A DNA stretch of 64,000 nt from Synechococcus sp. PROS-9-1. Lineage in GTDB: Bacteria > Cyanobacteriota > Cyanobacteriia > PCC-6307 > Cyanobiaceae. Location: the NCBI RefSeq assembly GCF_014279775.1, contig NZ_CP047961.1:1984001-2048000 (forward strand), in the 5' to 3' direction. This document shows, one piece after another, positions 1 to 64,000 of this stretch (position 1 is its first letter; each line of letters starts with the position of its first letter). A program made the position numbers and the translations under genes. The notes beneath the pieces were generated by a model. That model ran no database searches and was not told the origin of the DNA. It saw only the letters and a list, made by a program, of their open reading frames with translations.

Positions 1-48
1 CACGCCAGCAGAAGGTTCATTCCACACGGAGCTGACGGTCAACTGCGC

Positions 49-900
49 TCAGTTTGATGCCGAACCAGACCACCAGACCAGAAGAAGCACACCAAAGAGC
101 AACCTGTACACCACAAAAATCCAGGTGCTGTGGCTTTGGAGATATTTGATGAGCCAGTCGATGGCCAGCCAGGACACCACTGCGGCGGAACAGATTCCTA
201 CCAAAACAGGCAAGACCCCTCCCGCGCTTGGCTCTGAGAAGGCGTCCTTCAATTCCACCAATCCTGCGATCGTGATGGCAGGAATCCCTAACAAAAACGA
301 GAAGCGAGCGGCATCGGCCCGCTTCCATCCATCAAACAGTGATGCCGTCAGCGTGCTTCCGGAACGAGAAACACCTGGGATCAAGGCTAGGACCTGAGCT
401 AGACCCACCACCAGACCATCGCGGCCTTCCACCTGAGTGAGTTGCTTCAATCGCGGCCCTAGCCGTTCAGCAAAACCCAAGAGAAGCGCCATCACAATCG
501 AGACCACAGCAATGGCCGGGACACTTCTTAATTGGGAGGTTGAGTAGCCAGGCCAAAACAACTTGATGCACAAACCGGCAATCAAAATGGGCACGGTGCC
601 GATCGCCATCGCAATCCCAAGCCGCGCCTCAGGCTCACGCCATTGACCGCGCCGGAACACACCGCTGATGCCTTTGAGCACTCCAGTCAAATCAACACGG
701 AAATAGGCAATGACAGCCACGATGCTGCCTAGTTGAATCACGGCGGTTACCGAGACGCCAGGGTCGCCCCATCCGGCAAGAACAGGAACAACTTTGAGGT
801 GGGCAGTGCTGCTAATCGGCAAAAACTCCGTTAGCCCCTGCACTACACCAAGCACAAAATCACGCCAGCAAGCTTCAAGCAGTCCGGGATCTGTCGTCAA
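49..900 (-). CDS. uppP: Undecaprenyl-diphosphatase
   Basis: Integral membrane phosphatase (BacA/UppP family) that dephosphorylates undecaprenyl pyrophosphate to recycle the lipid carrier for peptidoglycan and surface polysaccharide synthesis. Visible motifs are the N-terminal QGLTEFLPISSTAH segment (about residues 21-34) and PGVSRSGSTL (about residues 174-183), both typical of the family active site, with several hydrophobic segments between and after them. The length of 283 residues is normal. The longest frame begins with TTG, directly upstream of a coding-looking N-terminus; no ATG lies nearby, so the start is a little uncertain. It is transcribed away from the DUF3120 gene. Confidence 0.95.
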   Translation of the reverse strand: MTTDPGLLEACWRDFVLGVVQGLTEFLPISSTAHLKVVPVLAGWGDPGVSVTAVIQLGSIVAVIAYFRVDLTGVLKGISGVFRRGQWREPEARLGIAMAIGTVPILIAGLCIKLFWPGYSTSQLRSVPAIAVVSIVMALLLGFAERLGPRLKQLTQVEGRDGLVVGLAQVLALIPGVSRSGSTLTASLFDGWKRADAARFSFLLGIPAITIAGLVELKDAFSEPSAGGVLPVLVGICSAAVVSWLAIDWLIKYLQSHSTWIFVVYRLLFGVLLLVWWSGSASN

Positions 901-1022
901 AGCGCTCTTTTAAATGAGGGCAATACGACTATGAGCCACTGGGCTTGTGATCCAGATCCCAACAATGGCTTCAAATCTTCTAATCTTCGAGTCCTTTCGT
1001 TGCCTCATCCGGGGAAGCCCTT

Positions 1023-1769
1023 TTGCTGAGTGGTCTGATTCAGACGCCAACAACGGAGACGAAGACCCTGGTGTCATACCAGGGTCCAGCGTTTTCGTTT
1101 CCTCGCTCGCTGTCCTTATGGGCATCGGCGATGGTTGTTCTGCCAGTCTTTCTTCAGGCGCCCTGGGTACGCTTTCACCCCTTTAGTTCTTGTCTGTTCA
1201 CAGCAGTTCTCCTGACAGGAGGGATCGTGGCTGTACAGATTGGCAATACTTTTTGGAAAAAATCCGGATCCCTGCTGGTGGGATTCAGTGGGAGTTGGCT
1301 AGCGGGCACCCTGTTTTGGGGGTGGCTGCGCATGCATCCGATGTTGCATTTACCCGTGGAGGCCATTGCCCTACCACTAGCCATTGGCGGCCTAAACAGT
1401 CGCTGGAAGCTGAGCTGTTCCTTTTACCTAGCTTCACTGCTGGGCACAGCAATCACTGATATCACAATGGCTCTGACCGGGGTGATGTCGTTTTGGCCAG
1501 AGGTTGTGAAAGCCAACTCAAACGAAGCGTCCCATCTTCTCAACGAGGCGGCAAAACTGGTTTTGCAACCGACTCCTCTCTTGATCCTGTTTTCAGTAGC
1601 AGGGCTGGTCATCTTGTTGGCAAAGCAATTTTGGGCGCAAGCAGCAAGACCTTCAGAGCATCAAGAAGCTTGGCGGGTTGCAGCGGCTGTCCTCTCCACC
1701 ACCCTCTTGATTGATGCTTTGTTTCTGCTGATTTCCCTAACAGTCCCAAGCCTGAGCGGTCTGATCTGA
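1023..1769 (+). CDS. DUF3120-like cyanobacterial membrane protein
   Basis: A hydrophobic protein with about six likely membrane segments; it matches my memory of the cyanobacterial DUF3120 family, whose function is unknown. Hydrophobic stretches are visible near the N-terminus (after SFPRSLSLWASAMVV), in the middle (around FYLASLLGTAITDI) and at the C-terminus (VLSTTLLIDALFLLISLTV). The longest frame starts with TTG at the given position, but a GTG at 1071 (reading M-SYQGPAFSFP) is a credible shorter start with GGAG upstream. It lies 112 bases before psbU on the same strand, so co-transcription with psbU is possible but not shown. Confidence 0.7.
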   Translation: MLSGLIQTPTTETKTLVSYQGPAFSFPRSLSLWASAMVVLPVFLQAPWVRFHPFSSCLFTAVLLTGGIVAVQIGNTFWKKSGSLLVGFSGSWLAGTLFWGWLRMHPMLHLPVEAIALPLAIGGLNSRWKLSCSFYLASLLGTAITDITMALTGVMSFWPEVVKANSNEASHLLNEAAKLVLQPTPLLILFSVAGLVILLAKQFWAQAARPSEHQEAWRVAAAVLSTTLLIDALFLLISLTVPSLSGLI

Positions 1770-1813
1770 AACGAACTGCGAACGCCTGACAGTGCTGAGG
1801 CAGCAAAAGGGTT

Positions 1814-1856
1814 CTGCACTTGTAAGGTTTCCCTACCGGCACTGCCGGAAGTGCAG
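1814..1856 (+). promoter_or_regulatory. Hairpin in the psbU leader
   Basis: An 8-bp outer inverted repeat, CTGCACTT (1814-1821) with AAGTGCAG (1849-1856), encloses a smaller CCGG/CCGG stem (1836-1839 with 1845-1848). The structure ends 25 bases before the psbU ATG and leaves the GGAG ribosome-binding site free. No T run follows, so it does not look like a terminator for the gene upstream. A role in mRNA stability or translation of psbU is inference. Confidence 0.35.
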
Positions 1857-1881
1857 TTCCGATTCCCGACGGAGAGTTCAG

Positions 1882-2259
1882 ATGAAGCGCCTGTTGTCCT
1901 GGCTAACGGGCTTGGTAGTGATCGGTGGCCTATTGATAGGCCTACTCGTTCCCCCCAGTGTTTCTGCCGCTGAGATCAGAAATGTCGCAGACGACAAACT
2001 CGCCGAACGCGGCGACAAAGTTGACTTAAACAATTCCTCTGTGCGTCGCTTTCAGCAATTCCCTGGGATGTATCCCACCTTCGCTGGAAAGATTGTTGTC
2101 GGAGGTCCCTACGAGAACGTCGACGACGTTCTGGACCTCGACCTTTCAGAACGTCAGAAAGAATTGTTCGAGAAATACCGCGACAATTTCGTGGTCACAG
2201 CTCCATCGATTGCTCTCAACGAGGGCTTCGATCGCGTCAACGACGGTCAATATCGTTGA
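1882..2259 (+). CDS. psbU: Photosystem II 12 kDa extrinsic protein
   Basis: Lumenal extrinsic subunit that caps and stabilises the oxygen-evolving manganese cluster of photosystem II. The 125-residue precursor begins MKRLLSWLTG, has a hydrophobic signal core and a likely cleavage after SVSAA (about residue 29), then the PsbU helix-hairpin-helix region with VDLNNSSVRRFQQFPGMYP and the later VDDVLDLDLSERQ segment. The ATG at 1882 is chosen because GGAG stands eight bases before it and the signal peptide starts cleanly there; the frame is open 30 codons further upstream but that part is not protein-like. Presence of psbU argues for Synechococcus rather than typical Prochlorococcus. Confidence 0.95.
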   Translation: MKRLLSWLTGLVVIGGLLIGLLVPPSVSAAEIRNVADDKLAERGDKVDLNNSSVRRFQQFPGMYPTFAGKIVVGGPYENVDDVLDLDLSERQKELFEKYRDNFVVTAPSIALNEGFDRVNDGQYR

Positions 2260-2307
2260 CTTTGAACCAAGCTTGAACCGCCAGAAACACTGGTGGTTTT
2301 TGCTCCC

Positions 2308-3987
2308 ATGAGCAGCCACGAAACCTCTATCGATCCGATTGCACCTGGACCCTGGGATGTGATCGTGATTGGCGCCGGTGCTGCCGGACTGATGACATGC
2401 TTGGAACTTCCCACGGGTCTGCGGGTCCTGCTCCTCAATCGAAACACGAGCAGGCGATCGTCTAGTCGCTGGGCTCAAGGAGGGATCGCAGCGGTCACCC
2501 GTTCCAACGACAACGCTGGAAGCCACGGCGAAGACACAGTGCGCGCAGGAGCTGGACTGTGTGATGGCGATGCCGTGCGCCTTCTGGTTGATGAAGCCCA
2601 GCAAAGCGTGCTCAGACTTCAAGAGCTCGGCATGGAGTTTGATCGCAACCCGGATGGGTCACTCGCGACCACCCTCGAGGCGGCACATAGTCATCGAAGG
2701 GTTCTCCACGTGCAGGACCGCACAGGCAAAGCCTTGGTGGATGTCTTGAGAGACCGCGTGGATGCTCGTCCTGGTTTGCAACATCGCCGTGGCGTACGGG
2801 TGACCCAGCTGTGGGTACAAAACAATCGCTGCTGTGGCGTCCAGGTCCTCGAAGGCCCTCGCCTTCACTGGATTCCTGCCCGTGCAGTGGTGCTAGCCAC
2901 CGGAGGTGGAGGTCACCTCTACACCAACACCACCAACCCAGCACAAGCCTGCGGCGAAGGTGTTGCGCTGGCCTGGCAAGCCGGAGCTGCAATCGAAGAT
3001 CTGGAATTCATTCAGTTCCATCCCACAGCCCTCAAGCTTGAGCATGCACCTTGCTTCTTGATCTCTGAAGCCGTCCGCGGTGAGGGGGCTCTCCTCGTCG
3101 ACGCCTTGGGGCAAAGCCCCGTCCATGAACTCGGTGGAAAAGACTTAGCCCCGAGAGATCAAGTCAGTCGCGCTCTGGTTCGTCGCATGCAGGCCCAGGG
3201 GGTCGCTCATATGGGGCTGGACCTCACCCCAATCAACACTGAGACCTTGCTCCGGCGCTTTCCCACCATCCTGGAACGCTGCCACAACTTTGGGATCAAC
3301 CCAGAGCAACAGCCGATTCCAGTGGCTCCAGCAGCCCACTATTGGATGGGAGGTGTCGCCACCGACTTGAAAGCTGCTACCAGTCTTCCTGGCCTTTACG
3401 CCGTTGGTGAAGTGGCCTGCACCGGTCTGCATGGAGCCAATCGACTCGCCAGCAACTCATTGATGGAATGCCTTGTGTTTGCAAGGCAACTGCGTGACAT
3501 CGACCTTGGCAATCCACTCCCGAAAACAACCACAAAAGAACGACAAACAGAAGCAACATCAGACAACGATCACGATCATGGAGCGTTCAGCAAACAAGCA
3601 CTCACCCAATCCATCGAGTGGCTGAGATCAGAATGCTGGCGGGTCGCGGGCGTTGATCGCTCAGCCCATGGCATGCAAGATGTATTGAAAACACTGCGGA
3701 AAGCCACGCCAATCCTCGAAGCGATGACTCCTCTCAAGCTGATGCAGGAACAACATCCTGAGCGGAGCACCCTTCTCGATGAAAGCAGGCGCGTGGAGCT
3801 GAACCTGATGTTGGATCTGCTTCATCGCCAGCAATCGAGTTCTTTGCTTTTGGACGCTTGTTTATTTCGGACAGAAAGCAGGGGCGGACATTTTCGTAAT
3901 GACACCCCAGCTCCCATGCCTCAATGGTGCCGCCATAGCCGCCAAGTCAAAGGCCAAGCCATCGGGACGAGAGCCGTAACCTCTTAA
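2308..3987 (+). CDS. nadB: L-aspartate oxidase
   Basis: FAD flavoprotein that oxidises L-aspartate to iminoaspartate, the first step of de novo NAD synthesis. The N-terminal dinucleotide fold is seen as VIVIGAGAAGL, followed by SSRWAQGGIAA; the fumarate reductase-like substrate region includes GGGGHLYTNTTNP, FIQFHPTAL and SEAVRGEGA, and the FAD-proximal C-terminal segment GLHGANRLASNSLMECLVF. The total of 559 residues is usual. The ATG at 2308 is preferred over a GTG five codons upstream. It sits 48 bases after psbU and converges on the VKOR gene with a 16-base gap. Confidence 0.95.
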   Translation: MSSHETSIDPIAPGPWDVIVIGAGAAGLMTCLELPTGLRVLLLNRNTSRRSSSRWAQGGIAAVTRSNDNAGSHGEDTVRAGAGLCDGDAVRLLVDEAQQSVLRLQELGMEFDRNPDGSLATTLEAAHSHRRVLHVQDRTGKALVDVLRDRVDARPGLQHRRGVRVTQLWVQNNRCCGVQVLEGPRLHWIPARAVVLATGGGGHLYTNTTNPAQACGEGVALAWQAGAAIEDLEFIQFHPTALKLEHAPCFLISEAVRGEGALLVDALGQSPVHELGGKDLAPRDQVSRALVRRMQAQGVAHMGLDLTPINTETLLRRFPTILERCHNFGINPEQQPIPVAPAAHYWMGGVATDLKAATSLPGLYAVGEVACTGLHGANRLASNSLMECLVFARQLRDIDLGNPLPKTTTKERQTEATSDNDHDHGAFSKQALTQSIEWLRSECWRVAGVDRSAHGMQDVLKTLRKATPILEAMTPLKLMQEQHPERSTLLDESRRVELNLMLDLLHRQQSSSLLLDACLFRTESRGGHFRNDTPAPMPQWCRHSRQVKGQAIGTRAVTS

Positions 3988-4003
3988 TACGTGGATCCTG
4001 TGT

Positions 4004-4945
4004 TCAAAAGTCCTTGGGCCCCTGATATCCAGAAAGACGAGCAAGATCAGGAAGTTTTTTCACCCCAGAATCGAGCTCGCCGTTGATCTCCCAAGTAGGG
4101 AATCCCTCAATGCCCTTGCGCTGACAGAGCTTGGCGTCGTTGTTTTGACCTGTTGGAGCGCACTCAACAACCTTGAGGGTTTTGGCAGCCTCCTTCCCGA
4201 ACATCTCCTTCTGTTCATGGCAATGAGGGCACCAATAGGCGCTATACATCACTGCTCCTGAAGCCGTGAGGTGCTCGGCAAGAGAAGTTTTGGCTGGATT
4301 GCTCTCCGTCAGAACTGGTGGAGGTGCACCTGGGCCTGTCGCTACGGCATCCGGACGTGAAGGGTCAAGAACCGAAGCCCAAATCAGGCCACCAAGCAAC
4401 ACTGCCAGAGCGAGAAGGAAACCGCGAAACAGTAGTTGAGAGGGTTCGTCCCATCCACCTCCGACCAACGACAACACCAACAAAGTGAGGGAGAGCAGAG
4501 CAGAAAGAACGCAGAAAAAACAGAAGGCCTGGATCTTGATCACCATCAGACCCACGAGCACCAGGCTGAACACAGCCATAACAAGTGAGACAGTGAATAA
4601 GCCCCACCAGGTGCGACGCGACAAGTCAGCTTTGTTCTCTGACAACCCTGGAAGCAAGGGCACAACCGCCATGACCAGAACCGCGAGATAGGCGATTAAG
4701 CCGGCAAAAGAGAGGGGAATACTGAACCCATCCCCCTGAAACAAAGTGCCCCACGGACTATTCAGGACCTTGTCACAACCACCAGCGCCCATCGGGCAGG
4801 TGAGATCCCCCAGCACTCCCCAAAACTTCAGAGTGATCGAGCCCGTATCGATGATGCCGACCGTGGCCAGAACGGCGATGACAATCCGAACCCATTTCGA
4901 ACCTTGGTCCTGCCGGCGTCGGCTAGTGAGACGCTGAGTTGCCAT
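4004..4945 (-). CDS. VKOR-thioredoxin fusion, thiol oxidation
   Basis: Membrane oxidoreductase that makes disulfide bonds in lumenal or periplasmic proteins, passing electrons to quinone. The N-terminal two thirds is a vitamin K epoxide reductase domain with loop cysteines (LTCPMGAGGC, about residues 50-59) and the active site CFFC (about residues 141-144) between membrane helices. The last 100 residues or so form a thioredoxin-like domain with CPHC in SAYWCPHCHEQ. This fusion is known from cyanobacteria and plant chloroplasts (LTO1), where it supports photosystem II assembly. It diverges from rimO with a 113-base shared upstream region. The ATG start at 4945 is clear. Confidence 0.93.
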   Translation of the reverse strand: MATQRLTSRRRQDQGSKWVRIVIAVLATVGIIDTGSITLKFWGVLGDLTCPMGAGGCDKVLNSPWGTLFQGDGFSIPLSFAGLIAYLAVLVMAVVPLLPGLSENKADLSRRTWWGLFTVSLVMAVFSLVLVGLMVIKIQAFCFFCVLSALLSLTLLVLSLVGGGWDEPSQLLFRGFLLALAVLLGGLIWASVLDPSRPDAVATGPGAPPPVLTESNPAKTSLAEHLTASGAVMYSAYWCPHCHEQKEMFGKEAAKTLKVVECAPTGQNNDAKLCQRKGIEGFPTWEINGELDSGVKKLPDLARLSGYQGPKDF

Positions 4946-5058
4946 TAAGGCTGATCAATTACCGATGATTTTGGCAGCAAAGCGTGAGCAATTCAGCGTT
5001 TAAGCATGGGTGTCATCTGTTCATCCGCTCCTAAAGTGGGGGATTGCAGGGTCATGCC

Positions 5059-6456
5059 ATGGCCGGGGACGCCAAAACAGGCAACAGCCTCTCGGAACGG
5101 CCCACGGTGGCCTTCGCCCATCTGGGCTGCGAAAAAAATCGCGTGGATACGGAGCACATGCTCGGACTTCTCGCGGAGGCAGGCTACGGGGTGAGCAGCG
5201 ATGAGAACGACGCCAACCTTGTGGTGGTCAATACCTGCAGCTTCATTCAAGACGCCCGCGAAGAATCAGTACGAACCCTTGTGGGACTTGCAGAGCAAGG
5301 CAAGGAGCTGATCATTGCCGGATGCTTAGCCCAGCATTTTCAGGACGAGCTCCTGGAGTCGATACCAGAGGCAAAAGCGATCGTGGGGACCGGCGATTAT
5401 CAGCACATTGTGGAGGTGCTGCAGCAGGTAGAAGCGGGCGAGAGAGTGAAGCGCGTGAGTGAGACGCCAACCTTTGTGGCAGACGAAAACCTGCCCCGTT
5501 ATCGCACCACAGGGGAAGCCGTTGCCTACTTGAAGGTTGCTGAAGGCTGCGACTACCGCTGCGCGTTTTGCATCATTCCCCATCTCCGCGGAAATCAACG
5601 CTCAAGAACGATCGAATCGATCGTGGCTGAAGCCCATCAATTGGCAGCACAAGGGGTTCAGGAATTGGTCCTGATCAGTCAGATCACGACCAACTACGGC
5701 CTGGACCTTTATGGCAAGCCCCGCCTTGCCGACCTTCTCAAGGCACTTGGAGACGTGGAAATCCCTTGGATCCGCGTGCATTACGCCTATCCCACGGGCC
5801 TCACCCCAGACGTTCTTGCGGCCTACCGAGATGTTCCCAACGTGCTGCCTTATCTCGATTTGCCGCTTCAGCACAGCCATCCTGAAGTCTTACGAGCGAT
5901 GAATCGCCCTTGGCAAACCGATGTCAATGAAAGATTGCTCGATCAGATTCGCGAACAACTCCCTGACGCGATCCTTCGCACCACATTGATTGTGGGATTC
6001 CCTGGCGAAACAGAGGCCCAATTCGAACATCTGGCCGGTTTCTTAGAACGTCAACGTTTCGATCACGTTGGCATTTTCACCTTCTCGCCAGAAGACGGCA
6101 CGGCTGCGGCAACACTCCCTGATGCAGTACCTGACGACATTGCCATCGCGCGCAAGGACAAATTAATGACCTTGCAACAGCCCATTTCAGCGGCTCGTAA
6201 TGCCTCCTGGATTGGCAGAACCGTGGATGTCTTAGTGGAGCAACACAATCCCTCCACCGGAGAAATGATCGGTCGATGCTCCCGATTCGCTCCAGAAGTG
6301 GATGGGGAAGTACTCGTACAACCTGGGGATAACGGCCTGCAAGTGAATCCGGGAACCATGGTGCCTGTTCAGATCACCGGAGCAGACATCTATGACCTCA
6401 CCGGCAGGGTTGTTGGCGCTTCGCACATGGTTGCTGCAGCACGCGCTGCGACGTGA
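5059..6456 (+). CDS. rimO: Ribosomal protein S12 methylthiotransferase
   Basis: Radical SAM enzyme that methylthiolates an aspartate of ribosomal protein S12. The N-terminal UPF0004 domain shows the three cluster cysteines in [19 protein letters not shown] and IIAGCLAQ; the radical SAM cluster motif is CDYRCAFC (about residue 155), and the C-terminus has a TRAM-type beta domain. The HLGCEKN signature fits RimO better than MiaB. The ATG at 5059 is chosen over a TTG five codons upstream. Length is 465 residues. Its stop overlaps the GTG start of the following MFS gene. Confidence 0.95.
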
Positions 6457-7682
6457 ACAGAGGCCCCAGCTGGCATCAACGTCAACGCACTATTTTTCTT
6501 CTTGCCTCTGGCTTGAGCACAGCTGGATCCTTTGCTGGGCTCACCGCAAAGGGCTGGATCCTGATGAGTGGCACAGACAGCGCCATGTTGCTCGCTCTGC
6601 ATTTCGCCGCACTCTCTCTACCAACTCTGTTGGTCAGCGGTCCTGCTGGTGTGCGAACAGACCGAATCGGATGCGAGAAGGTTCTGATTCAGGCGCAGTG
6701 GGCATTACTTGGAGCAGGCCTGCTTGGTGCCCTCTCCATTCCTCTCTTTGTAGGAAACGCCCAAGTGGCAATGCTGCTGGCCAGCACACTGCTCATGGGT
6801 ATTGCTGGCGCCTATGAACTCACCGCGCGCAACAAATACTGCGCTTTGCTTGTGGAGGAGCCGCAGAAACTAGCGCCCTACCTCACCAGCTTTTCAGTGG
6901 TTTTCAATGTCGGGAAGCTAGTAGGCCCGCCCTTAGGCGGCTGGCTGGTGGCTTTCACCGGTCCCACCACGGCTTTAACCCTCGATGCCCTCACTTATGT
7001 GCTCCCCATTGCCAGCGTGATCTGGTTGTTGAAGCCCATCAGATCTCTCGAACAACTGAGCAGCAATATGAATGCCGCCACATTGAAGTCCGCTTGGCAG
7101 GAGTGCGGTCCGATGTTGAGGCATGTACTGAAATTCACCGGCTTGATCTGTGTTGTTGGCTTCTTTCACCCAGGCCTGGCACCACTCATTGCCGCAAACA
7201 CCCTTGGGCCCAGTCCCCAAGATCTTGGTCTCTTCACAAGTGTGCTGGCCGCAGGAAGCATCACCGGTGGGATCGTTTTACAACGCAACAGCCACAAATT
7301 CAGCAGCCGTCCTAGCCTCACGCTGGGTTGTTTTGCGTTGATTACAGCGGTGGCTCAACTTGGGATGGCGAGCAGCACATTGATTCCGATCGTGCTGCTG
7401 ATGGTTTGGCTTATTGGCGCTGGAACCGCTGGTCTTCTCAGTAGCGCCAATTTGATCACCCAGGTTGGCTCGAAGCAGGTGATCAGAGGCCGTATGGCGG
7501 GGTTAAGCCAAATCGCTTTTTTGGGTGGTGGAGGCTTAAGTGGCTTGATCGCAGCTCAGCTCACGATCACCCTTGGACTCCAAGCAACGTTTGCGATTGC
7601 AGGGGGAATTGGCCTGATTCTCTCCATAGGGGAGATCTGGCGTCGCGGTGGGATGACAATGAACGTGGTCAAATCAGCTTGA
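6453..7682 (+). CDS. MFS transporter
   Basis: Major facilitator superfamily permease of 409 residues with about twelve hydrophobic segments and the typical [14 protein letters not shown] turn in the middle of the N-terminal half. The organisation recalls the MFS_3/EntS group of small-molecule exporters; the substrate cannot be told from sequence. The GTG start overlaps the rimO stop (GTGA), so the two are translationally coupled, which is probably packing rather than shared function. The 3' end overlaps the tail of petL on the other strand by 14 bases. Confidence 0.85.
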
Positions 7683-7761
7683 TGCCGCGCAAAAGAGTGC
7701 TGAAAGCAAATGCTGCGACCAAACCAGCGCCCACAAGACCCAAATAGATAACGACGCCCAT
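7669..7761 (-). CDS. petL: Cytochrome b6f small subunit PetL
   Basis: A 30-residue single-helix protein, MGVVIYLGLVGAGL... ending [10 protein letters not shown]. PetL is a roughly 31-residue one-helix subunit on the rim of the cytochrome b6f complex and characteristically ends in a K-I-x-L-I motif, which this ORF matches, along with the length and the uninterrupted hydrophobic stretch. It lies on the minus strand, antisense to the last five codons of the MFS gene, and has no obvious Shine-Dalgarno sequence. PetN or another one-helix photosynthetic subunit is less likely because of the C-terminus. Identification rests on a very short sequence. Confidence 0.72.
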   Translation of the reverse strand: MGVVIYLGLVGAGLVAAFAFSTLLRGIKLI

Positions 7762-7917
7762 AAAAGACACAGGTTGAAGCAACCATTAGATCAGAAACCC
7801 TGCCGAGATGCGTACAAACGCGCTTAAGCTTGTAAGCATCGAAATCTTCGGATTTAAAACCGGTCTGCATTGAGGGTCGGCCGGCTTCCACGAACGCTTA
7901 GCTCTCCCGATACCACC

Positions 7918-9492
7918 ATGCGCACTCTTTTCGTCTACCCCGTATTCCCCAAAACGTTCTGGAGTTACGAAAAAATTCTGGAGCTGGTCAACCGAAAGGT
8001 GTTGCTGCCGCCTTTAGGCCTGGTCACCGTTGCAGCCCTACTTCCCCAGGAATGGGACATGAAGTTGGTGGATCGCAACGTGCGCGAGGTGACCGATGCC
8101 GAATGGGATTGGGCAGAACTGGTGGTGATCTCAGGAATGATCGTCCAGAAGGACGACATGAAGCAGCAGATCAGCGAAGCAAGGCGTCGTGGGATCCCTG
8201 TGGCGGTGGGAGGCCCTTACGCCAGCTCAACCCCTGATGCTCCGGAAATTGCGGACGCCGATTTCAAGATCTTGGATGAGGGGGAAATCACTCTTCCCTT
8301 GTTTATCGAAGCCATCCAAAGGGGTGATAGCAGCGGTCGATTTAGCGCAGAAGGAGAGAAACCAGATGTGACCTCCACCCCAATTCCTCGCTTTGATCTG
8401 CTGCAGCTCGATGCCTACGACTCAATGAGCGTGCAGTTCTCTCGCGGATGCCCGTTTAATTGCGAATTTTGCGACATCATCGTTCTCTACGGCCGCAAAC
8501 CACGCACCAAAACGCCTGAACAGTTGGTTGCTGAATTGCAAGCGCTTTATGACCTGGGATGGAGACGCTCGATCTTCCTGGTTGACGACAATTTCATCGG
8601 GAACAAGCGCAACGCGAAGCTTTTGCTTCCCGAAATCAAAACCTGGCAAGAAGACCGTGGCTACCCATTCAGTTTTGCAACTGAGGCCTCAGTTGATCTA
8701 GCTGATGACGACGAAATGATGCGAATGATGCACGAAGCACGCTTTGAAAGTGTGTTTCTGGGAATTGAGACTCCAGACGAAGCCAGTTTAGAAATTGCGA
8801 GAAAAGTTCAAAACACTCGCAATCCCCTTGATGCCGCCGTTGACCGGATTACAGCAAATGGCATTCGGGTTATGGCTGGATTCATCATTGGTTTTGATGG
8901 AGAAAAGGATGGTGCTGGTTTACGGATCGTAGATTTCGTGACCCGTACAGGCATCCCCGCAGCAATGATGGGAATGCTTCAAGCCCTTCCCCAAACAGCC
9001 CTATGGCATCGCCTTGAGAAAGAAGGTCGCCTAATTCAAGACGAATCGGCTGCCAAAGGCGTGAATCAAACGAATTTGCTTAATTTCAAACCAACCAGGC
9101 CCATTCGTGACATCGCCAATGAATATGTCGAAGCATTTTGCACGCTCTATGAACCCAATGCCTATATGGATCGGGTTTACTCCTATTACTTAAAGATGGG
9201 TGCTCCGCGCTGGAAAGGCACCAGCAAATTGCCAACCTGGACTGATGTCAAAGCACTTTCGATCGTGATCTGGCGCCAAGGTCTGAAACGCGATACTCGC
9301 GGGCGCTTTTGGCGCTATCTCTTTGGAATGGCACGCAAGAATCCAGCCATGCTTGAGCAGTTCATCGTTGTACTGGCGCACAACGAGCATTTCATGGAAT
9401 ACAGAGCGATTGTGCAACAGGAGATTCGTGAGCAGCTGGAATCACTGCCACCAGAAGAACCCAGCAACTCGCGCGAGCTTCAACCTGTTTGA
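7918..9492 (+). CDS. B12-binding radical SAM protein
   Basis: A 524-residue protein with an N-terminal cobalamin-binding domain (RTLFVYPVFPKTFWSYEK, then VAVGGPY) and a central radical SAM domain with CPFNCEFCD (about residue 175), followed by a C-terminal region of the DUF4070 kind. The arrangement is that of the B12-dependent radical SAM methylases, which includes the hopanoid methylase HpnP, but this one appears to belong to a separate group widespread in cyanobacteria and its substrate is unknown to me. The ATG at 7918 is chosen because the conserved cobalamin domain begins right there; 16 upstream codons are open but not protein-like. Confidence 0.85.
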   Translation: MRTLFVYPVFPKTFWSYEKILELVNRKVLLPPLGLVTVAALLPQEWDMKLVDRNVREVTDAEWDWAELVVISGMIVQKDDMKQQISEARRRGIPVAVGGPYASSTPDAPEIADADFKILDEGEITLPLFIEAIQRGDSSGRFSAEGEKPDVTSTPIPRFDLLQLDAYDSMSVQFSRGCPFNCEFCDIIVLYGRKPRTKTPEQLVAELQALYDLGWRRSIFLVDDNFIGNKRNAKLLLPEIKTWQEDRGYPFSFATEASVDLADDDEMMRMMHEARFESVFLGIETPDEASLEIARKVQNTRNPLDAAVDRITANGIRVMAGFIIGFDGEKDGAGLRIVDFVTRTGIPAAMMGMLQALPQTALWHRLEKEGRLIQDESAAKGVNQTNLLNFKPTRPIRDIANEYVEAFCTLYEPNAYMDRVYSYYLKMGAPRWKGTSKLPTWTDVKALSIVIWRQGLKRDTRGRFWRYLFGMARKNPAMLEQFIVVLAHNEHFMEYRAIVQQEIREQLESLPPEEPSNSRELQPV

Positions 9493-9496
9493 AGAA

Positions 9497-9895
9497 TTAA
9501 TCCTGAACGTAAGTACTTCCGTCCCGCAAGCACTGTTCAGCCTTCTGAAGTTCCCGGCCTAAATACAACGCATGATCTAAACGGCTAAGGGGATGGTCTA
9601 CTTCCCCTTCGCTTAAATGAATCCCCACCTCTTTTGCAGTGCGCCCTCGCCAAATGGCCGACGGCGTTCTCGGACCATCCTGGCGGCAAGCGATCACTTC
9701 CCCGGAGTCGGTATCTCGTGCAATGCCTTGCTCATCGATCGTGTTGACATAGTGCTCAACAACCAATTCAGCGGCAGCAACATCCACTCGAATCAAGAAA
9801 TAACCCAACGGATCCAAAGCTATAAAACGCTGCGACAACTGATCATCCAGCTGAGCACACGCGTTTCGGTCAATGGCGGTGTTGATCTGGTTCAA
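9497..9895 (-). CDS. DUF4346 family protein
   Basis: A 132-residue soluble protein resembling the cyanobacterial DUF4346 family (dihydropteroate synthase-related annotation in databases, function unknown). Recognisable parts are LDPLGYFLIRVD near the start, the NTIDEQGIARDTDSGEVI segment and RTAKEVGIHLSEGE followed by SRLDHALYLGREL. The start is TTG at 9895, with no ATG at a suitable position. It lies downstream of the FemAB-like gene on the same strand (24-base gap) and its 3' end stops four bases from the radical SAM gene, converging on it. Confidence 0.75.
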   Translation of the reverse strand: MNQINTAIDRNACAQLDDQLSQRFIALDPLGYFLIRVDVAAAELVVEHYVNTIDEQGIARDTDSGEVIACRQDGPRTPSAIWRGRTAKEVGIHLSEGEVDHPLSRLDHALYLGRELQKAEQCLRDGSTYVQD

Positions 9896-9919
9896 TCTGG
9901 CAGCGATGCTCTTCTCAAC

Positions 9920-11101
9920 TTACAGAGCAAGTGAAGGCGTCTCTTTTCGAAAAGGCAGCTCAGCATTGATTGCCTCAATCTCCTCGAGCATCAGTGGATT
10001 GACCGTTCCGAGCCAGCCACGAATCAGGCCATCCATCTGGGGTTCATACCAGCGGTGGAGGCTGGTATGAGGTCGGGCCACAAACCCACGCCTTCGTTTA
10101 TGGCTCCCTCCTGCTCCTGGATCAAAACTCTTCAGTCCTTGCTTTAGAGCCCACTCGATCGGGGCGTAATAGCAAACCTCAAAATGCAAACAATCAATCT
10201 CTTCATTGCTGCCCCAGTAACGGCCCCAGAGCGACGCATCATCGTGAACGCAAAGTGACATGGCTACTGGCTCATGGGGGTTGCCGCGATGAGCACTAAA
10301 GAGAACTATCTGCTCACGCAACGAGTTCGTAGCCAAAGCATCGAAAAATGATTCGTCGAGGTATTTACTACCCCACATCCCCCAACGAGCACAGTGCTGT
10401 TGATAGAACCGATGCATGCATTGCATCAAGGGAGGGTCGAGGTCCTCACCAGACAGAGGCGTGATCTCAAGGCCTGCTTCACGGACTGCCTTACGCTCTC
10501 TTTTGATATTGCGGCGCTGATTAGCATTAAATCCTGCTAAATAGTCGCCAAAATTTGTCTGACCATCGGATGTCCAAAGACTCTGCTGATTCAACCAAGA
10601 GGCGCAACCTGCCGCTTCTGCTAAAGGACGCCAGAGCGGATCTACATAGAGAAAGTTGCAGCTGAGGATTCCATTATTACGAGCGAAGGTATCAATTAAC
10701 TCCAGCATGAGTTGAGTCAATGCCGCAAGATCTTCATCTGCAGCCACATGAAAGCGATAGCCCTGTACCGGGCTTACGGGGCTCATCCCAATCAACTTTG
10801 GGTAATAACGAAGACCAAGATCGCCAGCGAGTCTTGCGAACGCTTGGTCAAACACAAATTCCCCATAGCTGTGGCCCTTGAGATAAAGCGGCGCGACCGC
10901 ACAAAGATGGTCCTCTCCACGCCACAGGGAGAGGTGCAGTGGCTGCCATCCCTGGTTGGGCGCCACGCTCCCAGAATCCTCAAGGGCAGCGAGCCAATTC
11001 CAGCGATAGAAGGGAATGACTTCAGGACCAAGCAACTGCTCCCACTGCTGTTCGGGTATTTCCCGAATCGAGCGATGCCAACGAGCCTTCAGGGATGCCA
11101 T
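9920..11101 (-). CDS. FemAB-like GNAT-fold acyltransferase
   Basis: A 393-residue protein of the FemAB_like (peptidogalycan biosynthesis, PF04339) type. Seen in order are VIPFYRWNWLAALEDSGSV near the N-terminus, GEFVFDQAFA, the basic NANQRRNIKRERKAV helix near residue 210, and the C-terminal GGSHKRRRGFVARPHTS block. Relatives carry the FemX/GNAT fold and are thought to transfer acyl or aminoacyl groups; no substrate is established. The ATG at 11101 is chosen; TTG five codons earlier is also open. It precedes DUF4346 on the same strand. Confidence 0.8.
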   Translation of the reverse strand: MASLKARWHRSIREIPEQQWEQLLGPEVIPFYRWNWLAALEDSGSVAPNQGWQPLHLSLWRGEDHLCAVAPLYLKGHSYGEFVFDQAFARLAGDLGLRYYPKLIGMSPVSPVQGYRFHVAADEDLAALTQLMLELIDTFARNNGILSCNFLYVDPLWRPLAEAAGCASWLNQQSLWTSDGQTNFGDYLAGFNANQRRNIKRERKAVREAGLEITPLSGEDLDPPLMQCMHRFYQQHCARWGMWGSKYLDESFFDALATNSLREQIVLFSAHRGNPHEPVAMSLCVHDDASLWGRYWGSNEEIDCLHFEVCYYAPIEWALKQGLKSFDPGAGGSHKRRRGFVARPHTSLHRWYEPQMDGLIRGWLGTVNPLMLEEIEAINAELPFRKETPSLAL

Positions 11102-11125
11102 AACCGGCGAAGACAACGGCGAAGA

Positions 11126-11308
11126 TCAAGACCCTAACCAGTGAGAGCCGTCGGAGTCACACTGAACGCAGGCCAGTTCTATCCAACCTGCTGTGAGCCA
11201 TTTAACCCCACGAAAAAAGCGGGTGGTTTTAACGTTCTTGGCGCTTAGCTTGATGCTCAGCGGAGGTGCACTCCAAGCAGGAGTACTGGAGCCGTTGCTG
11301 CAAATCAT
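11126..11308 (-). CDS. Small Cys-containing ORF (doubtful)
   Basis: A 60-residue frame whose last 24 residues look protein-like, KWLTAGWIELACVQCDSDG followed by SHWLGS, with a CxxC pair and tryptophans as in small zinc-ribbon proteins. The first 35 residues are low in character. It would lie 24 bases upstream of the FemAB-like gene in the same direction. It overlaps the opposite-strand 56-codon ORF at 11193-11363; probably at most one of the two is functional. No good ribosome-binding site is seen next to the ATG at 11308. Confidence 0.3.
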   Translation of the reverse strand: MICSNGSSTPAWSAPPLSIKLSAKNVKTTRFFRGVKWLTAGWIELACVQCDSDGSHWLGS

Positions 11309-11363
11309 GCGTCCAAAACAGGATGTCCCCCTAAGCGAGCTTTTTCAGCGACTGCGTCCATAA
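11193..11363 (+). CDS. Small membrane-anchored hypothetical protein
   Basis: A 56-residue frame with a GTG start, reading SHLTPRKKRVVLTFLALSL then a short hydrophobic stretch, GGALQAGVLEPLL, and ending ELFQRLRP. The basic start followed by about 18 hydrophobic residues gives a convincing membrane anchor or uncleaved signal. I do not recognise a family. The stop overlaps the tail of the RibD-like gene by 19 bases on the opposite strand. The start has no clear Shine-Dalgarno sequence, and the ORF competes with one on the other strand. Confidence 0.45.
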   Translation: MSHLTPRKKRVVLTFLALSLMLSGGALQAGVLEPLLQIMRPKQDVPLSELFQRLRP

Positions 11364-12001
11364 CGAACCACAAGCTCATTGCCGCTCAGTCGCTCGGCCG
11401 ATAACAGCGTCCAAGCGTCGGGCTGCGCGAGCGCCGCTGGCATGCTGCATCCATCGATCGGAATCCAGCTGAACCGACCTCCCAGAAGGCATGGGCTCAG
11501 GGTGAGCTGCAGCTCATCCACTTGATCGGCTTCCAATAACGATCCGCAGAGGCCCGCCCCTCCAAGAAGAACAAGGCGATGAAAGCCCAATGCAGCGAGC
11601 TCAACCAAGGTGCTCTCCCAAGACGCTTGCAACCGATGAGTGGTGGAGAAACCATCCACTGACAACCGATCTGGGGTCAAGAGATGACGCTCAATCTCTT
11701 GTTGAAAAAACGGCCACTCCAGACAAAAATCTGGGCGGCGACTCACCACGAGAGCCGTTGGCTGCAGGGGCCGTCCGTCTTGCTTGCGCTGAGCCAAAAG
11801 CTGTTGCTCATGAATCAAACAAGTGCAGCGGTGGGCCCGCAGTGTTCCTGCACCGATCAGGACAGCATCGGACCAAGCCAAAGCCTGCTCAAGCACGTGC
11901 CTATCACCAGCACCGCCCAGCTGAGCGGCCCCTCCAGAGGCAGGTGCAAGCCGTCCATCCAGGCTGACGGCTAGAACCAGGCGAACCGACGGTCGCTCCA
12001 C
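11345..12001 (-). CDS. RibD C-terminal domain reductase
   Basis: A 218-residue protein that consists only of the RibD_C (dihydrofolate reductase-like) domain, the part which reduces 5-amino-6-ribosylamino-uracil phosphate in riboflavin synthesis. Seen are SLDGRLAPASG near the N-terminus, ALAWSDAVLIGAGTLRAH (substrate/NADPH region), VLLGGAGLCGSLLEADQVDEL and the C-terminal LSPCLLGG. The zinc deaminase domain of bifunctional RibD is absent, so it either works with a separate deaminase or acts on a related pterin or pyrimidine. The start codon is GTG. It is 27 bases downstream of the PTPS-like gene, which could share a pterin or flavin theme. Confidence 0.8.
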   Translation of the reverse strand: MERPSVRLVLAVSLDGRLAPASGGAAQLGGAGDRHVLEQALAWSDAVLIGAGTLRAHRCTCLIHEQQLLAQRKQDGRPLQPTALVVSRRPDFCLEWPFFQQEIERHLLTPDRLSVDGFSTTHRLQASWESTLVELAALGFHRLVLLGGAGLCGSLLEADQVDELQLTLSPCLLGGRFSWIPIDGCSMPAALAQPDAWTLLSAERLSGNELVVRYGRSR

Positions 12002-12028
12002 GTTGAAACAGCCTCAGTTGAAACAGCC

Positions 12029-12949
12029 CTAGCCGTTCACGACGGAATGCATCGCTTCGGGCATCGCGTTGAGTGCAGGAGCTTCGGCGTACACCTCAGC
12101 AGCGTTATTAGGACTCTCCTGAAGCCGCACCTTGTGAAGCTGAGCGCCAATGGCGCGCACAGGAGTGGTCAGTCGATCAACGATGTGAAGAGCAATGTTC
12201 TCAGCGGTAGGAACACATTCGGCGAAGTGGGCAACGTCCTTGTTGAGGAAGGTGTGGTCAAAAGGCTCAACGACCAGATCGCTCACGAGACGCTGAAGCG
12301 CTGCTAAATCGCAAACCATCCCAGTGCGGGGATCAATGCTTCCGCGAACAGTCACATCCACTAAATAGTTGTGGCCATGACCATGGGGTCTGGCACATTT
12401 GCCGTAGATCTGCTCATTTTCCTCTTGGCTCAACTCTGGTCTTGCCAGACGGTGCGCAGCGGCGAAGTGAGTGCGGATGGTGAGATAGGCGTCCATGGTT
12501 TGTCCGAGGTAGTCGGCCCACAGGCCTGATGATTCATAGAGGCGCAGCGCCACAAGCGGGAGCTGATTGGCCAACCGAGACCAGATGATCCGAACAAGAG
12601 CTTCGGTGGTTGGCAGGCAACCCTCCGAACTGGTGACATCGAATTCTGGCCAAGCCTCATTGAGGAAGCGGAAATCGAGTTGTTCAGTGATCTCCGAACG
12701 AATCGCATGCTTCACCTCAGAGAGGTTCAGCACCATGCCGTTGGCGTCGAGGCCACCAGCCATGGAAACGATCAATTCGTAATTGTGTCCATGGCCAGGG
12801 GCCATCGCACACGATCCAAAGCGGGCCGCATTGTCATCAGCACTTAATTCCGGCAACCAATAACGGTGGCTGGAGCTGAAGCAGGCTCGGCGGGTGATGA
12901 CACAGCCACGACCTTGGCCGTGCGGTGCCGTCGTGATGGCATCAGTCAT
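12029..12949 (-). CDS. Tandem 6-pyruvoyl-tetrahydropterin synthase/QueD-like protein
   Basis: A 306-residue protein made of two PTPS/QueD domains. Domain 2 (about residues 155-300) has the zinc histidines (FAAAHRL, HGHNY), the cysteine in GKCARPHGHGH, the DH dyad in FDHTFLN and a final QESPNNAAEVY glutamate. Domain 1 (about residues 15-150) keeps SSSHRYW and CAMAPGHGHNY, but the dyad reads LDFRFLN, with Phe in place of His. The C-x3-H-G spacing in domain 2 is that of QueD (7-deazaguanine path), while C-x5-HGH is also present, as in PTPS. Which reaction it does is therefore open. It diverges from aroK. Confidence 0.85.
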   Translation of the reverse strand: MTDAITTAPHGQGRGCVITRRACFSSSHRYWLPELSADDNAARFGSCAMAPGHGHNYELIVSMAGGLDANGMVLNLSEVKHAIRSEITEQLDFRFLNEAWPEFDVTSSEGCLPTTEALVRIIWSRLANQLPLVALRLYESSGLWADYLGQTMDAYLTIRTHFAAAHRLARPELSQEENEQIYGKCARPHGHGHNYLVDVTVRGSIDPRTGMVCDLAALQRLVSDLVVEPFDHTFLNKDVAHFAECVPTAENIALHIVDRLTTPVRAIGAQLHKVRLQESPNNAAEVYAEAPALNAMPEAMHSVVNG

Positions 12950-13001
12950 GACGTGGTCTGACCAGCGATCATCCTAGTGAGTTCACCCACCTGCCGAACC
13001 G

Positions 13002-13616
13002 ATGGCTGACGGCGCGACCACGACACCACACCCTTTGAAGGCCCGTCTGGGCGGCCGCAACCTCTACCTGGTCGGAATGATGGGAAGCGGCAAAAGCAGC
13101 ACAGGACGCCCATTAGCTCAACGACTGGGCTATGGCTTCGTCGATGCCGATGGAGTCGTGGAAGCGCTGGCTGGCCGCCCGATTCCCCAAATCTTTGAGA
13201 CTGATGGTGAGCAAGGGTTCCGAGCACTCGAGAGTCAGGTGCTGCAGGCCATTGGCGAGCGCCATTCGCTCGTGGTTGCGACCGGTGGTGGGGTGATCAC
13301 ACAACCAGAAAACTGGGGCGTTCTGCATCAAGGGATCGTGATCTGGCTTGCGCCTGAACGGGACCAACTTCTGGCGCGTCTGCTTGCGGATCCAGGGGCA
13401 AGGCCACTGCTTCAGGAGCGCGATCCTGGCGCGGCTCTAGATGCGCTCCTTGAAGCTCGGACCCCTCTTTATGCCGAGGCCGATTTACGGATCAAGGTGG
13501 GCGACGAAACGGTCAATGCTGTGACAGAGCGCATCCTTGAGGCCATCCCTGGCATTCTCAAACCCCATGAGCTCATGTTCCAGGCTCCAAGCGCACCGCA
13601 AACCACTGAAGATTGA
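13002..13616 (+). CDS. aroK: Shikimate kinase
   Basis: Cytoplasmic kinase that phosphorylates shikimate with ATP in chorismate and aromatic amino acid synthesis. The P-loop [10 protein letters not shown] is at about residues 26-35, followed by the substrate-binding GYGFVDADG and FRALESQVL, the GGG motif in VVATGGGVI, and the adenine-binding region with ARPLLQ. The 204 residues are slightly longer than the usual 170-180 because of extra residues at both ends. ATG start at 13002. The gene's 3' end overlaps the CRR7 gene by 44 bases on the other strand. Confidence 0.95.
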
Positions 13617-13833
13617 ACCCTGGAGCCAATTCGAGATCGCACGCCGTATCCAACAGCCTTTCTGCGGCAGCAGATGAGGAGCCAAAATCACGCAAATCAC
13701 TAGGTAGCACTGACATGTTTTCCAACTGCTCCGTCAGCCATGTCAGGGTGTCGTCGGAACTGAGCAGTTGTTCTGGCTTGCCCGGTTCAAGCACTACATA
13801 GTGATCACAAGCACGGATGAGGGGATCGGACAT
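13573..13833 (-). CDS. CRR7 family protein, NDH-1 assembly
   Basis: An 86-residue protein that I recognise as the chlororespiratory reduction 7 (CRR7) family: [20 protein letters not shown] at the start, [20 protein letters not shown] in the middle and [19 protein letters not shown] at the end. In plants CRR7 is needed for assembly of the chloroplast NDH complex; the cyanobacterial role is inferred from that. The ATG at 13833 is taken because the family begins there. It overlaps aroK tail to tail by 44 bases and the next gene head to head by 17 bases, so no separate promoter space exists upstream. Confidence 0.78.
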
Positions 13834-14620
13834 AACTCGGCCACTGCTGGCACTGATCATGGCCGTGCTTCTTCTAAGTGGGCCCTCAAAACCGGCCCTA
13901 GCGGACAACACCCAAAATAATCAGCAGCTCGAAGCCCGCCTAGAAGCATGGCCAGCCTGGTCGGATCCTGCTGCTCTGCCGCGGCCACGAGCCAAACAGG
14001 ATTTGGTCTATCCAGATTGGTTTGAAGGGCTTTGGGAGGTGGAAAGTCTTGATCTTTTGGCGAATGGAACGGTGGACGAAAGCGTGCCCCCCTTGCAGCA
14101 TTTGGCCCAATTTCAGCTCAATCAGCAGAAGGATGTGGTGGGGAATCGACCGTTTAATGCCAGAGCTGTTGGACGGGCGCTCTTAGGCCAGCAACTCATC
14201 AGCGTGGAGCAAGCCCCTCATCAAGTGAACCGTCAGCTCGCTCGACTGAGCGACGATCGACTGCTGGAAACGACCGTGATCGGGAGGCAACAAACCTCGA
14301 TCCACGCCGCTGCCTTTCTGAGTGATGAGCTTGTTCTCCAGGTCATGCATGGGGCAAGAGCGCCAAGGCTCAGCAGGATTGAAACCCTGAGTCGCTATCA
14401 ACCCTGCCCAGACGTGCCAACCGCTGAAATCATCAGCCGAATCTGTGTGGAGCAATGGCAGCAAACCTATCCAGCTCCCGGGGAAGCCAGCACATCTTTT
14501 GTGCAACGAGCAAGCCGTTACAAGCTCACGCTCACACGGCAGCAGGATCCTGCTGAAACACGCGAGCCTCAAGTTGGTCGCGCCATTCAAACAAAGGCTG
14601 AAGGCGGGGATGATCACTGA
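13817..14620 (+). CDS. Secreted DUF6816-like thylakoid-lumen protein
   Basis: A 267-residue protein with a signal peptide (hydrophobic LLALIMAVLLLSG followed by PALADN at about residues 26-31), then a soluble domain with VYPDWFEGLWEVESLD near residue 70, the FNARAVGRALLG segment and an EIISRICVEQWQQTY segment. The composition fits a cyanobacterial and plastid lumen family that I believe is now called DUF6816; its function is unknown. The start at 13817 overlaps the opposite CRR7 start by 17 bases; an internal ATG at the signal core is too short to be likely. The end overlaps the GST gene by 89 bases. Confidence 0.65.
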   Translation: MRGSDITRPLLALIMAVLLLSGPSKPALADNTQNNQQLEARLEAWPAWSDPAALPRPRAKQDLVYPDWFEGLWEVESLDLLANGTVDESVPPLQHLAQFQLNQQKDVVGNRPFNARAVGRALLGQQLISVEQAPHQVNRQLARLSDDRLLETTVIGRQQTSIHAAAFLSDELVLQVMHGARAPRLSRIETLSRYQPCPDVPTAEIISRICVEQWQQTYPAPGEASTSFVQRASRYKLTLTRQQDPAETREPQVGRAIQTKAEGGDDH

Positions 14621-15272
14621 GACCAGCAACGCCGCGGCCAGCCAATTGAGACCCTGCAGAAGCGGGGAAGCGCAACAGGGATAGCTGCGCCGCCACTGCT
14701 AAATCGGCCAGGCTGAGGGAATCGCCAACCAAGACGCTGTCCGGAGTCAGACCATCCGCAATCGCGATCAGGTTGTGGAGCATGGCGGAACGCTCCTCCT
14801 GGCCAAACAGCTCATTGACCCCACTCAGCCAACCCGTTGGCACTCCAGTCATCACCTGCCGAATCGGGCCCGGTACGTCATCAGGCAAAAGGGCCGCACG
14901 CAGATCAGGATCATCCACCGCTGCCTGAAGCAGAGCCGCGCGGACGGATCCTGCCAGGGTTGTATCGGCCCAGTCTTCGATCAAATGACTCTGGGCCACA
15001 GCGCGAGGGTCCTTTGGGAAGAGCGGCGGCTCGGGCTGCAGCTCGTCCAAGTAACGACAGATCGCGCTGGAATCTGCCACCACCGTATCGCCGTCCACGA
15101 GCACCGGAACTTGCCTTTGCCCTGACAAACGAAACACGGCAAGTTGACCGATCCCAGGAGTGACCTCCACTTCTCGAAAGCTCAAACCTTTGGCATGCAA
15201 GGCCATTCGCACCTTGAGGCAGAAGGCGGAATGACGGAATTGATGCAGCTCAAGCATGACCGTCTTTGCCAT
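14532..15272 (-). CDS. Glutathione S-transferase family protein
   Basis: A 246-residue GST with an N-terminal thioredoxin-like domain (ELHQFRHSAFCLKVRMAL, then QVPVLVDGDTVVADSSAICRY, where V-P and D-S-S-A-I bind glutathione) and an all-helical C-terminal domain with DSLSLADLAVAAQL. The HSAFC motif near residue 17 supplies a possible catalytic serine or cysteine. Such enzymes conjugate or reduce electrophiles; the substrate is unknown. It diverges from ycf33 (43 bases between starts), and its 3' end overlaps the neighbouring lumen protein. Confidence 0.88.
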   Translation of the reverse strand: MAKTVMLELHQFRHSAFCLKVRMALHAKGLSFREVEVTPGIGQLAVFRLSGQRQVPVLVDGDTVVADSSAICRYLDELQPEPPLFPKDPRAVAQSHLIEDWADTTLAGSVRAALLQAAVDDPDLRAALLPDDVPGPIRQVMTGVPTGWLSGVNELFGQEERSAMLHNLIAIADGLTPDSVLVGDSLSLADLAVAAQLSLLRFPASAGSQLAGRGVAGLSDHPRLQPLFEWRDQLEARVFQQDPAAV

Positions 15273-15315
15273 AAGCCGGCAGAGTAGCTATCAGATTCAT
15301 TTCACTGCCAGGACC

Positions 15316-15525
15316 ATGCGCGAGTTTTTCGTCAATGTGACGCGTTACCCGCGCTATCTCATTGCCTTCACTCTTGGAGTGCTCAACTCCGTTGCCGAGC
15401 CCCTAGCTCAGCGGCGCAGCAATCCCGTCACCGCAGTTGCTCTGATCGGGGCTTTGATTAGTGGCTTCATCACCCTGAGCCTGGTGCTGCGTGCCATGGT
15501 GACTACTACAGCACCACTGAGCTGA
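15316..15525 (+). CDS. ycf33: Ycf33 (DUF751) family membrane protein
   Basis: A 69-residue protein with one or two hydrophobic helices, starting [20 protein letters not shown] and continuing with [10 protein letters not shown] and a C-terminal [20 protein letters not shown] helix. This matches the Ycf33/DUF751 family of cyanobacteria and algal plastids, whose role is not established. The ATG at 15316 follows AGGA at a good distance and matches the family start; the open frame continues 20 codons upstream without protein character. It is two bases upstream of rbfA, hence in the same operon. Confidence 0.85.
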
Positions 15526-15527
15526 CG

Positions 15528-15932
15528 ATGGCCCAGGGACGTCGAGTTGAACGGGTTGCCGCCTTGATCCGCAAGGAAACCAGCGAGCTGCTCATCAATG
15601 GGATCCGTGACGAGCGGGTCCATCAAGGGATGGTGAGCATTACCGAGGTGGAGGTCAGCGGCGACCTTCAACATTGTCGAATTTTCGTCAGTGTCTTCGG
15701 CGAACAAGCGCAAAAAGACGAAGTCATGGAAGGCCTTGAGGCAGCAAGAGGCTTCCTCCGTGGAGAGTTAGGCCGTCGGTTGCAAATGCGCAGAGCCCCT
15801 GAAATCGTTTTCAAGCTCGATCTCGGAATTGAGAAAGGCACCACCGTGCTCCATTTGCTTGGGGAACTCGGACGGGATCGGGAAGAACGAGGAGACGTAC
15901 CGGAAGGAACCGACCTCCCAGACAATCCATGA
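15528..15932 (+). CDS. rbfA: Ribosome-binding factor A
   Basis: Small KH-type protein that binds the 30S subunit and helps mature the 5' end of 16S rRNA. Typical features are [17 protein letters not shown] at the N-terminus, the [20 protein letters not shown] strand region, and [20 protein letters not shown]. The length of 134 residues is normal. The ATG starts two bases after ycf33 and the stop overlaps the ATG of the next gene (ATGA), so ycf33, rbfA and the glycosidase form one transcription unit. Confidence 0.95.
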
Positions 15933-17569
15933 ATGCAGGCGAGATCCGTCAGGCCGTCGCTCAATTGTTGGTTGTGCGCGCCAGCGGTCATGCCACAGAC
16001 AAGCAAAGGCGATACCCGCGCTGGGAGCTCAGCAATAACGAGTTAGAGCAGCTGTTAGGCGCTGGGGTCGGGGGGGTGATCCTTCTCGGTGGAACAGCCA
16101 CAGAGTTGCAACAACGCTGCCGCACATTGCAACGCTGGGCTGGGCAACCCATCCTGTTATGCGCCGACGTTGAAGAAGGCGTTGGCCAACGCTTTGAGGG
16201 GGCCAGCTGGCTTGTGCCACCAATGGCGCTCGGACGGCTCCATCGGAGAGCTCCACAACAGGCCGTGCAGCTTGCGGAAAACTACGGACGTTGTTGCGGC
16301 AATCAGGCAAAGCGCTGCGGGCTGAATTGGGTGCTGGCTCCGGTTTGCGATGTGAACAGCAACCCCGACAACCCCGTCATCAACGTGCGGGCATGGGGAG
16401 AAGATCCACACACCGTGGGGGAGTTAACAGGAGCCTTTCAGCGTGGACTGGCCGCTACAGGTGTCTTGGGCTGCGCCAAGCATTTCCCTGGGCATGGCGA
16501 CACCTCCACCGACTCCCACCTGGACCTTCCTCTGCTGCAACACAGTCGCGAACGCCTAGAGAGCCTTGAACTTCAACCGTTTCGCACCCTGATCGAGGAG
16601 GGAGTCAGCAGTGTGATGACCGCCCATCTGCTGATTCCAGCGTTAGATAAACAGTGGCCGGCCACCCTCTCCGCCAACGTGCTCACCACGCTTTTACGAG
16701 TTGATCTTGGCTTCAAGGGCCTTGTTGTCACCGATGCTTTGGTGATGGAGGCCATAGCGGCTCGCTACGGAGCAGGCGAAGCCGCAGTGCTGGCATTCGC
16801 GGCAGGCGCTGACCTCATTTTGATGCCGGCCGATGCCGTGGCTGCCATCGACGCCCTCTGCGCTGCACTCCGTTCGGGTCGTGTGCCGATGGCCCGTCTT
16901 CATGACTCTCTGGAACGCCGCCAGGCTGCTGTGCAGTCGATCCCGATGACGCTCGATTCAGGCAACAACGACCACAAGATCGAAAGCGCAGAGGAAAGAT
17001 CCCTCACCTTGGAGCTCGTGACACATTCGCTGGAGATCTCCAACTCTTCAACCGCCAAAGAGTCAACACAGCCCAACCCCATCGATGGCATCAACCTGAT
17101 CCGGGTGGATGGTGTTCTTCCCTGCCCGATGCTTTCTGCGGATGCCCCTGCAATCCTTTTTCCCAAGAGGCTCGGATTCCAATCTGTGCTGAGTCATCCC
17201 CTCGGGATTTCTCCGTGGACAGATCCTGCAGAGCCTCTGGCGCCTCTGGCGATCGATCGCCTCGGGCAAGGGCCTCTGCTCCTGCAATTATTTGTGCGCG
17301 GCAATCCATTTCAAGCCAACCGCAGCATTCGGGAACCCTGGGCTGACGCCATCAAACAACTGATTGACTTGAACCGATTGTTTGGCTTGGTGGTCTACGG
17401 AAGCCCCTACGTCTGGGAGGCCCTGAGCGCACTCCTGCCGAGCTCAATTCCAGCGGGCTATAGCCCGGGGCAAATGCCTGACGCACAGCAACAGTTGCTT
17501 GAACGTCTATTGAATCCGGATCCGTCGCCAGCTCTATCCAGGTTGGGCAGCAATGAATTCACCGACTGA
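15929..17569 (+). CDS. GH3 beta-N-acetylhexosaminidase (NagZ-like)
   Basis: Glycoside hydrolase family 3 protein. The NagZ signature [14 protein letters not shown] is present (about residues 176-189), containing the His-Asp pair that NagZ uses as acid/base, and the nucleophile aspartate lies in the VTDALVMEA segment. NagZ removes N-acetylglucosamine from peptidoglycan fragments during cell wall recycling. At 546 residues it is longer than the 340-residue single-domain NagZ, with an extra C-terminal domain of unclear role. The ATG overlaps the rbfA stop. Confidence 0.88.
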
Positions 17570-17609
17570 ACGGGCCTAGCCTCTGCCCCAGACGTGCCTA
17601 ACCAAGACC

Positions 17610-18818
17610 ATGCTCAGCCTGTCGATGATCGTGCGAAACGAGCAGGAGCGTCTGGGGGCCTGCCTTGACTCCGTGAAGGCCTTCACCGACGAAATGGTCA
17701 TCCTTGACACGGGCTCTACCGACAACACGATTGCTATTGCAAAAGCAGCTGGTGCCCGGGTCGAACAGTTGCCTTGGCCAGGCGATTTCGCTCCAGCACG
17801 CAATGCCGCCCTGGACTATGTAACCGGCGACTGGGTGCTCGTGCTTGATGCGGATGAATGCCTAAGAGCTGAAGCGATCCCTGCTCTCAAGGCGCTCATG
17901 GCCCAGCCGGATGTGCTGGTCATCAATCTGCTGCGCCATGAGCAGGGTGCTGCGATGGCGCCCTATTCCAGTGTGAGTCGCCTCTTTCGCCGCCATCCCC
18001 GCATCCGCTGGAGCCGCCCGTATCACTCGATGGTGGATGACAGCGTGCGCGAACTGCTCCAGGACGAATTCCACTGGCGCATTGCAGCCTGCCCAGAGCC
18101 AGCCCTACTTCACGACGGTTACCGGCCCGAACAACTGCAAGGAACGGATAAGGCAGGCCGTCTGCGCCGGTCCATGGAGGAATGGCTGGAACAGGAGCCT
18201 GGACATCCCTACGCCTGCGCCAAGCTCGGGGCCCTCGAGGTGGCGGATGGGGATCGGATTCATGGCATCGCCCTTCTGCGCGAAGGGCTAGCCAACCTTG
18301 GCGAGGGTGATGAGAACGCTGCAGAGCGCTACGAGCTGTTGCTCCATCTGGGTATCGCCTTGAGCTCAGAGGACACCGACCAGGCAATCGGGTTCTACAA
18401 ACAAGCCTTGGCGCAAGCTTTGGACGTTCGTCTTGGCCTTGGCGCCAGGCTGAATTTGGCCGCCCTGCTGCTCCAGACCAACAAGATCGAAGAGGCCATC
18501 CAACTGACCACAACAGCGTGCCAGCGTGCTCCTGAAGTGGCCCTTGCCTGGTACAACCTGGGGCTGATGCAACGCCGCAAGGGTGAGATCAAGGATGCGT
18601 TGCAGTCCTATGAACGAGCGATCAGCCTGGAACCCAACCATGCTGAATGCCATCAGAACCTTGCTGTTGCCAGGCTGGTCGGTGGAGACATCGACGGAGC
18701 GAGAGCATCATTCCGTGAGGCGATCGCCCTGCTCAACAGTCAGGGGAAAGGCGACCAGGCCAGAGCCTTGCACGATCAAGTGAGCGGGCTGGTGAAACTG
18801 AATGAGGTGAATGCATGA
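17610..18818 (+). CDS. Family 2 glycosyltransferase with TPR repeats
   Basis: The N-terminal 230 residues form a GT-A glycosyltransferase of the SunS/TPR-linked type: LSLSMIVRNEQERLGACLDS, DTGSTDNT, and the metal-binding LVLDADE motif. The C-terminal 170 residues contain tetratricopeptide repeats (ALAWYNLGLMQRRKGEIKDA, then AISLEPNHAECHQNLAVA). The acceptor is unknown; relatives are linked to cell-surface or peptide glycosylation. It is 40 bases after the GH3 gene, and its stop overlaps the hemD start (ATGA). Confidence 0.9.
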   Translation: MLSLSMIVRNEQERLGACLDSVKAFTDEMVILDTGSTDNTIAIAKAAGARVEQLPWPGDFAPARNAALDYVTGDWVLVLDADECLRAEAIPALKALMAQPDVLVINLLRHEQGAAMAPYSSVSRLFRRHPRIRWSRPYHSMVDDSVRELLQDEFHWRIAACPEPALLHDGYRPEQLQGTDKAGRLRRSMEEWLEQEPGHPYACAKLGALEVADGDRIHGIALLREGLANLGEGDENAAERYELLLHLGIALSSEDTDQAIGFYKQALAQALDVRLGLGARLNLAALLLQTNKIEEAIQLTTTACQRAPEVALAWYNLGLMQRRKGEIKDALQSYERAISLEPNHAECHQNLAVARLVGGDIDGARASFREAIALLNSQGKGDQARALHDQVSGLVKLNEVNA

Positions 18819-19624
18819 TTGCTGGAGGCAGTCCCGGTCTGAAAGGACGCACCATCGTTGTCACAAGGGCTCGTGAACAACTGGGAGAAGCCCGAAAGCT
18901 TTTAGAGCAGCAGGGTGCCAGGGTCCTCGACCTGCCGGCTTTAGAAATCGGCCCTCCTGATGAATGGGGACCTCTGGATGATGCCCTGGCTGAATTGAAT
19001 GAATTCCACTGGCTGGTCTTCTCCAGTGCCAATGGGGTGCAGGCCGTTGATGAACGCCTGCAGCTCCAAGGCAGCAGCCTGGGTCGTAGGCCTGCTGGGC
19101 TCCGTATTGCCGCTGTGGGACGCAAAACAGCAGGGCTGCTGGACCAGCTGGGTGCTCCCGCTGATTTCGTGCCACCTGACTTCGTGGCCGACAGCCTGAT
19201 CGAACACTTCCCTGTTTCAGGTTGGGGGCTCAGACTCCTGCTGCCGCGGGTGCAAAGCGGAGGCCGCACGCTGCTCGCTGAAGCCTTTGGTGAAGCGGGT
19301 GCCAGGGTGGTGGAAGCGCCTGCCTACGAATCCCGCTGTCCAGCGGACATGCCAGAAACCACGGCCACGGCTTTGGCCTCAGGGAAGGTTGATGCGATCA
19401 CATTCAGCAGTGGGAAAACCGTTCTCCATACGGCTTCACTGCTTGAGCAAACACTGGGAGCTGAGACAGCAGCCCGTGCCATGAGCTCGATCGCACTTGT
19501 GTCGATTGGGCCGCAGACCAGCAAGCGTTGTCTGGAACAGTTCGGACGGGTCGACCAGGAAGCCAACCCCCACGATCTCGATGGTTTAACCCAGGCCTGC
19601 CTTCAGGTGATGCAAACCCGCTGA
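18815..19624 (+). CDS. hemD: Uroporphyrinogen-III synthase
   Basis: Cytoplasmic enzyme that cyclises hydroxymethylbilane to uroporphyrinogen III, the precursor of chlorophyll, haem and cobalamin. The 269-residue protein shows GRTIVVTRAREQ at the start, WLVFSSANGVQAVDE, a central VGRKTAG segment, DAITFSSGKTV and the C-terminal VSIGPQTSKRC. HemD is weakly conserved, but this order is characteristic. The ATG overlaps the upstream stop. The tail overlaps the lipoprotein gene by 22 bases on the other strand. Confidence 0.93.
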   Translation: MIAGGSPGLKGRTIVVTRAREQLGEARKLLEQQGARVLDLPALEIGPPDEWGPLDDALAELNEFHWLVFSSANGVQAVDERLQLQGSSLGRRPAGLRIAAVGRKTAGLLDQLGAPADFVPPDFVADSLIEHFPVSGWGLRLLLPRVQSGGRTLLAEAFGEAGARVVEAPAYESRCPADMPETTATALASGKVDAITFSSGKTVLHTASLLEQTLGAETAARAMSSIALVSIGPQTSKRCLEQFGRVDQEANPHDLDGLTQACLQVMQTR

Positions 19625-20106
19625 GACTGCCCGGACTGATGCACGGTTAGGCAGCCTGTGCGGATATTGATGGCTTGGACCTCAAGGTCCATTGGGAAAA
19701 GCTGTTGAGCCTCGCCAGGGCAACGGCCGCCTGCCCCCAAACAAACCACTCCCGATCCTTCCCCAGTGCTGATCAGTGCACGCACCTGATCAGCCACAGA
19801 GAGCACACCTAGGAGCTTCCAGTCCCGTTCTCCCGAGGCACCAAGCTCGGGCCCAGACGTACGTTTCGGGAAAGGTGCAAAAGGATCATTGCGTCCCTCT
19901 GGAACCGCGACAAGAACCTCATTAACACTGGGCAAAATGGTTAAGGCCGTTGCTGGTGGCTGCGGCACAACCTTGGCCTCAGGCAACACCAAGGGGGTTT
20001 CGTTAACGCGATTGGATTGGGTTGCATCCGTTGGATCAGCGGAACATCCACCGATCAATGCCCCAAGCATCAGCGTTGAAAGAGCAACGCGCGAGGCTCG
20101 CCCCAA
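19603..20106 (-). CDS. Lipoprotein with PilP/GspC-like C-terminal domain
   Basis: A 167-residue protein starting with TTG. The first residues give a lipoprotein signal (ASRVALSTLMLGALIGG, then the lipobox cysteine CSAD at about residue 21). A linker rich in Pro and Thr follows, then a domain with RNDPFAPFPKR, WKLLGVLSVADQVRALIS and a final VQAINIRTGCLTV. The DPF-linker-'L-L-G-x-L'-'A-L-I' order is like PilP and GspC inner-membrane partners of secretins, although the match is by architecture only. The TTG overlaps the end of the upstream SRPBCC gene region, so the two and crtQ look like one operon. Confidence 0.6.
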   Translation of the reverse strand: MGRASRVALSTLMLGALIGGCSADPTDATQSNRVNETPLVLPEAKVVPQPPATALTILPSVNEVLVAVPEGRNDPFAPFPKRTSGPELGASGERDWKLLGVLSVADQVRALISTGEGSGVVCLGAGGRCPGEAQQLFPMDLEVQAINIRTGCLTVHQSGQSQRVCIT

Positions 20107-20107
20107 C

Positions 20108-20563
20108 TCAAGGCTCCGTCCGTGGCGTGTAACCGCTTTCCACCAAATCCCTAAAACGATCAAGGTTTGCCTGGAGCTCCTTGGTGACAATCCCTCCCAG
20201 AATGCTCGGTTCCAGCAGCGGTGCCAAGACTCCGGGCAGTTCGTAGCCGACGCTCAACTTCACCGCTGTGACTTCAGGCTGCTCTTGATAAAAACGAACA
20301 CCACCTTTGGTGGGAAGTCCCCCCACCGATTCCCACAGCAGTTGCTGCTGATCAATGCGGCTGGTAATGCGCGCTTTCCATTGAAAACGGAAACCTTGGG
20401 CTGCCAGGGTCCAATCGGTGAGATCAGGGTCCTCTCGGGTTTTGACAGATTCGATCCAGCGCATCCAGCGAGGCATCGCTTCGAGATCACTCCAAACAGT
20501 CCAAACCTGCGCGACAGGTGCTTGAACTTCGGTGATGACGGTGTGGTCAAGCCAGCGTCCCAT
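20108..20563 (-). CDS. SRPBCC/START-like lipid-binding protein
   Basis: A 151-residue protein with the polyketide cyclase/START-like fold (SRPBCC). Visible are DHTVITEVQAPVAQVWTVWS, DLEAMPRWMRWIESV (helix after strand 1) and ALAPLLEPSILGGIVTKELQ-like C-terminal helix that covers the ligand pocket. The ATG at 20563 is four bases after the crtQ stop, and the family begins at this residue. Because it is coupled to crtQ, a role in handling carotenoid or another hydrophobic substrate is a reasonable inference; in plants and cyanobacteria such partners are often found beside zeta-carotene desaturase, but no function is proven. Confidence 0.85.
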   Translation of the reverse strand: MGRWLDHTVITEVQAPVAQVWTVWSDLEAMPRWMRWIESVKTREDPDLTDWTLAAQGFRFQWKARITSRIDQQQLLWESVGGLPTKGGVRFYQEQPEVTAVKLSVGYELPGVLAPLLEPSILGGIVTKELQANLDRFRDLVESGYTPRTEP

Positions 20564-20567
20564 CGGT

Positions 20568-22055
20568 TCAGGCCACCGCGGTGTTGGTGGCCAGCTTCGC
20601 GGACGTGCCAAGGATGGCTGCGGCAGCAAGATGACCACTCATCGTGGCTCCCTCCATCGAATCGATGTAATCCTGTCGGGTGTAACTACCAGCAAGGTAA
20701 AAATTGCTGATCGGTGTGCGTTGATCAGGGCGATACGGCTCCATGCCAGGTGCTTCTCGGTACAGAGACTGGGCCAACTTCACAACATTGCTCCAAGTGA
20801 GGTTCAAGTGCTGGGCTGATGGGAAAAGGTTGCGCACCTGAGCATCGGTATGGGCAACGATGTCACTCACTGATTTTGGAATCCAGGGATCACCAGGCGT
20901 CAGGACGCACTGCAACAACGATCCTTCCCCTGGCTTTAGATAGTCCTCAGGACTCGCCAATGCCAAATCAGCGAAACAACTGAAATCTGCGTCAGCGGTG
21001 TAGAGCAAATTATTCAAACCAATCGGATTAGACAGATCCGTTCGACGAGTATCGGCGAGATCTCCTTCGGCCAATTCCGTCACCCAACCGTCGTATCTCA
21101 ACTGCACCGTGGCCACAGGAACAGCTTCTAAGCGATGAATGGCATCAAATTGCTCATGCTTACGCCATGCATCGGGGAGAAGGCGCTGGATCCCCGGAAC
21201 ATCACAGGCTGCCAGGTACACATCAGCCTGAACATTGCACTCACCCTCGGGAGTGCTCAAGGTCAGGGACGTCACCTTCGGGGTCTCACCTTCCTCGTAA
21301 TGCACCTCCTTTACACGGTGGCGAAGATGCAACGTGGCGCCGCGTTCCTGGATGTACTCCAAAATTGGCCCAGTGAGCCATCGATGGGGTGAACCCTTCA
21401 GCAAATTGAGCTTTGAGGCTTCTGTCTTGGACGCAAACATCATGAAGATGGTCAACATGCATCGCGCCGAAATGGCTTCGCAATCGATGAAGCCCAAGGC
21501 GTAAGCAATCGGATTCCACATTCTGCGAATGCTCTCCAAGCTGCCGCCATGGCTAACAAACCAGGTCTGAAAACTCACTGAATCCAAGGCGCGAATCGTG
21601 CGCATCGCTCCTTCGTAATCAACGAGACCTCGAACAATTGGACTCGTGCCTAAGGCCAATGCATTGCGAAGCTTGTCTACCCAGGTCAGCTGCGGAGTTG
21701 TGAAAAAGGCCTTGAGGCCATTGAAAGGAGCACCGATCGGGAAACGAAAATCAAGTTCGCGCAGATCACCTCCGCTATTCACGAACAAGTGCGTGTGCTC
21801 TTTTGGCAGGAGATTCTCAATCGCACCCACCTTGCGCATCAGCGCAAAGAGGTTCGCGTAATTGAAAAAGAACACATGCAATCCCATCTCGATGTGATTG
21901 TCGTTTTCGTCCACCCAGCTGCCGACCTTGCCGCCCATAAACGGACGCGCTTCGTACAGATCGACTTTGTGACCTGCATCCACGAGGTCGACGGCAGCGG
22001 CTAGGCCGGCCAGTCCTGAGCCCACAATCGCGACCTGCACCAGCGCTTCTACCAA
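20568..22055 (-). CDS. crtQ: Zeta-carotene desaturase
   Basis: Plant-type FAD desaturase that turns zeta-carotene into lycopene precursors in the thylakoid or plasma membrane. N-terminal FAD motif is [17 protein letters not shown] followed by [14 protein letters not shown]; the C-terminal motif is [19 protein letters not shown]. The 495-residue length and the motif [11 protein letters not shown] are those of CrtQ/ZDS rather than of CrtP, which lies at 58555-59973 in this window. The start is TTG at 22055, or a GTG at V6. It is divergent from an Fe-S carrier gene. Confidence 0.95.
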
Positions 22056-22153
22056 GAATTCAATGACTCTATGAATCCGAACGCCTTAACTGCTTTAAGC
22101 AAGAGACGCGTGGGTTCAATACAGTGACGTCAGGCCAGCTGGACTCTTGACTC

Positions 22154-22546
22154 ATGACCACCTCCACCCCCAGTACTGCGACCCACACAGCCAAAGGTGG
22201 AAAAGGCATTCAGATCACGGATCCAGCGATGCTTCAACTCTCGAAGCTCTGCAGAGAGCAAGGCGATGAGCAAATCCTTCGTGTTGGCGTGCGCTCCGGT
22301 GGGTGCAGCGGAATGAGCTACACCATGGATTTTGTGCCCGCCTCTGAGATCGAGGAAGGCGATGAGGTGTACGACTACTCAGCCCCCTCTGGTGCTGCGT
22401 TTCGGGTGGTCTGTGACCCCAAAAGCCTCCTTTACATCTATGGCATGCAGCTGGATTTCAGCACTGCCCTGATTGGGGGTGGGTTCAACTTCACCAACCC
22501 CAATGCCACCCAAACCTGTGGATGCGGGAGTTCCTTTGCAGTCTGA
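22154..22546 (+). CDS. A-type iron-sulfur carrier (IscA/SufA family)
   Basis: A 130-residue protein carrying the HesB/IscA fold that accepts and delivers Fe-S clusters. The three conserved cysteines are in RSGGCSGMSY (about residue 51) and in the C-terminal TCGCGSSF (about residues 124-126). A Ser/Thr-rich leader of about 20 residues precedes the core. Within cyanobacteria this corresponds to the SufA/IscA-like protein; which one cannot be decided here. It is divergent from crtQ, with about 100 bases between them. A TPR gene follows after 50 bases. Confidence 0.9.
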   Translation: MTTSTPSTATHTAKGGKGIQITDPAMLQLSKLCREQGDEQILRVGVRSGGCSGMSYTMDFVPASEIEEGDEVYDYSAPSGAAFRVVCDPKSLLYIYGMQLDFSTALIGGGFNFTNPNATQTCGCGSSFAV

Positions 22547-22596
22547 ACAACACCGCGTGGGAATCTGTTGACAATTTCTAGAGATCAGAATCAGCG

Positions 22597-23025
22597 ATGG
22601 AGTCCCAGGAATCTCAGGAATCCAGCCTGTTCGAGCAGGCCATGGCCCGTTATCAAGATGGAGCGCCGGCGGCCGATTTGATCGATGATTTCGTCGCGAT
22701 CACCGAAGCCGCACCCCGTCAATCGTCAGGCTGGACTTGCTTGGCTTGGCTTCTCTTGCTCTGTGACAAGCCAGAGGATGCGCTGCGTTCTGCTCGGTTG
22801 GCGGTAAAGCTCAACAGCCAGGATCCTCAGGCAAGGATCAACCTCACCCTGGCCATGCTTGAGACCAAAGCGAAGGGAGTTCGTGATCAAATTGCTGTGG
22901 TGCAACAGGTCTTAGCTGTTGCACCCGAAATGGGAGATGAGCTGAGAGAGTCCATCAACGATGGCTTTAAACGTCGGCCGGACTGGCCCGCCCTTCTCAA
23001 AGTGAAGAGTTGGTTGGAGCTCTGA
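22597..23025 (+). CDS. Small TPR protein
   Basis: A 142-residue soluble protein with tetratricopeptide-type helices, seen as SGWTCLAWLLLLCDKPEDAL, LAVKLNSQDPQARINLTLAML and the C-terminal PDWPALLKVKSWLEL. An acidic-glutamine start (MESQESQESS) precedes it. It recalls small cyanobacterial TPR proteins of unknown function. The next gene starts two bases after its stop, so it is in the same operon as the LpxB-related gene. No family name can be given with confidence. Confidence 0.7.
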   Translation: MESQESQESSLFEQAMARYQDGAPAADLIDDFVAITEAAPRQSSGWTCLAWLLLLCDKPEDALRSARLAVKLNSQDPQARINLTLAMLETKAKGVRDQIAVVQQVLAVAPEMGDELRESINDGFKRRPDWPALLKVKSWLEL

Positions 23026-23026
23026 G

Positions 23027-24229
23027 GTGGCTCGGCTCCTGCTTCTAAGCAATGGTCATGGCGAAGACCTATCGGGTGCTCTGCTTGGGCAAGCCTTAAA
23101 AGCGCAGGGGCACGACGTGGAAGCTCTTCCCTTGGTGGGTCGCGGCAATCCCTACAGCGAAGCAAGCATCCCGCTCGTCGGTCGCACGCGCGAATTCAGC
23201 ACTGGTGGGCTTGGCTACACAACGTTTCGCGGGCGCCTCACGGAGCTGATCCAGGGCCAGGTGATCTATCTCCTCAGGCACCTCCTACGGCTGATTCGTA
23301 TCGCCGGCCGTTATGACTTAGTGGTAGTGATCGGGGATGTGATCCCCGTGATGGCGGCATGGCTCTGCCGGCGACCAGTTGCAACGTATTTGGTGGCTTA
23401 CTCCAGTCATTACGAGGGTCGACTGCGACTTCCATGGCCCTGCGGAAGCTGCCTCAAGTCGCAGAGGTTTCAAGCGGTGTTCAGTCGAGATGCCCTTACA
23501 GCAGAAGATCTCAGCGAACAGCTGAAGCGGGAGGTGGTGTTCGTTGGCAATCCTTTTATGGATTCTGTTTTAAGCCGCAGCAATTGCCTGCCCTACGCCA
23601 AAAGACGTCTTGGACTCTTGCCCGGCAGCCGTAGACCAGAACTTGAAGACAATCTGCTGCTGCTTCTGGGCGTGATCGAGCAGATCCCGATCTCGCAGCA
23701 CAGCCCTGGTGGCCTTGAAATCGACCTGGCACTCGTTGGAGCACTGGGAGATGACCACTTGGGAAACCTTGCCCAGTTCCATGGCTGGTCTCTTGTGCTG
23801 GGGCAAGGCAGCGTTCCAGCACGGTTAGAGAAGGGCGGGCGTCAGATTCAAGTGAGACGGAAGGGTTTCAGCTCCGTGATTCTCGGCTCAGACCTCTTGC
23901 TGTGTATGGCCGGCACAGCTGCAGAGCAGGCCGTGGGCATGGCCAAGCCAGTGCTGCAACTCCCTGGCCAAGGCCCTCAATTCACCGCTGGCTTCGCGGA
24001 AGCCCAGCGCCGGTTGCTTGGTCCAACCGTTTTTTGTGCTGCCCCCCCTTGTAAAGGAGAAGAGCTTCTCAAGGCAACAGCCAAACTGGCGATCGAGCTG
24101 CTGGAACGAAGCGTGAATGATCCAGACCTGCGTCGTGAGTGTCGGGAGCAAGCGATGAAACGGATAGGACCCCAAGGAGGAAGCAGCAAAATGGCTGGCT
24201 TGATCAGTGGGCTGATGCAAAAGAGCTAG
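23027..24229 (+). CDS. Lipid-A-disaccharide synthase-related protein
   Basis: A 400-residue protein of the GT-B fold related to LpxB and in the cyanobacterial family TIGR03492 as I recall it. It starts ARLLLLSNGHGEDLSGALL (the family's SNGHGED signature), has SSHYEGRL, then the C-terminal nucleotide-sugar region LLCMAGTAAEQAVGMAKPVL with LPGQGPQFT. Marine Synechococcus lacks classical lipid A with Kdo, so the donor or acceptor is uncertain; it may act on a different glycolipid. The start is GTG two bases after the TPR gene. A small membrane protein follows directly. Confidence 0.82.
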   Translation: MARLLLLSNGHGEDLSGALLGQALKAQGHDVEALPLVGRGNPYSEASIPLVGRTREFSTGGLGYTTFRGRLTELIQGQVIYLLRHLLRLIRIAGRYDLVVVIGDVIPVMAAWLCRRPVATYLVAYSSHYEGRLRLPWPCGSCLKSQRFQAVFSRDALTAEDLSEQLKREVVFVGNPFMDSVLSRSNCLPYAKRRLGLLPGSRRPELEDNLLLLLGVIEQIPISQHSPGGLEIDLALVGALGDDHLGNLAQFHGWSLVLGQGSVPARLEKGGRQIQVRRKGFSSVILGSDLLLCMAGTAAEQAVGMAKPVLQLPGQGPQFTAGFAEAQRRLLGPTVFCAAPPCKGEELLKATAKLAIELLERSVNDPDLRRECREQAMKRIGPQGGSSKMAGLISGLMQKS

Positions 24230-24505
24230 ATGAACTCAAAGAACATTGAACCCCCATGGAAACGCTGGCTGGATCGGCTGCTTGTTCTGGATGTATTTTT
24301 GGTATTGGGAGGTGCGGTTTGGTTTGCCGTGGCCGTCATCGCCGATGGGCAAGGCTTGACAGCGCCCATGCAGCAATTTCAACGGCTCTGGGATCCCCTT
24401 TTCACCCCAGCGATTGGGCTACTCATGGCAGCCGCGCTGATCAACGGCCTGTGGAGCTGGTGGCAGCGTCAAATGCAGCAGGCAGCTCAGAAAAATGACA
24501 GCTGA
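24230..24505 (+). CDS. Two-helix membrane protein, function unknown
   Basis: A 91-residue protein starting at the base after the stop of the upstream gene. It has two hydrophobic segments (LLVLDVFLVLGGAVWFAVAV and TPAIGLLMAAALINGLWSWW) separated by a Trp-bearing loop, and a charged Gln/Lys tail. I do not recognise a family, but close packing (TAGATG) suggests that it is translated with the LpxB-related gene. Its last 65 bases overlap the epimerase gene on the opposite strand. Confidence 0.72.
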   Translation: MNSKNIEPPWKRWLDRLLVLDVFLVLGGAVWFAVAVIADGQGLTAPMQQFQRLWDPLFTPAIGLLMAAALINGLWSWWQRQMQQAAQKNDS

Positions 24506-25385
24506 AATCCAACGCTGCTTGACGCGCTGACTGGACCCGCTGTCCTTCCAGCACCACCCGCGCTCCATCGCCAAGCAATAATTTCAAGAGCGGTCCTGGG
24601 ACAGGAAGCAAGCTGGGACGCCCCAAACAACGACCGAGGCCTGCTGAGAACGTGGACATCGTGACCGGTGAAGGAGCCACTGCATTCACTGCTCCCGACC
24701 AAGCATCGTTCTCCACAGCGGCAAGGATCATCCGACACAGATCGCTGCGCTCAATCCAACTCATCCACTGGCGGCCTGTTCCAATCGGTCCACCGAAACC
24801 GATCCGAAAGATCGGCAGCATTTTGCCTAGCGCGCCACCATCGGCCGCCAGCACGATCCCTATGCGCAACACCACCAATCGAGTGGCGTCAGGCTTTTCC
24901 GCCGCTACCGCTTCCCAGCGTTGACAGAGCCCAGCAAGCACGTCGTTGCCACAAGGGCTGGATTCTTCAAAGCACTCGTCTGCACTGGTTCCGTAATAAC
25001 CAACAGCGGAGGCATTAATCAACACGTCTGGAGGCTGTGCCAAATCTGCCATCGCCTTCACAAGCTGACGTGTGGTCTTCAGGCGACTGTCTTCCAACAA
25101 TTGAAGATGCGTTGACGTCCAACGCTTCTCTGCAATCGGTTCGCCTGCCAAGTTCACAACGCCTTGCGCTTGCGCCAATGCCTGCTGCAGAGGGCTGGAA
25201 GGCTCCCAACTGATCGAATCGGCTGGATTGCACTGCACCCACGACAAACCTGCGAGGCAACTGGCAGGAAGTCCAGCCGGAGCTGACCTGCGACTCACAA
25301 TGGTGAGATCGTGCCCAGCGGTTTGGAGCATGGGAACCAAGGCACGACCGACCAGTCCGGTGCATCCGATCAGCAAAAGGCGCAT
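24441..25385 (-). CDS. TIGR01777 family NAD-dependent epimerase
   Basis: A 314-residue short-chain dehydrogenase/epimerase-like protein of the YfcH/SulA (TIGR01777) family. It begins with MRLLLIGCTGLVGRALVPML (Rossmann GxxGxxG), has VVNLAGEPIAEKRW, the NASAVGYYG motif with the active-site tyrosine, and ends in a DUF1731-like C-terminal region (DGARVVLEGQRV). Members bind NADP but their substrate is not known. The gene converges on the small membrane protein upstream and is 29 bases downstream of the antiporter on the same strand. Confidence 0.9.
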   Translation of the reverse strand: MRLLLIGCTGLVGRALVPMLQTAGHDLTIVSRRSAPAGLPASCLAGLSWVQCNPADSISWEPSSPLQQALAQAQGVVNLAGEPIAEKRWTSTHLQLLEDSRLKTTRQLVKAMADLAQPPDVLINASAVGYYGTSADECFEESSPCGNDVLAGLCQRWEAVAAEKPDATRLVVLRIGIVLAADGGALGKMLPIFRIGFGGPIGTGRQWMSWIERSDLCRMILAAVENDAWSGAVNAVAPSPVTMSTFSAGLGRCLGRPSLLPVPGPLLKLLLGDGARVVLEGQRVQSARQAALDFSCHFSELPAAFDAATSSTGR

Positions 25386-25414
25386 GGAGTCTCCATCTTG
25401 TCTGCTTCGAGAGG

Positions 25415-26668
25415 CTAAGCAGCAGCGTCCGGATGATGTTGAGGAGCGGGCAGGGTGAGGTTCATGCGTTCAGCCAACGGGACCAGGGCAAAGCCCTGAA
25501 TAAAAAGGCCATAAAGCACGACGGCAAGGGCAAGAGGGGGCATCGACGCCCCCCAGCTAATGCCTGACGACCAGGCATCAATGGCCAGTGCGATGGGAAC
25601 CGCTCCACGCAATCCCGCGCAGCTCACAAAAATTTGTTCAGGCCTGCTGAATGTGGTGTGCCAAAGCAGGGCATGCACCATCAGGAATCTCACCCCCTGC
25701 ATTAGCAGGAATAAAACGAAGGCCCAGCCAGAGGCATGCACCACATCCTGCGGGGCTACAACAAGCCCCATGCACAAGAAAAGCAAAAGCTCAGCCATTT
25801 TGGCGTAACTGGAATGGGCCTCAGCAAGCGCGGTTCGATCCAGGATTGGGCCATTGCCGAGCACTAACCCCGCCACATAAGCCGCAAGCAAGGGGCTCCC
25901 ACCCAGCAACAACGTTCCACCGGTTAAGACCATCAACAACGCCAAGCTCACGACCGGGAGCATGGCGGCATGGTTGAGAGTTAGACGGCTTCCGAGCAGC
26001 TGCAGGGTGAGGGTGCCGCCGATGAACCCCAGCAAGATCCCGAGCACAAACTGTCTGACAACATCCGTGACCAAGACCCCGGCAGCAACACCATCACCCC
26101 CGGCAAGAGCCAACGCCAATCCAGCCAAAACAACAGCCATTGGGTCGTTGAATGCCGACTCACACTCGATCAAATCGATCAATCGCTTTGGCAATCGCCC
26201 GGCTAAGGGGCGGAGCAGGACCAAAACGGCAGAGGCATCCGTACTGGCCACCATGGCTCCAATGAATAGAACCCGCGGAAGAGTCGCTGGATTCGTTCCG
26301 AGACCATTGGCTGCGCTCAGTCCGAATCCAGCCCATCCAATCAAGGCCGCTGTGATGACCACTCCAACCGTGGCCAATCGCGCAGCAGGCTTAATCACAT
26401 CGCGAATTGCGGTCCAGTTGGTGGTAAGACCACCAAAGAAAAGGACGAGGACCAGGGAGGCCTGACTGATCTGCTGCGCTTGATTGATGTTGAGCAGAGT
26501 GATCTGCTGATCTCCCACAACGCCAACGTTGTTTTCAATCAGCAGACCCAAAAGCAGCACCATGAGGATGCCAGGGACCCTGATCCGAGCGGCAAGATCG
26601 TCAAGAAGGACTGAAACGAGAAGCAGCCCTCCAAAGGCCACTAAATACAAGGCAAGAGGGTGGGACAA
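25415..26668 (-). CDS. CPA1-type cation:proton antiporter
   Basis: A 417-residue membrane protein with about twelve hydrophobic segments. The family signature is the ESAFNDPMAVVLAGL segment (about residues 169-183), where ND stands in for the substrate-binding aspartate pair of CPA1 antiporters. The sequence is closest to NhaP2-type K+/Na+:H+ antiporters, though without the C-terminal regulatory TrkA domain. Ion specificity cannot be told. The start is TTG at 26668; a GTG at residue 10 is an alternative. It diverges from ndhO. Confidence 0.86.
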   Translation of the reverse strand: MSHPLALYLVAFGGLLLVSVLLDDLAARIRVPGILMVLLLGLLIENNVGVVGDQQITLLNINQAQQISQASLVLVLFFGGLTTNWTAIRDVIKPAARLATVGVVITAALIGWAGFGLSAANGLGTNPATLPRVLFIGAMVASTDASAVLVLLRPLAGRLPKRLIDLIECESAFNDPMAVVLAGLALALAGGDGVAAGVLVTDVVRQFVLGILLGFIGGTLTLQLLGSRLTLNHAAMLPVVSLALLMVLTGGTLLLGGSPLLAAYVAGLVLGNGPILDRTALAEAHSSYAKMAELLLFLCMGLVVAPQDVVHASGWAFVLFLLMQGVRFLMVHALLWHTTFSRPEQIFVSCAGLRGAVPIALAIDAWSSGISWGASMPPLALAVVLYGLFIQGFALVPLAERMNLTLPAPQHHPDAAA

Positions 26669-26723
26669 ACATCAGCCTTGTTGGTAGGAAGGTTTTAGCC
26701 TGGTTTCGATTGATCGTCTCTTC

Positions 26724-26981
26724 ATGGCTGAACCATCCGCTGACCCCACCCCAACCGCCAAACCAGCGGCGACGCTCAAAAAGGGGGTGCTGGTTCGCGT
26801 CAACCGCTCTGCCTATATGGGGAGCGTGGAAGCGTCAGCCAGTGATCCAAGACCACCCGAATACATTTTCGAGGGACCGGGAGAACTTCTTTTAGTGAAA
26901 GGGGATTATGGCCAAGTGCGCTGGAGGCGTCCTGTTCCAGACATCTGGCTGAAGCTCTCTCAATTAGAGGTGTTCTCCTGA
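26724..26981 (+). CDS. ndhO: NDH-1 subunit O
   Basis: An 85-residue peripheral subunit of the cyanobacterial NADPH:plastoquinone oxidoreductase (NDH-1), next to the ferredoxin-binding site. Recognised by [16 protein letters not shown], the [16 protein letters not shown] block and a final [18 protein letters not shown]. The Pro/Ala-rich first 18 residues are a variable extension. ATG at 26724. The last 22 bases overlap the end of the GT39-like gene on the opposite strand. Other NDH-1-linked genes in the window are CRR7, ndhM and ndhF. Confidence 0.95.
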
Positions 26982-29050
26982 CTATTTAAGGACTTTTCCA
27001 CAGCACGCACGGCCGGCGGTAGTGACTGCACTGCCTCCGGCAACCTCCAGAGCCCCCCCCCCAACACGACAGAGATCGCATCCAGTCCCACCAAAACAGG
27101 CTGATCGCCATGCTGTTGCCGAGCAGCAGCAGCCACCGAGGATGCTCCCCAAGGATTCCAGCCCGCAAGGGTCACGACACTTCGATAGGCACTCGGCCAA
27201 GGATTGTCTGGGAGCAAGGCTTCCAGGGCGGCAAACTGCTTGGCCGCCTCTAATGGCCGATTGGCCAAAACAGCTAAGAGAGCAAGGCTCCAGCGAGCTT
27301 CTTTGTCTGAAGGATTGTTAGCCAGACGTCTCAGAGCCTGCTTCTTCAACGGTTCGCGATAGAGGAAGTGACCATCAAGCATGTGTTCCACAGCAATGGA
27401 GCTGAACACAGCTTCTAATCCCGGAGGCCCTAGCGACAGGCCTGCCGCTAAGGCTGGAAACCGTTCCTGAAACAACACAGGTTCCATGCTGTCTGCATCA
27501 CGACGCCACAGGGAATAAGTCCCCCCCTGCGGCCTAGCGAAGGTTTCAACATGCACAAAAACTCCGCTCGTGCGAACGGCGCGATCCAGTGTTTCAGCAC
27601 TGCCCCGCACCGAGCCCTGATCCCCTTCCGCCAGCAACACCCATTGCCCCTGCTCAAGCACGGGCTTCACATCAAACTTGCTGCTGCCCAATTGCCTCCC
27701 GACCAGCCGTCCTCCTTGTCGGCGACCGTAGTAGCTCACATTGTGCTGATTGAGGTCAGGGGTACTCGGCACCACAATCAACGTCACAGGCTGCGATTTG
27801 GGATCTGCGCCTCCAGCCCGACGCACAATCGCATCCAAGGGGCCTTGATGGCCATGTCCCAAACGCGTGGATTGAACCGACCAGCCATTCGAAACCATGT
27901 TGCAACCACCCAACAGCAAGACCAATCCCGGCAACCAGCTGGAACGCGCCGGCCAGCGCTTTTTCACCCAAAGGCCCCACTGCCAAACGCCACGCGACAA
28001 CAGAATCAGGAACATGGGCAGCAAGGGCGCGATGTAGCGGTCGTCCTTGTTGGGGCTGAGATGGGTAAAAATCCATCCCGCTACAAGGCTGAGAATCAAC
28101 CAACGCCACGCGAGGCGCTCATCGCCATTGAGAGTGCGACGCTGCCAATACCAAAGGATGACCCCACTTCCGCCAAGCACTAACAACCCCCAACCGATCT
28201 GATCAGGAAGCAAACGGACGTACCAAAGCCACCCCTCGAGACTCAACACACCGGGATCACCCTCAAGAGCGGCCGATTCGATCACGGCACGGTTGGTGCC
28301 ACCCAAGGTGGTAATCCAGTTGTGTCTTAACCAGGGCAAGAGTGCCGCAACTACGCAGCCCACACCCATCACCAACTGCCAACGGCGCGCAACGAAGCGA
28401 CGGCCACGGCCAAGGCAAACGCTCGCCACAACCAACAGCAGCACAGGAATGAGAATCAACAGTGCACTTTGTTTCACCAACAACGCACCTGCTATCGACA
28501 GCGCAGCCCAGAGTGCCTGCTGCCAACGTCCCCCATCAAGGGGATGCCACCAACAGCCAAGACGCCAGAGCGCTAGGGCGACCATGGCGGTGAGCGGAAG
28601 TTCCAGCACGTAATCGGTCCGAAGCTCCAGAAGAAGCGGAGCCATCGCGACGACAACGCTGCAAAGCAGGGCAAAGGCTCGTGCCCCTTTCATGGGCTGA
28701 CGCAACGCATGTGCCCAGGACGCAACCACAAACAGCAACAGTCCGTTCCAAAGACTCAAGCTCCAGGCCGCTTGCCTAGGCCAATCCCCGGCGATGGCCA
28801 TCACCGTCCCATTCACCAGGGAAGCCAGTGGAGGGATTTTGGGCGAAAGATCTAATAAAGAGCCCCAACCTTGCCAGCTACCACCCGGGAGAACGGCCAA
28901 GGCACGACCATGATCAAGGGCGCTGTTGAGGTAATCCGCCTGATCCCAGGAGGGTATGCCGCCATGATTGGCCCACCACACCCTGTCGATCAAGGTTGAG
29001 AGCAGCCAAATCAAAGCCAGCAACCCCCGGAATTGCCAAGACTTCATCAA
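26960..29050 (-). CDS. GT39-like polytopic membrane glycosyltransferase
   Basis: A 696-residue protein with about ten membrane segments in the first 380 residues and a long soluble C-terminus. The N-terminal loop [17 protein letters not shown] carries the acidic residues expected for the PMT/ArnT (GT39-type) polyprenyl-phosphate sugar transferases, and [16 protein letters not shown] is the second conserved site. The C-terminal 300 residues include a TPR-like section ([17 protein letters not shown]...). It likely transfers a lipid-linked sugar to a cell-surface acceptor; neither is known. The start overlaps the J-protein stop by four bases. Confidence 0.82.
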
Positions 29051-29772
29051 CCGATCTCCAAGCGGCGGCGTTCCTCCTGAAGACGCTTGCGCCTTTGCCT
29101 AGCTTCTCGCAACATCTCACGACCATCGTGGAGATAGCCATCTACGTAGCCCATGGTGTAACGCTCCAATTCGCCAATCGCATCTTCCACTTCAGACAGA
29201 CAGTGATAAAGACTCAGCCCGAATCCTTTTGCAGATGAGGGCGTAGGAGTGGATTGGAACAGATCTTTCACCTTGTCCAGCTTGCTGCGACTTTGCTCCA
29301 AGTATTGACAGAAACCTTCCATCAAACTGTCGTCATAAGGATCCGCCGAAAGCTCACGCAACTGGGCGGAAAAGGGATTGATCACCTGTCCGAGCATGCG
29401 ATCAATCGGTGTGTACACCTTCTTCAACCAATTCGCTAAGGCATCATCCTCAGCGGCAGCATGTCCAGAGGCATGACGAGCAGCCTGACTCGCTCGAGCA
29501 TTTCTGACACCACGGCGGCGTGCTTCTTCCTTCTCTCCAGCCTTAGGGGACACTCGCTGATCGAAGGCGCGCCGTCGGTCGCGATCGCCAAGCAACTCCC
29601 AAGCCGCATTCAAATCAAGGATGCGTTCAGAATCGCCACCCGCATCAGGGTGATGCCTCTTCACAAGTTGGCGATACGCCGCCTTGATTTCAGCTGCAGT
29701 GGCGCTGCGGCTCACTCCGAGCACGCGATAAGGATCACCCCCTTTGATCTCAAGCTGGTCAGAGTGGCTCAA
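29047..29772 (-). CDS. DnaJ-domain (J-protein)
   Basis: A 241-residue protein with an N-terminal J-domain ([20 protein letters not shown], the HPD motif in [13 protein letters not shown]) and a C-terminal region of about 150 residues without zinc-finger or DnaJ substrate domains. It includes [14 protein letters not shown] and a basic tail [19 protein letters not shown]-proteins stimulate Hsp70; this one lacks the standard client-binding part, so the client is unknown. The TTG start overlaps the cysK stop (TTGA). It is in one operon with cysK and the membrane glycosyltransferase. Confidence 0.88.
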
Positions 29773-30737
29773 AGCTGACCATCCCGCCGCGCCGGTGAAG
29801 CAGCAGAAGCACTGAACATGGGCGTAGACAGATAACGCTCACCGAAGCTGGCGAGAATCACAACGATCCTTTTCCCAGCCATCTCAGGTCTTTGGCCAAG
29901 ACGGAGGGCAGCAGCCACAGCCGCTCCACTACTAACCCCGGAGAGCAAGCCTTCTTCCCGAGCCAGACAACGCCCCACTTCCATCGCTTCTTGATCACTC
30001 ACCCCAACGATTTCATCAATCAAGCTTCGATCAAAGACAGTGGGAACAAAACCAGCGCCAATGCCCTGAATGCGATGGGGGCCAGGGGCTCCACCCGCCA
30101 AGACTGGACTTGCTGCCGGTTCTACCGCAATCACTTTCAGATCAGGATTGCGCTGCTTTAAAACCCTGGCACAGCCTGTAATGGTGCCACCCGTCCCAAC
30201 TCCAGCGACAAAGGCATCAATCTCACCTCCTGTATCACTCCAGATCTCTTCTGCCGTCGTGTCGGCATGAACCGCTGGATTGGCAGGATTATCAAACTGC
30301 TGCAAGAGATAAGCCTCTGGGATCTCAGAGACGAGCTCTCTGGCCAGATCTAACGCCCCTTGCATTCCTTCATTCCCTGGGGTGAGCTGCAACTCTGCCC
30401 CGTAGGCCCGGAGCATCGCGCGACGCTCCGTACTCATCGTGTCTGGCATGGTGAGGATCAACCGGTAGCCCCGAGCTGCCGCAACCATGGCCAGAGCAAT
30501 TCCTGTGTTTCCACTGGTGGGCTCCACAAGCACGGTGCGTCCTGGAGCGATGGTGCCGGCTTGTTCAGCAGCCTGAACCATCGAACCTGCAATCCGATCC
30601 TTGACAGAAGCCGTGGGATTGAAGCTTTCTAGCTTTGCTACCAATTCAGCCAGACAACCGCTGCGCTTGGGAAGCCTGTTCAGACGTACAAGAGGCGTAT
30701 GACCCACCAGTTCTGTGATGTCGGGTGCAATTGCCAT
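29769..30737 (-). CDS. cysK: Cysteine synthase (O-acetylserine sulfhydrylase)
   Basis: PLP enzyme that makes cysteine from O-acetylserine and sulfide. The PLP lysine is in [14 protein letters not shown]; the substrate loop reads [12 protein letters not shown]; the phosphate-binding glycines are in [10 protein letters not shown], and the C-terminal serine is in [14 protein letters not shown]. The 322-residue length from the ATG at 30737 is normal; a TTG four codons upstream is open but less likely. It overlaps the following J-protein by four bases. Confidence 0.95.
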
Positions 30738-30915
30738 GCTCTTATCCAATCAGATGACGACCCAGAGACCTATTCTCTTCCGGTCAAAGCCAACAATAGA
30801 AAGCACTCATTATAAAAAAGGCTTTTACAAGGTACTGGCTGGCCTTCAGATAATTATTTCGAGAACAAAATTCCTATAAAAAAGTTTGAAACATGATTCT
30901 AAATATTGAATCCAT

Positions 30916-30942
30916 AAAAAAAACCCTCTCGCGAGAGAGGGT
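30916..30942 (-). terminator. Rho-independent terminator of the porin gene
   Basis: Read on the minus strand, an 8-bp perfect stem ACCCTCTC/GAGAGGGT closes a TCGC loop and is followed by a run of eight T. It lies 30 bases after the porin stop codon. The stem and the T run together leave little doubt that it ends the porin transcript. Confidence 0.9.
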
Positions 30943-30971
30943 AAGTAACGGTATTGAAATTAATACAACGA

Positions 30972-32579
30972 TCAGAAAACGAACGTAGTCTTAATCATTC
31001 CGCCGAAGCTGTTGAAGCTATCGCCGTCGGTGACCGTGCTGTCCTTGTCTCCACCAAGAGGACGACTGAAGTAGTGAACTGCAGGCGTCACAGAAATGTT
31101 GTCGGTGACTTGGAAGTTGTAGAACAGCTCGAAAGCATAGTTCCCATCAGCAACGAAATCATCACTGGAGTTTTTCTTATCGATGCTGGTCACGAAAGTT
31201 GGCTGACCAACTGCAAATCCAAGTGCATTACCTTCAAGGAATGCATCATCCCATTGAAGACCTACGTACCAAGACTGGGACGTTGAGGATTCAAGAACAG
31301 ATCCATCATAAGTAATTCCGTTACCATCAGCTGAACTATTGGTGGAATTAATACCCCAACCAGCACTGACAGAAGGAATAATTCCAGTTTCCTCAGGCAT
31401 CCACCAAGCACTTAAAGCTGCTGAGTTTGTTACCCCATTAGCCTGAAGTTTGTTGGCCAAAGGAGTGCCGTTGCCGCTATAAAGGCCAACACCATTGTCA
31501 GTGGAACCGTAGTTGTAGGCAACAGCTACACCCCATTGCTCAGGAGCATAGGAGAGCTGAACGGTTCCGTTTGAGCCAGCACCATCAGTTGCGATACCAC
31601 CAGTATCGGGATCGGAACCGTTGCCATTGGTGCTGAGATAGCTTGCGCTGATATTGAAATCATCTTTAGACCAAATGACTCCAGCACCAGCACCTAAAGC
31701 AAGGTTGTAGGCACCTGGAGCGCCTGCATAGGTGAAGAAATCAACAGTCATAGCTGCTGGATAAGCAGCAGGCCACACTGCCAACATGTCATCCTGACGA
31801 ACCATTGGGCCACCAGTGAAGGTGAACTCATCTGCTACAGGGAACTGATAAAAGAGCCTGTCGAGTTCCAGGTTATTACCAGTTTGATATCCATACTCTT
31901 GACTCCATAGTCCAACTACTCCATTTCCAGCATAAACATCTGAAATGTTTGCAGAACGGAGACGAGTTCTCAGGAGGTCTTCACCAGTGAAACTGGTATC
32001 AAGGAAGATTCTCAGATCATAAGAAAATGATGTGGCACCATCTGCTTTGTCAGTGGCATCTCCTAAGTCTCCACCAGCTGGATTCTTTGCATCACCACCA
32101 TAAGTAGTAGCACCAAGAGCCCAGAAGGAATTAACCGTCATCTTGGTGGTGGTGGAGAACTGCTGAGCTTCCAGTTCACCAACTTTGGCTTCAAGTCCGT
32201 CAACACGGCCCTTGAGGATGGCGAGTTCTTTAGAGAACTCTTTCATCAGCATTTTCAGCTCGTCGGTCACTTCAGTGACGCGGTCGAGACATGCGTTCAA
32301 CAGAGCAGCCGCTTCAAAGCGGGTCATTGCCCTGTTACCGCGGAAGGTGCCGTTGGGGTAACCAGCAACACAGCCGTAGCGCTCTACCAGGTTGCCAAGA
32401 GCCTGATAAGCCCAATCGGTTGGGTAAACGTCTGAAAACTGAGTGATGCTGGTGACTTGCTCGCCTGTGGCGGCGTAGTCAGATACACCGTTGAAGTTCA
32501 GCTCAGTGGCGTTAGCAGCCATAGGAGCCAAAAGGCCCAAGGCAGCTGGGGCCACCAGCAGTTGATGGAAAAGTTTCAT
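30972..32579 (-). CDS. SLH-domain OprB-like outer-membrane porin
   Basis: A 535-residue precursor with a signal peptide (MKLFHQLLVAPAALGLLAPM then ANATELN), one S-layer homology domain (QFSDVYPTDWAYQALGNLV, then ERYGCVAGYPNGTFRGNRA, about residues 47-90), a coiled coil (MKEFSKELAILKGRVDGLEA), and a long beta-rich barrel with OprB-like repeats. It matches the SomA/SomB group, the dominant outer-membrane porins of Synechococcus; the SLH part anchors to peptidoglycan and the barrel lets small solutes through. Ends in F-V-F as expected for barrel insertion. A strong terminator follows. Confidence 0.93.
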   Translation of the reverse strand: MKLFHQLLVAPAALGLLAPMAANATELNFNGVSDYAATGEQVTSITQFSDVYPTDWAYQALGNLVERYGCVAGYPNGTFRGNRAMTRFEAAALLNACLDRVTEVTDELKMLMKEFSKELAILKGRVDGLEAKVGELEAQQFSTTTKMTVNSFWALGATTYGGDAKNPAGGDLGDATDKADGATSFSYDLRIFLDTSFTGEDLLRTRLRSANISDVYAGNGVVGLWSQEYGYQTGNNLELDRLFYQFPVADEFTFTGGPMVRQDDMLAVWPAAYPAAMTVDFFTYAGAPGAYNLALGAGAGVIWSKDDFNISASYLSTNGNGSDPDTGGIATDGAGSNGTVQLSYAPEQWGVAVAYNYGSTDNGVGLYSGNGTPLANKLQANGVTNSAALSAWWMPEETGIIPSVSAGWGINSTNSSADGNGITYDGSVLESSTSQSWYVGLQWDDAFLEGNALGFAVGQPTFVTSIDKKNSSDDFVADGNYAFELFYNFQVTDNISVTPAVHYFSRPLGGDKDSTVTDGDSFNSFGGMIKTTFVF

Positions 32580-32793
32580 TTCGGCCTCACACCAAAAATT
32601 TGAGGTACTTAAGACGTATTAACGCCCATTCCAAAATGCATTACCCAGACAAAAGAATTAAGTCCGCCTGTGCCAGAAATCACAACGTCATGTATCAAGG
32701 GCTACGGTTTCCAGGCAGCCGTTTTGCTGATCGCTGATACCACTGCAAAAAGAATAAGCATCAACTATTGATGAGTGATGCGTTCTTAGGGCT
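32580..32793. promoter_or_regulatory. Divergent intergenic region, porin and DUF2079 copy A
   Basis: 214 bases between divergent genes. It is AT-rich near the porin start and must hold the promoter and 5' leader of the porin and probably that of the first DUF2079 gene. I see no clear operator, riboswitch or tRNA in it. Confidence 0.4.
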
Positions 32794-34485
32794 GTGCGGT
32801 TTCCCTTCACCATCATCAAAGTCCTGAGGTGGCCGCGCTCTCCTCAGATGAAAGATTTTTGCACCAACCGGCGCATCGTCATTGCTGCGCTGATCTTTGC
32901 AGTCATTGCACTGCTACTTCAGGCTTGGCGCTCCCATGTACTCCTTGCCAGTTACGACCAAGGCATTTTTCAGCAAGTGTTGTGGAACAGCCTGCGGGGA
33001 CACCCCTTTGAGAGCACGCTCTCCTCACAGCTCTCCACCAATGTGATCCACAGCGGTGAACCACCAGGCTTGGGCTATGCGCGATTAGGCCAACATTTCA
33101 CCCCCTCCCTACTCCTTTGGGCGCCTTTGTTCGCGTTGATCGGAGGTGCTGCACTTCCCCTTGTACAAGTGGGGCTCATTGTCTCTGCAGGGTTATTCCT
33201 CCATCGACTCGCCCTTCAACTCGTTCCAGCAAGGACGGCGAACTGGCTGACGTATGGGTTTTACGGAGGGAATGCACTGATCGGACCCACGCTGGGAAAT
33301 TTCACTGATCTCTGCCAGCTTCCCGTCGCTGTTTTTGCCTTGATGTTGGGTCTTCAGAGGCGAATGGGATGGTTGATCCTGAGCGCCGCTGTTCTGATCC
33401 CGCTTATTCGAGAAGACACGGGCATCATGCTGATTGCCATCGGACTGTGGTTGCTCTTTCGAGAACCCAAACGATGGCCCATCGCGATTGCCCTCATCAT
33501 CTGGGGTGCTGGATGGATGGTGCTGGTCACGAATGCATTGATGCCGCTGTTCTCGGAGGACAACAGCAAGCGATTCATGGTGGAAAACTTTGGCCAATAT
33601 CTCGATGTGGATCCGAGCGAAGGAGCGAGCAGCCTTTCCGTATTGCAACAGGCTTTGGGCCAACCATTCATCCTTCTCAAGGAACTTTTCTCCCCCCCAG
33701 GGAAAACTTTCTTGTACCTCCTGGGGCATGGCCTCCCATTTCTGATGGTGCCGCTGATCAGCCTCGATGCATGGATCCTTGCGGGCCCATCACTCCTTGG
33801 CTTGTTTCTGGCCCAAGGCAGCAATGACCCGCTTTCGATCACCATTCGCTACACGCTGCTTGTGGTGCCAGGCTTCAGCCTCGGAGCACTGCTCTGGTGG
33901 AGCCGTCGCCAGCAACAAATCCCCGGCCGCGGAACGCGTCTGGCATGGGGAATCGCCATCAGCCTTTCTCTTCTGCTCACCGTGAGCAGCAACCCCCACC
34001 GAAGCCTTTCGTGGATTATTCCTGACAGCGTTAGGCCAATAGTTTTTAGCAGTCCTATTCGGCAATGGGAACACGGTCGGGATGCGCGCCAAGTTCTGAA
34101 TCTGATCCCTAAAGACGCATCCGTGAGCGCTAACACACCCCTCGTCCCTTTAATCGCTCGACGTGAGGTGGCAGTGCGTTATCCCAAATCGCTGCATTAC
34201 CTCGACCGCAACAAGAACAAACTTGCGGTGGATTGGATCGCCGTCGATCTCGACTGGTTAGAGCGCTACAGCGTGGCCTTTCGCGGTGATTGGCGTGCGC
34301 TGAAACGCATCAAGCAGGAATTACCAAGACAAATGGACGCCTACCGAGTGCAAGCGATCGAGAATGGTATCGCTGTTTTGCAACGTGACGGACCTCAAAA
34401 GCTTGCGTTGGAGAGGCAATTGCGAAAACGGCTAGCGACTCCTATGGCACCTGACCCAAGCCAACCATCCAACAACAAATCCTAA
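32794..34485 (+). CDS. DUF2079 membrane protein, copy A
   Basis: A 563-residue polytopic protein of the DUF2079 family, about eleven membrane helices, distantly like GT39-type glycosyltransferases. Conserved blocks are ASYDQGIFQQVLWNSLRGHP, FTDLCQLP, LIREDTGI and SKRFMVENFGQYL. The first start is GTG at 32794 and an ATG at 32848 (MKDFCTNRR) is a reasonable alternative. Function is unknown; relatives are linked to polysaccharide or protein glycosylation. It is about 60% alike in its blocks to copy B (36498-38126) and shares with it a 64-base stretch identical at DNA level. Confidence 0.8.
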   Translation: MRFPFTIIKVLRWPRSPQMKDFCTNRRIVIAALIFAVIALLLQAWRSHVLLASYDQGIFQQVLWNSLRGHPFESTLSSQLSTNVIHSGEPPGLGYARLGQHFTPSLLLWAPLFALIGGAALPLVQVGLIVSAGLFLHRLALQLVPARTANWLTYGFYGGNALIGPTLGNFTDLCQLPVAVFALMLGLQRRMGWLILSAAVLIPLIREDTGIMLIAIGLWLLFREPKRWPIAIALIIWGAGWMVLVTNALMPLFSEDNSKRFMVENFGQYLDVDPSEGASSLSVLQQALGQPFILLKELFSPPGKTFLYLLGHGLPFLMVPLISLDAWILAGPSLLGLFLAQGSNDPLSITIRYTLLVVPGFSLGALLWWSRRQQQIPGRGTRLAWGIAISLSLLLTVSSNPHRSLSWIIPDSVRPIVFSSPIRQWEHGRDARQVLNLIPKDASVSANTPLVPLIARREVAVRYPKSLHYLDRNKNKLAVDWIAVDLDWLERYSVAFRGDWRALKRIKQELPRQMDAYRVQAIENGIAVLQRDGPQKLALERQLRKRLATPMAPDPSQPSNNKS

Positions 34486-34492
34486 AACGATA

Positions 34493-34517
34493 CCCCCGAC
34501 CAGAAACTGGCCGGGGG
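34493..34517 (-). terminator. Terminator-like hairpin after the micro-ORF, copy 1
   Basis: Strong hairpin with an 11-base arm CCCCCGACCAG (34493-34503), a 3-base loop and CTGGCCGGGGG, with one mismatch. On the minus strand it is followed by TATCGTTTT, so it could end a minus-strand transcript coming from the micro-ORF at 34574-34684; it also sits just after the DUF2079 copy A stop and may serve both strands. A matching hairpin stands at 39826-39853. Confidence 0.6.
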
Positions 34518-34573
34518 CTCTCGCCGGGTCCGCTCTGGCGCGGAACCGATTGATCAGTCAAAAGAAAATGCCG

Positions 34574-34684
34574 TCAGCCGGCGTTCTCCGCGATCAGCAG
34601 ACCCTGGGTCAAACAACTGGAACTCATGGACACCTCCTCCTGGATGGATAAATGAACGCCGGCGATGCATTCGATCTCATTCAT
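34574..34684 (-). CDS. Micro-ORF, duplicated element copy 1
   Basis: A 36-codon frame, MNEIECIAGVHLSIQEEVS then MSSSCLTQGLLIAENAG. The inner ATG at 34627 has an excellent GGAGGTGT ribosome-binding site five bases before it, so a 17-residue peptide is the more likely product. A second copy (39906-40006) matches it; all three differences inside the two coding-like blocks are third-codon-position changes (ATC/ATT, ACC/ACT, CTG/CTT). That supports past or present selection for a peptide. No family is recognised. The outer start overlaps the CATG of the divergent GT39-like gene. Confidence 0.5.
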   Translation of the reverse strand: MNEIECIAGVHLSIQEEVSMSSSCLTQGLLIAENAG

Positions 34685-36281
34685 GGACCCGAAGGTTGAG
34701 GATGAGACCACATCACTGCGATCTAGTCCTTTGAAAGATAACGGACGCTGGGAGGTTCCGTCAGTGCCATTGCCGCTTTTGCTCTGGTTGCTCACCCTGC
34801 TGATTTGGCTCCCTTGGCTGGGCAATCTGCCGTTACGAGATTGGGATGAAGCTCTAGTTGCAGGAGTCTCCCGTTCCACCGCAGCACAACCGGCTTGGGA
34901 CTGGCTACTAGCCATGAAAAACAGTGAGTCGATTTACCTCAACAAACCACCAGGACTGCACTGGCTGATCGGTGCATCGATCAAGCGATTTGGAGACGAC
35001 GAATGGGCCGTACGCCTAATACCAAGTCTTCTTGCCAGCTTGGCCGTTCCACTCATCGTGATCCTGCGACGCCAACTCAGCAATGGAACAGGGACTGAGC
35101 GCTCCGCCCTTTGTTCCGGTTTGATCCTGATGACCCTTTTGCCCATGGCACGCCATGGGCGGCTGGCGATGTTGGACGGGACGCTTGTGAGCTGCAGTTT
35201 GCTACTAATCAGCGGTTGGCTCAGCAGCAAACGCTGGCCTTGGCATGGCTTGCTTGCTGGATTGGGAGGGAGCGGCATCTTGCTCCTGAAGCCACCAGCC
35301 CTGATTGGTTACTTGGCCATAGTTGGGATCATCACCCTTTTCGACAAACCCTCCAGCAGAAAGACTTCAGCCTTGGGCTGGGCGATCAGCGGCCTGATCC
35401 CAGGAGCGATCTGGCACCTCTGGCACTTTGGGCAGCGCGGCAGCAATGCACTCTTGATGTGGGGAGGCCAAGGGTTTAGTCGCGTAACAGAGGTCCTCGG
35501 CGACAAGAGTGGGGCCTGGGTGATGCCACTAACGGAAGTTCTTGAGGGGGGATGGCCCTGGATCCTGCTCCTACCTAGTGGCGTGTACTGGGCATGGCGC
35601 CATCGGAAAACCTCTACTGGCTTATGGGAACTAGGCCTTCTAGCCGGTAGCGCGCTGATGGTGTTGCCCTTACAGACCCAGTTGCCTTGGTATAGCCACC
35701 TCCTCTGGCCACCTATCGCCCTTCTATGCGGAGAAACCCTGGCTGGACTCCTAAAGGAGGGTCGCCCCCACTGGATCCCACAAGCCTGGCAATGGATCGG
35801 AGCTCTCCTCCTGATCAGCACTACGGTTCTGCTGGCGATGAACACCAGCGCAGCACTTCCATTGCCAGCCTTGGTTGCCGCAGGCCTTGGCTTGATCATC
35901 GGCGGGCTGAAGCTCTCGAAGCCCCTACAGCTTTCACGCCAGCAGGGGCTCGCCGTGGTGGTCACGGGTTGGAGCCTTGGGCTTCTTGCACTGTGGCACA
36001 GCCATCTATGGCTATGGGAACTGAATGAAAGCTGGGATCCCAGGCCTGTCGCAGCACAGATCCGATTGCTCCCTCCTGATGCAATTGTGATGCTGGACGG
36101 ATCTACACGCCCCTCACTGAATTGGTATGCCAAACATTCTCTACAAGAATTAAATACCAGTACGCCAAAGGAGTTTTGGCTCGTAAGCGAGCAATCCCGT
36201 CAAGGCTGCACAAACATATCCGTCGATCCAAAAGCGACTGATTGGCACCTCTGGCATTGTTTTTCCTTTGACCAACCATGA
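34683..36281 (+). CDS. GT39-like membrane glycosyltransferase, second copy
   Basis: A 532-residue ArnT/PMT-like protein with about ten hydrophobic helices. The first lumenal loop has the acidic pair RDWDEALVAGVSRSTA, typical of polyprenyl-phosphate-sugar transferases, and KNSESIYLNKPPGLHWLIGA provides the conserved KPP motif of ArnT. The substrate is unknown. The ATG at 34683 (MDPKVEDE) is chosen; a start at 34665 (MHSISF) would run through the repeat block. It lies between DUF2079 copy A and the DUF2079 remnant, suggesting a cell-surface glycosylation cluster. Confidence 0.85.
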   Translation: MDPKVEDETTSLRSSPLKDNGRWEVPSVPLPLLLWLLTLLIWLPWLGNLPLRDWDEALVAGVSRSTAAQPAWDWLLAMKNSESIYLNKPPGLHWLIGASIKRFGDDEWAVRLIPSLLASLAVPLIVILRRQLSNGTGTERSALCSGLILMTLLPMARHGRLAMLDGTLVSCSLLLISGWLSSKRWPWHGLLAGLGGSGILLLKPPALIGYLAIVGIITLFDKPSSRKTSALGWAISGLIPGAIWHLWHFGQRGSNALLMWGGQGFSRVTEVLGDKSGAWVMPLTEVLEGGWPWILLLPSGVYWAWRHRKTSTGLWELGLLAGSALMVLPLQTQLPWYSHLLWPPIALLCGETLAGLLKEGRPHWIPQAWQWIGALLLISTTVLLAMNTSAALPLPALVAAGLGLIIGGLKLSKPLQLSRQQGLAVVVTGWSLGLLALWHSHLWLWELNESWDPRPVAAQIRLLPPDAIVMLDGSTRPSLNWYAKHSLQELNTSTPKEFWLVSEQSRQGCTNISVDPKATDWHLWHCFSFDQP

Positions 36282-36307
36282 ACACCACGCCATCCGCACG
36301 CCTTTGA

Positions 36308-36490
36308 TGGGCATCCTTATCCTCTTGCGTGGCATTCCTTGGTTGGGGAGTAGCGGCTTCGCGCCATTAGCTGATTCTGAGCAATGCTTACGATCTAGGC
36401 CTGTTTGAGCAATGGGCCTGGATCATCGGCAATGGGCCACTACCCATATCTTCGATGGAAGAAGTTCATGTCCTGGCTGATCATGATGGA
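36308..36490 (+). pseudogene. DUF2079 remnant
   Basis: Translating this stretch in the frame of base 36308 gives ...CVAFLGWGVAASRH, a TAG stop at 36368, then LILSNAYDLGLFEQWAWIIG and NGPLPISSMEEVHVLADHDG. This is the N-terminal part of a DUF2079 protein (compare SSALRHLWLQSNGFDLGIYD in copy C). A stop codon lies inside and the rest of the protein is missing, because copy B begins directly after. It is therefore a truncated duplicate. Only part of it shows up as an open frame. Confidence 0.7.
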
Positions 36491-36497
36491 AGACTCC

Positions 36498-38126
36498 ATG
36501 GCAACATTTCAGGCCAACGAGAGCCGACCAGCCGAACAATCCCAGCGGCGGGTGTTGCTAGCTGCAGGACTGTTCTTAATTGTCGGCTGCGCTCTTCAGT
36601 GGTGGCGGTTGCAGTCCCTCACAGCCTCCATGGACCAGGGAATCCTGATGCAGGTCCTCTGGAACGGGCTGCGTGGACACCCCTTTGAGAGCACGCTCTC
36701 CTCACAGCTCTCCACCAATGTGATCCACAGCGGTGAACTGCCAAGCCTCGGCTACCACCGCCTCGGTCAGCACTTCACACCGATCCTGGCGCTGTGGATC
36801 CCTCTTGTGGGTCTACTTGGGAAGTGGGCCCTACCGATGCTGCAGGTGGTCCTGATCACGGCCGCTGGACTTGTACTACATCGACTCGCAACGAAACATC
36901 TCAAGCCTGAGCTAGCTGCGATGGTATCGATCGCGTTCTACTGCGCGAATGCGGTGATCGCACCCTGCATGCTCGCCAATTTCACCGATCTCAGTCAGCT
37001 GCCGCTGTGTGTGTTTTTGCTGTTGCTGGGGCTTGAGCAACAACAACTCTGGCTAACGATCGCGGCAGCCCTAGTCATCCCTCTGATTCGTGAGGACACA
37101 GGAGTTGTGCTGATGGGCATAGGCCTTTGGCTTGGCTTGCGCCGTTCCGGACGCTGGCCCCTGGCCGCAACGCTGATCCTCTTCGGAGGGGCGTGGGTGG
37201 CCATAACCACCAATCTCTTAATGCCCATGTTCAGCGCCGACAGCTCTCAGCGATTCATGGTGGAGAACTTCGGCCAGTACCTGGAGGGTCGCAATCAGGC
37301 CAGCAGCCTTGAGGTACTAGGACTAGCGCTACGCCAACCCCTAATCCTGGTCCGCGAGCTGGTGACGCCACCGGGAGTCACCATCACCTATCTAATAGCG
37401 CAAGGCCTGCCACTGATCATGGTGCCCTTCCTCTCGATAGACAGCTGGCTGTTGATGGGACTCCCGCTGCTGGGGCTAATGCTGGCTCAGGGATTCAATA
37501 ATCCTCTGTCCATCAGCATCCGCTACACCTACTTGGTTGTTCCAGGCCTATTTGCTGGAGCAATTTTCTGGTGGCAAGAACGTCAGGCCCTATTCGAATC
37601 ACGGCGACTGCGACGGATCTGGGCTGGAGCTCTTGCACTGTCTTGCTTCTTCACCGTGACGGGCAATCCCAACAAGAGCCTTTCTTGGATAATTCCAGAC
37701 AGCATCCAGCCCTGGATCTATCGCAATCCTATGGAGCAGCTCCGCCACGGGAACAAAGCCCTTGACTTGATTCAGCGCATCCCTAAGGGCAGCAGAGTCG
37801 CTGCCACCACAGGGTTAATACCCCACCTAGCCGATCGTGAAGTGCTGATTCGTTTCCCTTATCACTACCAATTTCAAGACAAGGATGGGAATCCTGATTT
37901 TGTTGATTGGGTAGCGGTAGACATGCACAACCAAAAACTTTTTCAGACGTACAGCAAACAGAGAAGAGGGCTACTGGGCAATCTCCGTGAACTCGATGAT
38001 CTACTGAATCAGGGCTACGGCGTCATGGCTTTCGACGACGACGTGGTGTTATTACAACGGAATGCTTCGGGAGATAACGAAGCTCAAAAAGCATTCGAAC
38101 GTTTCTCTAAAACAGTGCAACGTTGA
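36498..38126 (+). CDS. DUF2079 membrane protein, copy B
   Basis: A 542-residue DUF2079 protein from ATG 36498 (MATFQANESRP); ATG 36486 is also possible. It has about ten helices and the same blocks as copy A: ASMDQGILMQVLWNGLRGHP, FTDLSQLPL, LIREDTGV and SQRFMVENFGQYL. The open frame reaches 36405, but that part is the out-of-frame translation of a remnant of another DUF2079 gene and should not be counted. The sequence 36675-36738 is identical to 32998-33061 of copy A over 64 bases, including third codon positions, suggesting recent gene conversion. Confidence 0.82.
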   Translation: MATFQANESRPAEQSQRRVLLAAGLFLIVGCALQWWRLQSLTASMDQGILMQVLWNGLRGHPFESTLSSQLSTNVIHSGELPSLGYHRLGQHFTPILALWIPLVGLLGKWALPMLQVVLITAAGLVLHRLATKHLKPELAAMVSIAFYCANAVIAPCMLANFTDLSQLPLCVFLLLLGLEQQQLWLTIAAALVIPLIREDTGVVLMGIGLWLGLRRSGRWPLAATLILFGGAWVAITTNLLMPMFSADSSQRFMVENFGQYLEGRNQASSLEVLGLALRQPLILVRELVTPPGVTITYLIAQGLPLIMVPFLSIDSWLLMGLPLLGLMLAQGFNNPLSISIRYTYLVVPGLFAGAIFWWQERQALFESRRLRRIWAGALALSCFFTVTGNPNKSLSWIIPDSIQPWIYRNPMEQLRHGNKALDLIQRIPKGSRVAATTGLIPHLADREVLIRFPYHYQFQDKDGNPDFVDWVAVDMHNQKLFQTYSKQRRGLLGNLRELDDLLNQGYGVMAFDDDVVLLQRNASGDNEAQKAFERFSKTVQR

Positions 38127-38346
38127 TCAAGGCATTCCGATTTACAGCCAAAAAAGCTTCCCGCTAAGACGTGCTGATAATCTCAGTTTCCTTTAGATCT
38201 GCAGTGTCTATCTAGGCCTCATCCTTTAGCGACACTTTGATAAAGGGTCAAACTGAATCACAGCACTCGGTCCAATCGCTTCTTTCTTAGACCCCATAGA
38301 GAAACTCACGAGCGATCTCTGCTGTAGCGAGCACTGATTAGCAACA

Positions 38347-39840
38347 TTGGATTTTAATTTTTCATCCTGCCGGTTCTGCTCAGTTCTTCTTTTCCCTGAA
38401 ACCTTGACGTATTCCGCAAGGACCAACTTCCGACGTCAACTCACGACCTCACTAATAGTGGGCCTGGTGTGGTGGCTCAGTTCAGCTCTAAGACATCTTT
38501 GGCTGCAAAGTAATGGCTTCGACCTAGGGATTTACGACCAGGTTGCATGGCAGATCAGCCGTGGACTTGAGCCCCGCTCCTCCCTGCTGGGCTTGCATCA
38601 CATGGGTAACCACGGAGCGTGGGCTTTCTATGCAATCGGGGCTGCTTACTACCTATGGCCCAGCATCCAATGGCTACTAGCCAGTCAAGCTCTGAGCCTT
38701 GCACTCACCGCGTTGCCTCTTGCAGCTCTCTGGCGACAGGCTCGTTTACCAGAGCGCCTCAGCTGGCTGCCCTGCTTGCTGTGGTGGCTACAGCCGCAAG
38801 TTTTTAATACCAACCTTTTTGATTTTCACCCAGAGGTTTGGGCGATGCCTGCCTTGGCAGGTTGCATCTGGTGCAGTCGTGCGCAAAAGCCCTTGCCATG
38901 GCTGCTGTGCCTTCTTTGGCTACTTGGCTGCCGTGACGGCTTAGCTCTTGTAGTGATCGGACTGGGGTTGTCAGAGCTAGTTCAGCGACGATGGTGCTGG
39001 GGACTTTTTGCAATTGCGCTTGGTTTGGGCTGGATGCTTTCGCTTAGCGAATGGCTTTATCCCTGGCTTAATGGCCCTGACCAAGGACCGGCCGCCTTAA
39101 GCAGATTCAGCAGTCTTGGAGACAGTATTCCTTCAATTCTTATAGGCAGCCTGCAAAGGCCATGGGTCTTGGTGGACGTAGTGCCCTGGCAGGAACTGCC
39201 CATCTATGTAGTGCTGATCTCAGTCCCAACAGCTTTATTCTGGCGGCGAAATTCCCTAACAGTTCTACTTACTGCTCTACCACTTTGGTTAGTGAATTTG
39301 ATCTCCAGCAACGGTGCCCAACGTAACTTGGTGCATCATTACAATTTACCTCTAGCTGTGATTGCAGTGGTCGCTGCAATTGATGGACTACAAACAAGCG
39401 GATGTAGAGCGTGGCCCTGGCGCCGTTTAGCTTGGTCTGCCGTTTGCTGGGCAGCACTCGCAAAGCCATGGTTCTTTAGCGGGCATTACCTCAGCAGAGT
39501 GGATCAACTTACTGACGTGAATGAAGCATTGCGGCGAATACCAGCAGAAAGTCGAGTAATAACCACTAGCCATTTAGCTCCGCAGCTGACGCATCGGCTC
39601 CAGATAGAAGCAATCGGCCGGAACCCGTTAAATCAGAGACGCCTTGATCGTTTCGATGTAATGCTGCTCAATCCGTCTGACCCTGGTTGGCAATCAGGGA
39701 GCTCTGTTCAGAGCAAGGCTTTGCAGCTTGCGAAAGGGGATAATTGGTATTGCCAAAGCTGGAAAAGCGGGCTTGAACTTTGCAGGAAACTTGAGGAAGT
39801 AAGCGATTCAACCGATCAAAACGATGCCCCCGATTCTTAA
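38347..39840 (+). CDS. DUF2079 membrane protein, copy C
   Basis: A 497-residue protein with about eleven helices. It carries the more canonical DUF2079 blocks NGFDLGIYDQVAWQISRGLE, HHMGNHGAWAFYAIGAAYYL and LFDFHPEVWAMP. The frame starts with TTG at 38347; a later TTG or GTG nearer residue 20-35 is possible because the first 20 residues are unlike membrane protein. It is clearly more divergent from copies A and B than those are from each other. The last codons run into the hairpin of the second copy of the micro-ORF element. Confidence 0.75.
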   Translation: MDFNFSSCRFCSVLLFPETLTYSARTNFRRQLTTSLIVGLVWWLSSALRHLWLQSNGFDLGIYDQVAWQISRGLEPRSSLLGLHHMGNHGAWAFYAIGAAYYLWPSIQWLLASQALSLALTALPLAALWRQARLPERLSWLPCLLWWLQPQVFNTNLFDFHPEVWAMPALAGCIWCSRAQKPLPWLLCLLWLLGCRDGLALVVIGLGLSELVQRRWCWGLFAIALGLGWMLSLSEWLYPWLNGPDQGPAALSRFSSLGDSIPSILIGSLQRPWVLVDVVPWQELPIYVVLISVPTALFWRRNSLTVLLTALPLWLVNLISSNGAQRNLVHHYNLPLAVIAVVAAIDGLQTSGCRAWPWRRLAWSAVCWAALAKPWFFSGHYLSRVDQLTDVNEALRRIPAESRVITTSHLAPQLTHRLQIEAIGRNPLNQRRLDRFDVMLLNPSDPGWQSGSSVQSKALQLAKGDNWYCQSWKSGLELCRKLEEVSDSTDQNDAPDS

Positions 39841-39853
39841 AGCAATCGGGGGC
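39826..39853 (-). terminator. Terminator-like hairpin after the micro-ORF element, copy 2
   Basis: A perfect 10-bp stem GCCCCCGATT/AATCGGGGGC with an 8-base loop. On the minus strand it is followed by ATCGTTTT, the same tail as in copy 1. It overlaps the last codons of DUF2079 copy C, where GCCCCCGATTCT codes for APDS. Confidence 0.6.
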
Positions 39854-39905
39854 TCTCGCCAGGACAGCTTTATCGCGGAACCAATTGATCTAGGAACTAG
39901 ACGCC

Positions 39906-40006
39906 TTAACTCAGACGTCCTTCCGCGATCAGAAGACCCTGAGTCAAAGTACTAAATCATGAGCCAATTTTCAGGAAGGGGAAATGATCGGCCGGCAATG
40001 CATTCG
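39906..40006 (-). pseudogene. Micro-ORF, duplicated element copy 2 (frameshifted)
   Basis: Homologous to the micro-ORF at 34574-34684. Block GAATGCATTGCCGGC and block CTGATCGCGGA are kept, but the distance between them is two bases shorter (42 against 44), which puts LTQGLLIAEGRLS out of frame with ECIAG and places TAG two codons after the ATG. The strong ribosome-binding site of copy 1 is absent. Copy 2 thus looks like a decayed duplicate, though a shorter peptide from TTG cannot be excluded. Confidence 0.5.
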
Positions 40007-40009
40007 CTT

Positions 40010-40204
40010 TTAGCACTAAAAGTACAAAAACCAACAAAAAGACAAAAACTACATCAAAAATTCCCAAATAAATATTTACCAAAAGAACTCAAGCATAATC
40101 TTTAAGCAAATCAACCATGAAACAAAGAGCTGGGACTTGATCATCTTTTAGAACTATTCACTTACAACTTAGAGACAGCAAGAGAGAACCTTTGGCGAGG
40201 CAAA
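40010..40204. other. AT-rich gap downstream of psbD
   Basis: About 195 bases of low-complexity A-rich sequence between the second micro-ORF element and the psbD terminator. No convincing ORF, tRNA or motif was seen. Confidence 0.5.
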
Positions 40205-40233
40205 CAAAAAAACGCCCAAATTAATGAGCGTTT
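40205..40233 (-). terminator. Rho-independent terminator of psbD
   Basis: On the minus strand AAACGC pairs with GCGTTT across a loop of about twelve bases, with an extra C-G pair after one mismatch, and the 3' arm runs straight into a stretch of seven T. It is about 40 bases after the psbD stop codon. Confidence 0.7.
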
Positions 40234-40271
40234 AAAGAGATTAAGAAAAGGACTTGAAATTCTTGACTCAA

Positions 40272-41327
40272 TCAGAGAGCGTTTCCACGGGGCAGAACCT
40301 CTTCAGGGAAGACGAAGTTTTCGTGCGGCTGATCAGCCGGTGCCATCCAGGCACGCAGACCTTCATTCAGAAGAATGTTCTTCGTGTAGAAGGTTTCAAA
40401 TTCAGGATCCTCAGCAGCGCGGATTTCCTGTGACACGAAGTCATAGGCACGCAAGTTGAGTGCAAGGCCGATGATGCCGATGGAACTGGTCCACAAGCCC
40501 ATCACTGGCACAAACAGCATGAAGAAGTGCAGCCAACGCTTGTTGGAGAACGCAATTCCGAAGATTTGGCTCCAGAAACGGTTGGCGGTAACCATTGAAT
40601 AGGTCTCTTCTTCTTGGGTGGGTTCGAACGCCTTAAAGGTGTTCGACTGTTCACCATCCTCAAAAAGGGTGTTTTCCACGGTCGCGCCGTGAATGGCGCA
40701 AAGCAGTGCACCGCCAAGAATGCCGGCCACTCCCATCATGTGGAAGGGATTCAGGGTCCAGTTATGGAAGCCCTGGAGGAACAACAGGAAGCGGAAAATT
40801 GCAGCCACACCAAAGGAGGGTGCAAAGAACCAGCTGCTCTGTCCCAAGGGGTACATCAGGAAGACACTGACGAACACCGCAATCGGACCTGAGAAGGCGA
40901 TGGCGTTGTAAGGACGAATGCCGACGAGACGAGCAATTTCAAACTGACGCAGCATGAAGCCGATCAGTGCAAAGGCGCCGTGGAGAGCAACGAAAGCCCA
41001 GAGGCCTCCAAGCTGAATCCAGCGGACAAAATCACCCTGGGCTTCTGGGCCCCAGAGCAACAGCAAGCTGTGACCCATCGCATCAGCGGGGGTGGACACA
41101 GCAGCGGTCAAAAAGTTGCAACCCTCGAGGTAGGACGACGCAATGCCGTGGGTATACCAGGAAGTTACAAAAGTGGTTCCCGTTAACCAGCCACCAATCG
41201 AGAGGTAGGCCGTGGGAAGAAGGAGAATGCCGGACCAGCCGACAAAAACAAATCGGTCGCGTTTGAGCCAGTCATCGAGGACGTCGAACCATCCCCGCTG
41301 CGGCATGCGACCTGCAGCGATCGTCAT
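40272..41327 (-). CDS. psbD: Photosystem II D2 protein (stand-alone copy)
   Basis: Reaction centre protein D2 of photosystem II, 351 residues, five transmembrane helices. Seen are [20 protein letters not shown] at the N-terminus, the FHMMGVAG segment with the chlorophyll/iron histidine, [13 protein letters not shown], the plastoquinone-pocket [21 protein letters not shown] and the D2-specific C-terminus [12 protein letters not shown]. psbC normally overlaps the 3' end of psbD; here a terminator follows, so this is the second, stand-alone gene, often psbD2 in marine Synechococcus. About 185 bases upstream are non-coding and should carry the promoter. Confidence 0.96.
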
Positions 41328-41511
41328 GAGGTTGCTTCATGAAGCTTTACATCCGGAGGCTAATGGCTTCCGCTGTTTTTGCAGGGGCGACACAGCCAAG
41401 CAAGCCATAGATGAGTGAAAATACTCAGGCCTCCGTTTCATGCTCCTGGCGAGGAGAATGGAACCACAAACATTTTTTATACCTGTGTACGTCATCGAAT
41501 TAGCTCTTCGT

Positions 41512-41748
41512 ATGAGCCCGATGCCCATCTCTGTTCAACGCAAGGAATCGGGAGATGCCGAATCGGTTTATCAACAAGTACGGCAAGCCCTCGAGCAGGG
41601 ACAGCCACGATTGCTTGAATTGACTTGCGAAAAAGTAGAAGGCAAACGACTCAGCGTGCTCACAAGCGACGTTTTAGCTGTTCAGACCTACGAGAAGACG
41701 GCGGCATCCGGGGGTAGCAAACGCCCGGGCTTTTCACTCGACAGCTAA
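41512..41748 (+). CDS. Small hypothetical protein
   Basis: A 78-residue protein from ATG 41512, [20 protein letters not shown] then [20 protein letters not shown] and [19 protein letters not shown]. It is strongly charged and probably soluble; it looks like a conserved cyanobacterial protein but I cannot name it. The open frame extends 24 codons upstream, through a part that is not protein-like. It is divergent from psbD and five bases before an ABC ATPase on the same strand. Confidence 0.65.
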
Positions 41749-41753
41749 CCCCT

Positions 41754-42434
41754 GTGAGAACGGACACCTACGAACAGGTTCTTCAATTTGAAAGCGTGAG
41801 TTTTTGCTGGCCCTGCGGGACCCGCGCTCTGGACCGCTGCAGCTTCAGCGTCCCAGGGCCAGGTCTGTGGATGCTTGTGGGAAGCAATGGCAGCGGAAAA
41901 AGCACCCTATTTCGAATGATCGGAGGGTTAATCCAACCTCAATCAGGACGAGTGGACTGCAATGTCCAAACGGCCCTGGTGTTCCAAAATCCCGACCATC
42001 AATTGCTGCTCCCAAGTTGCGGCAGCGACCTTTTGCTCAACCTCCCCCCCACGCTTGCCCCTTCCCTGAAACGCGAGCGGATCGCTCACCTGCTGGAACA
42101 GGTTGGGCTCGCTGGGATGACTGGCCGGCAAATTCACACATTGAGTGGAGGCCAAAAGCAGCGTTTGGCTATTGCTGGTGCCTTAGCCAGTGAAGCGAAA
42201 CTGCTGTTGCTTGATGAGCCAACAGCACTGTTGGACCCTTCGAGCCAAAGCTCGGTGTTGGCAACGGTTCAACAGCTTTGTCACCGCTCACTCAATCCAC
42301 TTACAGCTCTTTGGATCACCCATCGATTGGATGAACTGGACCATGCTGACGGAGCGGCACTGATGCAAAAGGGCAGGATTGGCCCTTGGGAGAAAGGCTC
42401 CGCCTTGCGCCGCACACTCAAGGCACTTGCCTAA
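41754..42434 (+). CDS. ABC transporter ATPase (ECF/CbiO-like)
   Basis: A 226-residue ATP-binding subunit. Walker A is GSNGSGKSTLF (about residues 42-52), Q-loop ALVFQNPDHQLL has the ECF-type Q-N-P-D-x-Q motif, signature LSGGQKQRLAIAGAL, Walker B LLLLDEPTA and switch His in WITHRLDEL. The Q-N-P-D-x-Q sequence is characteristic of EcfA/CbiO, the energising part of vitamin or metal importers; the membrane partners are not in this window. The start is GTG. It lies five bases after the small hypothetical gene. Confidence 0.88.
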   Translation: MRTDTYEQVLQFESVSFCWPCGTRALDRCSFSVPGPGLWMLVGSNGSGKSTLFRMIGGLIQPQSGRVDCNVQTALVFQNPDHQLLLPSCGSDLLLNLPPTLAPSLKRERIAHLLEQVGLAGMTGRQIHTLSGGQKQRLAIAGALASEAKLLLLDEPTALLDPSSQSSVLATVQQLCHRSLNPLTALWITHRLDELDHADGAALMQKGRIGPWEKGSALRRTLKALA

Positions 42435-42469
42435 GGCAAGGCCAGACAGTTAAGGTCTCCAGGTCTCAA

Positions 42470-42541
42470 TCCTCGGTAGCTCAGCGGTAGAGCGGTCGAC
42501 TGTTAATCGATTGGTCGCAGGTTCGAATCCCGCCCGGGGAG
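42470..42541 (+). tRNA. tRNA-Asn (GTT)
   Basis: A complete 72-base cloverleaf without encoded CCA. Acceptor arms TCCTCGG and CCGGGGA pair with one G-T; the D arm is AGCTCAGCGGTAGAGC; the anticodon loop is CTGTTAA, with anticodon GTT; the T loop is TTCGAAT. The T stem GCAGG/CCCGC contains one A-C mismatch in the middle. A hairpin terminator follows ten bases later. Confidence 0.97.
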
Positions 42542-42550
42542 TTTCAAACG

Positions 42551-42584
42551 AATGTCATCGCCCTCAAGGTGGTGACATTTTTTT
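42551..42584 (+). terminator. Rho-independent terminator of tRNA-Asn
   Basis: A 12-bp stem (AATGTCATCGCC with GGTGGTGACATT, two of the pairs are G-U) with a 5-base loop is followed by a run of seven T. It starts ten bases after the end of the tRNA. Confidence 0.85.
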
Positions 42585-42841
42585 GCCTTTGTGGCAATGC
42601 TTTTTCTCTAATCAGAAGAAATTCGCCAAGGCGTGCCATTCAAATCAAAAGATTTCCTGTAGAGCCGCACGAGTTAATCTTCGACTTACTGCAGCAAATC
42701 CCAGTTAGGCAAACAACTTCCCGGGACATGCCAACCATGGAGGTATATACATGAATTCTGCACAAACTGGTGAATCTTGAGAGAATTACTCCTTAATGAC
42801 GCGGCATTACCTCGTCCCACTGTTTGTTCGCCAGCATTTAG
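42585..42841. promoter_or_regulatory. Upstream region of rpaA
   Basis: A stretch of 257 bases without a credible gene between the tRNA terminator and rpaA. It must hold the rpaA promoter. I see no clear operator repeat; the open frames in it are short and not protein-like. Confidence 0.35.
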
Positions 42842-43642
42842 ATGAAGCCTTCCATCCTGCTGATCGAAGACGACCGGGACATGAGTGAACTAGTAGGCGG
42901 GCACCTAGAGCACAGTGGTTTTGATGTTCAACGAGCCGACGACGGCATTAAGGGGCAGGCGCTTGCACTGCAATACACCCCAGATTTAATTCTTCTGGAT
43001 TTAATGCTTCCCAATGTGGATGGGCTCACGCTCTGCCAACGATTGCGCCGAGATGAAAGAACGGCTTCCATTCCCATCCTGATGCTGACAGCTCTGGGCG
43101 GGACGAAAGACAAGGTGAGCGGGTTTAACTCAGGCGCAGATGACTACCTCACAAAACCTTTTGATCTCGAAGAACTCCAAGCGCGAGTGAAAGCGCTCCT
43201 GCGGCGTAGTGACAGAGCTCCTATCGGAACATCTGTAAATCATCACGAAATTCTTAGTTACGGACCGCTGACCTTGGTGCCAGAGCGCTTTGAGGCGATC
43301 TGGTTCGATCACCCGGTACGACTCACCCACTTGGAATTCGAGCTTCTGCATTGCTTGCTCCAACGCCATGGTCAAACGGTTGCCCCCTCTCTGATCCTCA
43401 AGGAAGTTTGGGGTTATGAGCCAGACGACGATATCGAAACGATTCGCGTTCACGTCCGTCACCTACGCACAAAATTAGAACCAGATCCACGCAAGCCCCG
43501 TTTTATTAAAACGGTTTATGGAGCTGGCTACTGCCTCGAGCTGCCCACCGGAGCTCAACTCGATGGACTCCACGATGTCCTCGCTCAAGCGCGCCAAGAT
43601 CGAGAACAAAAAGCTGAGGCATCGAATAGGGCCACGGCCTGA
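42842..43642 (+). CDS. rpaA: Response regulator RpaA
   Basis: OmpR-type response regulator, 266 residues; master output regulator of the KaiABC circadian clock (activated by SasA) and also involved in phycobilisome energy distribution. Receiver domain with LIEDDRDM, the phosphate acceptor aspartate in [13 protein letters not shown] and the K in DDYLTKPFD; winged-helix effector with [20 protein letters not shown] and [17 protein letters not shown]. The stretch [12 protein letters not shown] and the long linker are typical of RpaA and separate it from RpaB. ATG start. Converges on holB with a 10-base gap. Confidence 0.95.
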
Positions 43643-43652
43643 TTGACAACGA

Positions 43653-44636
43653 TCAAAGTCCCATCAAATCCAGGAAGGTGACTTCCCACGCCAATCTGGG
43701 TTGCACAAAAGAAAGCAATTGAACGCGTAGTCGTTCGATTTTTTTGAGAACTCGCTCATTTTTTTGCACCCTCCAAAGGTGCTGCTGCAGCCAATTGATG
43801 AGCCAAAGCTGTTGTTCTCCATCAAGAGCCTCAGTGAGATCACGGGCGAGCCCCAGGGCTTCGATCGGTTGGGTTGGCAAAGTTTGCAAACGTCCCATCA
43901 GTTCGGGTGAAACACGAGACCACTGCCTGACATGGCCCAACAACGCACCTGGAGAACCACCAGCCATGGCGACCAACTCTGGCTGCATGAGCCCTTGCTT
44001 TACAGCCTCTTGGTCGACCTCAGCTGGCAAACGTTGGAGAACTGACTGCATGTCTTCAGCACTCAGCTGGATCAATCGAATCAGCTGACAGCGCGAACGA
44101 ATGGTGGAGAGCAGCCGTTCGGGAGCCGCTGAGAGCAGGATCAACACTCCATGGCCCGGTTCCTCAAGAGTTTTGAGCAAAGCATTGGCGGCGGCTTCCG
44201 CCATCGCTTCCGGCTCCTCAAGCACCACAAGGCCTCGCGACGACTCAAGCGGCTGCCGTGACAAGAAACGGCTGATATCTCGAATCTGATCCAACCTCAC
44301 GAGGGGAGGGGTTCGACGACTTATGCCCGCCTCCTCAGCTTCAGAGCGGGAGATCAAACGCCCCTGGTGGCTGTAGCTGGGTTCGACCCAGAGGAGATCA
44401 GGGTGGTTGCGTTCTGCCAAGCGCCGCCGCTGGCGTTGATTGCACTGGCCCTCACTGATCACACCCTCGAGGAAGCGCAGAACAGCCAGGCGACGACCAA
44501 CGCCCTCTGGACCAGCGAAGAGATAGGCAGGAGCGAGGCGCCCTTGATTCAGGGCTGCCTTTAAAAGAGTCACAGCCAGAGGCTGACCCACCAGATCAGC
44601 AAACAGATCTTGCTCTTCGAGCGACACGTCGCTCAT
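43653..44636 (-). CDS. holB: DNA polymerase III subunit delta prime
   Basis: Clamp-loader subunit, 327 residues. The AAA+ core has AYLFAGPEGVGRRLAVLRFL (P-loop region), a sensor-like STIRSRCQLIRL segment, and LVVLEEPEAMAEAAANALLK in place of the SRC/Walker B region. As usual for delta prime, the nucleotide site is not that of an ATPase. The ATG at 44636 is taken because it overlaps the tmk stop (ATGA); a TTG three codons earlier is open. It is co-transcribed with tmk. Confidence 0.92.
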   Translation of the reverse strand: MSDVSLEEQDLFADLVGQPLAVTLLKAALNQGRLAPAYLFAGPEGVGRRLAVLRFLEGVISEGQCNQRQRRRLAERNHPDLLWVEPSYSHQGRLISRSEAEEAGISRRTPPLVRLDQIRDISRFLSRQPLESSRGLVVLEEPEAMAEAAANALLKTLEEPGHGVLILLSAAPERLLSTIRSRCQLIRLIQLSAEDMQSVLQRLPAEVDQEAVKQGLMQPELVAMAGGSPGALLGHVRQWSRVSPELMGRLQTLPTQPIEALGLARDLTEALDGEQQLWLINWLQQHLWRVQKNERVLKKIERLRVQLLSFVQPRLAWEVTFLDLMGL

Positions 44637-45283
44637 CGCTGCCAAGCCGTAGCTCGGGTGAGCAAAGCGGTTTGAATCGCCTCCGCAACCTCCAAAAGTG
44701 GACGGTCAGCCACAACCGACTCCCAGCCACGCGCCTTAGCCAAGTTAGAAAAACCATTGGAAACGCGCTCTAAGAACGCAACACCTTCCGCTTCGATGCG
44801 GTCGTCCTCGCGACTTCCGCGTCTCTGAATACTCAATGCCAAAGGGATATCAAGCCAAACCGTCATGTCGGGGCTGAGCCCTCGCGTGGCAATGCGCTCG
44901 AGATCAGTGATGAGCTCCCGGTCGAGACCTCGTCCGTATCCCTGGTAAGCCATCGTCGATCCTGTGAAGCGATCACTGAGCACCCAATCACCTCGCTCTA
45001 AGGCGGGCTGAATGACTCGGTCTACGTGTTGGGCACGATCTGCTGCATACAGCAACAATTCTGCTGTGGGCCCAGGGTCAGCATCTGGAGGGGGATGGAG
45101 CAAAAGTTGACGAAGGCTTGCCCCTAGGGCCGTTCCCCCTGGTTCTCTGGTCACAACCAGCTGAGATCCATCGGGCATGAGTCCGCTGTTTGGAAGCCAA
45201 CTGGACAGCTGCTGAAGCTGGGTGGTTTTGCCACAACCATCAATACCCTCCAGCACCAGCAGTCGTCCCTTGCTCCTGGCCAT
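44633..45283 (-). CDS. tmk: Thymidylate kinase
   Basis: Cytoplasmic kinase converting dTMP to dTDP. The 216-residue protein has the P-loop LEGIDGCGKTTQL (about residues 11-23), the substrate region VVTREPGGTALG, the DR(Y/F) motif in VLSDRFTGSTMAYQGYGR and an LID with RRGSREDDRIE. All are in normal order. It starts two bases after the stop of the P-type ATPase gene and overlaps holB by four bases, so P-ATPase, tmk and holB form one transcription unit. Confidence 0.96.
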   Translation of the reverse strand: MARSKGRLLVLEGIDGCGKTTQLQQLSSWLPNSGLMPDGSQLVVTREPGGTALGASLRQLLLHPPPDADPGPTAELLLYAADRAQHVDRVIQPALERGDWVLSDRFTGSTMAYQGYGRGLDRELITDLERIATRGLSPDMTVWLDIPLALSIQRRGSREDDRIEAEGVAFLERVSNGFSNLAKARGWESVVADRPLLEVAEAIQTALLTRATAWQR

Positions 45284-45285
45284 CG

Positions 45286-47631
45286 TTAACGAAGCCGCAA
45301 GCTGAGGGCATTCAGCACCACAGACACCGAGCTAAATGCCATGAGCAAGGCTGCCAAAGGCGGGGACAACAGGAGACCAAAGCCGGGCAAAAGCACACCA
45401 GCCGCAATCGGCAAGGCAATGAGGTTGTAACCAAAAGCCCAAATCAAGTTCTGACGAATTTTGGACATCGTTCGCCTCGCCAAGCAAAGCGCTTCAGGGA
45501 CCGCCTCAAGCCTGTCACCAAGCAACACAAGGTCGGCCGTGTCCTGAGCGATCTGAGTGCCTGTGCCCACGGCGATGCCGAGGTCAGCTGCCGCCAACGC
45601 AGGGGCATCGTTAATTCCGTCACCCACCATTGCCACAGCACCCTGCTCTCGCAAAAGCTCAAGCCGTTCAAGTTTTTGATGCGGCAACAGCTGCCAAGCC
45701 AAATCGGCGTCAGCGAAACCAAGCTCACGTCCCACCCGTTCAACGGTCTGGCGACGATCGCCACTCAACATGGCGACAGACTGACCCTGGTCTCGTAAGC
45801 GCTGGATAGCGAGCGATGCATCCGGACGAAGTCGATCGTCGACGGTCACGAGGCCAAGAGGAGTCTCGGCCAAAGCAACAGCCATTAACGACTGGCCACG
45901 CTGGACAGCAGCATCAAGCGTTTGTTGCTGTTGCTCCGTCCAGAACACACCTTGATCACGTAGCCATTCTGGAGAGCCAACGCGTACCAGGCCATCCACT
46001 CCCTGCAAACGACCCTCCATCCCTGCACCAGGAGTGGTTCGGCTGGATTCAACCCCTAGAAGAGGCAACTGCAGCCGTTGCACCTCCTGCAACAACGCAT
46101 GGGCGAGTGGATGCCGGCTCGTCTGCTCAAGGCTGGCCGCCAACTGAAGCGTTTGAGGGGGATCCTCGCTGGCCAACACCGAATCAACCAGGGGCCGCCC
46201 GAGCGTGAGCGTGCCTGTTTTATCGAACACCATGCGCTGCACGGAGGCTGCCAACTCGATCACATCTCCGCCTCGAAACAACCAGCCCTGCTTTGCTGCC
46301 AAGCCTGATGAGACGGTGATCACGGTGGGAGTAGCCAATCCAAGAGCACAGGGGCAAGCCACCACAAGCACCGCAATGGAGAGTTGGAGAGCGAGACCAA
46401 GTGGCGTCTCAGCTCCCGCACCAAGAGAGCCATGCAGACCATGCGCATGGCCGTGATCCATCAACGCGACAGGAACATCCAGGACCTGAGGCCAAAGTCG
46501 ACAACCGACCTGCCACCAAAACAGGAAGGTGAGAATGGCAAAACTCACCACCGCGTAACAAAACTGGCCGGCCACGCGATCGGCAAGACCCTGAATCGGT
46601 GCCTTCCTTGCCTGAGCTTGCTCCACCAGATCAATAATCCGAGCCAAGGCGGTTTCGCGACCAATCCGCTGCACCTCAATGATCAAGGTTGCCTCCAAAT
46701 TGAGGCTGCCTGAACTGAGCTCAGCGCCTGGAGAGGCATCCAAAGGCAAGGGTTCCCCAGTGAGGCTGGAGAGATCCACAGCCGAATGCCCTTCACGCAC
46801 GATTCCATCCACTGGGACGCGGTCGCCGGCCAAAAGCTGCACATGCTCTCCTGGGCGCAGCGCCGAAACAGACACCTCACGGATCGTGCCATCGTCCATC
46901 AACAGCCGAGCACCATCTGGCTGGAGAGCCGCTAAGTCCTGCAGTGCACGGCCCGTGCGACGGCGCGCCCGCTCTTCCAGAAAGCGTCCTAGCAGCACAA
47001 AACCCAAGAGCATCACTGGCTCGTTGAAGAAGCAGGGCCAACCCACCTGAGGCCAAGCCAAAGCGACCAAGCTGGCCAGGTAGGCACTGCCCACCCCAAG
47101 GCTCACCAAGGTGTCCATCGTTGGCACCCCCATGCGGGCGGATCGCCATCCGGCGATCAGGATGGGTCGGCCGGGCCCCACCAAAGCCACAGTGGCCAAG
47201 CCTGCGTGGAAAGGAAGCGAGCCAAGAGGTGGAACGTTGACGGTTCCGGCTTCAGCCAGGTGACCCACCACGGACAACACGAGCAAGACAAGAGCAACGA
47301 TTAACTGACGCCACTGCTGCCACCACCCCCAACTGCGATCAGCCTCCAGCGATGAACCGAACGCATTCGTCTCTCGAAGATGGGCACTGAAACCTCGCGC
47401 CGTTAACGCCTCAACGACACCATCAAGATCAGCATCGGCATCGTCTTCAAAACGAAGCCAAGCGCTGCGAGTGACCAGATTCACGCTGGCTTCACACACC
47501 CCGGGTTGATCCAGGAGCGTGCGCTCGACAGAACGCACGCAACCACCGCACTTCATGCCGTCCACGTCTAGAAGCATCGTGGGAGAGGACTTTGTGGCGT
47601 TAGCGGAATTTGTCACAACGGCAGAACGCAT
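45286..47631 (-). CDS. Copper-type heavy metal P1B-ATPase
   Basis: A 781-residue membrane pump. It has an N-terminal heavy-metal-associated domain (DVDGMKCGGCVRSVE, so GMxCxxC), six helices before and two after the catalytic core, the intramembrane metal site CPCALGLATP (about residue 402), the phosphorylation motif DKTGTLT, the HP motif in QTSRHPLAHAL and the hinge GDGINDAPAL. CPC points to Cu(I). In cyanobacteria the two such pumps are CtaA (plasma membrane) and PacS (thylakoid), which carry copper to plastocyanin; I cannot say which this is. ATG at 47631; a TTG is one codon upstream. Confidence 0.93.
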   Translation of the reverse strand: MRSAVVTNSANATKSSPTMLLDVDGMKCGGCVRSVERTLLDQPGVCEASVNLVTRSAWLRFEDDADADLDGVVEALTARGFSAHLRETNAFGSSLEADRSWGWWQQWRQLIVALVLLVLSVVGHLAEAGTVNVPPLGSLPFHAGLATVALVGPGRPILIAGWRSARMGVPTMDTLVSLGVGSAYLASLVALAWPQVGWPCFFNEPVMLLGFVLLGRFLEERARRRTGRALQDLAALQPDGARLLMDDGTIREVSVSALRPGEHVQLLAGDRVPVDGIVREGHSAVDLSSLTGEPLPLDASPGAELSSGSLNLEATLIIEVQRIGRETALARIIDLVEQAQARKAPIQGLADRVAGQFCYAVVSFAILTFLFWWQVGCRLWPQVLDVPVALMDHGHAHGLHGSLGAGAETPLGLALQLSIAVLVVACPCALGLATPTVITVSSGLAAKQGWLFRGGDVIELAASVQRMVFDKTGTLTLGRPLVDSVLASEDPPQTLQLAASLEQTSRHPLAHALLQEVQRLQLPLLGVESSRTTPGAGMEGRLQGVDGLVRVGSPEWLRDQGVFWTEQQQQTLDAAVQRGQSLMAVALAETPLGLVTVDDRLRPDASLAIQRLRDQGQSVAMLSGDRRQTVERVGRELGFADADLAWQLLPHQKLERLELLREQGAVAMVGDGINDAPALAAADLGIAVGTGTQIAQDTADLVLLGDRLEAVPEALCLARRTMSKIRQNLIWAFGYNLIALPIAAGVLLPGFGLLLSPPLAALLMAFSSVSVVLNALSLRLR

Positions 47632-47695
47632 CAAGGAACGCTAGGCAGGGCTGCTGATTCCAGTCAGGATGGAGTCACACCTTTTTTGGCTTCCT

Positions 47696-48217
47696 GTGCC
47701 GCGCAGCAACCGAAACGACAATTTCATCGACAAAAGCTTCACGGTCATGGCCGATCTCATCGTGAAGCTACTGCCGATTAATGCCCGTGCCAAAGAAGCT
47801 TATGTGTATTACCGCGACGGGCTCTCAGCCCAGAACGACGGTGATTACGCCGAAGCCTTGGAAAACTACGAGGAAAGCCTGAAGCTTGAGGAGAACGCGA
47901 TCGATAGGGGCGAGACCCTCAAAAACATCGCCATCATCTATATGAGCAATGGTGAGGAAGAGCGAGCGCTGGAGACCTACCAAAAGGCCTTGGATGAGAA
48001 CCCCAAGCAACCGTCATGCCTGAAAAACATGGGCCTGATTTATGAAAAACGCGGTCGCACTGCGGAAGAAGACGGTCGACGTGATGATGCGGATGGCTGG
48101 TTTGACCTAGCAGCAGATGTTTGGACCCAAGCCGTCAGGCTGAATCCAGGTGGCTATCTCGATATTGAGAACTGGCTGAAATCAACTGGCCGCAGCAACG
48201 TGGATGTGTACTTCTGA
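47696..48217 (+). CDS. ycf3: Photosystem I assembly protein Ycf3
   Basis: A 173-residue TPR protein needed to assemble photosystem I on the thylakoid membrane. The start is GTG at 47696, giving [20 protein letters not shown], the family N-terminus; the nine codons upstream are open but not part of Ycf3. Three TPR units follow: [40 protein letters not shown] and [20 protein letters not shown]. The length is the normal one. The gene is divergent from the P-ATPase operon (64 bases) and ends three bases before the end of radA. Confidence 0.96.
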
Positions 48218-48220
48218 CGG

Positions 48221-49618
48221 TCATGCTTGGTCATCGGCAGGGTTCACACCCAAAGCAAGGACCAGAGCTTCCGTGATCGATCCAGCTTCGTGCAGCTCCA
48301 GGTCCAAGCTGGCCTCCCCCGTTCCGAGACCGCAGCCTTTGGGAACCACCGCTCGTCTGAATCCAAGACGAACGGCCTCTTGCAAGCGCAACTCCAACTG
48401 ACCAACAGGCCTGAGCTGCCCACCAAGGCCAAGTTCACCTAGCAGAACGGTGCCTGCCGGCAAGATGAGATCGCGATAACTCGCCACAACAGCAGCAGCC
48501 ACGCCCAAATCAGCCGCAGGCTCCTCCACATCGAGACCACCAGCCACCGCGAGGTAGCAGTCAAAACGTGACAGGGGCAGGCCCATGTGCTTTTCCAGCA
48601 CCGCCAAGATCTGATGCAAACGATTCACAGCAATCCCTGTGGCCGTCCGTCTTGGACTGGCATAGCTCGTAGTACTCACCAAGGCCTGAAGATCCACAAC
48701 AAGAGGCCTGGTGCCCTCACAGGACACGATCGTGGCAACTCCGCTGGCCTCATCTCCACTCAGGAACAGCTCGCTCGGGTTGTTGACCTCCACAAGACCT
48801 TGGCCCTGCATTTCGAAGACGCCCAGTTCATGGGTAGCGCCAAAGCGATTTTTAACGGCACGCAGGAGTCGATGACTGGCAAAACGATCCCCCTCAAAGG
48901 TGAGCACGGCATCTACCAAATGCTCGAGAACCTTTGGTCCTGCCAACATTCCCTCCTTGGTTACATGGCCGACAAGCAGCAAAGCCGTGTTCTGACGCTT
49001 AGCCAATCGCTGCAAAGACGCTGCACATTCCCGCACTTGAGCCACTGATCCCGGCGCACTCGACAGGTTGGCGTCATGAAGGGCCTGAATGCTGTCGATG
49101 ATCGCCACATCGGGCCGCAGAGCCTCGAGTTCTTCCAACACCAACTCCAAATCTGTTTCGGCAAGCAGTTGGAGCCCCTCGCTCTCTCCACCCAAACGCA
49201 ACCAGCGCAACTTCACTTGCTGGGCTGATTCCTCAGCACTGACATACAAAACGGAAAGCCGGTTCGCCATAACCGATGCGCTTTGCAGCAGCAGCGTGCT
49301 TTTGCCAATTCCTGGGTCACCCCCGACCAGCACAAGCGAACCGGGTACAACTCCACCGCCCAAGACTCGATCCAATTCTGGGTAGCCGCTCTCAAGACGC
49401 TGAATCGGCCGATCACCCAGATCGGCCATGGCGGTGGAACGTCGCGCCACTGGAGACGCTGCTGACTCGGCAGGAGCGCGTCTGCGCCGGCCGTCGTGTT
49501 TCGGAGCGGTTTGCTCGACAAGAGAATTCCAGCTCCCGCAACTGCTGCAACGGCCAAAAAACTGCCGAGTCTGAGCACCACAGCTCTGGCAAACAAAAAT
49601 TGAAGCGGGTCGGGACAC
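48221..49618 (-). CDS. radA: DNA repair protein RadA (Sms)
   Basis: A 465-residue RecA-like branch-migration helicase used in recombination repair. N-terminal zinc finger CQSCGAQTRQFFGRCSSCGS (four cysteines, residues about 10-28), Walker A GDPGIGKSTLL (about residue 100), the RadA-specific KNRFGATHELGVFEM motif and a C-terminal Lon-like domain containing LDVEEPAADLGVAAAVVASY. The start is GTG. It diverges from rpaB, which begins about 80 bases away. Confidence 0.96.
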   Translation of the reverse strand: MSRPASIFVCQSCGAQTRQFFGRCSSCGSWNSLVEQTAPKHDGRRRRAPAESAASPVARRSTAMADLGDRPIQRLESGYPELDRVLGGGVVPGSLVLVGGDPGIGKSTLLLQSASVMANRLSVLYVSAEESAQQVKLRWLRLGGESEGLQLLAETDLELVLEELEALRPDVAIIDSIQALHDANLSSAPGSVAQVRECAASLQRLAKRQNTALLLVGHVTKEGMLAGPKVLEHLVDAVLTFEGDRFASHRLLRAVKNRFGATHELGVFEMQGQGLVEVNNPSELFLSGDEASGVATIVSCEGTRPLVVDLQALVSTTSYASPRRTATGIAVNRLHQILAVLEKHMGLPLSRFDCYLAVAGGLDVEEPAADLGVAAAVVASYRDLILPAGTVLLGELGLGGQLRPVGQLELRLQEAVRLGFRRAVVPKGCGLGTGEASLDLELHEAGSITEALVLALGVNPADDQA

Positions 49619-49697
49619 GTCGAACTATGAAGAAAGTTGGCTATTGGTGAATAAACGGGGCCTCCGTCCATTTACCTATAGCCAATACCAGTACGAA

Positions 49698-50456
49698 ATG
49701 AGTTCGGATATGACGGCCACAGCCGCCAGCAAAGAAACCATTCTCGTTGTGGACGACGAGGCCAGTATTCGACGCATTCTGGAAACTCGTCTGTCGATGA
49801 TTGGCTACAACGTTGTAACGGCCTGCGACGGCACTGAAGCTCTCGAAAGCTTTGAACAGTGCAATCCCGATCTGGTGGTCTTGGACGTGATGATGCCCAA
49901 GCTTGACGGCTACGGCGTCTGCCAAGAATTGCGCAAGGAGTCGGATGTTCCGATCGTGATGCTCACCGCTTTGGGTGACGTTGCAGACCGGATTACCGGC
50001 CTTGAGCTCGGTGCTGACGACTACGTCGTCAAACCGTTTAGTCCCAAAGAGCTTGAAGCAAGAATCCGCTGCGTTCTTCGCCGAGTTGAAAAAGAACAGG
50101 TCGCTGGAATCCCCAATTCTGGGATTATTCAAGTAGCAGATCTACGCATCGACACCAATAAGCGCCAGGTGTTTCGTGCGGATGAACGGATTCGTCTCAC
50201 CGGAATGGAGTTCAGCCTCCTGGAACTGCTGGTGGGTCGCTCCGGTGAACCGTTCAGCCGCGGTGAAATCTTGAAGGATGTCTGGGGGTATACGCCTGAA
50301 CGCCACGTGGATACCAGGGTCGTGGATGTTCATATCTCGCGGCTTCGCTCCAAACTCGAAGACGATCCGGCCAATCCCGAGCTGATCCTCACGGCTAGGG
50401 GAACCGGTTACTTGTTCCAGCGCATCATCGATTCCGTTGCACCCGAAGGATCCTGA
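49698..50456 (+). CDS. rpaB: Response regulator RpaB
   Basis: OmpR-type regulator of high-light and redox-responsive genes (Ycf27), about 252 residues. Receiver domain starts TILVVDDEASIRRILETRL, acceptor aspartate in DLVVLDVMMPKLDGYG, K in DDYVVKPFSPKELE; the winged helix shows RIRLTGMEFSLLELLVGRSG and DTRVVDVHISRLRSKLEDDP. The ATG at 49698 (MSSDMTATAAS) is preferred; the ATG four codons on matches other RpaB starts too, and the frame is open back to 49644. It binds HLR1 sites at photosynthesis genes elsewhere. The coding end overlaps the plsX frame by 20 bases. Confidence 0.95.
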   Translation: MSSDMTATAASKETILVVDDEASIRRILETRLSMIGYNVVTACDGTEALESFEQCNPDLVVLDVMMPKLDGYGVCQELRKESDVPIVMLTALGDVADRITGLELGADDYVVKPFSPKELEARIRCVLRRVEKEQVAGIPNSGIIQVADLRIDTNKRQVFRADERIRLTGMEFSLLELLVGRSGEPFSRGEILKDVWGYTPERHVDTRVVDVHISRLRSKLEDDPANPELILTARGTGYLFQRIIDSVAPEGS

Positions 50457-51777
50457 ATTCAGCCCGGCCGACGAAGCCCGGAGCAAACCACGCCGATCAA
50501 AGGCGGTAAGGAGACTTGTGATTTGGTATCGGCGCAATAGCGCCGTAACCAGTCTCGTCGACACCGCTACCACCTCTGCCAGCGCTGCGAGCAACGTGGC
50601 TGAATCGGTCGGATCGATGGCAGGAAGCGTCGTCACCAACGCCGGAAGCATGGCTGGACAGATGCTCCAACCCATGATGGACCCTCTGCGCCGCTTGCAA
50701 AGCACAGAGGTGGGTGATGACGGACTGATCAAGGACAGTGATCGCCTTTGGGTAGCAGTGGATGGAATGGGTGGAGACCATTCCCCTGGGGAGATCCTGG
50801 AGGGCTCTCTTCAAGCCATCGATCGGCTGCCCTTGAGAATCCGCTTTATCGGTGAGACCAACCGGGTCATGGAGGCCGCTGAGACCTCTGGACTCACAGG
50901 ACCGCTCAACAACGCGATCAACGCAGGGCATCTGGAGCTGATCCCCAGCGGACCTTCAGTGGAGATGCACGAGGAAGCCACAGTTGTGCGCAGGAAGCGC
51001 GATGCCAGCGTGAATGTGGCCATGGATCTGGTGAAACGCGGAGACGCCTTGGCGATTTACTCCGCGGGAAATTCTGGTGCCGTGATGGCTTCGGCCATCT
51101 TTCGCCTCGGTCGCCTAGCAGGGATCGATCGACCCGCCATTGGAGCCCTGTTCCCCACCAAAGACCCCGGCCAGCCCGTGCTGGTGCTGGATGTGGGAGC
51201 AAATATGGACTGCAAACCTGCCTACATGCATCAATTTGCTTTGCTCGGCAACATCTATTGCCGCGACGTTCTCCAAGTTGATCGCCCTCGAATTGGCTTA
51301 CTCAACATTGGAGAAGAGGAATGCAAGGGCAATGAACTAGCTCTACGCACCCACGAATTACTGCGCGAGGAAACCCGTCTTCATTTCGCAGGAAATTGCG
51401 AAGGAAGAGATGTTCTCTCCGGTGAATTTGATGTGGTGGTTTGCGATGGTTTTACGGGCAATGTGCTGCTCAAATTCCTTGAATCCGTCGGCAGTGTTTT
51501 GCTCGGTGTGCTCAGGGCTGAATTGCCGAGGGGCCGCCGCGGAAAAGTTGGCTCAGCCTTCCTACGCAGCAATCTCAAACGCATCAAGAAACGGCTCGAC
51601 CACGCTGAACACGGCGGCGCACTTCTCCTTGGCGTGAATGGCATTTGCGTGATCGGCCATGGAAGCAGCAAAGCCCTCTCCGTGGTGAGCGCTCTGCGCT
51701 TGGCTCACTCCGCTGCAAGTCATGGTGTGATGGACGATCTCGCCGAACTCAGCAAGCCAACAACGCTCAAAAGCTGA
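50437..51777 (+). CDS. plsX: Phosphate acyltransferase PlsX
   Basis: Enzyme that converts acyl-ACP to acyl-phosphate for phospholipid synthesis. The catalytic domain begins at about residue 106 (WVAVDGMGGDHSPGEIL) and includes VLDVGANMDCKP, NIGEEECKGNEL and DVVVCDGFTGNVLLKFLES. Before it lies a 105-residue extension rich in Ala, Ser and Met (SMAGSVVTNAGSMAGQML...), absent from standard PlsX. The frame starts with TTG at 50437, overlapping rpaB; GTG at 50518 is a possible start. The gene opens a run of lipid genes: plsX, fabH, fabD, plsC. Confidence 0.92.
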   Translation: MHPKDPEFSPADEARSKPRRSKAVRRLVIWYRRNSAVTSLVDTATTSASAASNVAESVGSMAGSVVTNAGSMAGQMLQPMMDPLRRLQSTEVGDDGLIKDSDRLWVAVDGMGGDHSPGEILEGSLQAIDRLPLRIRFIGETNRVMEAAETSGLTGPLNNAINAGHLELIPSGPSVEMHEEATVVRRKRDASVNVAMDLVKRGDALAIYSAGNSGAVMASAIFRLGRLAGIDRPAIGALFPTKDPGQPVLVLDVGANMDCKPAYMHQFALLGNIYCRDVLQVDRPRIGLLNIGEEECKGNELALRTHELLREETRLHFAGNCEGRDVLSGEFDVVVCDGFTGNVLLKFLESVGSVLLGVLRAELPRGRRGKVGSAFLRSNLKRIKKRLDHAEHGGALLLGVNGICVIGHGSSKALSVVSALRLAHSAASHGVMDDLAELSKPTTLKS

Positions 51778-51798
51778 AGCAACTTGTCTGGACTGTGA

Positions 51799-52848
51799 TT
51801 GACTGACGCCACTCACAGCGCTTCCACATTGGCTGGCTCTCCCCCACCCTTCCGTGGCATGGCTCTGGTCGCAAGTGGCAGCGCCCAGGCGAACCAAACC
51901 ATCAGCAATGCTGCCCTCAGCGAGCGGGTGCAGACCAGCGACGAATGGATTCGCACCCGTACAGGAATTCAGTCTCGGCGCGTCAGCACCCCGGAGGAAT
52001 CGCTGAACGATCTGGCTGTCCGTGCTGGCCAAAAAGCCCTGGAGATGGCCCAGTGGGAGCCTGACAGCCTCGACCTGGTGTTGCTTGCCACCTCCACCCC
52101 TGACGACCTATTTGGATCTGCACCAAGGGTTCAGGCCGGATTGAAAGCGCAGAATGCCGTGGCCTTTGACCTCACGGCGGCCTGTAGCGGCTTCCTTTTC
52201 GCCCTCGTTACAGCCGCTCAGTATCTACGTACAGGCGCCATGCAACGGGTGCTGGTGATCGGTGCCGACCAGTTGAGCCGCTTTGTCGACTGGGACGACA
52301 GAAGCACCTGTGTGCTCTTCGGTGACGGGGCTGGCGCCGTTGCCCTCGAAGCCACCTCTGCAGAGGCCGACGGCTTACTGGGTTTCCGCTTGCGCAGCGA
52401 CGGCAGCCGCGGCCATTCCCTGACCTTGCCGCAGATCCCCACCAGTCTTCCTCTGGTCAACACCACCCGCCATCAATGCGGCGGCTATCTGCCGATTCAG
52501 ATGAATGGACAAGAGGTGTACAAATTTGCCGTGCGCGAAGTGCCAGCCATCCTCAAAGAGCTTCTGGAGCAAACAGCCACAACTCCAGACCAACTGGACT
52601 GGCTTCTGCTTCATCAGGCGAACCAGCGCATTTTGGATGCAGTGGCGGATCGATTTTCAATCCCTCACTCCAAGGTCTTGAGCAACTTGGCGCACTACGG
52701 CAACACCTCTGCCTCCACGATCCCGCTCATGCTTGACGAAGCCGTGCGCGACGGCCGCGTTAGACCTGGTCACCTTTTAGCGAGTAGTGGCTTTGGAGCT
52801 GGCCTCAGTTGGGGAGCCGCATTGTTGCGTTGGCAAGGTCCCGCCTAG
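51799..52848 (+). CDS. fabH: 3-oxoacyl-ACP synthase III (FabH)
   Basis: Condenses acetyl-CoA with malonyl-ACP to start fatty acid chains. The catalytic Cys is in FDLTAACSGFLFALV (about residue 124), His in LLHQANQRI and Asn in YGNTSAST, all in the normal order. The frame starts with TTG at 51799; an ATG at 51859 (MALVASGSAQAN) sits exactly at the usual FabH start and may be the real one. The gene follows plsX by 21 bases and precedes fabD by 27 bases, in one operon. Confidence 0.95.
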   Translation: MTDATHSASTLAGSPPPFRGMALVASGSAQANQTISNAALSERVQTSDEWIRTRTGIQSRRVSTPEESLNDLAVRAGQKALEMAQWEPDSLDLVLLATSTPDDLFGSAPRVQAGLKAQNAVAFDLTAACSGFLFALVTAAQYLRTGAMQRVLVIGADQLSRFVDWDDRSTCVLFGDGAGAVALEATSAEADGLLGFRLRSDGSRGHSLTLPQIPTSLPLVNTTRHQCGGYLPIQMNGQEVYKFAVREVPAILKELLEQTATTPDQLDWLLLHQANQRILDAVADRFSIPHSKVLSNLAHYGNTSASTIPLMLDEAVRDGRVRPGHLLASSGFGAGLSWGAALLRWQGPA

Positions 52849-52875
52849 GCTCCCAGCCATCTTTACCTGCTAACG

Positions 52876-53772
52876 ATGACGATTGCCTGGGTGTTCCCCG
52901 GACAGGGGTCTCAGAAGTCGGGCATGGCTGCGCCCGTGCTGACCCTTCCCGGAGCGGAAGAACGATTTGCACTTGCTTCCCGCCTACTTGGCAGAGATTT
53001 ACTAGCGATCTGCCAAGGAGAGGCCGATGCGCAAACCGATCCCTCCGATCTCAACGACACCCGCAACACCCAGCCAGCGCTATTCGTCGTTGAAAGCCTG
53101 ATTGTGGATGAACTGCGCAGGCAGGAGCGCGAGCCAGCGTTTGTCGCTGGCCACAGCCTCGGAGAACTCGTGGCGCTTTACGCCGCTGGTGTCTTTGATG
53201 TGACCACAGGCCTTGAGTTGATGCAGCGGCGGTCAGAACTCATGGCAGCCGCTGGAGGCGGAGCGATGACTGCCGTGATCGGCTTTGACCGCGATCAGCT
53301 TGAAAGCCTTGTCAACAGCACGGATGGCGTGGTGATCGCCAATGACAACAGCGCTGCTCAGGTCGTGATCTCAGGAAACCCGGAGGATGTAAAAAGTGTG
53401 AGTGAGCAACTCACCTGCAAGCGCGCGATTCCCCTGGCTGTTTCTGGAGCTTTCCACTCGCCCTTGATGGCAGAAGCGGCTGCAGCCTTCAAGGTCCACC
53501 TGGAGGGCCTGGCTTTTGAAGATGCTCGCTTCCCTGTGTTGAGCAACACCGATCCAACCCCCTGTACCGACGCTTCTCAACTAAAGCAACGCTTGTCTCA
53601 GCAGATGACCACGGGCGTTCGCTGGAGAGAAACCATGGAGACACTGACATCAGCGGGGGTCGACACTTTGATCGAAGTGGGGCCAGGGAATGTGCTCAGT
53701 GGCCTTGCCAAAAGGGCGATGAGTGGTGTCACGACCGCCCAGCTCTCGAGCTCCGCTGATTTAGGTCTCTAA
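52876..53772 (+). CDS. fabD: Malonyl-CoA:ACP transacylase
   Basis: Transfers malonyl groups to acyl carrier protein for fatty acid synthesis. N-terminal WVFPGQGSQKSGM, active serine in VAGHSLGELVALYAAGV, and VSGAFHSPLMAEAA carrying the conserved His; all are seen in usual positions of the 298-residue protein. ATG start at 52876. The spacing to fabH and the 6-base gap to plsC show a lipid operon. Confidence 0.97.
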   Translation: MTIAWVFPGQGSQKSGMAAPVLTLPGAEERFALASRLLGRDLLAICQGEADAQTDPSDLNDTRNTQPALFVVESLIVDELRRQEREPAFVAGHSLGELVALYAAGVFDVTTGLELMQRRSELMAAAGGGAMTAVIGFDRDQLESLVNSTDGVVIANDNSAAQVVISGNPEDVKSVSEQLTCKRAIPLAVSGAFHSPLMAEAAAAFKVHLEGLAFEDARFPVLSNTDPTPCTDASQLKQRLSQQMTTGVRWRETMETLTSAGVDTLIEVGPGNVLSGLAKRAMSGVTTAQLSSSADLGL

Positions 53773-53778
53773 GAAGCC

Positions 53779-54462
53779 ATGCCCCCTCTTGTGCCCAGCC
53801 CGAGCGACGGCTCTGCTGTTGTGACATCAGTCACGCCAAAACCGAGCCTGATGTACCAGCTCGTGAGCTACTTGCTGGTGTTTCCTGTCTTTCGAGGACT
53901 CTTGAAAGGGCGCACGAGCGGCAACGCCTTGGTGCCTCTTCAAGGGCCATTGGTCGTGGTCGCTAATCACGGTTCCCATCTCGACCCGCCTTTGCTTGGC
54001 CACGCCCTGGGTCGTCCTGTGGCGTTCATGGCCAAAGCCGAACTGTTCCAGATTCCAATCTTGGGGAGCATTATTCGCGCCTGCGGTGCTTATCCGGTGA
54101 AACGGGGAGCAAGTGATCGAGAAGCGATTCGTACAGCCACAGCTCGACTTGAAGAAGGCTGGGCGATCGGTGTCTTTCTTGATGGCACCCGTCAACCGGA
54201 CGGCCGCGTGAATCAACCAAGACCAGGCTCAGCCTTGCTTGCTGCGCGCAGTGGAGCCCCCCTTCTCCCTGTGGCAATCATCAACAGCCATCGCGCCCTA
54301 GGCGGGGGGAGAAGCTGGCCAAGACTCGTTCCCGTGGCACTTCGCATCGGAGAGCCAATCCCTGCGCCGACCAGTCGGAGAAAGCCTGAACTAGAGGCCA
54401 CCACCCAGGAGCTTCAGCGGCGAATCAATGCCTTGATCGATCAAGGCGTGGGAAATCCTTGA
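53779..54462 (+). CDS. plsC: 1-acyl-glycerol-3-phosphate acyltransferase
   Basis: Membrane-associated acyltransferase that makes phosphatidic acid. The catalytic NHGSHLDPP block (H-x4-D) is near residue 60, followed by FMAKAELFQIPILGSIIRAC and FLDGTRQPDGRVN, the second motif (EGTR-like, with D for E). The protein is 227 residues long; ATG at 53779. It follows fabD by six bases. Its end overlaps the DUF218 gene on the other strand by 22 bases. Confidence 0.93.
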   Translation: MPPLVPSPSDGSAVVTSVTPKPSLMYQLVSYLLVFPVFRGLLKGRTSGNALVPLQGPLVVVANHGSHLDPPLLGHALGRPVAFMAKAELFQIPILGSIIRACGAYPVKRGASDREAIRTATARLEEGWAIGVFLDGTRQPDGRVNQPRPGSALLAARSGAPLLPVAIINSHRALGGGRSWPRLVPVALRIGEPIPAPTSRRKPELEATTQELQRRINALIDQGVGNP

Positions 54463-55028
54463 GGCCAATTCCTTAGCGCCCAGGGCTTGAGGTCTCGACC
54501 TGTGATGACCCAGGTCAGCGCCCTCATCCCATCACCCAAGCGCTTTCCCAACGTCTCCTTTCGACAGGAGGGCTGACACGCAACTGGCACCCCGGTGAGG
54601 CGAATCCCTCGGCTTCCCGCCACCAGCCGTCCCACGGTCATGGCACGGGGCAGATGATCTTCGCTCGTAACCAGATAAACGTGCTTCACACCCTCGCGTT
54701 TCAAGTCATCCACCAAGGATGTGAAATTGGTGAAGGTGTCTTTGGCTCTGTAATCGAGCACAACCCGGCGTTGGTCTATCCCCGCATCCCGTAAGAGCCA
54801 TTGCGCGTACTCCGGATTGCTGCCGCCACTAACCACCAAAGGGAGCTCCAACTGCTGCGCCAAGCGCAGTCCCACCCGTTCGCGATCGAGATCTCCACCC
54901 AGCACAAGAATCCGTTGCGGAGGCTCAACCGTCGTGAGGGCCTGACGGAAGGGCTTTAAGGGCCCTGTCGTGCTCGCCCAGGCCAGAGCAGCAAGGATCA
55001 CGAGCGAGGAGCGCCAACCTGGGGCCAT
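54441..55028 (-). CDS. DUF218/YdcF-like membrane protein
   Basis: A 195-residue protein starting with a hydrophobic anchor (MAPGWRSSLVILAALAWAST) followed by the DUF218 domain: ILVLGGDLDRERVGLRLAQQ, VVSGGSNPEY and AKDTFTNFTSLVDD, then VTSEDHLPRAM. YdcF/SanA relatives are tied to envelope polysaccharide handling; the reaction is unknown. ATG at 55028 overlaps the tsaB stop codon (TAATG), and the frame upstream of it is not used. It is the last gene of the ycf34-tsaB-DUF218 group. Confidence 0.85.
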   Translation of the reverse strand: MAPGWRSSLVILAALAWASTTGPLKPFRQALTTVEPPQRILVLGGDLDRERVGLRLAQQLELPLVVSGGSNPEYAQWLLRDAGIDQRRVVLDYRAKDTFTNFTSLVDDLKREGVKHVYLVTSEDHLPRAMTVGRLVAGSRGIRLTGVPVACQPSCRKETLGKRLGDGMRALTWVITGRDLKPWALRNWPQGFPTP

Positions 55029-55651
55029 TAGACGGGTCCCACAGGCGACGTGGGGTAAATGGGCAGCACAGGCTCCCAGGGACCTGGGGTGTCCGCCTGC
55101 TCCCATTGGCAACAGAGTTCAAGCAGATGCTGCACATCCGACGCAACATCAAGCTCCATGGTCAGCGCGGGAGATGGGTGCTCGTCCTCTCTGAGTAAAC
55201 GAGGACGTTCCAGCTCCTCCACAGGGGCTGAGCCTGAACGTAGGCGGTAGCGCCCAGCCACTCGACCACGACGGGGAAGGGGCTGCACAATTGAGAAGGG
55301 CTGCAATGCCTGAGTGGCCGGCAAGGTCTGCGATAACCGTGGGGCCATCAAAGCGAAACTGCTCTCACCATGCAAAGGGCACCCCAACTGCTGGGCCAGG
55401 GTGCGTGCCATCACCACGGTCAAGCGAGTCCCCGTGAACCCTCCAGGACCGGTACTCACTGCCAAACGGCCAATCGAAGCCCATTCCGCTCGAGGCAGCA
55501 GTTCATCGACAGCAGGAATCAAACCATTCGTGAGCTGGCGTCCCATCGGGCGAGACAGGATGCGAGTTCCCCCAGCGGGGTCGTTAGCGTCGCAAACGGC
55601 AAGGCCGAGGGTTTCACTGGAGCTATGCATAGCCAGCAGCCAGCGGCTCAT
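55028..55651 (-). CDS. tsaB: tRNA threonylcarbamoyladenosine protein TsaB
   Basis: Partner of the TsaD catalytic subunit in making the t6A modification at tRNA position 37. The 207-residue protein shows WLLAMHSSSETLGLAVCD at the start, the LAVSTGPGGFTGTRLTVVMA motif and a shorter second half, as in TsaB. The ATG at 55651 is taken since it overlaps the ycf34 stop (ATGA); 12 upstream codons are also open. It overlaps the downstream gene by one base. Confidence 0.93.
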   Translation of the reverse strand: MSRWLLAMHSSSETLGLAVCDANDPAGGTRILSRPMGRQLTNGLIPAVDELLPRAEWASIGRLAVSTGPGGFTGTRLTVVMARTLAQQLGCPLHGESSFALMAPRLSQTLPATQALQPFSIVQPLPRRGRVAGRYRLRSGSAPVEELERPRLLREDEHPSPALTMELDVASDVQHLLELCCQWEQADTPGPWEPVLPIYPTSPVGPV

Positions 55652-55899
55652 CGGGGTACCTCCTGCTCCGGGCGCAATCGCTGCCATCGTCCGTAATCAG
55701 CCTCAAAGCTGGCGCAAGCTCTCACATCCCATTCCACGCCGACGCCACCCCCGCTGAGGTCATGAAGACTGATATGAATGCGGGGATCTTGGGGACTCAC
55801 GTCAGGCTTGTCAGTGAGATGAGCCACACCATGCTGCCGTTCCACAGCGTGATAAGCCTGACAACGATCCACCCAGCGGCAATCCACGCAGATGCACAT
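55648..55899 (-). CDS. ycf34: Ycf34 iron-sulfur protein
   Basis: An 83-residue protein beginning MCICVDCRWVDRCQAYHAVE, the characteristic Ycf34 N-terminus with four cysteines that bind an iron-sulfur cluster, then LTDKPDVSPQDPRIHISL and a C-terminal GVEWDVRACASFEADYGRW. In cyanobacteria it is linked to photosynthetic regulation and iron. The ATG at 55899 is set by this N-terminus; the open frame goes 17 codons further. It is the first gene of the group and overlaps tsaB by four bases. Confidence 0.93.
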   Translation of the reverse strand: MCICVDCRWVDRCQAYHAVERQHGVAHLTDKPDVSPQDPRIHISLHDLSGGGVGVEWDVRACASFEADYGRWQRLRPEQEVPR

Positions 55900-55948
55900 A
55901 CACCCCACCTCTGCAGAGGACTCCATTCTGGAGGGGGAGGTCGGCCTC

Positions 55949-57109
55949 ATGGCACGTCAACTCATGACTCGGCTGCAACCGCAAAGCTGGCCGATCCCTC
56001 TCGATCGTTTACCCATAGGAACGGTGCTGGTAGGCGGAGCCGTCCGTGACGGATTACTGAACCGTTTGCCAGAGCATCCAGATCTCGACATGGTGGTTCC
56101 AGCAGATGCGCTGGGACAAGTCCGCAAGCTCTCTCAAGAGTTTGGTGGCGCCTGCGTGGTCCTCGATCGAGACAGGGACATGGCGCGCCTGGTGCTGGGG
56201 AACTGGACCATCGATCTTGCAAGACAAGACGGTGATGACCTCAAAGCTGATCTCTTGCGGCGTGACTATCGAATCAACGCAATTGGTCTCACTCTCACAA
56301 CTGAGCCAAAACTGTTGGATCCCAGCGGTGGAATCGCTGATCTACGCGATCAACGCATCACTGCCGTCCACGAACAGAACCTGCTGGATGATCCCTTACG
56401 GCTGTTGAGAGCCCTAAGACTGGCTGCCGAGCTCTCGATGACGATTGACGAGGCCACCCTGGAGATGATTGCGCGCCATCGCCACCACTTGCCCAAGGTG
56501 GCACCAGAGCGAATCCAGGCTGAATTGCTGAAGTTGGTTCAAGCCAACAACGCCGATCAGGCGATCCGTTTGCTGCACTCATTGCAATTGATCGCGCCAT
56601 GGAGCTCCGATCAACCACAAAGGACATTCAACGCAGAAGCATTGACACAACAAGAACAACAACTCGCCTTACCGCTCGCGCGCTTAACGCAGTTACTCAG
56701 CGATCAAGGCGTGAACGACTTGCGGTTCAGCCGGAAGCAAATCCAACGCTGCTTGCGACTGCGGACGTGGTGGATGCGAGATCAACAGCAAAGCGCTGAC
56801 GCTCTGAATGAGCGGGAGCGCTTAAAACTGCATCAAGAGCTTGAAGAGGATCTTCCTGCCTTCACACTGGCTTGGCCAATGGAGCGCCAAAAGGAATGGC
56901 TGAGTCGCTGGCGTGATCAGAAGGACACGCTGTTCCATCCCAGTGCCCCACTAAATGGTCGGACATTGCAGGCGGAGCTTGGCTTGCATCCAGGGCCCCG
57001 ATTAGGGGAACTAATGGATCATCTTTGCCTTGAACGAGCCTTTGGTCGAATTCGTAGCCAAGACGACGCCATTCAGTGTGCACGCGCTTGGATTAACAAG
57101 CCGCTGTGA
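55949..57109 (+). CDS. cca: CCA tRNA nucleotidyltransferase
   Basis: Enzyme that adds or repairs the 3' CCA end of tRNA; needed here because the tRNA gene in this window has no encoded CCA. The head domain has TVLVGGAVRDGLLNRLPEHP and DLDMVV (class II GG-x-VRD motif and the acidic metal pair), then RDYRINAIGL and the RRGG-like DPLRLLRALRLAAE segment. The 386 residues from the ATG at 55949 are normal; the GGAGGG upstream makes this start credible. A polynucleotide-adenylating role cannot be excluded. Confidence 0.92.
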   Translation: MARQLMTRLQPQSWPIPLDRLPIGTVLVGGAVRDGLLNRLPEHPDLDMVVPADALGQVRKLSQEFGGACVVLDRDRDMARLVLGNWTIDLARQDGDDLKADLLRRDYRINAIGLTLTTEPKLLDPSGGIADLRDQRITAVHEQNLLDDPLRLLRALRLAAELSMTIDEATLEMIARHRHHLPKVAPERIQAELLKLVQANNADQAIRLLHSLQLIAPWSSDQPQRTFNAEALTQQEQQLALPLARLTQLLSDQGVNDLRFSRKQIQRCLRLRTWWMRDQQQSADALNERERLKLHQELEEDLPAFTLAWPMERQKEWLSRWRDQKDTLFHPSAPLNGRTLQAELGLHPGPRLGELMDHLCLERAFGRIRSQDDAIQCARAWINKPL

Positions 57110-57179
57110 TTAACTAACTTGCCTTAACGACAGCGATCGGCCTGATAGGCAGTTTTCTTCTCTCTCTCCCCCCCCTCTC

Positions 57180-57620
57180 ATGAGCGTGCGTCTTTACATC
57201 GGCAACTTGCCGCAAACATTCGAAGCCAAAGAGTTGGAGACCCAACTCACCAGCGTGGGGGAGGGAATCCGCTTCAAGACCGTTCTCGACAGAGAAACAG
57301 GCGCATGCCGCGGCTTTGGTTTCGCCAACGTCGACGATGAAAAAGTTGCCGATGCTTTGATCGAGCAATTCAACGGCAAGGATTTCAACGGCAACACCCT
57401 GCGGGTAGAACGCTCTGAGCGACGCGAGAGCAGCGCAGGTAGTGCAGGTGGTCGTCGTGGCGGTCCCGGCGGTGCTGGCAACGCACCAGGTTCAGCACGG
57501 AAGGCCGTAAACAAAGTGGTTCACAGCGACGCTAAAGCTGAATCAGCACCCGACCCTCGTTGGGCCGGAGAATTATCCAAACTGAAGGATTTACTCGCTG
57601 ATCAGAAGACAACAGTCTGA
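57180..57620 (+). CDS. RRM RNA-binding protein
   Basis: A 146-residue protein with one RNA recognition motif: RNP2 is RLYIGNL, RNP1 is RGFGFANV. After residue 80 comes a glycine-rich linker (GGRRGGPGGAGN) and then a C-terminal extension (WAGELSKLKDLLADQ), a pattern of cyanobacterial cold-inducible Rbp proteins. They bind mRNA; some target thylakoid-associated transcripts. The 5' leader is pyrimidine-rich (57157-57178). ATG start. Confidence 0.93.
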   Translation: MSVRLYIGNLPQTFEAKELETQLTSVGEGIRFKTVLDRETGACRGFGFANVDDEKVADALIEQFNGKDFNGNTLRVERSERRESSAGSAGGRRGGPGGAGNAPGSARKAVNKVVHSDAKAESAPDPRWAGELSKLKDLLADQKTTV

Positions 57621-57630
57621 TTTTCTTGAG

Positions 57631-57667
57631 CTTTGTGATCACTTAGCGAGACTGAGCGATCACAAAG
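57631..57667. terminator. Inverted repeat between the RRM gene and crtB
   Basis: A 10-bp inverted repeat, CTTTGTGATC (57631-57640) and GATCACAAAG (57658-57667), with a 17-base loop. It lies where the two convergent genes end and overlaps the last codons of crtB. No T run follows on either strand, so it may be a two-way terminator or a mRNA 3' end stabiliser. Confidence 0.4.
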
Positions 57668-58551
57668 CATCTTGGGAGTTCAAGGGCTTTGCCCAATTTG
57701 CCCACGAAAGCACGTCGATTAAAGACGTCATAGTTGTTGCGTTCAATTGCATCCAGGATTCCTCTATACAGACGAAGAGAAGTCCATACAGGCCAGCGCG
57801 CATCGGCAGACAACCAACGCACTCCAGCTTCTGAGCGGACAAACCATTCCCTGGCACGGGCCAGTTGAAACGTCATCAGCTCAATCCAGGCCTCGTTGAT
57901 CCTTCCAGCCAAGAGATCATCTTCACTCACTCCAAAGTGGCGCAGATCTTCTTGGGGAAGATAAATTCGTCCACGCGAACGATCTTCCCCTACGTCTCGA
58001 AGAATATTGGTGAGTTGATTGGCAATCCCCAAAGCAACGGCTGCATCGGAGGGGTCAGGGCAATCACTCCATGGAGCAGATGTGTACGCCTCGTCGACTC
58101 CCATGACGCCCTGGGTCATCAAGCCAACGGTTCCAGCCACGCGGTAGCAGTAGAGCTTTAAATCTTCAAAGGTGGGATAGCGAGTCCAAGATAAATCCAT
58201 CCGCTGTCCTTCGATCATGTCGAGGTAAGGCTGAATATCCTGCGGAAACTTTTGCAAGGTGTCGAGCATCACCGCATCCAGATCATCCACGACATGGCCG
58301 TTAAAAAGTGCTCTGGTTTTTTCTTCCCAACGATCCAGTCGCTCGGCAAGCTCATCAACCGGACGTGATTGAGCCTCCTCGCTATCCATAAGCTCGTCGG
58401 TTCGTCGACACCAGACGTAAATGGCCCAAATCGCCCGCCTCTTCTCCAGAGGCAGCAACAACGTGCCCAAATAAAATGTCTTTGCCCACTCGGCCGTCTC
58501 AGAGCGACAGGCCTCGAAGGCAGCATCGAGATCCGAAGCTGCGAGGGTCAT
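57643..58551 (-). CDS. crtB: Phytoene synthase
   Basis: Joins two geranylgeranyl diphosphates into phytoene, the first committed step of carotenoid synthesis. The 302-residue protein has the two aspartate-rich sites DELMD (AIYVWCRRTDELMDSEE) and DVGED (ANQLTNILRDVGEDRSRGRI), and an RGRIYLPQEDLRHFGVS block. All are in normal order. ATG start. It begins three bases after the stop of crtP, so crtP and crtB are one operon, crtP first. Confidence 0.97.
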   Translation of the reverse strand: MTLAASDLDAAFEACRSETAEWAKTFYLGTLLLPLEKRRAIWAIYVWCRRTDELMDSEEAQSRPVDELAERLDRWEEKTRALFNGHVVDDLDAVMLDTLQKFPQDIQPYLDMIEGQRMDLSWTRYPTFEDLKLYCYRVAGTVGLMTQGVMGVDEAYTSAPWSDCPDPSDAAVALGIANQLTNILRDVGEDRSRGRIYLPQEDLRHFGVSEDDLLAGRINEAWIELMTFQLARAREWFVRSEAGVRWLSADARWPVWTSLRLYRGILDAIERNNYDVFNRRAFVGKLGKALELPRCFVIAQSR

Positions 58552-58554
58552 GAC

Positions 58555-59976
<1,422 letters not shown>

Positions 59977-60081
59977 TCAAACCAGAATTTGAAAACAACC
60001 TTAAAAGGATCAAGGCCCGGTTCGCTTCCTAAAGTCCCAAGCAAACCGCAAGCGCGGTGTCCTTACGCAAAGCAAGCCCCC

Positions 60082-60429
60082 ATGGCCGACACCCTGCTAA
60101 AGAGCACCACTCGCCACGTTCGCCTTTTCACAGCTCGCGTGAATGACGGGAAGCTCATTCCAGATCCCAATCAGCTCACTCTCGACCTGGATCCAGACAA
60201 CGAATTCCTTTGGAACGACAGCTGTGTGCAGACCGTTCAACAACGCTTCCGTGAGCTCGTGGACGCCCATGCCGGCCAACCTCTCAACGATTACAACCTC
60301 CGACGTATTGGCTCAGAATTAGAAGGAAGCATTCGCCAGCTCCTTCAGGCAGGCCAGCTGAGCTACAACCCTGATTGCAGGGTCTTGAATTACTCCATGG
60401 GCCTGCCCCGCACACCTGAACTGCTGTGA
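60082..60429 (+). CDS. ndhM: NDH-1 subunit M
   Basis: A 115-residue peripheral subunit of the NDH-1 complex. Recognised by [15 protein letters not shown] at the start, [12 protein letters not shown] in the middle and [11 protein letters not shown] at the end. The frame is open for 118 codons before, on the antisense side of crtP, but the conserved start is ATG 60082. The stop overlaps the GTG start of the following DUF3172 gene. Confidence 0.96.
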
Positions 60430-61028
60430 GTCGCTCCCCCTACGACCGCCCACGGGGTGGAAATCCACGTCGGCCTGATGAACGCAGAGGAGGTCGGTAC
60501 AGCCCCCCTCCACAGGGCAACAACGATGGTGGCGATGGAGGAGGTCGTTTCAACACCACCAGAATCGCGGTCCTCGCCGGAGTGTTGGTGGTGGGAATCG
60601 GCATCGGCAGTGCCGTCACGAGCACCACAGGGGGTGATCAAGGCAACATCGCCAGCAGCCAACAGTTGGATATGGCGGTGCCTGATCCGGAGTTTTGCAG
60701 GCAGTGGGGAGCGAGTGCTTTTGTGATGGACATTGAGATGTACACCACACTCAACCCATCCAGCAGCTTTGTCACGCAGCCCACCCTCCAGCCTGGCTGC
60801 GTGATTCGCCGAGAAAACTGGTCTGTTTTACGCAAAGAAGGCGCTGTCACCGCTGCTCAGGAAAGGCAGTGCAAACAAAGGATGAACACCTTCGCTTACA
60901 TCGGATCAGTGAGGGACAAACCCGTAGTGCGCTGCGTGTACCAAACCGATATCACTCAGAACAAATTTCTGACCAAAGGGATTGCCGACGACACTGTTGG
61001 AATCACGCCGGAAGCTGATCAGTTTTAG
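60426..61028 (+). CDS. DUF3172 family membrane-anchored protein
   Basis: A 200-residue protein with a basic, Pro/Gly-rich N-terminus ([20 protein letters not shown]), one membrane helix ([16 protein letters not shown], about residues 50-65), and a globular C-terminal domain with two conserved-looking cysteine parts ([20 protein letters not shown], then [15 protein letters not shown]). It matches my memory of the cyanobacterial DUF3172 family; the function is unknown. GTG start overlaps ndhM (GTGA), so the two are translated together. Converges on rbcR with a 4-base overlap. Confidence 0.82.
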
Positions 61029-62020
61029 GAATAGTCGAGATCTGCGACCACGGGCTCTGGCCCTACGGACGCAGGTCTTGGTTGCCGCAAAGGACTATCA
61101 GCGCTGGCAAACACCGGCAAAACATCGCAGCGAAATGCCTCTGCAGCCCGAGAGCGGTAGCGAGCCGGATGGGTAATCAGCCTTAATTGGCGCCGCACCT
61201 GCAGGCCCACCACAGACGGCTTGTGCAAACTGCCTGCTGTGAGCTCCCTCTCAATCGAGACCACAGGAAGGAAAGCGGCACCCAAACCGGATTGCACGGC
61301 ATTTTTGATGGCCTCGAGGGAATTGAGCTCCATCTCAATCCTCAACCTCTGCACATCCAAACCAGAACGAGCCAGAAGCTGGTCCACCATTTTCCGAGTG
61401 GTGGACTGGGCATCTAAACAAACAAATCCCAATCGATACAGATCCTCCTTGCTGAGTTCTGGCAAGCGAGCCAAGGGATGCTTCACCGGAAGCACCAGCG
61501 CCAATTCATCACTGGCGTAAGGAACCACCTGAAGCAACTCATTCAATTCAGCAGGTAATTCACCGCCGATGATGGCCAGATCGATCTGACCATTTGCCAC
61601 GCTCCAGCCCGTTCGTCTCGTGCTGTGAACATGCAGCTGCACTGCCACATCTGGAAATTTTTGCCGAAAGAGACCAATCATTCGGGGCATCAAGTAGGTC
61701 CCCGTGGTTTGGCTCGCACCCACCACGAGAGATCCTCCCTTCAAGTTGTGCAAGTCATCAAGAGCACGACATGCCTCATGGCATTGACTCAGAATTCGAT
61801 CGCAATAGCTCAGCAGCAAGTGACCGGCTTCGGTGAGCTGAGCCTTGCGACCGCCGCGATCAAACAAAGACACCTCAAGCTGCTTCTCCAGGTTCTGGAT
61901 CTGCAAACTGACCGCTGGCTGCGTGACGTAAAGACTGTCAGCAGCTTTTTTGAAGCTGCCTTCGCTGACGATGGCGCGAAGAATACGCAGCTGATCCAGT
62001 GTGAAAGGCAGATCGGCCAT
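61025..62020 (-). CDS. rbcR: LysR-type regulator RbcR (Ycf30)
   Basis: LysR regulator of CO2 fixation genes in cyanobacteria and red-line plastids. Helix-turn-helix in [20 protein letters not shown] and [20 protein letters not shown] (residues about 5-50), LysR effector domain with [15 protein letters not shown] and [20 protein letters not shown]. The ATG at 62020 ([10 protein letters not shown]) is chosen because the family begins there; 19 further open codons are not. It is located on the other strand from an NnrU gene and ndhF, a neighbourhood I recall from related cyanobacteria. Confidence 0.93.
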
Positions 62021-62135
62021 AAGCGACAGCCGACCCGGCAGGGATAGCACCAAAAGTTTAGAGGGGGAGGAACCCACCGCCCGTCAGAATTACCCTTCAT
62101 GCAGCAACTCTTTGGATGAGCTCCTAGGCGGCGGA

Positions 62136-62858
62136 ATGCATCACTCCAGCGTTGTGATGCTGTTGCTGCTCTTGGTTTTCGCTGTCATTCACAGCGGTGG
62201 GGCTGCCCTTCGCACGCGCGCTGAAGCCAAAATCGGAGCCAGGGCCTGGCGAGTGCTGTTTGCCGCCTTGAGTATTCCCTCGGCGATTGTCGTGATCGGG
62301 TACTTCCTTGCCCATCGGTATGACGGCCTAAGACTCTGGAATCTTCAAGGTGTACAGGGCTTGGTGCCCGTGATCTGGGTGCTAACAGCCATCAGTTTCC
62401 TGTTCCTCTATCCAGCCACCTACAACCTGCTTGAAATCCCTGCTGTCCTGAAACCGCAAGTGCGTCTCTACGCCACCGGGATCATCCGGATTAGCCGACA
62501 CCCTCAGGCCGTTGGTCAGGTTCTCTGGTGCTTTAGCCATGCCCTTTGGATCGGAAGCAGCTTCATGGTCGTGACCTGCATCGGCCTGATCGGACATCAC
62601 CTTTTCGCTGTGTGGCATGGAGACCGACGCTTAAAGGCTCGGTTTGGCGATGACTTCGTCAAGCTGAAACAAAGCACATCTGTGCTGCCTTTCGCCGCTG
62701 TTCTTGATGGACGCCAGACCCTGATTTGGAGCGAGTTTCTGCGGCCAGCACAACTCGGCATCGCGATTGCCGTGGGGGTTTTTTGGTGGGCTCATCGCTT
62801 TATCTCATTGGGAGGCATCGCCTTCCTTCACTCACGTCTTGAAGGGCTTTTGAGCTGA
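62136..62858 (+). CDS. NnrU/Z-ISO-like membrane protein
   Basis: A 240-residue protein with about six helices and the NnrU fold. The helix-borne histidines in VFAVIHSGGAALR and ISRHPQAVGQV, together with WCFSHALWIG and GHHLFAVWHGDRRL, are the pattern found in plant Z-ISO, a haem enzyme that turns 9,15,9'-tri-cis- into 9,9'-di-cis-zeta-carotene. The ATG at 62136 with GGCGGA before it is chosen; the frame is open from 62001. Its link to the carotenoid genes is inference; NnrU in denitrifiers has another role. Confidence 0.72.
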   Translation: MHHSSVVMLLLLLVFAVIHSGGAALRTRAEAKIGARAWRVLFAALSIPSAIVVIGYFLAHRYDGLRLWNLQGVQGLVPVIWVLTAISFLFLYPATYNLLEIPAVLKPQVRLYATGIIRISRHPQAVGQVLWCFSHALWIGSSFMVVTCIGLIGHHLFAVWHGDRRLKARFGDDFVKLKQSTSVLPFAAVLDGRQTLIWSEFLRPAQLGIAIAVGVFWWAHRFISLGGIAFLHSRLEGLLS

Positions 62859-62892
62859 GCTGCCTACACTCAAATCACTCTGCTTCACTCGG

Positions 62893-64000
62893 ATGCCATC
62901 GGCTGCCGATTTTGCCTGGCTGATCCCAGTGCTCCCTCTCGTTGGGGCATTGATCACAGGGCTTGGTCTGATTAGCTTCAATCGCACCATTAACCGGCTT
63001 AAAAAACCGGTGGCCGTGCTTTTGATCAGCTGCATTGGAGCTGCAGCGGTCATTAGTTACGCCGTGCTGTTCGAGCAGTTGGGTGGAGCCCCCCCCGTCG
63101 AGCATCTCTTCATTTGGGCAAGTGCTGGAGACTTCAGCCTTCCAATGGGGTATGTCGTCGACCCACTTGCAGCTGTGATGCTCGCCTTGGTGACAACGGT
63201 GGCGCTGCTGGTGATGATTTATTCCCACGGCTACATGGCCCACGACAAGGGCTATGTGCGCTTCTTCACCTATCTCGCCATCTTCAGCAGCTCGATGTTG
63301 GGGCTCGTGGTGAGCCCCAACCTTCTGGAAATTTATGTGTTCTGGGAGCTGGTGGGGATGGCCTCCTACCTCTTGGTGGGCTTCTGGTACGACCGGGAAG
63401 GGGCCGCTCACGCCGCCCAGAAAGCATTTGTCGTGAATCGCGTTGGCGATTTCGGACTCCTGCTGGGCATCCTCGGGCTCTATTGGGCCACCGGAAGCTT
63501 TGGATTTCAAGGCATTGCCGATGGATTATCAGCAGCGGTCAGCAGTGGTGTGGTGCCTGGATGGGCAGCGCTCACTCTCTGCCTTTTGGTGTTTATGGGG
63601 CCAATGGCCAAGTCAGCGCAATTTCCTCTCCATGTTTGGTTGCCTGATGCCATGGAAGGGCCTACACCGATCTCTGCTTTGATCCACGCGGCCACCATGG
63701 TCGCTGCAGGCGTGTTCCTTGTTGCCAGGCTGGAACCTCTTTACGGCCAATTCCCTGCTGTGGGAACGTTCATCGCCGTGATTGGAACGATCACCTGCTT
63801 CTTAGGCGCCTCCATCGCTCTGACACAGATGGATCTCAAGAAAGGGCTTGCCTACAGCACTGTGTCGCAATTGGGCTACATGATGCTGGCCATGGGTTGC
63901 GGCGCTCCCGTTGCTGGCATGTTCCACCTGGTGACCCATGCCTTTTTCAAGGCGATGTTGTTCCTTGGCTCTGGATCTGTCATCCATGCCATGGAAGATG
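62893..64000 (+). CDS. ndhF: NDH-1 subunit F, 5' part
   Basis: The N-terminal 369 codons of a large NDH-1 membrane subunit (ND5/NuoL family), cut by the window end. Seen are FAWLIPVLPLVGALITGLGL at the start, the long membrane run with VSPNLLEIYVFWELVGMASY, RVGDFGLLLGILG, HVWLPDAMEGPTPISALIHA and TMVAAGVFLVARL, which hold the proton channel residues. ATG at 62893. The gene is 34 bases after the NnrU gene on the same strand. It may be the photosynthetic NdhF1, but NdhF3/F4 (CO2 uptake) cannot be excluded without the rest. Confidence 0.93.
   Translation, partial: MPSAADFAWLIPVLPLVGALITGLGLISFNRTINRLKKPVAVLLISCIGAAAVISYAVLFEQLGGAPPVEHLFIWASAGDFSLPMGYVVDPLAAVMLALVTTVALLVMIYSHGYMAHDKGYVRFFTYLAIFSSSMLGLVVSPNLLEIYVFWELVGMASYLLVGFWYDREGAAHAAQKAFVVNRVGDFGLLLGILGLYWATGSFGFQGIADGLSAAVSSGVVPGWAALTLCLLVFMGPMAKSAQFPLHVWLPDAMEGPTPISALIHAATMVAAGVFLVARLEPLYGQFPAVGTFIAVIGTITCFLGASIALTQMDLKKGLAYSTVSQLGYMMLAMGCGAPVAGMFHLVTHAFFKAMLFLGSGSVIHAMED

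Follow-up and report, generated by a model that had tools for sequence, protein, structure and literature searches.

Described relatives and the identity of the RNA

Two RNAs described from other cyanobacteria come closest to the element considered here. Sye_sRNA1 of Synechococcus elongatus UTEX 2973 runs at about 200 nt on Northern blots, is the most abundant sRNA of that strain under control conditions and has 53 homologues, which share a conserved fold and mostly have psbD or cobB on their upstream side (Tan et al. 2018, PMC6091082). The same account describes the Synechocystis 6803 homologue as incorporated into sll1501, reports homologues to be the most abundant transcripts of two Synechocystis strains, and finds the level of Sye_sRNA1 to be lowered early in high light, the dark response differing between two methods. 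For one of those strains, Synechocystis 6714, another sRNA, Ncr0700, has been named the most abundant (PMC5386190). The second RNA, ncl0160 of Synechocystis 6803 and Nostoc 7120, has a conserved ORF of 23-25 aa and 83 homologues, from a search that purposely omitted marine Prochlorococcus and Synechococcus (Brenes-Alvarez et al. 2016, PMC4734099). The accessible text of PMC6091082 and PMC4734099 gives no function for Sye_sRNA1 or ncl0160, and in the literature searched, mostly papers available without subscription, no earlier description of a picocyanobacterial branch was found.

The DNA analysed here is a window of 64,000 nt, bases 1984001-2048000 of the 2.27 Mb genome of Synechococcus sp. 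PROS-9-1, whose relatives are the picocyanobacteria (Cyanobiaceae). An initial annotation of this window pointed out a duplicated element on the minus strand and knew of no family to which it belonged. From its sequence, the better preserved of the two copies (copy 1) can be taken with very high confidence to be the picocyanobacterial form of Sye_sRNA1, almost surely ncl0160/TU475, an identification that rests on position, size, ORF and fold, the published RNAs being known here by description and not by their letters. The finding was real and its novelty overstated; its most useful part is an ORF that is kept without its amino acids.

Like Sye_sRNA1, the picocyanobacterial elements have a conserved fold, many of them follow psbD, and by their sequence they are putative stand-alone RNAs. 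They differ from it in that their 17-codon ORF uses another frame at the C-terminal end, their 5' hairpin domain is larger and their terminator differs in sequence, and copy 1, by its sequence, measures about 246 nt as against about 200 nt; the account of Sye_sRNA1, in its accessible text, describes no ORF and discusses no marine homologues (PMC6091082). The likeness of ncl0160 is to the loci found outside the Cyanobiaceae, which are also widely conserved and have a small ORF of similar size (23-25 aa in ncl0160) behind a ribosome-binding site; the stop codons noted for ncl0160, TAA, TAG and twice TGA, are as in our 36 loci outside the family. Its ORF of 23-25 codons contrasts with the 17 of the picocyanobacterial elements, although both have a ribosome-binding site (PMC4734099). 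Searches against Rfam 15 (4227 families) returned for both copies nothing but one hit at E 1.5, far below cut-off, and for the loci L200, L201, L203, L205 and L001 two chance-level hits, none of them on the element. Yfr6 and Yfr103 were ruled out as identities by neighbours, copy number and length, not by sequence: Yfr103 of marine picocyanobacteria is very abundant, 290-328 nt long and present as seven paralogues in CC9605 (PMC5069720), and is set apart, by this description, from an RNA of about 246 nt that is nearly always single.

The locus in Synechococcus sp. PROS-9-1

Copy 1, on the minus strand (34483..34728; all positions are those of the window), has the layout of an independent RNA gene some 246 nt long, from a promoter-like box to a terminator. 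Model R1, among whose 49 sequences copy 1 is included by construction, matches it over 34483-34727 with 214.8 bits (E 1.4e-57), and model R2, which is independent of the Cyanobiaceae, matches 34483-34662 with an E value of 4.3e-9. The fold z-score is -3.8, none of 200 shuffles being as good. The initial annotation had placed the elements correctly but gave them about 180 bases; the element is longer, probably begins near 34728 and includes a 5' domain absent from that annotation. About 7 bases 5' of this putative start the sequence has a -10-like box, TTATCTT (34735..34741), and a TANNNT box occurs within 24 bases 5' of the element in 76 of 83 family loci, compared with 40% of shuffled stretches. 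A mannosyltransferase-like gene on the plus strand has a longest ORF that starts at 34665 and runs across the 5' end and promoter of the RNA (34665-34741); the true start of that gene may lie further downstream.

Read 5' to 3' on the minus strand, copy 1 begins with a 5' domain (34654..34723), supported by covariation, which consists of the two-part helix P1 (P1a, P1b) and the variable hairpin P2 and contains a conserved internal loop, CGNANGC. A linker of about 12 nt leads to an extended Shine-Dalgarno site, AGGAGGAGGTG (34631..34641), recognised by its duplex with the 16S 3' end, and then, after the spacer TCC, comes an ATG that opens the 17-codon ORF MSSSCLTQGLLIAENAG, closed by TGA (34574..34627), its frame being kept in family loci. 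Downstream of the TGA lie the 3' half of a long hairpin, AB, and the terminator. AB (34526..34604) is identified by pairing and covariation and has two helices: in helix A the ORF strand 34596-34604 pairs with 34526-34534, and in helix B 34586-34592 pairs with 34539-34545. A local hairpin, P4 (34527..34547; 34540-34547 with 34527-34533), for which covariation is weak, is mutually exclusive with AB. The terminator hairpin, CCCCCGGCCAG...CTGGTCGGGGG with a TTTT tail, occupies 34484..34517.

Distribution among cyanobacteria

The element is not confined to this genome, and its absence from all others, which the initial annotation named as grounds for rejecting its reading, is contradicted. BLASTN with copy 1 found matches in 89 of 151 Cyanobiaceae genomes, and R1, built from the set A1 of 49 of the 83 extracted family sequences (picked for diversity and full length), found them in 203 of 400, including 146 of 251 good-quality genomes. 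Strict filters applied to all searches across more than 40 genomes; when twelve hitless family genomes (eleven of them of 1.6-1.9 Mb) were searched again with lax filters, only one fragment appeared, at E 0.34. The exact pattern of the ORF core was present in 79 stretches of named contigs, whose hosts are Synechococcus, Cyanobium, Vulcanococcus, Aphanothece, some Prochlorococcus and uncultured cyanobacteria, and no virus contig had it. A total of 169 element loci was assembled in this way, 90 from 89 genomes and 79 from named records, 22 of the latter repeating a core of the 90. One record titled as a Bifidobacterium breve MAG (L118) carries a cyanobacterial locus, and its contig has probably been misbinned.

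Homology runs in both directions between the Cyanobiaceae and the rest of the class. R1 matched six genomes of other families (E 1e-5 to 8e-3), each with a Shine-Dalgarno site and an ORF of 23 codons, or of 17 in two of them, L201 and L202. These two, with R1 E values of 3.4e-5 and 4.0e-5 and TGA as codon 18, are probably S. elongatus-like and, to judge from position and size, presumably hold Sye_sRNA1 itself. A BLASTN search with one outside element matched 171 of 291 genomes of the class. Its 30 best loci, together with L200-L205, make up the 36 outside loci, all of which have an ORF of 23 or 17 codons, the pattern used having demanded a Shine-Dalgarno site and a start. R2 was built from the set A2, 29 of these 36 sequences and none of the Cyanobiaceae; it returned to copy 1 and matched 245 of the 291 class genomes (121 of 130 genera), with a single match in nearly every one and two in G436, the 29 sequences matching R2, like the 49 matching R1, by construction. 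Ten divergent outside loci have an ORF of 17 (one), 23 (six) or 24 (three) codons. Among all the outside loci examined, 17 codons occur in L201, L202 and L251, and 23 or 24 in the others. Beyond the class R2 gave only two weak matches, L248 and L249, which were excluded as unproven. L249 has no start codon after its GGAGGTG. L248 (1473-1601), from another class of the phylum, has AAAGGAGGTGATGCC-TATG followed by a hydrophobic ORF of 23 codons and an R2 E value of 6.8e-5; no conserved hairpin was seen in it, and it is either a chance match or a very distant relative.

Fold and covariation

The compensatory changes proposed as a check by the initial annotation support a conserved structure. A 38-pair structure was examined in the 49 diverse family sequences, in which 93.0% of cells are standard pairs, 26 of the 38 pairs show compensatory changes on both sides and none of 500 shuffles reaches any of the five measures used, these and the other shuffle tests not being strict probabilities because the sequences are related. 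When the structure was slid along the sequences as a control, paired cells fell to 33-48%. P1 has compensatory changes in 11 of 12 pairs (96.4% of cells paired), P2 in 4 of 5 (86.1%) and the terminator hairpin in 6 of 9 (98.0%).

The second half of the 17-codon ORF is the 5' arm of the long hairpin. Among family members this arm pairs through GGGUCUGCU with AGCGGACCC and through CGCGGAG with UUCCGCG; 97.4% of the cells of AB are paired, with 0/500 shuffles as good, and changes on both sides are seen, in at least one sequence each, in 5 of 16 pairs, amounting to only seven cells. Compensatory changes are far more numerous in the same arms of the outside elements (GGGUC/GACCC and the helix above), whose consensus has 46 pairs, 17 of them with changes on both sides. 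The pairing of the ORF with the 3' half is therefore present in both branches. In L081 and L085 (genus g45) the 3' arm is shortened, the stretch before GGTTTCGCG being missing, and the ORF and terminator are kept.

For P4, 97.7% of cells are paired, but its pairing is partly automatic because it shares a strand with AB, and its covariation is weak, between 7 and 44 of 500 shuffles, depending on the measure, being as high. As an alternative hairpin valid for the whole phylum it finds no support, the outside counterpart failing because 2601 of 10000 shuffles do equally well. Of the 49 family sequences, 37 have the long hairpin in their predicted best fold and 11 have P4, and P4 is predicted to form in copy 1 when the ORF is held single-stranded. 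The long hairpin is established, but a switch between two states is a proposal only, because the covariation of P4 is weak, its letters are shared and its outside counterpart fails.

The reading frame and its ribosome-binding site

A Shine-Dalgarno site, an ATG or GTG and exactly 17 codons are found in 88 of the 90 family loci from 89 genomes, the exceptions being copy 2 and L083. In L083 (2006-2231) the Shine-Dalgarno site, start and terminator are kept but the loss of one base closes the ORF at codon 11, which may be decay, an error in a genome that is 71% complete, or an indication that the RNA can do without the complete frame. The named records add 79 loci, two of which (L153, L175) are cut by contig ends and 77 intact, a set biased toward intact ORFs by its selection with the exact core pattern. 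All 105 unique intact ORFs begin with ATG or GTG and have a stop as codon 18 (TGA 97, TAA 4, TAG 4), and no stop occurs among the 84 distinct codons at positions 2-7, for which the null mean is 2.77 and the probability of none 0.018. A functional translated ORF is on this showing likely, our confidence having been lowered slightly because the frame of L083 is closed. The 17-residue peptide proposed initially corresponds to this ORF, whereas the alternative of 36 residues is unlikely, the conserved Shine-Dalgarno site preceding the 17-codon start.

The strength of that site had also been judged correctly. The duplex of the copy 1 site with the 16S 3' end (GGATCACCTCCT, which occurs twice in the genome) has an energy of -19.1 kcal/mol. 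None of 52 mechanically called ORFs of the window reaches this value at its first start, where the median is -5.2 kcal/mol, and one does (the strongest, -24.5) once alternative starts up to codon 50 are considered. Duplex energies range from -14.3 to -19.6 kcal/mol in 164 family elements and from -17.7 to -21.3 kcal/mol in 36 outside elements.

Constraint on the frame does not seem to extend to the amino acids. The two copies share a 27-base block that differs at two bases, and the three differences within the ORF blocks (ACC/ACT, CTG/CTT, GAG/GAA) do all fall at third codon positions, as had been observed. The argument for a coding origin drawn from this pattern fails, because the synonymous share of codon differences among 104 unique picocyanobacterial ORFs is 0.145, equal to the column-shuffle null of 0.143, and because codon 17 varies most at position 2, its position 3 being nearly fixed; RNA pairing explains the pattern better. 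Outside the family the share is 0.177 (null 0.180), so that a synonymous excess was found in neither branch, by a test that is blind to selection on amino acids under the pairing of codons 8-17. Codon 13 changes from Ala to Val, Thr, Lys or Ser with a fixed third base, residues 2, 3, 6, 7 and 17 are very variable across the family, and the peptide, judged by eye against the membrane toxins of type I toxin-antitoxin systems, is short, variable and not membrane-like. Three 23-aa peptides had no match in Pfam/NCBIfam. It seems that frame and structure are kept and amino acids are not, translating, rather than the peptide, being conserved. The dual-function RNAs SgrS/SgrT, SR1 and RNAIII, as they are described, resemble copy 1 in joining a regulatory RNA to a short ORF. 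In those RNAs the sequence of the peptide matters and ORF and pairing region are mostly separate, unlike the picocyanobacterial elements, where the ORF supplies an arm of the main hairpin and the amino acids are not kept.

Gene neighbourhood and the second copy

The minus strand of the window keeps the order psbD, copy 2, copy 1, som porin, cysK; the genes that intervene on the other strand are of the DUF2079 and mannosyltransferase-like kinds. psbD, encoding photosystem II D2 (40272..41327, minus; TIGR01152, E 5.7e-230), lies directly upstream of copy 2, copy 1 itself not adjoining it, and the SomB-type porin gene (30972..32579, minus; NF033921 por_somb, E 2.7e-86; OprB and SLH domains) is downstream of copy 1 beyond a DUF2079 gene. 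The stretch between som and psbD, 32794-39840, contains three genes for DUF2079 membrane proteins and one for a dolichyl-phosphate-mannose-type transferase, which account for the distance between the RNA copies. As noted at the outset, both 3' ends stand tail to tail with a plus-strand DUF2079 gene (32794-34485 and 38347-39840), and other family members likewise have DUF2079 genes next to the RNA.

Elsewhere 44 of 88 family and 12 of 44 outside loci have a same-strand psbD upstream, counts that set no identity limit and may include a few distant matches to the related psbA, and 15 of 83 family and 26 of 43 outside loci have a same-strand Som/OprB porin downstream, no more than 1300 nt from the ORF start. 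L201 and L202 have psbD upstream and a som-type porin downstream, and CobB is upstream of L205. A pterin dehydratase gene is downstream in 15 of 43 outside loci, and neither neighbour is within reach in 35 of 83 family and 14 of 43 outside loci. This survey leaves aside copy 2, L207/L208 and L083, L207 being the same place as L205. In draft assemblies (L020, L023, L024, L040 and others) the contig frequently ends within psbD, some hundreds of bases ahead of the element, perhaps due to near-identical psbD copies.

Copy 2 (39817..40039, minus) is a decayed paralogue. BLASTN of copy 1 against its own genome found it at 72% identity over query bases 18-207 (E 9.1e-16) and gave no further real copy, the next match having an E value of 0.42, or 0.77 when R1 was used after copies 1 and 2. 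It retains the 27-base block and the terminator. The Shine-Dalgarno site is absent, the duplex with the anti-Shine-Dalgarno sequence reaching only -3.1 kcal/mol, and its ATG meets a stop after two codons (ATGATTTAG). Non-standard pairs appear, in the R1 alignment, in P1/P2 (4), P3 (3) and P4 (2), and part of P1 is broken. The two copies of the initial annotation are thus both present, but they are not equal partners (R1 gives 214.8 bits to copy 1 and 106.5 to copy 2), and the duplication, real in this genome, is incidental, since 199 of the 203 family genomes with an R1 match show one and only G000, G230, G307 and G342 show more. Copy 2 is not a fresh copy of copy 1, because copy 1 ranks only 19th of 165 elements by score against it and because G034, the genome with the element closest to copy 1, is without copy 2. 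It is best read as an old paralogue in decay, a relic that may well be functionless, and its site behind psbD is probably the ancestral place of the RNA. A 250-base stretch of 33% GC, in a window of 56% GC, separates it from psbD (40021-40271).

A possible mode of action and its alternatives

The explanation that fits best, which we hold with about even confidence, is that copy 1 is an RNA of the Sye_sRNA1 family with a translated 17-codon ORF and a fold gated by that translation, copy 2 being a relic. The RNA would be transcribed alone in this strain, from its own promoter to its own terminator. A ribosome would load at the extended Shine-Dalgarno site and read 17 codons (23 in most other cyanobacteria examined), and to do so would have to open the long hairpin, in which the second half of the ORF forms the 5' arm. 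The ribosome would in this way set the RNA in the cell between the long hairpin and an opened state, in the family perhaps with the local hairpin P4, and the state of the fold would in turn set the stability of the RNA or the binding partners of its 3' half, the peptide being largely a by-product. That translation acts as a switch is, taken by itself, possible though somewhat doubtful, and the high abundance reported for relatives is not accounted for by a switch alone.

The most serious alternative, which we nevertheless consider unlikely, is that the element is a micropeptide gene, a small mRNA in which the peptide of 17-23 residues is functional and the fold sets only stability and expression. 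It would suit this reading that 88 of 90 family loci, and the outside loci examined, keep frame, start, stop and length, and a conserved peptide of 23-25 aa has indeed been proposed for ncl0160 (Brenes-Alvarez et al. 2016, PMC4734099). It is opposed by a synonymous share equal to the null in both branches, by the five very variable residues in the family and by the C-terminal residues of L201 and of the family, which are read in different frames at the matching RNA motif GCCGGCTG. Quite improbable is a 30S decoy, an abundant RNA that titrates ribosomes through its extreme Shine-Dalgarno site and is freed of them by the short ORF: duplexes of -14.3 to -21.3 kcal/mol in 200 elements (164 and 36), against the median of -5.2 for 52 window ORFs, speak for it, and relatives are reported to be very abundant and lowered early in high light (PMC6091082), but a decoy needs neither a covarying long hairpin nor a kept stop codon.

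Very unlikely, too, is a cis-acting leader-peptide attenuator of a downstream porin gene. A leader ORF, possible competing hairpins and a terminator are all there, and a same-strand porin lies within 1300 nt of the ORF start in the proportions given above; the first porin match begins, however, 203 to 1097 nt from the ORF start, the terminator arm is part of neither alternative hairpin, and loci with a convergent next gene (copy 1, L250, L252) have the element all the same. The attenuator class as a whole was rejected on the like ground that no same-strand downstream gene is constant, the gene varying or being convergent. We give hardly any credence to a non-coding regulatory sRNA with an incidental ORF, which could appeal to publication of the RNA as an sRNA (PMC6091082), to the dominance of RNA-level constraint over the codons and to the closed frame of L083, but is opposed by 105 unique intact ORFs with only ATG or GTG as start and only TGA, TAA or TAG as codon 18, and by the lack of any stop among the 84 distinct codons 2-7. 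Least probable of all, to the point of being negligible, is a recent duplication, mobile or by chance, that has no function: the presence of two copies in this genome would agree with it, yet the fold is conserved, the element is nearly always single and occurs in 121 of 130 genera of the class sample, and copy 2 is not especially close to copy 1 (19th of 165). For copy 1 a reading as functionless duplication is already refuted.

Implications

Beyond the translated RNA that we prefer stands a bolder and rather unlikely possibility, namely that this RNA, among the most abundant sRNAs of cyanobacteria, is a ribosome-operated device, neither a base-pairing sRNA nor a peptide gene, in which an extreme Shine-Dalgarno site recruits a 30S subunit and reading of the ORF, itself an arm of the main hairpin, resets the fold; if true, it would serve most of the photosynthetic class of the phylum as a reporter or buffer of free ribosomes. 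The picocyanobacterial form adds a diverged branch to a known sRNA and makes the constraints on its fold and ORF readable, and the question of whether the molecule is an sRNA or a peptide gene becomes directly testable in a lineage of major ocean photosynthesisers.
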